A DNA stretch of 25,376 nucleotides, taken from IMG/VR virus record IMGVR_UViG_3300034198_015973, positions 1 to 25,376 of that record. One strand, written 5' to 3'. Below the pieces are notes generated by a model. It did no database searches and was not told where the DNA came from. It worked only from the letters and a program-made list of their open reading frames with translations. A program made the position numbers and the translations under genes. Every line of letters begins with the position of its first letter. Position 1 is the first letter of the stretch. This DNA comes from a virus. Positions 1-25,376 of the stretch are shown here, one piece after another.

Positions 1-1
1 A

Positions 2-523
2 CAAGCGAAGGGCGTAGGCAACGCCCATAAGACGATCCTCCTCCCCGCTGGCGTCGAGTTCAACCCGCTCGCCTCCACGGCTAATGATGCACAATGGATA
101 GAAGCTCGCCGCTATCAGATCGAAGAAGTCTGCCGCTTCTTTCGTGTTAGCCCGACGAAAGTCTTTCAATCACTCGGTTCACAGTCTTACGCGAGCGTCG
201 AGCAAGCTCATATCGCGCACGATCAAGACACCGATGCCCACTGGCAGGCGCGATACATGCAGTCAGCAGAAAAAGCGCTCCTGACCGATGCCGAACGCGC
301 CGCAGGGCTTCGCATCACGATAGATAACCGTGACTTTCTTCGGGGCACCGCCAAAGAGCGGATGGAATATTATAAAAACGGGATCGCGAGCGGCATCTTC
401 ACCCGCAATGAAGCTCGCGAAATGGAGGGTTTCGATCGATCAGATGATCCCACAGCCGATCTCCTGACGCCCGCTGTCAATCTCTTCGGCCCCGACAAGC
501 AGCCACAAGCCCCCACCGAATAA
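2..523 (+). CDS. Phage portal protein, C-terminal part
   Basis: This is the 3' end of an HK97-type portal gene; the start lies before the window. The portal dodecamer sits at one capsid vertex, is the channel for DNA and docks the terminase and connector. The frame is open from base 2. It reads NAHKTILLPAGVEF, then ARRYQIEEVCRFFRVSP, then GSQSYASVEQAHIAHDQDT, which are typical of the clip/crown part of this family. It ends in a loose tail rich in Asp, Pro and Gln. The ATG at 257 is internal and not a real start. Its stop TAA at 521 is also the first three bases of a TAAATA motif that precedes the protease start by five bases. The position just upstream of protease and capsid genes supports the call. 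Confidence 0.93.
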   Translation, partial: QAKGVGNAHKTILLPAGVEFNPLASTANDAQWIEARRYQIEEVCRFFRVSPTKVFQSLGSQSYASVEQAHIAHDQDTDAHWQARYMQSAEKALLTDAERAAGLRITIDNRDFLRGTAKERMEYYKNGIASGIFTRNEAREMEGFDRSDDPTADLLTPAVNLFGPDKQPQAPTE

Positions 524-531
524 ATACCCTC
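521..531 (+). promoter_or_regulatory. TAAATA start-associated motif before the protease gene
   Basis: TAAATA at 521-526 overlaps the portal stop codon and lies five bases before ATG 532. No Shine-Dalgarno sequence is visible at this start. A weak fold is possible: CCGA at 516-519 could pair with TC at 530-531 and GG at 534-535, leaving AU of the start codon bulged. Confidence 0.6.
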
Positions 532-1257
532 ATGGAAAAGAAGGCATTCGCGGGGAAGATAGAGGTCAAATTTGCCGAAACGGAGGGTGCGACGGCACGT
601 ACCTTCGAGGGTTATGGCGCAGTTTTCAACAATGTGGATCAGGCGCGCGACATCATCGCGCCCGGAGCATTCAGCGCCACCCTCGAAGAACACAAGTCGG
701 CGGGAACGATGCCCGCGATGTTCTTCAATCACGATGCTTTCGCGCTACCGATTGGCGTGTGGACCGATCTCAAAGAGGACTCAACCGGCCTCAAAGCAAG
801 CGGCCAGTTCCTCGACACCACAGCGGGTCGCGATGCCTATGCAGCGGTGAAGGCAGGAGCCGTAACAGGGCTGTCTATCGGATATATAGCGACCGGATAT
901 GAAATAGACGGGAAGACGCGGACCATCACCGAAGCGAAGTTGATAGAAATCTCAGTCGTTACCTTCCCGTGCAATGAATTGGCGCGGGTCGCGAGCGTTA
1001 AGAATCAGGAGAATGACATGGATGAAGATTTGAAAAAGAAACTCACGGATGCGGGCTTTGGTGAAGACGCGATCACAAAGCTTTTTGACAGCCGCGATGA
1101 TGACGCCACCGATGACGAGGTGACGGATGACGAAGAGGAAAAGTCGGGTGATGTCGAGGAAGACGCTGACGATGAACAGGAAGCTAAATACCACGAGGCT
1201 GCGTTAGCGGCCATTCGATCGAGTGTTGCAACAATCAAGGAGATGTATGTCCGCTAA
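532..1257 (+). CDS. Prohead maturation protease (HK97 gp4-like, peptidase S78) with acidic C-terminal extension
   Basis: This serine protease cleaves the capsid delta domain and itself inside the assembled prohead. The N-terminal 155 residues are the protease: FEGYGAVFNN, then FNHD with the probable catalytic His67, then GLSIGY with the probable catalytic Ser115, and a conserved acidic residue in LIEIS at Glu139 as the likely third member. Residues 163-241 form a very acidic helical tail that begins at an internal Met with its own ribosome binding site (see nested scaffold). The start ATG 532 is set by the TAAATA motif and follows the portal stop by eight bases. The 3' end overlaps the capsid start by 11 bases. 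The total of 241 residues is longer than a bare protease domain, which fits a protease-scaffold arrangement. Confidence 0.93.
   Translation: MEKKAFAGKIEVKFAETEGATARTFEGYGAVFNNVDQARDIIAPGAFSATLEEHKSAGTMPAMFFNHDAFALPIGVWTDLKEDSTGLKASGQFLDTTAGRDAYAAVKAGAVTGLSIGYIATGYEIDGKTRTITEAKLIEISVVTFPCNELARVASVKNQENDMDEDLKKKLTDAGFGEDAITKLFDSRDDDATDDEVTDDEEEKSGDVEEDADDEQEAKYHEAALAAIRSSVATIKEMYVR
1007..1020 (+). promoter_or_regulatory. Internal ribosome binding site inside the protease gene
   Basis: AGGAG at 1007-1011 lies six bases before an in-frame ATG at 1018. It is one of the best Shine-Dalgarno sequences in the window, although most genes here lack one. It falls exactly at the boundary between the protease domain and the acidic tail, so it probably starts a separate scaffold product. 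Confidence 0.6.
1018..1257 (+). CDS. Probable nested scaffold protein (same frame as the protease C-terminus)
   Basis: A 79-residue product would begin MDEDLKKKLTDAGF and share its stop with the protease. It has a short helical start, then a run of Asp/Glu-rich sequence (about residues 22-58), then a helix with AALAAIRSSVATIKEM. Small, acidic, helical and inside the protease gene is the arrangement of lambda C/Nu3, where the scaffold is made from an internal start. Here the start is backed by AGGAG with six-base spacing. The capsid also keeps an N-terminal helical region that could act as a built-in scaffold (delta domain), so a second scaffold is not strictly needed. Expression of the short form is an inference. 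Confidence 0.5.
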   Translation: MDEDLKKKLTDAGFGEDAITKLFDSRDDDATDDEVTDDEEEKSGDVEEDADDEQEAKYHEAALAAIRSSVATIKEMYVR

Positions 1258-2374
1258 TCTGAATACCGAACTCAAGAATCTCGAAACCGAGTTCAAGTCT
1301 GCCGTAGACCGTGCAGAAACCAAGCAGGCCGACGCGCTGAACACGGCGCTGACCGAGCTTCGCGCCGAAATCAAGGCGCTCGAAACTGCCGCAAATCGCC
1401 CCGCCATCGTGTCGAACATCACGACCGACAATGAAACGAAGGCGTTCAACATGTACCTCCGTGGCGGCGACTCCATGGAAATCAAAGCGATGTCGGCACT
1501 GGTGCCGGCTGAGGGCGGCTACACCGTGCCGAAGCTGATCGACAGCCAGATTCAGAAGGCCGTGATCGACATCTCGCCGATGCGGTCGGTCGCACGGGTC
1601 ATCTCCGTCACAACGCCCGACTTCCACATTCCGTTCTCCGTAGGTGGCACCGCGTCGGCATGGGTTGGCGAGAAGGATGCTCGGCCCGAAACCGCCGCGT
1701 CGTCGCTGGTCGAAATCGTGCCGTCCTTTGGCGAGCTATATGCCAGCCCGTTCGTCACTCAGACGATCCTTGAGGATTCCGCATTCGACATCGCGAGTTT
1801 CGTAACCAGTGAGGTCGCGACCGAGTTTGCTCGCGCGGAAGGTGCGGCATTCCTCCTCGGCGATGGCGTGAAGAAGCCCAAGGGCCTGTTGAACGTCACG
1901 TCCGCCCTGACTGGCGACGCGACCCGCCCATTTGGCACCGTTCAGGCCGTGAAGACTGGCGATGCCGCAAAGATCACCGCTGACTCCATCATTGCGTTGG
2001 TCCACTCGCTGAAGGCCGCGTACCGCCCGAACGCCCGCTTCATCATGAACAAGGACACGCTAGGTCAGGTTCGGATGCTGAAGGACACCACAGGTCGCTA
2101 CCTGTGGCAGGATAGCCTTCAGTCGGGCGTCCCCGGCTTGCTCGCTGGTTATGAGGTGGTGGAAGCCGAAGACATGCCGAACATCGCGGCGAACTCTACG
2201 CCCATTGTGTTCGGTGACTTCCAGCGCGCCTACACCATCGCCGACCGTGTCGGGATGTCCATGCTCTACAACCCGTATATCGCGCAGCCCTACGTCACCT
2301 ATCAGACGCGTAAGCGCGTGGGTGGCTGTGTTGTAGATACGGCAGCTTACAAGCTTCTGAAGATCGCGGCATAA
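1247..2374 (+). CDS. Major capsid protein (HK97 fold)
   Basis: The coat protein builds the icosahedral head. Residues 1 to about 65 form a charged helical region (ELKNLETEFKSAVDRAE, LTELRAEIKALE) that looks like a delta domain removed by the protease. The HK97 fold follows with AEGGYTVPKLIDSQIQ, the spine-helix region around FARAEGAAFLLGDGVKKPKGLL, and a C-terminal part with RVGGCVVDTAAYKLLKI. ATG 1247 was chosen because AAGGAG lies at 1237-1242, four bases upstream; the GTG at 1223 would put an odd QQSRRC stretch in front. It overlaps the protease end by 11 bases and is the only late gene here with a strong Shine-Dalgarno and no TAAATA, as expected for the most abundant product. The length is 375 residues. 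Confidence 0.95.
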   Translation: MSANLNTELKNLETEFKSAVDRAETKQADALNTALTELRAEIKALETAANRPAIVSNITTDNETKAFNMYLRGGDSMEIKAMSALVPAEGGYTVPKLIDSQIQKAVIDISPMRSVARVISVTTPDFHIPFSVGGTASAWVGEKDARPETAASSLVEIVPSFGELYASPFVTQTILEDSAFDIASFVTSEVATEFARAEGAAFLLGDGVKKPKGLLNVTSALTGDATRPFGTVQAVKTGDAAKITADSIIALVHSLKAAYRPNARFIMNKDTLGQVRMLKDTTGRYLWQDSLQSGVPGLLAGYEVVEAEDMPNIAANSTPIVFGDFQRAYTIADRVGMSMLYNPYIAQPYVTYQTRKRVGGCVVDTAAYKLLKIAA

Positions 2375-2400
2375 GCCAGAATAGCATGATGAACAACGGA

Positions 2401-2426
2401 GAGCGGGGAGCAATCCCCGCTCTTTT
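2401..2426 (+). terminator. Rho-independent terminator after the capsid gene
   Basis: The arms GAGCGGGGA (2401-2409) and TCCCCGCTC (2414-2422) form a perfect nine-pair stem closed by a GCAA tetraloop and followed by TTTT. It lies 26 bases after the capsid stop and before the connector gene. Being inside the late operon, it probably acts as a partial terminator or 3' stabiliser that raises capsid mRNA over the genes behind it. Confidence 0.85.
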
Positions 2427-2429
2427 CGT

Positions 2430-2455
2430 ATCAGCATAAATATCTTCATGCTGAT
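2430..2455 (+). promoter_or_regulatory. TAAATA motif with hairpin covering the connector start codon
   Basis: TAAATA is at 2437-2442, five bases before ATG 2448. ATCAGCAT (2430-2437) and ATGCTGAT (2448-2455) are perfect inverted repeats, so the RNA can form an eight-pair stem whose 3' arm begins with the start codon and whose ten-base loop carries AAAUA. No Shine-Dalgarno is present. This copy is in a true intergenic gap, so it is not a by-product of a stop codon. Confidence 0.65.
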
Positions 2456-2747
2456 CACACAGAGCGAACTTCAAGAATGGCTTAGAATTGATTCTGGAAC
2501 CGACCCAAACACGATACAGATGTTGGTCGAGTCTGGCGCGGATATTGTCGAACACCTGACCAGCAGACGGATACGCCCTTACACGGACGGCGACGGGAAG
2601 CTCGTGACGCCGATCGTCCCGACTGCACTAAAACACGCCATCGCCGTTCACGTCGCGGCGCATTTCGATGATCGCGCGGGCGACACCACTGCCGCCATGA
2701 CGACGATCACTCGCCTTTGCGCCCCTTTCCGGGTGTTTTCGCTGTGA
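2448..2747 (+). CDS. Head-tail connector protein (HK97 gp6-like)
   Basis: This is a 99-residue protein opening MLITQSELQEWLRIDSGTD, followed by a helical part with MLVESGADIVEHLTSRRI and a second helical part, TALKHAIAVHVAAHFDD. This order of helices and the N-terminal 'I(T/S)..EL..WLRID' pattern fit the gp6-type adaptors that ring the portal and prepare it for tail joining. It ends overlapping the next gene by four bases (GTGA). The start is fixed by the TAAATA motif and hairpin rather than by a Shine-Dalgarno. The place directly after the capsid gene is standard for this family. Confidence 0.8.
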   Translation: MLITQSELQEWLRIDSGTDPNTIQMLVESGADIVEHLTSRRIRPYTDGDGKLVTPIVPTALKHAIAVHVAAHFDDRAGDTTAAMTTITRLCAPFRVFSL

Positions 2748-3208
2748 AGATCAATGCGGGGCAGCTCGACCGGCGATTGACGCTCCTGAGCGCGCGCAGC
2801 GGTTCGCCCAACATCTCCCTGACGCGTGTCGCAGCGGGGGCACCTGCTATCGAACCCGATGATACGAGCGGCTCCTCGCTCATGTTCTTCGCGGCAGGCG
2901 CTGGCGCGAGTGATGGCGCGGGCAGCTACGACGATGCAGGCAACGAACAGGACTAATTCGGTCAGGTCATCACGAGCTTTCGCCAGATCGCATCGCTACA
3001 TGCTCAGCGGCTCGAATTGCGCACGCAGGACGCCGCGCGGGCGGGTGGTCGCGACACCTACTCAACGGCTCGCTACCTCATCCGCTATCGCCCCGACATC
3101 ACCACTGCGATGCGCGTCCAGATCGATGACACCGAATTCGACATCGTGGCGATCGACCAGCCAGACCGCCGCCAAACGATGGTCCTCACATTGGAGGAGC
3201 GCTTGTGA
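2744..3208 (+). pseudogene. Head closure / head-tail joining protein (PF05521-like) interrupted by an in-frame TAA
   Basis: The reading frame from GTG 2744 gives VKINAGQLDRRLTLLSAR, the usual opening of head-tail joining proteins. It meets a single TAA at 2954-2956 after 70 codons. The same frame then continues without another stop to 3208, giving FGQVITSFRQIASLHAQRLE and TARYLIRYRPDITTAMRV followed by FDIVAIDQPDRRQTMVLTLEERL, which is the normal C-terminal half of the family. Together it is a 154-codon gene split by one stop. GTG overlaps the connector stop, and its own end overlaps the next gene by four bases, so coupling is intact. It may be a nonsense mutation, a suppressed or read-through stop, or a sequencing error. 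If real and not read through, heads could not join tails and the prophage would be defective. Confidence 0.8.
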
Positions 3209-3657
3209 TCACCGCGAACATGCGGGGTCTGGCGGCGCTCCAAGACCGCTTGGAGAGCCTGTCGAAGCAGGAAGCCACAAAAGCTGGTCAAATTGCGAAC
3301 CGCGCAGGCGCGGCCACACTGCGCAAAGAGGCGATCAACGAGGCTCCCAACTCCCCAAAGACAACCGAAGGCGAAATGCGCACCCGTCACAATAAGGGTG
3401 GCACGACGCGGCAGGAGACGCACGGGAAGATCGTCAACAACATCAAGGTAAAGAAACTCAAAAGTGCTGACCCCACGCAAGTTAAGAATGCGGTGACGAT
3501 CGGCTCAAGCGCGTACCATTCTTCATTCGTTGAGTTCGGCAGCATTCACAATGCCGCCGACCCCTTCATGATTCGCGCGCTGACAAACTCTCAGCAATCT
3601 ATCATCGATACAATCGGCAAGGTCCTGAACAAGCAGTTGATCAAGCGCGGTGTCTAA
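3205..3657 (+). CDS. HK97 gp10-like head-tail / tail completion protein
   Basis: This is a 150-residue basic protein. An N-terminal helical region (MRGLAALQDRLESLSKQEATKAGQ) leads into RAGAATLRKEAINEAPNSPKT and then a strand-rich part with VTIGSSAYHSSFVEFG and ADPFMIRALTNSQ. The 'FVEFG.......PFM..AL' pattern is the signature of the gp10 family that sits at the neck or start of the tail tube. The GTG start at 3205 overlaps the stop of the head-closure frame, so translation is probably coupled. Its stop TAA (3655-3657) is part of the TAAATA motif for the next gene. Confidence 0.85.
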   Translation: MITANMRGLAALQDRLESLSKQEATKAGQIANRAGAATLRKEAINEAPNSPKTTEGEMRTRHNKGGTTRQETHGKIVNNIKVKKLKSADPTQVKNAVTIGSSAYHSSFVEFGSIHNAADPFMIRALTNSQQSIIDTIGKVLNKQLIKRGV

Positions 3658-3673
3658 ATACCAGATGATCGAC
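3636..3673 (+). promoter_or_regulatory. TAAATA motif with inverted repeat around the DUF3168 gene start
   Basis: TAAATA at 3655-3660 overlaps the upstream stop and lies four bases before ATG 3665. GTTGATCA (3636-3643) and TGATCGAC (3666-3673) can pair over eight positions with one G-U, holding U and G of the start codon in the stem. The loop is 22 bases and contains the motif. The motif decides for ATG 3665 over the GTG at 3650. Confidence 0.5.
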
Positions 3674-4027
3674 CAGCTTCTCAACGCACGCCTCAAAACT
3701 TGTATCGCAAATGTCTACCCCAGCGTCGCGCCAACCGCTTACGCCCTTCCATGCGCGGTCTATCAGCTTCTCGAAACACAGGTCACGACCGATCTTGATG
3801 GATCGGTGGGCGACGAAGGGTTCGTGACGTTCCAAATTAGCATATCGAGTGAGTCTTACGGACAAGCCAAACTCCTCGCACGCGCCATCCGAAACAGCCT
3901 CATCATCTGGCGGGAAAACGGCGTCGAGACTGTCGAGTGGCTTGACGAACATATGATGGCCGAAACCACGACACAGGCCACGCTTCACCGTGCCCTCTTG
4001 TTCTTCAAATTCTACACAACCGTCTGA
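3665..4027 (+). CDS. DUF3168 tail completion / terminator protein
   Basis: This is a 120-residue protein opening MIDQLLNARLKTCI, followed by AYALPCAVYQLLETQ, then FVTFQISISSESYGQAKLLARAIRNSL. A helix, then a proline-flanked strand, then a long strand and helix with 'a..la..ir..l' is the DUF3168 pattern. Proteins of this family cap the tail tube at the head-proximal end and take part in tail completion. Residue 1 is set at ATG 3665 by the TAAATA motif four bases upstream; the GTG at 3650 in the same frame would add five residues inside the previous gene. It sits between the gp10-like gene and the major tail gene, as in HK97 and GTA clusters. Confidence 0.8.
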   Translation: MIDQLLNARLKTCIANVYPSVAPTAYALPCAVYQLLETQVTTDLDGSVGDEGFVTFQISISSESYGQAKLLARAIRNSLIIWRENGVETVEWLDEHMMAETTTQATLHRALLFFKFYTTV

Positions 4028-4042
4028 ATCACGCCCCTGAGA

Positions 4043-4072
4043 TAAATATCCTGAACTATAGTTTTCAGGAGA
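4043..4072 (+). promoter_or_regulatory. TAAATA motif plus hairpin that hides the Shine-Dalgarno of the major tail gene
   Basis: TAAATA at 4043-4048 is 27 bases before ATG 4076, the only early-spaced copy. Right after it, TCCTG (4049-4053) can pair with CAGGA (4066-4070), stacked on the perfect ten-base palindrome AACTATAGTT (4054-4063) with a two-base TT bulge. The 3' arm contains most of the AGGAG (4068-4072) used by the gene. The fold could switch tail-tube translation off until it is melted. Confidence 0.55.
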
Positions 4073-4075
4073 AAT

Positions 4076-4489
4076 ATGGCCAAGAACGTTTTGCCGTCGC
4101 AGGGAACGACAATCTCAATCAAGACCGGCAGCACCTACACGAAAATCTCGGGCGTCACCGACTTCAGCGGCATCGGCTCGGGCGCTGCATCCATCATTGA
4201 CGTGACGGACTTGGATTCCGTCGCAAAAGAAAAACAGATGGGAATCCCCGATGAGGGTTCGATCAAGATCAGCGTCAACTACATCGTCGCGGACGCTGGT
4301 CAGGTAGCGTGTGACACGGCGCGCACCGCCGGTACGCTGGCATCGTTCAAGGTAGTGGCGAGCGGCACGCAGTGGACGTTCGACGCTTTCGTCCCGTCGT
4401 TCGAGAAGTCGGGCGGCGTCGATAAGCAGTGGACCGGCGCGATCACGCTTGAGGTCAGTGGCCCAGTCACAAAGGGCACTGCCGCCTGA
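4076..4489 (+). CDS. Major tail tube protein
   Basis: This is a 137-residue, strand-rich protein opening MAKNVLPSQGTTISIKTGS, followed by DVTDLDSVAKEKQMGIPDEGSIKISVNYI and ending VEKSGGV-type loops and a strand with AITLEVSGPV. The pattern of a short N-arm, then 'DvT.ld...ke...gi.d.g.i....ny' fits the tail tube families of TP901-1 and GTA tails, which polymerise as hexameric rings round the tape measure. It has an AGGAG Shine-Dalgarno, needed for high output, but that lies in a hairpin. Its TGA overlaps the ATG of the chaperone gene by one base. Confidence 0.85.
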   Translation: MAKNVLPSQGTTISIKTGSTYTKISGVTDFSGIGSGAASIIDVTDLDSVAKEKQMGIPDEGSIKISVNYIVADAGQVACDTARTAGTLASFKVVASGTQWTFDAFVPSFEKSGGVDKQWTGAITLEVSGPVTKGTAA

Positions 4490-4944
4490 TGCTCCTCTCA
4501 CGAGACGCGATCCTTGCCGCTCCCATTCCAACCTCTGATGTTGAGGTTCCTGAGTGGGGCGGCACCGTGCGCATCCGCACCTTGTCGGCGCGGGCGCGCG
4601 TGGACCTCCTCGATGCCATCTACGCTAACGACGCCGCGCATACTGCTTGGAAGGAAGATCAGGCATTACCGGAGGTCGAGCGTGAAGGCCTGCCCCGTGT
4701 CGATCTCTACGAGCAAGCGATCCTGACCGTGATTTTCGGGATCGTGGACGAAAACGGCGACCAGATGTTCAGCGTCGCGGACTATGACGCCTTTGCTGAA
4801 CTCGATTACCAGACCATCGTCTCGCTGTGGCAGGCCATGCAGGAACACGCCCGCCGTGATCCCGAAAGTCTAAAAAAAAATTCCGCGCCAGCCCGGAAAG
4901 GCGCTTCTTGTTCAGGCTCGCGCTCGCGCTCGGCAAAACCGTAA
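4489..4944 (+). CDS. Tail assembly chaperone, short form (gpG analogue)
   Basis: The unshifted product has 151 residues. The folded part (to about residue 125) has VEVPEWGGTVRIRTLSARAR, then helices with FGIVDENGDQMFSVADYDAF. The C-terminus after the slippery run (NSAPARKGASCSGSRSRSAKP) is low-complexity and basic, as expected for the throw-away end of a frameshift gene. Tail assembly chaperones bind the tape measure protein before tube polymerisation. The start is ATG 4489, coupled by TGATG to the tail tube gene. It lies exactly between tail tube and tape measure, where G/T pairs sit in nearly all long-tailed phages. Confidence 0.85.
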   Translation: MLLSRDAILAAPIPTSDVEVPEWGGTVRIRTLSARARVDLLDAIYANDAAHTAWKEDQALPEVEREGLPRVDLYEQAILTVIFGIVDENGDQMFSVADYDAFAELDYQTIVSLWQAMQEHARRDPESLKKNSAPARKGASCSGSRSRSAKP

Positions 4945-5225
4945 GTGAACTTAATCGGCAGCTATCGCCGGATGAGTTAGCGGAATGGGAAGCCTATCAC
5001 TTTTTCGAACCCTTTGGCTCTCCCGCTGAGGACGATCGCACCCGCCTTCTCCTCGAAATGGAGTGGTATAAGCGAACGGAAAAAGAGGCTCCCCATTTCC
5101 TCGACCGCGACCCCGAAGAAACCGCCCGATTAGAGGCGAAGCGCGCCGCAGCCATCACGCTTGAGGATCGTATTGCGGCGGCGTTCGCGGGGTTCAACGT
5201 CATTGAGGATGACACCAGCCGCTAA
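4489..5225 (+). CDS. Tail assembly chaperone, -1 frameshift long form (gpGT analogue)
   Basis: Slipping back one base in the A run at 4872-4880 joins the first 130 codons to a -1 frame that stays open to the TAA at 5223. It adds 115 residues, for about 245 in all. The added part reads FRLALALGKTVSELNRQLS, then DELAEWEAYHFFEPFG, the well-known T-domain pattern (DUF4035-like) of lambda-type gpGT proteins. The second frame has no good start or ribosome binding site of its own; the first possible start is a TTG at 4908, inside the T-domain pattern. The long form would occur in a minor share and bridge tape measure and tube. Efficiency cannot be read from sequence. Confidence 0.85.
4872..4904 (+). 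other. -1 ribosomal frameshift site: A9 slippery run plus stem
   Basis: In the zero frame the run reads CTA AAA AAA AAT, giving the heptamer A AAA AAA at 4872-4878. GCGCC (4885-4889) and GGCGC (4900-4904) form a GC-only stem six bases downstream, a usual spacing for a stimulator. TTCCG (4881-4885) and CGGAA (4894-4898) can form a competing stem, and CGCC in that loop could pair with the later GGCG as a pseudoknot. Confidence 0.8.
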
Positions 5226-5238
5226 ATACCAGCATGGC
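5218..5238 (+). promoter_or_regulatory. TAAATA motif with bulged hairpin at the tape measure start
   Basis: TAAATA at 5223-5228 overlaps the chaperone stop and is five bases before ATG 5234. GCCGCT (5218-5223) can pair with AGC (5231-5233) and GGC (5236-5238), leaving AU of the start codon bulged and AAAUACC as the loop. There is no Shine-Dalgarno. Confidence 0.5.
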
Positions 5239-7576
5239 AAATGTTGGTAGTCTCGTAGTTGATCTCGCGCTCGAAAGCGCTCAGTTTATCGCCGGTCTTC
5301 GGAATGCGTCGCGCGCGACGCAGCAGACCGCATCGCAAATCACGAATGCGATGAACATCGCGAAGAATGCCGCTATTGGCTTCGCGGGCGGCTTCATCGG
5401 CGCATTCTCTTTCGACATTTTACAAGAACGCATCCAAGAAGCGTTCGACTATGGTGACGCCATCGTTGATCTCGCTGACCGTACCGGCGCGACGACTAAG
5501 ACGATTCAAGAATTCCGCTATGCCGCCCAGCTTTCCGGTTCATCGGTTGAGAATGCCGATGCGGCGGTTGGAAAATTCGCAAAGAACCTTGGCGCGGCGC
5601 AGAACGGCAACAAGGCGCTAACGAAAACCTTCCACGATCTTGGCGTCAGGAGCGCGGATACCGACACCGCCTTGAAGCAGGCGATGGACGGTATAGCGAA
5701 GCTCGGCACCGTGACGGCCCGCAATCAGAAAACAATCGAGCTATTTGGCAAATCAGCGGGCGACCTCACCCTTCTGATGTCGGATGGTTCGAAGGGCTTC
5801 AACACCCTCGCCGATGCCGCAGAATCCTACGGGATCGTGCTGGACGACCACCTGTTGCGCAACGGCGGGCAGGTGAATGACCAACTCGACACGATGAAGA
5901 TGATCGTCAACGCCCAGATGGCGGGCGCGATTATCCAGAACGCCGACGCCCTGATGGCACTGGCGAATGCCTTCACGCAGGCCGCGACCGCTGCCGCCAA
6001 CTTTTTCGCACAGATGGACGTGCAGAAGCTGATGTCTACTCAGCAGAGCAACCCGCTGAAATGGGATGTGCCGCACGTCATCGGCGCGCGGATGTCAGGC
6101 AAGTCCATTGAGCAGATGCAGGCCGATGACCGCGCGGAATTGAAAAAGACGAAGGCCGGTCGCCAAGCGCTGCATGATGACCTCACGCGCCGATACAACG
6201 ACAACATCCGGGCTGGTCGCAATAAGAATGATCCCGACATGCAAGCAATGCGGGGCGAGCGGGAAGACATTGCCCGGCTAGAGGCACGGTCTCGGCATGG
6301 CCTGAGGGTCACGCCAACAAAATCGACCAATGCCCTTCTCCCCAAACCTGACGCAGCTTCAAAGAAAAAGACCGGCCAGACGCTGAAAAGTGATGGTGAA
6401 TTATCAGCGGCATGGGACCGCACGTTTCTTGGCGCACGCGCTGACCTCTATCGTTCGCAAGAGCGAATGACCAACGATCCGACCGAGCGTCAAGACCTCG
6501 CCGCAAAGCAAATTCGCAATCGCTATTACATGAATGCCGATGACATCGACATGCAGACCGGCAGCGATAAGGAAGTGCGGGAGGGTAAGAAACGTTACAC
6601 CGCTGCCCAAGCCAAACTGTTGAAGGAAATCGAGCGCGAAATATTCAACACAGAATATGACGCAACCATTCGGGATCGTGATGCAGAGATTGCGCGGGAT
6701 CAGCTTGACCTCGCATTGGCGGGAAAGCAACTCGACGCCGACATGCTCTCGGCAGAAATGGCGCTCACCCGCTCGACACGGGATCGTCGCGACAAGTCGT
6801 TGGCGCTGGTTCGCAACCAGTTTGATCAAGAACGTCTCCAGCTTGAACACACGATTGAATTGGAAAAGCTCGGCAAGGCAACGCGCGCAGAACGCGAGGC
6901 GGCTGAAGCTCGATTGAAGGCCCTGCCCGCCCTCCAGAGCCTCGCCGAAGACGGCGTTCGGCATCAGAACCAATCGCCGTTAGAAGCTTATCTTGACGCA
7001 ATCCCGAAGACCACAGACGAACTCAACGATGCGTTCGAGAATGTCGAAGTCGAAGGCCTGAAGTCGCTTCAAGATGGACTGATGGGCATCATTGATGGGA
7101 CGAAGAGTGTCGGCGAGGCGTTCACCAGCATGTCGAAGACGATCATCAATGGTTTGATCAATATTGGGCTTCAACAAGCAATAATCAAACCGCTCGGCAA
7201 TCTGTTGTTTGGCGGTGGTGAGGGCGGCGGCTCAGGCCTGTTGGGGTCGATTTTCGGAAACTTGCTGAAGGGATTGAAGGGTGCGCGCGCAAACGGCGGC
7301 ATGACATCACCCGGCAATTACCTTGTAGGTGAACGTGGCCCGGAAGTCGTGGGCATCGGTGCCAACGCACGGGTGACGAACAACAGGGAACTCCGGTCGC
7401 TTGCCGCCAATGATAACGCGGGTGGACTTCATATCAACATCAACGGGCCGATCACGAGCAATGACCCCGCCATGGTCCGCGCTATGGTGGCAGAGGGCGT
7501 GATGTCAGCAGTGCCGCTCATCACGAGGCAAGCGACCGATTCCACGCTCAAGAAGCTGCAACGTCGGACGATCTAA
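5234..7576 (+). CDS. Tail tape measure protein
   Basis: This is a 780-residue protein that sets tail length and is threaded inside the tube. The N-terminus (VGSLVVDLALESAQFIAGLRNASRATQQ) is the usual tape measure opening, followed by a hydrophobic stretch IAKNAAIGFAGGFIGAFSF (about residues 40-60) and the family pattern ATTKTIQEFRYAAQLSG. The middle (about 370-600) is helical and highly charged. The C-terminus has a glycine-rich segment and GGMTSPGNYLVGERGPEVV, as in lambda-type tape measure C-domains. At roughly 1.5 angstrom per residue the tail would be about 115 nm (rule of thumb). No peptidase domain is seen. It is translated from a TAAATA start with no Shine-Dalgarno. Confidence 0.93.
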   Translation: MANVGSLVVDLALESAQFIAGLRNASRATQQTASQITNAMNIAKNAAIGFAGGFIGAFSFDILQERIQEAFDYGDAIVDLADRTGATTKTIQEFRYAAQLSGSSVENADAAVGKFAKNLGAAQNGNKALTKTFHDLGVRSADTDTALKQAMDGIAKLGTVTARNQKTIELFGKSAGDLTLLMSDGSKGFNTLADAAESYGIVLDDHLLRNGGQVNDQLDTMKMIVNAQMAGAIIQNADALMALANAFTQAATAAANFFAQMDVQKLMSTQQSNPLKWDVPHVIGARMSGKSIEQMQADDRAELKKTKAGRQALHDDLTRRYNDNIRAGRNKNDPDMQAMRGEREDIARLEARSRHGLRVTPTKSTNALLPKPDAASKKKTGQTLKSDGELSAAWDRTFLGARADLYRSQERMTNDPTERQDLAAKQIRNRYYMNADDIDMQTGSDKEVREGKKRYTAAQAKLLKEIEREIFNTEYDATIRDRDAEIARDQLDLALAGKQLDADMLSAEMALTRSTRDRRDKSLALVRNQFDQERLQLEHTIELEKLGKATRAEREAAEARLKALPALQSLAEDGVRHQNQSPLEAYLDAIPKTTDELNDAFENVEVEGLKSLQDGLMGIIDGTKSVGEAFTSMSKTIINGLINIGLQQAIIKPLGNLLFGGGEGGGSGLLGSIFGNLLKGLKGARANGGMTSPGNYLVGERGPEVVGIGANARVTNNRELRSLAANDNAGGLHININGPITSNDPAMVRAMVAEGVMSAVPLITRQATDSTLKKLQRRTI

Positions 7577-7578
7577 GC

Positions 7579-7600
7579 CCACGAGCTAAATATCTCGTGG
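7579..7600 (+). promoter_or_regulatory. TAAATA motif displayed in the loop of a hairpin over a GTG start
   Basis: CCACGAG (7579-7585) and CTCGTGG (7594-7600) are perfect inverted repeats. The eight-base loop is CTAAATAT, containing the motif at 7587-7592. The start codon GTG 7597 is fully inside the 3' arm. The upstream gene stops at 7576, so this element fills the intergenic gap and is not forced by coding. Confidence 0.7.
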
Positions 7601-8199
7601 CCAGTTTCCCTATAGATTTCCCCATATATTCGCCCGCGACCGAACGCCTTGTTCTGGATCGCGTCCAATCCGCGACTGAATCGCCGTATTCGAAAAAGGT
7701 TCAGGTCGTTCACCAAGCCAGTCAGTGGAAGTTGTCTTGGTCGTGGCCACGGATGCGCATTCCTCGCGCTGAGGTAATAGCGGCTTGGGGCCTGAGCCTC
7801 CAAGGTATGGTCGGTTCATTCCGCTTCTATCCCAATCGCACAATCGTGAGCGGCCTGACGGGGCGCACCGTCGCGACCAAGGCCTATGCCACGAACAATG
7901 CCGTCAGCGTCGCGGGATGGGCCGCAGGGGCTCTCTCGACGCTTCGAGTGGGCCAATGGCTTACGATCGGGGCGCAGCTTCTCAGGATTACGGAAGCCGC
8001 CGCTGTGGCGGACGCAAATGGCCGTGTCACGGTGCGCTTTGAACCGGCACTTCGGGCAGATTTCGCCGCCGGGACAGCGGTGGAGTTCGCTCGCCCCTTC
8101 GGTGTCTTCCGTCTCGCGACGACCGATAGCCCTGCATACACGCTCGACCCCGATCGCATCGCGGACTTTGGCACGATCGAGGCGCGTGAGGTCGTCTGA
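7597..8199 (+). CDS. Distal tail / minor tail protein
   Basis: This is a 200-residue protein, strand-rich and without membrane segments. It opens MASFPIDFPIYSPATERLVLDRVQ, has a QWKLSWSWPRMRIPRAEV stretch and a C-terminal part (VRFEPALRADFAAGTAVEFARPFGVFRL) that reads like two beta-barrel lobes. Position after the tape measure and before the hub fits a distal tail protein, the ring that connects tube and tip; a DUF2460 or Dit assignment cannot be made from sequence alone. The start is GTG 7597, marked by the hairpin and motif. It ends TGATG with the next gene. Confidence 0.7.
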   Translation: MASFPIDFPIYSPATERLVLDRVQSATESPYSKKVQVVHQASQWKLSWSWPRMRIPRAEVIAAWGLSLQGMVGSFRFYPNRTIVSGLTGRTVATKAYATNNAVSVAGWAAGALSTLRVGQWLTIGAQLLRITEAAAVADANGRVTVRFEPALRADFAAGTAVEFARPFGVFRLATTDSPAYTLDPDRIADFGTIEAREVV

Positions 8200-8879
8200 T
8201 GCGCGACAACATGACGCCGCAGGTGATGAGCGCGATCACCGCCCCCGCCATCACGTCCTATCTCGCCGCAAGGCTGGAATTCGCCAACGAAACGCTTTTC
8301 GTCTGGACTGGCGCACATCCGATCCAGCCTACAGGATCAGGAGACAGCCTCCTTGATGGCAACACGTTCGAACCCGTCGCGAATGGCGTTGCGGTCCAAA
8401 TCGGCGACAACACGTTCAGCTATAGCGGCTCGGACGAATTCACGATCAGTTTAGCGGTCCCCGCCAGCCCCAACGTCACGCTTGCGGCAGCGGAAGCCCT
8501 CCCGGCCGAATACCTCACCCGCCCTGCTACTATATGGCGCGCCATCCTGATCCCGCAGGCCGATCCGCTCGCACAGCCCATTTGGATGTTTCGCCGAGTC
8601 CGAAGCGGCGCGATGGATAAGGTCGAAATTCAAAACGATGGCCGATCACACAACTTCACGCTGACGATTGAGAGCCACCAGTCGCTTGTCTCAAACGCGA
8701 CTAATCAAACCTATCTCGACCAGAAGAAATACGACTCCACGGATACATCTCAAGATTATGCCGCGAGCATCGCGAACGGTGATCCCGCGCCCGCAAAGGC
8801 TGTCACGAACAGCAGCGGCACGGGTTACGGCGGTAGATCACCTGACGGAAGCGTGTACCAAAATCAGGTAGACTACTGA
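8199..8879 (+). CDS. Tail hub protein, DUF2163-like
   Basis: This is a 226-residue protein. The pattern FANETLFVWTGAHPIQ near the start, SYSGSDEFTISLAVPASP in the middle, and MDKVEIQNDGRSHNFTLTIES leading to NQTYLDQKKYDSTDT resembles hub proteins of GTA-like tails (DUF2163 or a close relative), in which an N-terminal beta domain with a 'G..' loop is followed by a segment ending in an 'sDqq...Dp.Dt' motif. The last 40 residues are low-complexity Ser/Gly/Ala. It is coupled to the previous gene by TGATG; ATG 8211 is a possible alternative start. The order tape measure, distal protein, hub, peptidase relative, tip matches GTA genes 11 to 15. Confidence 0.65.
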   Translation: MRDNMTPQVMSAITAPAITSYLAARLEFANETLFVWTGAHPIQPTGSGDSLLDGNTFEPVANGVAVQIGDNTFSYSGSDEFTISLAVPASPNVTLAAAEALPAEYLTRPATIWRAILIPQADPLAQPIWMFRRVRSGAMDKVEIQNDGRSHNFTLTIESHQSLVSNATNQTYLDQKKYDSTDTSQDYAASIANGDPAPAKAVTNSSGTGYGGRSPDGSVYQNQVDY

Positions 8880-8885
8880 TCGACC

Positions 8886-8910
8886 TAAATAGACGATGGA
8901 ATCCATCGTC
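8886..8910 (+). promoter_or_regulatory. TAAATA motif followed by an inverted repeat containing the start codon
   Basis: TAAATA at 8886-8891 is four bases before ATG 8896. GACGATGGA (8892-8900) and TCCATCGTC (8902-8910) are perfect inverted repeats separated by one base, giving an eight-pair stem with a three-base loop. Here the start codon lies in the 5' arm and the motif sits just outside the stem. There is no Shine-Dalgarno. Confidence 0.65.
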
Positions 8911-9345
8911 CGTTACCCCGATTGGGAAGACCGTCTTAGAACATATCTTGACCGCGTAGAATACGACCCGTTCGTTTGGGGGCAGCATGATTGCGCACTC
9001 TTCGCGGCATCATGCGTCAGAGCGCAAACTGGGGTTGATCCCGCCGCCGCATATCGCGGGACCTATGACACCGCCAATGGTGCGCGCACCGCACTACGCG
9101 AGCGTGGCGCGGGTACACTCCTCAGAACCGTAAAATCTTGGTTCGGCGAACCCAAATCTGTTCACTTCGCACAGCGCGGCGACATCGTGATGCGCGATGC
9201 CACCACAGTTGGCGTCTGCGTCGGCCAATTCAGTTTCTTTGTCGGTGAGGAGCAAGGCCAAGACCGTCTCGCGATAATCCCGACCCGCGATTGCCGGTAC
9301 GCCTTCACGGTGCCCTTCGAACTCTCGGTCGTATCCAGTGAGTAA
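8896..9345 (+). CDS. DUF6950-like tail protein (NlpC/P60 relative)
   Basis: This is a 149-residue protein opening MESIVRYPDWEDRLRTYLD, then FVWGQHDCALFAASCVRAQTG. The 'W...HDC.lFa' block is the helix that carries the nucleophilic Cys (Cys33 here) in NlpC/P60-type tail peptidases, and RGDIVMRD later corresponds to the 'GD.v' strand. The catalytic His expected just after that strand is not seen: the segment reads TTVGVCVGQFSFFVG. This fits DUF6950, a phage tail family related to NlpC/P60 in which activity is unproven. In GTA and lambda tails the equivalent gene (g14, K) sits directly before the tip protein, as here. It overlaps the next gene by eight bases. Confidence 0.65.
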   Translation: MESIVRYPDWEDRLRTYLDRVEYDPFVWGQHDCALFAASCVRAQTGVDPAAAYRGTYDTANGARTALRERGAGTLLRTVKSWFGEPKSVHFAQRGDIVMRDATTVGVCVGQFSFFVGEEQGQDRLAIIPTRDCRYAFTVPFELSVVSSE

Positions 9346-10969
9346 GGTCATCAAATCGGTCGTGATGATCGCCGTGGCGGTCGCGGTCATCGTCTATGCC
9401 GCTCCACTTCTTGGCGCAGTTGCATCGCTCTACGGCGCGTCCGCAGCCGTCGTCACGGCCATCACTTCCACGGTCGTCGGGCTTGGTGTTTCGCTCGCTC
9501 TCGCGGGTGTCGGGACACTCTTCCGCAAAGCCCCCCAGAGCGTCAGCCAGTCGATGGCCGACCGGCTTCAAAATTCCGTTGTTCCCTCTGCACCCCGCAA
9601 GATCGTCTTCGGTCGCACTGCCGCAGGCGCAGATGTTCGCTTCTTCGAAACATGGGGCAACAAGAAGGACCGTTATGCGCAGGTGATCGCGCTCGCGTCG
9701 CACAAAGTTACGATCCGCGACATCTACCTTGAAGATGACCTGACATGGTCGAATGGGATGCTTGTAGCTCACCAAGATGGAATCAACTTCATTCGCGCGA
9801 TCGGTGAGGGTTCGGCCGTAAACGCTCAGGCGCTCGGCACCGGGGCCTTATGGACATCATCGTCGCGCTTCACCGGTTGCGCCTACCTCGCAATCGACTG
9901 GAAACTTGACCAAAAGGCTTGGCCGCAGGGTTTGCCGCAAAAAGTCATCACAGTTGTTGACGGTTGCCCTGTCTATGATCCCCGTCTTGATTCAACGGCA
10001 GGTGGTTCGGGACCACACCGCGCCAGCGATCAAACAACGTGGGAATTCGTCCACTCTGGTATCGAGATTGGCCGCAACCCCGCCCTCGCCCTCCTCACCT
10101 ACCTGATTGGCTATCGCCTCAACGGCAAACTGTTATGGGGCATGGGCATTCCGCTCAACCGCATCAATCTCGACAACTTTCGCGTCTATGCGAACGTCTG
10201 CGAAGAGCGTGTCGTCACCGCTGATGGCTCGACCGTGCAGCGCTACACCGCCGATGGGATCGTATCGACCGCCGATACCCATGAGACGGTGTTGTCCGCC
10301 CTCACCGCCGCCATAGGGTCGTGCAAACTCACCGACGTGGGCGGCACATATGGGCTTGTGGGCGGCTATGACGACACGCTTGGTCCGAAACAGGCCTTTG
10401 ACGAAAGCGATTTGGTCGGCGGCATCAACTCCCCTGCCTCCTATAGTTGGGTGCCCAGCGGTCCTGCCCGCGAGACCTACAACATCGTGCGTGGCCGGTT
10501 CGCCGATCCCGCCCAGCTTTTCCAATTGGTCGATTGGGGCGTCATCGAGACGGACAACCTCCCTGATGGTGTCCCGCGCACACTCAGCCTCGACCTTGGC
10601 TTCGTCTCTCGTGCGGAAACTTGCCAACGGATCGCCAAGCAGTTCTTGATGCGGGAAGCCAAGACGCCCGGCTTCTTCACCGCGACATTCGGTCCAAAGG
10701 CGTTTGCGGTTCAGGTCGGGAGCCTCGTGACGCTAAGCCTCCCTAGTCAGGGCTGGAACAACAAACTCTTCCGCGTGCAGTCTCAGACCGAAACTGACTT
10801 GATGATCTTTCAGATGACGCTCCGGGAAGAATCTTCGGAAGTCTATGCGTGGGATCGTGAAGAGAAGCCGCTTCCCGCCGTCATTCGTCCGGGCGGCTAT
10901 GATGCGAGTGCATGGCTTCCTGTTGAGGGGCTTCGCCTGAGCACCGCCGCCTATCAAGGGGTCGGCTGA
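9338..10969 (+). CDS. Tail tip / host specificity protein (hub, J- or megatron-like)
   Basis: This is a 543-residue protein. The N-terminus has two hydrophobic stretches (VVMIAVAVAVIVYAAPLLGAV and a second near residues 30-60) that resemble the membrane-like segment of lambda gpI or of tip proteins that help open the inner membrane. The rest is a tip protein fold: RKIVFGRTAAGADVRFFETWG, then WEFVHSGIEIGRNPALALLTYLIG, then GPARETYNIVRGRFADPAQLFQ and a C-terminal part with QVGSLVTLSLPSQGW. These fit the baseplate hub region shared by lambda gpJ and GTA gp15. It overlaps the previous gene and probably depends on coupled translation; the start is GTG 9338. The long fibre that normally forms the C-terminal half of J is encoded as a separate gene next door. 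Confidence 0.8.
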   Translation: MSKVIKSVVMIAVAVAVIVYAAPLLGAVASLYGASAAVVTAITSTVVGLGVSLALAGVGTLFRKAPQSVSQSMADRLQNSVVPSAPRKIVFGRTAAGADVRFFETWGNKKDRYAQVIALASHKVTIRDIYLEDDLTWSNGMLVAHQDGINFIRAIGEGSAVNAQALGTGALWTSSSRFTGCAYLAIDWKLDQKAWPQGLPQKVITVVDGCPVYDPRLDSTAGGSGPHRASDQTTWEFVHSGIEIGRNPALALLTYLIGYRLNGKLLWGMGIPLNRINLDNFRVYANVCEERVVTADGSTVQRYTADGIVSTADTHETVLSALTAAIGSCKLTDVGGTYGLVGGYDDTLGPKQAFDESDLVGGINSPASYSWVPSGPARETYNIVRGRFADPAQLFQLVDWGVIETDNLPDGVPRTLSLDLGFVSRAETCQRIAKQFLMREAKTPGFFTATFGPKAFAVQVGSLVTLSLPSQGWNNKLFRVQSQTETDLMIFQMTLREESSEVYAWDREEKPLPAVIRPGGYDASAWLPVEGLRLSTAAYQGVG

Positions 10970-10979
10970 TAAATAACGT
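10970..10979 (+). promoter_or_regulatory. TAAATA motif before the central fibre gene
   Basis: TAAATA at 10970-10975 directly follows the TGA of the tip gene and lies four bases before GTG 10980. No Shine-Dalgarno and no convincing hairpin are seen at this copy. Confidence 0.55.
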
Positions 10980-13900
10980 GTGAGCGAAGTTTCAGAAATC
11001 AAAGTCGAATGGACCCCGCAGAATTCAGGTCGGGTGTCGAGCATCCAAATTCAGTCTCGTATCCGTGGCCAATATACGGGTGCGGAAGAAGGCTGGACTG
11101 AGCAAGCCGCTGCCCATGATCCCACAGCGGGCAGCTTCACCTTCTCCAGTAATGCGCCCGGCACTGAAGTTGAGGTTCGCGCCCGCTATCGCATGACCAG
11201 TGGCGTTTATGGGGCGTGGTTCCAAGATGGGATCAGGACTGCCCGCGTCACCATTCCCTATGTCGATTTGACGGGTACGCCATCAAGGCTCTCAGACATC
11301 AATCCCGGTGAGGGCGGCAAGCTCGGCGGGATTGCACCCGGCGCAGATGTCACGCGCGACAATACGGCCAAGGATACGTCGAATGTCAGCGGACGACCTT
11401 CCTCCACCATCGTCGCGGGCATCGATAAACTCCCCACAATTCGCGTTGACATCGACAAAGCGTTGGCGGCGGGTCAGGCGGTCGCAGATCGCGAGATAGC
11501 TGCGGCCACACCGCCCGGATCGCTGTCGAACATCCAATGGTTCAGCACACTGACGGACGCGGGCGCTGACGTGACGCTCACGTGGACCGCCGCGAAGGAT
11601 GCGACCAGCTATGAGGTCGAGCTTTCCGAAAATGGCGGGGGCGCGATTGTCTTTGCAGCGCCCGCCACGAGCTATCGGTTCGCGGGTAAACGAAACACCT
11701 CGTATTCTTCCCGTATAAGGGCGCTCAAGATCAACGTCGCGAGCGGTTGGGTCAGCGCACCTTCGTTTGCGACCGGCCGCGATACGGTGGCTCCGGCGGC
11801 TCCCACAGGCCTGTCGGCGGTCGGGGGTATCACTTGGATTGACGTGGCGACGGTCGCGCCCAGTGACAGCGATCAGGCGAAAATTCGCTTCACGCTCTAT
11901 CGCAGCGACAACGCGAAGATTGCAGAAGCGACCGTTTCTGCCACGGCCAATACGCGCGCGGAAACCCGCTTTTCCAATCTTGCGCGTGCCGCCGCCTATT
12001 ACGTGGCGGCGGTTGCCCTCGACAGTAGCGACAACGTATCAGCCACGACCGCGAATGTCCCGGTCGCCACGACCGGCGGTGTTTCGCTGGATGACCTTAC
12101 ACCGGGGTTGGTGCCACCGCAGACCGTCACGTCTTTGCCCAGCCCATCGGGTTGGACCGGCTCGCCTGTCGTTTTCTATGCGGGTGAACTGTATCGCTTA
12201 TCGGGTGGCGGGTGGACGAAGTCGGTAAGTGGTCAGGACATCGCTCCATCGACCATCTCGACTGAAAAGCTGGTCAACAGCGCGATCACCGCTGACAAAC
12301 TGGCGATGGGCTCTGTCACCGAAACGCGCTTGGCGGACTTCTCCGTCGCGAATGTCAAACTCGCTCCAAACTCCGTAGACGCATACAAGATCATCGACGG
12401 CGCAGTTGGAAACACCAAGATTGCGACCGCCGCGATCACCGAAGTCAAAATCGCCGACGATGCGATCAGTGCGCCCAAGATTCAGGCAAATGCGATCACA
12501 GCGGACAAGATTGCTGCGAACACAATTGTGGCCCGAAACCTTGCCATTGGAAATTTTGACAACATAATTCCAGATGGCGGATTTTTCGATCCCGGATTCT
12601 GGAATGGAAAAAATTTTTCGGGTGGCTATGGCAATAACACTGTCACTGTCCGCCCGCAGAATAGCCAATGGCGATTTGATAGAACGATATACATCGATCC
12701 GACCGATGCCGCTTGGTATACGCCATTCTTTACAGTCGAAATTGGCGCGACCTACAAGCTCGACTATCAAATCTACATGAGCCCAGATTTCAACGGTTGG
12801 CTCAACATCTCCCTTCATATGCCCGGACTATATTGGCTCGGGATAAGGAAGGGCTTCGCCGGGATCGACCCTACGGCAAACTATAGCGGCGACAGCCACA
12901 CATTCCATCGTGGTGACACCAACTTCAATCCCGCTCCGGTTATATTCTCGATACCGTCTGAGGCCAGCAATCTGACGCGCAATACCCAATTCCGGTTCGA
13001 TGGACATTGGACGACCGGCTACGTCGAATTCATGGTTCGGATCGTTCGCGTGAGCGACGCCACTCTGATCAAAGATGGCGCGATCACGACGGACAAGATC
13101 ACCGCCGGAGCGATCAACGCCGACAAGGTGTCGGCCGGTGCAATTCAAACCCGCCATCTCTCAGCGGCAACAAAGCCAATCTCTTTGGTTGGCTGCAACA
13201 TCCGTTATCAGGACGGCGCGGTAAGATGGGACAGCGGCTATATCTTGTTCACAAACGCAAACGGTGATTTCGTTAGCAGGCCAATTTCAGCGAACTCGAT
13301 TAACGGAGGCGCATCCGCCAGCTCGCCGATGTTTATCCAATACTACATGCCGGATGAACGGACGTGGCTCGACTACAATAACGATGCGACATATTTTGCC
13401 TCACCGAATTGGCGGCAAATCGCGATTTGGTATGGTGGCTCCAACTTAGCGGTCCATGCCGGAGTTGGCACCATTCTGAATGGCGATCAGATCGTCACCG
13501 GATCGATAAACGCCAACAAGCTAACAGCCCGCACCATTGAAGCCGGACATATCAGAGCCGGGACGATCAGCGGCTACGAACTTGCCGCTAACACCATCTC
13601 GACCAACAATCTCGTGGTCGCTTCGCGTCCGGTGTCGATGTCTGGCATTAACATGCGCATCACCACCGATGGCGTTTTACGGTGGGACGCGGGCAATGTT
13701 CGCATCGTCAACACCGTGGGCTCCACCGATACATACAACATCAGCGGTGGCGAGACGGGATCGCACGATTGCATGGTCGTCTATGTGCCGGGGCGATCAT
13801 ATTTCGATGTCGTGGGGGATCGGAATTTCTTCCTCCCAAATAGTGAGCACATCAAAATCGCAGATAGATTTAATGGGTCTTTGAACGTCTATGCTGGCGT

Positions 13901-16900
13901 ATCAACCATTATCAACGGCGAGCGTATCGTAACGGGCTCGATTAATGCCAATAAGATCGTTGCTCGGACTATTAGCGCAGACCGGCTCGCTGCCAACTCC
14001 ATCACCGCAAATGAAATTTTGACTGGCACTATCACCGCTGCCCAGATTGCTACCAGCGCGTTGACCGCCCGTGTTTTGGCCGTGGGTAATCCAGACAACG
14101 TCATCGGCGATGGCGGCTACAACGATCCTGCTTGGTGGAATGGCGGGAATGCCGACAATCGCCTCAGCGTTGGCGAGTCCGGTATGAACGAAACGGGACG
14201 CGAACTCAAAATTACGTCATCGGGGCGAACGGATTATTACTCCATGTTCTTCCCCGTAGAGCTTGGGGCTACCTACCGTGTGAGCGTCGGGGTCTACACA
14301 TACGGCGACTTCAGCGGCAACTTCCGCCCCGTGATCCACATGCCTGCGTGGGCGTGGTTGAGCCTCAAGACAGGCTACGGGATCAATCCCGAAGACGCAA
14401 ATCCGGCGGTCAATTGGAACGCAGCGAGCAGCTATTTTCGGAATGAGTTCACTATCACCAATCCCGCAAATACGCTTGCGTGTAAGCAGTGGCAATTCCG
14501 ACTTATCGGTGATTGGAGCGGAACACTCGCGTTCACATGCAAGATTGTGCGCGTCTCGGATACGACGCTGATCAAAGATGGCGCAATCACCACGGACAAG
14601 ATCACCGTCAATAGCTTGAACGGCGACCGCATTACAGCGGGCACTCTGAGCGCTGAGAAGATCGCCGCGAATAGCGTGATTTCCAATACGGTCACAGTCG
14701 CTAATACAAGCGGAAATCTTGGTGACGCAGTAGAGCGAGCGCGTGACCCTGCCTATCGTATCAATAATGGCGTCGGGACCCAGATCAATCCGGGATTAAT
14801 CAATATCTCGGGTGGTACGACGTTGGCGAATTGGCGTCAGGGTGGCGATGATACGCGGATCGCTGGCGGCTCAATCAGCGCCAACACGATCAGCGCGAAC
14901 AAGCTGACGATCGGCAATCGCGCCATCTCGTTTATCGGCCTAAACTTTGAGTGGAACCCGGCAAATAACTGGGTGTCGTGGTCAAACGGCTACATCTATT
15001 ATCAAGACGACAATGGCAGCCCGCGCGCCCAGTTCGTAAATCCGGGCAACACGGGCGGCGCGAACCCCCATCGTTTCTTCTATTGGGTAAAGGATGGTGG
15101 GTACATCTATCACACCCAATCCGAACAAGAAGCTTTTGGCGGGTCTGATCGCGTGATGCTGGGATCATGGTGGGGTGGTTCAGACCTAAACATGACTTAT
15201 GGTGGGACGATAATTAACGGCGACAGGATCACCACAGGGTCGATCGACGCAAATCGCATCAAGGCCAACACCATCTTGGCCAATACCGTCATCGTAGGTG
15301 GCCGTGGAACGGTGGACTCTGCTTTTGATAGCGCAAAATGGTCTGGTGTTTCTGGCGCTGGAAAGCCGCAGACCTTTACGGTCGGGGCAAGAGGCAACCG
15401 AACTTCCTCTCTTCCATCCGGCTACAATCATGGTCTTCGCGGACCTGACGGACAAGTCTATTGGGATGGCTCGTATCCTAACTTGCGAACTGACGCGTAT
15501 AACCGCAGTTACACTGTTTGTTGGACGAACGGCGGCGAAGTTTGGGGCATCCGACATTTTGACGTTTATGGTAACGGCACGGTCGCTTACGAAGGCGGCT
15601 ATGGTTCATCGGCCGGGAGTATGGCGCAGCTTCTTCGCGACATCTCCTTTGGTTCAACCATTGTGATCTATACATCTGATGAGCCATCGGGCAATCGCCT
15701 GAATGAGGGGCTTGCGGCTGAGATGTATAATTGCGGCGCAAGCCGCTCGGTCTTCGGAAGTTCAAATTTCCCCGCTTGGTCGTCTTACATTCTGATCGGC
15801 CAAAAAGGCGTCGGCGAGGGTAATGGCACCGAATATTTTAGCGCTGGCGGACCCAGTAGCTATGTCCGTGCGACGTTCTCTATCGTGAATGGCGTACCTT
15901 CAATTGGTGGTGCGTCGATTAAGGATGCGCGCGACTTAGCGTTCAGTGATGGACGTGGCGTGGACGTTCTTCGTGGCGTGGCGGAAGGAGCTACGGTTGG
16001 TGCGCCGTCCGGCACCATGGTTGGCAATACTGAGGCCCAGACCGTCACGAATTGGGCCTACACGGGTCAGCAGGACCCCGCCGGGCGCATCAATCGTGGG
16101 GAAACGACTACGATCAATGGCGGGCGCATCACGACTGGTTCAGTCACGGCGAACCAGATTGCTGCCAACACGATCACCGCTGATCGTCTTAATGTCACGA
16201 GCTTATCGGCACTCAGTGCAAACATCGGGGACGTGACGGCGGGCGTCGTACGCAACGCGTCAGGTTCGGCGAAATTCGACCTAAACGCGGGCCGCATCAT
16301 CTTTGACAACGGCTCGGTTATGAAGGTGTCTGGCAACGGCTTTGGGTCGAGCGGGCAATTCATCGAGTGGTTCGGGCCGCGAAAAGCGAACCTCGCCGAC
16401 TGCACCGAGGCCAATGCGAGCTACTATCTGAAGACTGACGGCAGCAGCTATTTCGGTGGTAGTTTGTCCGCTGGCACGACGAAGAACGCGATTGGCACAA
16501 CCAGCACGGCTACAAATGCGAACGTCACCACGGGGTCGGTGGGATCACGCGGCGGGACGCGCGTCGTCGTGCTGAGCTATAGTTGGTCGTGGTCGCAAAG
16601 CGTTGACAAATTTCAGAACGAAGGGTCAGGCAGCGACCTGTCCGCACAAATCGTCCTGTCGAGAAATGGTGCGGATGTCGCCACGCTGACCGCGACCGGG
16701 TCATGGTATCGTGATCCCGCTTTCAGTGCCGATGAACCCGGTAGCTATCGGGAGGGTATCGGCGGATCACTCACGTTCACTGATAACTCGGGTGGCTCCA
16801 CCGTGACTTACTCTGCACGCCTTACCAGTCGCAACACCGGGCCGGGACCACAAAACGGATCGACCAGAGGCGGCATTGCGACACAGAACATCTCCATAGT

Positions 16901-16916
16901 CCAGACCGAGCAGTGA
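10980..16916 (+). CDS. Modular central tail fibre with FN3, stalk repeats and an ILEI-like domain
   Basis: This is a 1978-residue fibre, the likely receptor-contacting protein of the tail. The first 380 residues hold fibronectin-III-like modules (NIQWFSTLTDAGADVTLTWT; APAAPTGLSAVGGITWID). From about 420 on, the stalk is made of short repeats of the type 'ITADKIAANTI' (for example AITTDKITAGAINADKVSAG), as in trimeric phage fibre shafts. Set into the stalk are two copies of one jelly-roll-like module (about 521-706 and 1033-1209), three copies of a second module (about 732-847, 883-992, 1314-1426), and a FAM3/ILEI-like domain (about 1509-1625). The C-terminus (from about 1850) is a strand-rich tip with SYSWSWSQSVD. 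The start is GTG 10980, four bases after TAAATA. Binding target unknown. Confidence 0.88.
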   Translation: MSEVSEIKVEWTPQNSGRVSSIQIQSRIRGQYTGAEEGWTEQAAAHDPTAGSFTFSSNAPGTEVEVRARYRMTSGVYGAWFQDGIRTARVTIPYVDLTGTPSRLSDINPGEGGKLGGIAPGADVTRDNTAKDTSNVSGRPSSTIVAGIDKLPTIRVDIDKALAAGQAVADREIAAATPPGSLSNIQWFSTLTDAGADVTLTWTAAKDATSYEVELSENGGGAIVFAAPATSYRFAGKRNTSYSSRIRALKINVASGWVSAPSFATGRDTVAPAAPTGLSAVGGITWIDVATVAPSDSDQAKIRFTLYRSDNAKIAEATVSATANTRAETRFSNLARAAAYYVAAVALDSSDNVSATTANVPVATTGGVSLDDLTPGLVPPQTVTSLPSPSGWTGSPVVFYAGELYRLSGGGWTKSVSGQDIAPSTISTEKLVNSAITADKLAMGSVTETRLADFSVANVKLAPNSVDAYKIIDGAVGNTKIATAAITEVKIADDAISAPKIQANAITADKIAANTIVARNLAIGNFDNIIPDGGFFDPGFWNGKNFSGGYGNNTVTVRPQNSQWRFDRTIYIDPTDAAWYTPFFTVEIGATYKLDYQIYMSPDFNGWLNISLHMPGLYWLGIRKGFAGIDPTANYSGDSHTFHRGDTNFNPAPVIFSIPSEASNLTRNTQFRFDGHWTTGYVEFMVRIVRVSDATLIKDGAITTDKITAGAINADKVSAGAIQTRHLSAATKPISLVGCNIRYQDGAVRWDSGYILFTNANGDFVSRPISANSINGGASASSPMFIQYYMPDERTWLDYNNDATYFASPNWRQIAIWYGGSNLAVHAGVGTILNGDQIVTGSINANKLTARTIEAGHIRAGTISGYELAANTISTNNLVVASRPVSMSGINMRITTDGVLRWDAGNVRIVNTVGSTDTYNISGGETGSHDCMVVYVPGRSYFDVVGDRNFFLPNSEHIKIADRFNGSLNVYAGVSTIINGERIVTGSINANKIVARTISADRLAANSITANEILTGTITAAQIATSALTARVLAVGNPDNVIGDGGYNDPAWWNGGNADNRLSVGESGMNETGRELKITSSGRTDYYSMFFPVELGATYRVSVGVYTYGDFSGNFRPVIHMPAWAWLSLKTGYGINPEDANPAVNWNAASSYFRNEFTITNPANTLACKQWQFRLIGDWSGTLAFTCKIVRVSDTTLIKDGAITTDKITVNSLNGDRITAGTLSAEKIAANSVISNTVTVANTSGNLGDAVERARDPAYRINNGVGTQINPGLINISGGTTLANWRQGGDDTRIAGGSISANTISANKLTIGNRAISFIGLNFEWNPANNWVSWSNGYIYYQDDNGSPRAQFVNPGNTGGANPHRFFYWVKDGGYIYHTQSEQEAFGGSDRVMLGSWWGGSDLNMTYGGTIINGDRITTGSIDANRIKANTILANTVIVGGRGTVDSAFDSAKWSGVSGAGKPQTFTVGARGNRTSSLPSGYNHGLRGPDGQVYWDGSYPNLRTDAYNRSYTVCWTNGGEVWGIRHFDVYGNGTVAYEGGYGSSAGSMAQLLRDISFGSTIVIYTSDEPSGNRLNEGLAAEMYNCGASRSVFGSSNFPAWSSYILIGQKGVGEGNGTEYFSAGGPSSYVRATFSIVNGVPSIGGASIKDARDLAFSDGRGVDVLRGVAEGATVGAPSGTMVGNTEAQTVTNWAYTGQQDPAGRINRGETTTINGGRITTGSVTANQIAANTITADRLNVTSLSALSANIGDVTAGVVRNASGSAKFDLNAGRIIFDNGSVMKVSGNGFGSSGQFIEWFGPRKANLADCTEANASYYLKTDGSSYFGGSLSAGTTKNAIGTTSTATNANVTTGSVGSRGGTRVVVLSYSWSWSQSVDKFQNEGSGSDLSAQIVLSRNGADVATLTATGSWYRDPAFSADEPGSYREGIGGSLTFTDNSGGSTVTYSARLTSRNTGPGPQNGSTRGGIATQNISIVQTEQ
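12540..13098 (+). repeat. Tail fibre module A, copy 1
   Basis: Residues about 521-706 start with LAIGNFDNIIPDGGFFDPGFWNG and end RIVRVSDATLIKDGAITTDKI. They match copy 2 at 14076-14606 in the opening, the 'FxVELGATY' strand (here FTVEIGATYKLDYQIYM), a 'LHMP..W' segment and the ending. The pattern of strands suggests a carbohydrate-binding jelly roll. Confidence 0.8.
13173..13520 (+). repeat. Tail fibre module B, copy 1
   Basis: Residues about 732-847 begin KPISLVGCNIRYQDGAVRWDSG, include IQYYMPDERTWLDY and a 'WYGGSNLAVHAGVG' strand, and end with TILNGDQIVTGSINANK. Related copies are at 13626-13955 and 14919-15257. Confidence 0.75.
13626..13955 (+). repeat. Tail fibre module B, copy 2
   Basis: Residues about 883-992 begin RPVSMSGINMRITTDGVLRW, include MVVYVPGRSYFDVVGDRN, and end STIINGERIVTGSINANKI. 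The DNA has diverged strongly from copy 1, so the duplication is old or the modules were acquired separately. Confidence 0.75.
14076..14606 (+). repeat. Tail fibre module A, copy 2
   Basis: Residues about 1033-1209 begin LAVGNPDNVIGDGGYNDPAWWNG, include FFPVELGATYRVSVGVYTYG and PVIHMPAWAWLSLKTGYGI, and end KIVRVSDTTLIKDGAITTDKI. The ending is nearly identical to copy 1 (RVSDxTLIKDGAITTDKIT), while the centre is much changed. Confidence 0.8.
14919..15257 (+). repeat. Tail fibre module B, copy 3
   Basis: Residues about 1314-1426 begin RAISFIGLNFEWNPANNWVSW, include HRFFYWVKDGGYIYHTQ and WWGGSDLNMTYGGTIINGDRI, and end TTGSIDANRIKANTI. It is the most divergent of the three copies. Confidence 0.7.
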
Positions 16917-16921
16917 TGGAT

Positions 16922-16946
16922 GGCGTTCAGCTAAATACAGAATGTC
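16922..16946 (+). promoter_or_regulatory. TAAATA motif in hairpin loop at the start of the 89-residue gene
   Basis: TAAATA is at 16932-16937, four bases before ATG 16942. GGCGTTC (16922-16928) and GAATGTC (16940-16946) can form seven pairs, two of them G-U. The 11-base loop holds the motif and the start codon is inside the 3' arm. The upstream gene stops at 16916, so the element is intergenic. Confidence 0.6.
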
Positions 16947-17211
16947 CACCACCACACTTTCAGATGCCTACGAGGTAGTCACCGATTTTCATAAAGCGAT
17001 TTTAGAAGAATTAGTCGAAGAGCAGGCGCGGAGCGCAGCCGCCTACGGCGTAATCCTTGCGAAATTTCCAGAAGCCGCGAAGTCAGGTGTAGTTTATCAA
17101 TGCGCTCAGCAGTGCGCGAACCAATCTGGATACAACTATCAGTTAGCGATGCTGCGGCAGCAATACGGCCTCGATCAATCGACGCAGATGGCCCCGGTGG
17201 CGAATGCGTAA
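16942..17211 (+). CDS. Small hypothetical phage protein (89 residues)
   Basis: I do not recognise this protein. It opens MSTTTLSDAYEVVTDFHKAI and is mostly helical with an acidic first half (LEELVEEQARSAAAYG) and a second half with YQCAQQCANQSGYNYQLAML. Two close cysteines (CAQQC) could form a disulfide or bind metal, but nothing else supports that. No membrane segment or signal peptide is seen. It is the first gene after the central fibre, where phages often carry fibre chaperones, lysis genes or lysogenic conversion genes. Translation begins at ATG 16942, marked by the motif and hairpin. It overlaps the next gene by eight bases. Confidence 0.7.
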   Translation: MSTTTLSDAYEVVTDFHKAILEELVEEQARSAAAYGVILAKFPEAAKSGVVYQCAQQCANQSGYNYQLAMLRQQYGLDQSTQMAPVANA

Positions 17212-17374
17212 GCGCTCATGGCAGCGGTTGGGCGCGACCGCGATCCATTATGCTAAGATCGTCTGGGAAGTCCCTGCCGTTAAGAGCGTCGCCCTGACGT
17301 GGCTCATTCGCGCTGGCCTGTCAGCATCAGGCGCTGCCGCCCTGACCGCGATCGTGGACGCGGTGGCGCGATGA
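17204..17374 (+). CDS. Very small protein (56 residues) between two late genes
   Basis: ATG 17204 lies inside the end of the previous gene, and the TGA at 17372 overlaps the next start as ATGA. The protein opens MRKRSWQRLGATAIHYAK, with a strongly basic N-terminus, then VWEVPAVKSVALTWLIRAGL and a final stretch with SGAAALTAIVDAVAR. The second half is mildly hydrophobic and could be an amphipathic helix. The tight overlaps on both sides are the main evidence that it is real. Function unknown; basic plus amphipathic and next to a membrane protein would fit a lysis accessory, but that is a guess. Confidence 0.6.
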   Translation: MRKRSWQRLGATAIHYAKIVWEVPAVKSVALTWLIRAGLSASGAAALTAIVDAVAR

Positions 17375-17715
17375 TGTTCGAGACATCCTCGTTGATCGAG
17401 TGGGCAGCGGGGCTCGCCACTGTTTCGACCGCCGCAGGGCTTATCGTCCGTGCGATTACCAAGGAGGCGATGAACAAGATCGCTCTTCTCGCTGACAAGC
17501 ATGACGACCTGAAACATCAGATCAAGAACCAGACCGCTCGCATCGACGCGGTCGAACATCTGCGGACGGCGGATGTCGAGCGGATCGTCAAATTAGAAAG
17601 TGCGGTGCAGGCGATCGACAAAGCGATGGAGCGGGTCGAGCGCGGGCAAGACAAGCTCACCGACATCGTCAACGATCGCTTCGACACGCTGGCCGACGCT
17701 ATCCGCAAAGCCTGA
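17371..17715 (+). CDS. Membrane-anchored coiled-coil protein (spanin- or DUF2730-like architecture)
   Basis: This protein has 114 residues (ATG 17371, or 17374 one codon later). After MMFETSSLIE there is one membrane segment (WAAGLATVSTAAGLIVRAI, about residues 11-29). A long coiled coil follows to the end (MNKIALLADKHDDLKHQIKN, IVKLESAVQAIDKAMERVE, DKLTDIVNDRFDTLADA). One N-terminal membrane anchor followed by a coiled coil is the layout of inner-membrane spanins and of the Mu gp25/DUF2730 family. No partner o-spanin lipoprotein was found next to it. It is the last gene of the late operon; its stop is two bases from the stop of the convergent gene on the other strand, with no visible terminator between them. 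Confidence 0.7.
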   Translation: MMFETSSLIEWAAGLATVSTAAGLIVRAITKEAMNKIALLADKHDDLKHQIKNQTARIDAVEHLRTADVERIVKLESAVQAIDKAMERVERGQDKLTDIVNDRFDTLADAIRKA

Positions 17716-17717
17716 GT

Positions 17718-17864
17718 TCACTTCCACACTATCTTCAATAACGTAGCGCACGCGAAAAGGGCGAATGGTGCGCATACCACGACGATCGCCGCCATAGCGT
17801 AACCGGGCTTACCGCCGTCAATGAACGCCTTAACGATGTCCACAAGGGCCTGCCACTTATTCAT
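17718..17864 (-). CDS. Tiny membrane protein (48 residues), holin-like
   Basis: ATG at 17864 was chosen because it overlaps the end of the upstream gene by eight bases; a longer frame to 17942 lies wholly inside that gene. The protein opens MNKWQALVDIVKAFIDGGKPG and has one strong membrane span (YAMAAIVVVCAPFALFACATLL) and a short basic end (KIVWK). This size and layout fit a single-span holin, pinholin or antiholin. The location next to a second small membrane protein supports a lysis role, but no endolysin is seen in the window. Confidence 0.6.
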   Translation of the reverse strand: MNKWQALVDIVKAFIDGGKPGYAMAAIVVVCAPFALFACATLLKIVWK

Positions 17865-18087
17865 CGGCAGTACTCCGGGGCAAACGCTTGAACCCGCTAC
17901 GCACCCATCGATACACCATGGCGACCGACCCAATCGCGACACTGGACGATCCCAGTTCGTACACGACCAACACGATCGCAGTCAGCGCCGTTACCAGCAC
18001 CAAAAGCATAAACGAGAACAGGACGGCAGGGCGCTCGCTTTTATCGAGCAGGCCGACCAACCTCACGATCATATCGGGAACCGTCAT
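17857..18087 (-). CDS. Small membrane protein (76 residues), holin-like
   Basis: The protein opens MTVPDMIVRLVGLLDKSERP, then has a long hydrophobic span (AVLFSFMLLVLVTALTAIVLVVYELG, about residues 21-46) and a second weaker one (SVAIGSVAMVYRW), ending with a basic tail (RSGFKRLPRSTADE). Two spans with a short charged N-terminus are common in class II holins. The start ATG overlaps the stop of the upstream 59-residue frame as ATGA, and its end overlaps the 48-residue gene, so the three form a tight operon running against the late genes. Confidence 0.65.
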   Translation of the reverse strand: MTVPDMIVRLVGLLDKSERPAVLFSFMLLVLVTALTAIVLVVYELGSSSVAIGSVAMVYRWVRSGFKRLPRSTADE

Positions 18088-18263
18088 ACCGCAGCTTCCA
18101 CGAAGCTAACGGAATTGGTATGCCCTCTGATAAGGGAGATAACGTTATCCCCGAAAAGCTTATCAAAAAGGTTGATAGGAAAGATAGCGAATGAATATCC
18201 ACGATCAACAAACTGTTGACAGGTCGAATAAGAAACTCTAACCAAAATCTCATAGTAGGTCAT
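18084..18263 (-). CDS. Possible 59-residue protein leading the small-gene operon
   Basis: ATG 18263 opens MTYYEILVRVSYSTCQQFVD and runs to a TGA that overlaps the next start as ATGA. The rest reads RGYSFAIFPINLFDKLFG, then DNVISLIRGHTNSVSFVEAAV. I recognise no family. Support comes from the start-stop overlap, from a GGTGAT seven bases upstream, and from a promoter-like pair about 50 bases further up. The codons are more AT-rich than in neighbouring genes. A competing frame (18253-18041) is hydrophobic but runs deep into the next gene and is less likely. Confidence 0.5.
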   Translation of the reverse strand: MTYYEILVRVSYSTCQQFVDRGYSFAIFPINLFDKLFGDNVISLIRGHTNSVSFVEAAV

Positions 18264-18317
18264 CGCATATCACCGCATTGAAAGCGCAACGCCGCCCGGC
18301 TAGCGCAAGAACTTCGC

Positions 18318-18346
18318 GGTATAGCACACCCTTTACTTCGCGACAA
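18318..18346 (-). promoter_or_regulatory. Putative promoter for the small membrane-protein operon
   Basis: Read on the - strand, TTGTCG (18346-18341) and TATACC (18323-18318) are separated by 17 bases and match four of six positions at each box. It lies in the 104-base gap between the SGNH hydrolase stop and the 59-residue gene and would give a leader of about 50 bases. No other signal is seen in this gap. Confidence 0.4.
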
Positions 18347-18367
18347 CTTGCCGCTTGCCGCCGCCGT

Positions 18368-19990
18368 TTATAGGTTTGCGATCAGGGGTTTCAGTGGCTT
18401 GATGATCTCAGCCCAGATGTCGTGAACGACGCTTTCGGGATGTGTCCCGTCCGTCGTGGGTGAGGTGGCGAAAACCGAGCCAACTGCATGGGCGTAGGTG
18501 GGCGCGATACTCGCAGCCAACGTCGCCGTGAAGCTCCCCCCGCCATTGTCAGTCACAGCAGCAACGTTACCCTTGATCTCACTAGAAGAGGTGCCGGGCT
18601 CGAAATAGCACGCCGACCCAACAACGGGCGCAATGGTCGCGTTAATCGTCACGCTTGTCACAGCCACGCCCGCCGTCAGCGCCGTCGCCAACGTTCCCGC
18701 GCCAGCCTTCACAAATGCGAGACGCGCCCACACTGGAGCCTGACCAGTGAACTGGACATCCGGGCGCAACTCACGCTGCCCGCCGCGAAGATCGACAACC
18801 ATGGCGAGTGGTGCCGGACTCGTGTTGACCAGCCATTCGTTAAATTGCTCCAAGGCGACGCCCGCCGTGAAGGGGCGCGGGTCCTGTCCCTCCAAAGTCG
18901 TGTAATTGGTCGTGGCCGACGACGTGACGCGCGTGCTGACCGTGGATTGAATGATTGGGATACCGGGGAACGTCGCTGCAAGGAAATTCCACCACGCCTG
19001 TGCCCGGACCTTCATCAAGGCTAAGGCGTCGTCCGGCGTCGTGGCGCTAACCATACTGGAGAAATCGTTGCGCAGGCCTTGCGACCAGATATGGCTAAAT
19101 GGCCAGCGTCCGCCGTTCATGTCCCGCGCGGCGGCTAGCATGGCGTATCGCAGGCTGAAGCGGTTGCTGCCCGGCGTCACGTCCATAAGGTCTTCCATCG
19201 CTGCGCCGTGATGACCGAAGTTCGCCACCCCAAATGAACCCTGCCCGGACGGATCGCCCAGTGCCTTTACGATCCCGCCGACAAGCTGGCGCGCGTCGAA
19301 CCGCAAGTCGTTCTGTTGCGTGATGGAATCACCGATCAATAGAACGGAGGGTGTCGAGCCGTTGTACGGGATAAGGACGCCGTGCGGCTTATAGCCGCGT
19401 AGATTGTCAGGCGCGCTGCCAGTGATCGTGCCGCCGTTCAGGTTCGCAGCGACAGGCGCGCTATTGCGGCGGCGATACTCGCCAAAGACGGGATCAGCGT
19501 TCCAGCCTGTTGGACGCTTGCCACCGCTTGGCGTGGTCAGAGAGACACGGTGGAACCCTCCTGCAAAGGCCGGGCGCGCATCCTCGATCGCAAAGCCGCC
19601 ATCCGCCATCGTGATCGACGACATACCGCCAAATGTGCCAGCGACGCGCGTCCCACTGCCATTCGCAGCCGTGAAGGTCACGCTCCCATCGATGGTATTG
19701 GTATTGCCGGGGGGCGTTTCGAGCGCCGTGGGTCCCGCGCTGTCAACGGAGTTGAAGCCAAAATTCAAATACACGAACCGGTGCCCTGCCGGTTGAGGGG
19801 GCATGAAGTTGTCAGCGACTTCGTTCAGAAAGCCACTTGCGGGAGCATAGGCGAGCGTCGTCGTCCCGTTCCCGACCGTGCGATATGGCGATAAGCCGAA
19901 GACCAGATCACCAGCTTTTGGGCGCGTAGGAATGCTGCGGAAAAGCGTGGAAGAAAGGCTACCAACGCCTATACCCAGATCAATCTTCAT
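18368..19990 (-). CDS. SGNH-fold hydrolase, probable head-spike or capsule-directed protein
   Basis: This is a 540-residue protein. The first 200 residues are strand-rich and without catalytic motifs, likely for anchoring. The SGNH/GDSL hydrolase core follows: VLLIGDSITQQND with nucleophile Ser222, NFGHHG for block II, GLRND with Asn308, and DGTHP with Asp514 and His517. All four catalytic blocks are present, so it is probably an active esterase, for instance a polysaccharide deacetylase. A strand-rich insert of about 95 residues (LAFVKAGAGTLATALTAGVA to SVFATSPT) lies between blocks III and V. It directly follows the spike-base gene (ATG overlaps its stop), matching the GTA head-spike pair rcc01079/rcc01080. 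The spike role is inferred. Confidence 0.75.
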   Translation of the reverse strand: MKIDLGIGVGSLSSTLFRSIPTRPKAGDLVFGLSPYRTVGNGTTTLAYAPASGFLNEVADNFMPPQPAGHRFVYLNFGFNSVDSAGPTALETPPGNTNTIDGSVTFTAANGSGTRVAGTFGGMSSITMADGGFAIEDARPAFAGGFHRVSLTTPSGGKRPTGWNADPVFGEYRRRNSAPVAANLNGGTITGSAPDNLRGYKPHGVLIPYNGSTPSVLLIGDSITQQNDLRFDARQLVGGIVKALGDPSGQGSFGVANFGHHGAAMEDLMDVTPGSNRFSLRYAMLAAARDMNGGRWPFSHIWSQGLRNDFSSMVSATTPDDALALMKVRAQAWWNFLAATFPGIPIIQSTVSTRVTSSATTNYTTLEGQDPRPFTAGVALEQFNEWLVNTSPAPLAMVVDLRGGQRELRPDVQFTGQAPVWARLAFVKAGAGTLATALTAGVAVTSVTINATIAPVVGSACYFEPGTSSSEIKGNVAAVTDNGGGSFTATLAASIAPTYAHAVGSVFATSPTTDGTHPESVVHDIWAEIIKPLKPLIANL

Positions 19991-20241
19991 CAGGCGAGGG
20001 CCACGATGTTGGTGGCGGTGCTGGCAGTGGTCACGCGCAATACGCGGATTGGCAAGATCAGGCCGCTGGGAACGCTCTTGAAGGTGACTGGCGCGCCGTC
20101 CGCCATGAGAACAGTCAGGTCGCCGCCACTGCCGATATACAGGGCCTTGGATGTCAGTGCGAGATCGGTCCCCGCGATGACCGTTACAGCGGATCGCGCA
20201 GGAGAGGTAGGTGAGTCAGCATAAGCAGAGAAGTTGTCCAT
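19990..20241 (-). CDS. Spike base protein (GTA rcc01079-like)
   Basis: This is an 83-residue protein opening MDNFSAYADSPTSPARSAVT, then LTSKALYIGSGGDLTVLMAD, then VTFKSVPSGLILPIRVLRVT and ending TASTATNIVALA. The string 'aly.GsgGDltv...dg..vtf..vp.G.llPirv.rv....TatnivAL' is typical of the spike base family named after Rhodobacter rcc01079, which anchors capsule-binding head spikes. One base of its stop is shared with the start of the hydrolase gene. ATG 20241 follows the same TAAATA motif as the late genes, four bases upstream, showing that this - strand gene belongs to the same regulon. Confidence 0.75.
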   Translation of the reverse strand: MDNFSAYADSPTSPARSAVTVIAGTDLALTSKALYIGSGGDLTVLMADGAPVTFKSVPSGLILPIRVLRVTTASTATNIVALA

Positions 20242-20253
20242 CTGCTATTTAGC
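20242..20253 (-). promoter_or_regulatory. TAAATA motif before the spike base gene
   Basis: On the - strand TAAATA runs 20251-20246 and is followed after four bases by ATG 20241. The motif is flanked by TGCTA and TAGCA (reading TGCTATTTAGCA on the + strand, 20243-20254), a small five-pair palindrome. It is the only start-associated copy on the - strand. Confidence 0.6.
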
Positions 20254-20272
20254 ATGATTGCGCGCGGGCCGA

Positions 20273-20449
20273 TTAGAGCCACCCCAACATTCGGCCTGCT
20301 ACCCCCAAAGCACTGATACCGCTCGCCCCTACCACCAAGTAGCCACGGGTGGAGCCCGCACGCATTCTCAGGATGACAAGCGCCAAGATGGTCCATCCGG
20401 GGCCACGCTCCGTCAGCTTATTGAGAACTGATGCTTCATGGATGTTCAC
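20273..20449 (-). CDS. Small membrane protein (58 residues)
   Basis: GTG 20449 was chosen because GGTGGAG (20462-20456) lies six bases upstream; a TTG at 20467 would add six residues. The protein opens MNIHEASVLNKLTERGPGW, then has a span-like stretch TILALVILRM and, after RAGSTRGY, a second, LVVGASGISALGVAGRMLGWL. No family is recognised. It is the first gene of the spike operon, about 30 bases before the spike base start, and could be a third spike-associated or lysis-associated membrane protein. Confidence 0.55.
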   Translation of the reverse strand: MNIHEASVLNKLTERGPGWTILALVILRMRAGSTRGYLVVGASGISALGVAGRMLGWL

Positions 20450-20638
20450 CGGGCGCTCCACCGTCAAAAATCGAAATTAGATTTGTGACGCTGGGTGCAA
20501 AGCCGCACTGCGATGATTAATAGGGATCAGATTTTTGAATTGGCGTCAACCGGTTGACCGGCGCACTTCTCGCAAAAATATGCGGCTAAAGGGCTTGACA
20601 GCGAATTTTCAAATGCGCAACCACCTGTATTTACAAGG
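20450..20638. other. Intergenic region between spike operon and recombinase with a 14-base palindrome
   Basis: This 189-base gap lies upstream of the spike operon and downstream of the recombinase. It contains the perfect palindrome GTCAACCGGTTGAC (20545-20558), which could be a repressor operator. A TTGACA at 20595-20600 on the + strand has no -10 box at a suitable distance. A TAAATA copy on the - strand (20633-20628) lies next to another that overlaps the recombinase stop (20645-20640). No gene is seen here. Confidence 0.5.
20545..20558. repeat. Perfect 14-base palindrome
   Basis: GTCAACCGGTTGAC equals its own reverse complement. It lies about 100 bases upstream of the GTG of the 58-residue gene, in the only sizeable non-coding stretch of the right prophage arm, which suits an operator for the spike operon. 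Confidence 0.6.
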
Positions 20639-22336
20639 TTATTTACTCGATAGGTCCGGACAAACTCGACGCAAATAACGCGCTTCTCTGACATCGTCGG
20701 TCGCATTGTCGCGCATCGAATGCATCAGGTCGAAATCCCAAACTCGTGGAGCGGCGCGCCCCCTGCCCGCCTTCACGCTGATTACCCGTCGTCCACCAAC
20801 GAACTTCACTATCGACACGCCATCATCGCGGCAGTCGATCCGGTCGATAACAGACCGAAACCCCTGAGCGACTTTCAAGCGAGCGGTCGTCCGCTCTTCA
20901 TCATCTTCGGCTTCCAAGTTTTCACGAATCGCGTTCAGGCGACTGATGTGTTCCGCCGCCGACACCTTCCCTGCCGCCATCGCGCGCGACGCCCGCAATT
21001 CGACAATCTCAGCCGCAATTGCTTCGGCTTCCGCCTCACGTTGCCCCGCTAGCTTCTGCGCAATGGCGCTCGCGCCCGCGTTCATCCAAAGCTCTTCAGC
21101 CGCCTTGTAGGCGATGTCGTGATCCCGCTGACGGTCTGCAATTTGGATATCAAGGCGCGCCACGTCTTCGCGGCGGGAGAATGACGCATCGTCCAGCGAC
21201 AGGTGGAGCGCCGAATCGATCAACGCTCTCTCCAGCGAGACGTACGCGATGGTTCGCTTGTTCGAGCAGCCACCATCGTTCGCGATTGGGCAAACGAGCG
21301 ATGCCGCCTTCGTCTTGGTTGGCGCTTGCTCGACGCCATTTCGAACTCGAACGTAACCGGCGCGACGACCATTCCGGTAGTTCATTTTCGCGCCGCATGT
21401 CGCGCAATGCGCCAGCCCCGCAAACAAATTGGGGATGTCAGCCTTGTTTCCCGCAACCGCCTTACGATCAGCGGCAGCGGTTGAAACACGGGCAAAAAGA
21501 TCGGGGTCGATGATACGAGGATAATAATCGCGGATCGGATCACCCACGGGGACACGCTTGTCGCCTACCATCCGCATTGGCTGATGATCGCCAGTCACGG
21601 CGGGGTCGGTTAGCATTCGAACCAACGTTCCTCGCGACCATGCGCGCGGCGTTCGATTTGCGAATCTCGCCCATGGCTTGATACCGCGTTCGTTCAGCGA
21701 ACGGGCTATGCGCTGCGAACCCATCCCGTTATCGGCAAGCTCGTAAATCAGGCGGACGGTGTCGTCGCGATTTTCGAAAACCTCATAGCGCGATCGGTCT
21801 TCACTGATTCGAAGCCATGCAGGACATAGAGCGCTCACCGGCTTCTTCGCCTCTGTCATCGCGGTGCGTCGTGCATCCCATTTTGCTCGACCATGGCTCG
21901 ACTTCTTGGCCGATTCTTCGTGGTTCATGCGCAAGCGAACGATCAGTTCGATCATCGCGGCGAATTCGATGGGCTGGTAGGCTTCATAGAGCCGGTCGCC
22001 TTCGACAGTGGCAATCGACAGCCCACTCTTTGTCAGCGCGCGAATCAGGTCATAAGTCTCGTTATGATCCTCACGGCTGAGGCGGTCGAGGCGTTCAATC
22101 ACCAACACCTTGCCGACGTGTAGACCGTCTCGGGCTTCGCGTTCGAGCGTCCCAAGCGCGGCATTCGCGAGACGATGATGGCCTTTAAATCCCGACCGGC
22201 CCTCATCCTTGAGGATCGTTTCAAGCGTCCACCCCTTAGACTCTATATATGGAGTGCACGTCCGAAGCTGACGCGGAATCGAATCGCCCGTGGCCTGAGC
22301 GTCAGACGAAAACCGCGCATATATAATAGCCTGCAT
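20639..22336 (-). CDS. Large serine recombinase (prophage integrase)
   Basis: This 565-residue protein is an integrase of the large serine recombinase family, which joins attP and attB through a Ser-linked intermediate. The resolvase domain (about 1-150) opens MQAIIYARFSSDAQATGDS, with the nucleophile in RFSS, and has KVLVIERLDRLSREDHNETYDL. The recombinase domain follows with SLNERGIKPWARFANRTPRAW. A zinc ribbon near residue 310 has CATCGAKM and later CPIANDGGC. A coiled coil with ADRQRDHDIAYKAAEELW comes after. ATG 22336 was chosen over the ATG one codon upstream, since GAGG lies seven bases before it. The gene starts 14 bases after the mutL stop in the same direction, so in the lysogen it may be read with mutL. 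Confidence 0.9.
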   Translation of the reverse strand: MQAIIYARFSSDAQATGDSIPRQLRTCTPYIESKGWTLETILKDEGRSGFKGHHRLANAALGTLEREARDGLHVGKVLVIERLDRLSREDHNETYDLIRALTKSGLSIATVEGDRLYEAYQPIEFAAMIELIVRLRMNHEESAKKSSHGRAKWDARRTAMTEAKKPVSALCPAWLRISEDRSRYEVFENRDDTVRLIYELADNGMGSQRIARSLNERGIKPWARFANRTPRAWSRGTLVRMLTDPAVTGDHQPMRMVGDKRVPVGDPIRDYYPRIIDPDLFARVSTAAADRKAVAGNKADIPNLFAGLAHCATCGAKMNYRNGRRAGYVRVRNGVEQAPTKTKAASLVCPIANDGGCSNKRTIAYVSLERALIDSALHLSLDDASFSRREDVARLDIQIADRQRDHDIAYKAAEELWMNAGASAIAQKLAGQREAEAEAIAAEIVELRASRAMAAGKVSAAEHISRLNAIRENLEAEDDEERTTARLKVAQGFRSVIDRIDCRDDGVSIVKFVGGRRVISVKAGRGRAAPRVWDFDLMHSMRDNATDDVREARYLRRVCPDLSSK

Positions 22337-22353
22337 CATTCGACCTCACTTTA
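22337..22353. other. Inferred right prophage end (attR) at the 3' end of mutL
   Basis: The boundary between prophage and host must lie between the recombinase start and the mutL stop, or inside the last codons of mutL. MutL ends in a normal SLAKLFGR, so integration kept or restored its C-terminus. The core cannot be placed because the left end is outside the window. Confidence 0.4.
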
Positions 22354-24135
22354 ACGCCCGAACAGCTTCGCGAGCGATTGTGAGTCGAGCTTTACCCAGG
22401 TCGGGCGGCCATGGTTGCACTGGCCGGAATGGGGCGTGACTTCCATTTCGCGCAGCAGCGCATTCATCTCGGCAACCGACAGGATGCGGCCTGCGCGCAC
22501 CGAGCCGTGGCAAGCCATGGTGGCGGCGACATGATCCAGCCGTTCGCGCAGGGATAGCGCCTGGTCGAAGGCGGCGAGTTCGTCGGCGAGGTCGGCGACC
22601 AGCCCCTTGGGGTCGCTCTGCCCCAAGAGTGCTGGCGTGGAGCGGACCAGCATCGCGGTCGGACCGAAGCGTTCGAGGTCGAGGCCGAATTCCGCCAGTT
22701 CCTCGGCGCGCGCTTCCAGCCGGTCGCAGGCGGGTTCGTCCAGTTCGACCACTTCGGGGATGAGCATGGCCTGCGAGGCCACCCGGCCGCCGGTCAGCGC
22801 GGCGCGCATCCGCTCCAGCACCAGCCGTTCATGCGCGGCATGCTGATCGACCAGGACCAGGCCGTCCTCCGCCTCGGCGACGATATAGGTCTTGGCGACC
22901 TGCCCCCGCGCGACGCCCATCGGATATTGGCGAACCTCCGGCGGGGAAGCGAAAGCCGCTTCGGCACGGGCGAGCGGCGGGGGCACTGCAAAGCCGGGAC
23001 GCGGCGCGAAAAGCGACTGGCGCTCCATGACCCGCGTCTCGGGCGCAGACGATGCCCAGTCATCGGCGACCGGGGCGGCGGCCACGGGCGCAGCGACACT
23101 CTCTGCCTGCCACATGGCCAGTGCCGAGTCCGGCGGACGCTGCACGCTGCGATGACCCGCTTCGTCCAGCGCGCGACGCAGGCCGGATACGATCATGCCC
23201 CGGATCAGCGCAGGATCCCGAAAGCGCACCTCGGTCTTGGCCGGATGGACGTTCACATCGACTTCCGACGGCGGCATGTCGAGGAAGAGCGCCACGACCG
23301 CGTGACGATCCCGTGGCAGCATCTCCGCATAAGCCCCTCGGATCGCGCCCATTAACAGGCGATCGCGGACCGGTCGGCCATTGACGAACAGATATTGATG
23401 GTCGGCGATACCCCGGTTGAACGTCGGCAGCCCAGCGACCCCGCCCAGCGACACGGTGTCGCGCACCCAGTCGATCGCGACCGAATTCTCCGCCAGCGCT
23501 CGGTCGGTCAGGCCAGCCACGCGGCCGGGCCGCTCCTCGCCGCCCGGCACCGTCAGCACCCGCCGACCGTCGTGCTCCAGCGTGAAGGCAATATCGGGCC
23601 GCGCCATCGCCAGGCGGCGCACCATGTCGAGGCAGGCGGCATATTCCGAACGCGGCGAGCGCAGGAACTTGCGCCGCGCCGGGACCCGCGCGAACAGGTC
23701 CTCCACCACGATCCGGGTCCCCGGCGGCACGGCGGCGGGGCCGTCGCGCAGCACCTCGCCATTGTCGACGACACGGCTCCACCCGTCGCGGCCCGCCGGT
23801 CTGCTTTCGATCGTGACCCGTGCGACGCTGGCGATCGAGGGCAGCGCTTCGCCGCGAAAACCCAGGGTCAGAACCGATTCGATCGCTTCGTCCAGCAGCT
23901 TGGACGTACAGTGCCTCTCCAGCGCCAGCGCCATATCCTCGGCCGACATGCCGCACCCGTCATCGGCCACCTCGATCCGGCCAATGCCCCCTTGCCCGAT
24001 CGTCACCGCGATCCGGCTGGACCCCGCATCGATTGAATTTTCGACCAATTCCTTCAACGCACTGGCGGGCCTTTCCACCACTTCACCGGCCGCGATACGA
24101 TTGACGAGATGGGGAGGCAGACGCCGTATTGACAT
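22351..24135 (-). CDS. mutL: DNA mismatch repair protein MutL
   Basis: This host gene of 594 residues links MutS mismatch recognition to strand incision. The GHKL ATPase domain opens MSIRRLPPHLVNRIAAGEVV, with ELVENSIDAGSSRI (ATP-binding Asn), DDGCGM and GFRGEALPSIASV. The transducer domain has a typical NGRPVRDRLL and DVNVHPAKTEVRF. The C-terminal domain carries VDQHAAHERLVLERM, the DQHA(x)2E(x)4E metal motif of MutL proteins with their own nicking endonuclease, as expected in bacteria without MutH. Length is normal and no break is seen. It is divergent from mreB. Base composition is clearly more GC-rich than the prophage. Confidence 0.97.
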   Translation of the reverse strand: MSIRRLPPHLVNRIAAGEVVERPASALKELVENSIDAGSSRIAVTIGQGGIGRIEVADDGCGMSAEDMALALERHCTSKLLDEAIESVLTLGFRGEALPSIASVARVTIESRPAGRDGWSRVVDNGEVLRDGPAAVPPGTRIVVEDLFARVPARRKFLRSPRSEYAACLDMVRRLAMARPDIAFTLEHDGRRVLTVPGGEERPGRVAGLTDRALAENSVAIDWVRDTVSLGGVAGLPTFNRGIADHQYLFVNGRPVRDRLLMGAIRGAYAEMLPRDRHAVVALFLDMPPSEVDVNVHPAKTEVRFRDPALIRGMIVSGLRRALDEAGHRSVQRPPDSALAMWQAESVAAPVAAAPVADDWASSAPETRVMERQSLFAPRPGFAVPPPLARAEAAFASPPEVRQYPMGVARGQVAKTYIVAEAEDGLVLVDQHAAHERLVLERMRAALTGGRVASQAMLIPEVVELDEPACDRLEARAEELAEFGLDLERFGPTAMLVRSTPALLGQSDPKGLVADLADELAAFDQALSLRERLDHVAATMACHGSVRAGRILSVAEMNALLREMEVTPHSGQCNHGRPTWVKLDSQSLAKLFGR

Positions 24136-25323
<1,188 letters not shown>

Positions 25324-25347
25324 CCTCCAGCATAAGGGGACCGGCGC

Positions 25348-25376
25348 ATGGCGCCCGCCCGCGACCGTCGCACCGG
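25348..25376 (+). CDS. mreC: Start of mreC (partial)
   Basis: ATG 25348 opens MAPARDRRT, with AAGGGGA about seven bases upstream. Only nine codons are inside the window. The short basic start after mreB is the usual N-terminus of MreC before its single membrane span; the gene name rests on the mre operon order and is not provable from this stub. Confidence 0.6.

Follow-up and report, generated by a model that had tools for sequence, protein, structure and literature searches.

A candidate capsid-vertex spike with a predicted SGNH esterase, encoded beside the integrase of a temperate phage

The window analyzed here is a stretch of 25,376 nucleotides from an IMG/VR virus record (IMGVR_UViG_3300034198_015973). 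Near the integrase end, two ORFs on the minus strand encode an 83-aa homologue of the base of the RcGTA head spike and a 540-aa SGNH hydrolase. The ORFs overlap by one base (TGATG), as was already noticed in a sequence-only reading of the same DNA. The relevant features, with the evidence for each in parentheses, are as follows.

1223..2374 (+): major capsid protein, on which the base may dock; the true start may differ (PDB 6tb9 Rcc01687, E 7.9e-72)
18368..19990 (-): 540-aa SGNH hydrolase, putative ligand of the head spike (catalytic blocks, alignment, homology to Rabbitrun gp24)
18437..18451 (-): SGNH block V, DGTHP, Asp514 and His517 (sequence, alignment)
18461..18772, approximate (-): region of residues ~407-510, where a beta-rich insert of ~93 residues separates the SGNH core from block V (comparison with insert-free Rabbitrun gp24, low-confidence model)
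19067..19069 (-): SGNH block III, Asn308 within QGLRND (sequence, alignment)
19319..19333 (-): SGNH block I, GDSIT, nucleophile Ser222 (sequence, alignment)
19964..19990 (-): MKIDLGIGV at residues 1-9 of the hydrolase, putative docking tip (likeness to the RcGTA fibre tip, enrichment after base genes)
19990..20241 (-): 83-aa homologue of the head-spike base, Rcc01079 / phrog_12296 family (phmmer against PDB, PHROGs)
20246..20251 (-): TAAATA, 4 nt before the ATG of the base gene (motif search)
521, 2437, 3655, 5223, 7587, 8886, 10970 and 16932 (+) and 20251 (-): TAAATA, 4-5 nt before late-gene starts

Bases 1-22336 of the window are 99.99% identical to positions 16400-38735 of a fuller record of the phage (G001), and the remainder consists of the host genes mutL and mreB; the window is therefore a prophage adjoining mutL. 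It encodes protease, capsid, neck, tail, tape measure and tail fibre proteins together with a large serine integrase, and the fuller record also encodes the large terminase, the portal and a replication helicase/primase. The element is thus a complete temperate phage. Identification as a GTA, that is, a domesticated cluster lacking integration and replication genes, was rejected given the serine integrase, terminase, portal and helicase/primase, so that the label “GTA-style” applied in the sequence-only reading holds for the homologous parts but not for the element. The integrase gene (20639-24135, minus strand) starts 12 bp from the mutL stop codon, where the G001 record also ends; this probably places the attachment site at the 3' end of mutL. 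Among solved structures, the flanking mreB product best matches the MreB entry 4cze, which we take to be the Caulobacter protein, and this match suggests an alphaproteobacterial host. Scans of genome contigs found no relative. The capsid protein finds its best solved match in Rcc01687 of RcGTA; because this protein carries the base in RcGTA, the homology supports a location of the present base on the head.

The assignment of the base to the Rcc01079 type was upheld by homology that is nearly full-length at a size of about 80-90 aa. A phmmer search of the PDB aligned residues 1-78 with 6tb9_E3, which is Rcc01079 (E 1.8e-6), and the protein matches phrog_12296 at E 1.4e-15. A profile (A8) built from nine members of the base family, including Rcc01079, retrieved an independent homologue that lay outside the alignment, chain h of PDB 8cjz, named “Spike Base Protein” by its depositors (E 1.5e-8). 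Within the N-terminal capsid-binding arm, MDNFSAYADSPTSPAR aligns with MDVFAKHAVSLESPAV; Glu12, which contributes to cation binding in the RcGTA base (PMC7296036), is not conserved. In PHROGs, phrog_12296 is named “tail fiber protein,” a label repeated in some GenBank phage records, although the structural evidence favours the head. The genomic position of the base gene varies among phages: it directly follows the major capsid gene in the immuto phages, lies among the head genes in phage ZHS and comes after the tail genes in the Verrucomicrobia phage P8625.

In the hydrolase, GDSIT starts at residue 220, NFGHHG at 257, GLRND at 305 and DGTHP at 514, such that Ser222, Gly259, Asn308, Asp514 and His517 are intact and SGNH blocks I, II, III and V are all present; the residue numbers given earlier for the serine, asparagine, aspartate and histidine were correct. 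These five residues are invariant in an alignment of 16 sequences extending to about 45% identity, and GDS, NFGHHG, GLRND and DGTH are kept without exception in the IMG/VR relatives. No direct family match exceeded the cut-off: the best in Pfam, Lipase_GDSL (PF00657), begins at the GDS block and scores 14.6 bits against a cut-off of 23.6 (E 0.036), and tblastn searches of phage and plasmid collections with the hydrolase found nothing. Homology to recognized SGNH proteins was instead established through gp24 of the Gordonia phage Rabbitrun (blastp E 2e-6; hhalign profile comparison E 1.1e-11), which itself belongs to PF13472 (E 5.6e-18). Half of the 16 aligned sequences match phrog_8480, “lysophospholipase L1-like esterase” (best E 1.6e-27), a family that comprises Rabbitrun gp24 and proteins of the Rhizobium phages AF3 and P10VF. 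Both the SGNH core and the domain preceding it are homologous between this family and the present hydrolase, whereas the Rabbitrun, AF3 and P10VF proteins lack the docking tip, and none was seen with a base gene alongside. Unlike the hydrolase, Rabbitrun gp24 has no insert before DGTHP. The distance from D400 to D514 is 114 residues in the hydrolase, compared with 21 in gp24, which puts the insert, previously counted as 95 residues, at ~93. Beta strands appear in the insert region of a low-confidence AlphaFold model computed with a five-sequence alignment (mean pLDDT 32.8, against 30.5 for the single sequence).

Residues ~60-205 match the domain ahead of the SGNH domain in the Gordonia protein, which is annotated as a minor tail protein, and thus appear to belong with the enzyme rather than with its mount. 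Judged by sequence, this match does not decide between a head and a tail location, and attachment most likely rests on residues 1-12 rather than on the first 200.

The extreme N-terminus of the hydrolase resembles the tip by which the RcGTA fibre is held. In the cryo-EM structure of RcGTA, each vertex carries a pentamer of Rcc01079 and one Rcc01080, and residues 2-10 of this head fibre, IALGLGLGL, bind the base pentamer as a five-point star (PMC7296036). Similarly, the hydrolase, encoded directly after the base, begins with five alternating hydrophobic residues (M1, I3, L5, I7 and V9). Comparable N-termini are encoded by other genes that follow base genes, for example, MYIGLGISL, MIGLGLDLSL, MPIGIGLGM, MMIGVGVGI, MKLGINLSI and MPGLGIGLGVGL. 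Tips with at least four alternating hydrophobics, called with one scorer throughout, were found in 16 of 45 post-base genes (the present hydrolase included), compared with a single one among 309 control ORFs drawn from these loci (Fisher p 5e-15); the scorer was written only once the first examples had been seen. When a single gene was taken per base cluster (<70% identity between clusters), 11 of 31 had the tip, whereas 2000 sets of shuffled N-termini gave 0.33 on average and never more than 3; in more than half of the clusters, the next gene encodes no clear tip. The proteins behind the tips include ConA-like lectins and one with a VWA domain, as expected for exchangeable heads. Thus, on sequence grounds, the tip looks like a general plug that mounts lectins and enzymes on phage heads.

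The motif TAAATA occurs 13 times in the window compared with 2.4 expected copies, a number reached in 0 of 100 shuffles. In the G001 record, 12 copies are located 4-5 nt before gene starts between 11.7 and 33.4 kb, in the packaging and structural block. The copy on the minus strand, 4 nt before the base gene, bears out the proposed tie between the pair and the late genes; genes that overlap the preceding stop codon, such as that of the hydrolase, have no TAAATA. The copies occupy the Shine-Dalgarno position. They may act either as a non-canonical ribosome signal or as a late-promoter element yielding near-leaderless transcripts. No sigma-70-like promoter was found at the pair, and a literature search for this start motif returned nothing relevant. 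In nearly all loci of the relatives, TAAATA is absent before gene starts, so the motif belongs to the phage rather than to the pair.

Comparison with the relatives reveals several natural exchanges around the enzyme. In three further distinct relatives (L102/L103, L105 and L104), the base, the TGATG overlap, the tip and the hydrolase are all kept, with the hydrolases 66-78% identical to that of the window and the bases only 26-44% identical. Conversely, L003 encodes a hydrolase with 80% identity but no base; the N-terminus of this enzyme reads MGFKFNVGGGG, and its gene lies behind that of a different, 154-aa protein. Because the tree places L003 beside the window (support 96/95), the base and the tip were probably lost together there. 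In nine more distant relatives (L112-L120), the hydrolase carries a Sec-type signal peptide, as called by hydropathy and an AxA heuristic rather than a dedicated predictor; neither protein of the window has one. Where inspected, the upstream partner in these nine also has a signal peptide (for example, L112:5396-5860, followed by L112:5857-7548), and it is possible that these pairs are secreted and alter the host surface. A comparison by hhalign gave no support for this unrelated partner being a diverged base (probability 1). L114 encodes two homologues of the partner protein in tandem (L114:5091-5417 and L114:5414-5866), one with a signal peptide and one without. Between its genes for the major and minor capsid proteins, the Rhizobium phage RHph_N1_10 encodes a protein distantly homologous to the hydrolase (L125:1946-4140), with an apparent PDS replacing GDS; the gene shares one base with that of the partner upstream.

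Taken together, the homologies of base, capsid protein and enzyme, the catalytic residues, the tip and its association with the base family, the gene overlap and the shared TAAATA point to a virion head spike, a reading to which we assign a probability of roughly 0.7. The head spike suggested initially gains further weight from the docking tip and from a capsid protein of the RcGTA type. In the proposed mechanism, the pair would be expressed late under the TAAATA start signal, with translation of the enzyme coupled to that of the base, and both proteins would be present in phage particles. The 83-aa base would form a pentameric socket on the capsid vertices, like Rcc01079 in RcGTA, and each socket would hold one 540-aa SGNH esterase plugged in by the five hydrophobics of its N-terminal tip. 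With a pentamer on each non-portal vertex, a particle would bear about eleven catalytic heads, a stoichiometry borrowed from RcGTA. Projecting from the head, the enzyme body would bind the capsule or exopolysaccharide of the host while the particle is held in it and would de-esterify, most likely de-O-acetylate, the polysaccharide, helping the tail to reach the cell.

Several observations count against this head spike. Apart from the PHROGs label of the base family and the sub-threshold Pfam score of the hydrolase, the nine relatives with signal peptides imply that enzymes of this family can work away from the virion, the pair runs opposite to the late genes, and the tip statistics are qualified by the post hoc scorer and by the many base clusters whose next gene has no clear tip. 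Some of these observations would fit a base on the tail or baseplate, with the hydrolase acting as a tail-associated receptor-binding enzyme of a virion spike. The database labels in PHROGs and several GenBank records, the position of the base gene in P8625 and the occurrence of the enzyme family among tail genes in Gordonia phages all speak for such a location. It is nevertheless improbable: the base-family structure with a described location sits on capsid vertices (PMC7296036), the capsid protein here is of the RcGTA type, the base adjoins capsid genes in the immuto and ZHS phages, and genes for a central tail fibre and a large tail protein are already present in the window.

The proposed enzymatic role of the spike faces a separate challenge, namely, that the spike binds polysaccharide as a lectin, with an SGNH domain that lacks esterase activity. 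The activity is predicted here from sequence, the RcGTA head fibre binds capsule without known activity (PMC7296036), and several other base-linked proteins are ConA-like lectins. However, the catalytic residues are invariant throughout the 16-sequence alignment, and SGNH receptor-binding proteins of Klebsiella prophages tested elsewhere proved to be esterases (PMC13123978), which makes a purely binding role unlikely. Slightly less probable still is that the hydrolase is no virion component but is made mainly by the lysogen or the infected cell to alter its own surface, in superinfection exclusion or lysogenic conversion. The exported enzymes of L112-L120, along with their partners where inspected, and the inverted pair next to the integrase are compatible with such a role; against it, both window proteins lack signal peptides, the enzyme has a docking tip and overlaps the spike-base gene, and the pair shares its start signal with the late genes.

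Head-spike bases with binding fibres are already known, as are SGNH esterases on tails. The present pair resembles the RcGTA head spike (Rcc01079 and Rcc01080, PDB 6tb9) in the near full-length base homology, the capsid type and the alternating tip of the partner; the partners were compared at the tip, not over the whole length. It differs in that the body of the partner is an SGNH hydrolase and that the pair is encoded by a complete temperate phage; enzyme activity of the RcGTA fibre is not reported in the literature searched (PMC7296036). Conversely, the predicted reaction and attachment role are those of the SGNH tailspikes and fibres that deacetylate polysaccharides, such as gp63.1 of G7C and the receptor-binding proteins of Klebsiella prophages (PMC13123978), but these are tail-mounted, whereas the hydrolase described here is predicted to reside on the head vertices. 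The literature searched, the coverage of which is incomplete, yielded neither a head-mounted SGNH esterase nor any account of the tip as a widespread code.

More broadly, the tip and the Rcc01079-type pentamer may constitute a plug-and-socket code for exchangeable lectins and enzymes on the capsid vertices of unrelated tailed phages, which here would mount a polysaccharide esterase of a family that would have switched between exported and virion-mounted delivery. This generalization is tentative, and we rate it at somewhat below even odds. As a short sequence code, the docking tip can serve to find head-mounted ligands among phage genes annotated as “hypothetical” or “tail fiber.” It also points to an easy way of placing proteins on capsids. 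Enzymes that open the sugar coats of bacteria are usually regarded as parts of the tail. If the proposed arrangement is correct, an esterase on the head vertices would give each particle as many as about eleven additional catalytic sites, by the RcGTA count, and would explain how the phage passes through exopolysaccharide before its tail engages the cell.
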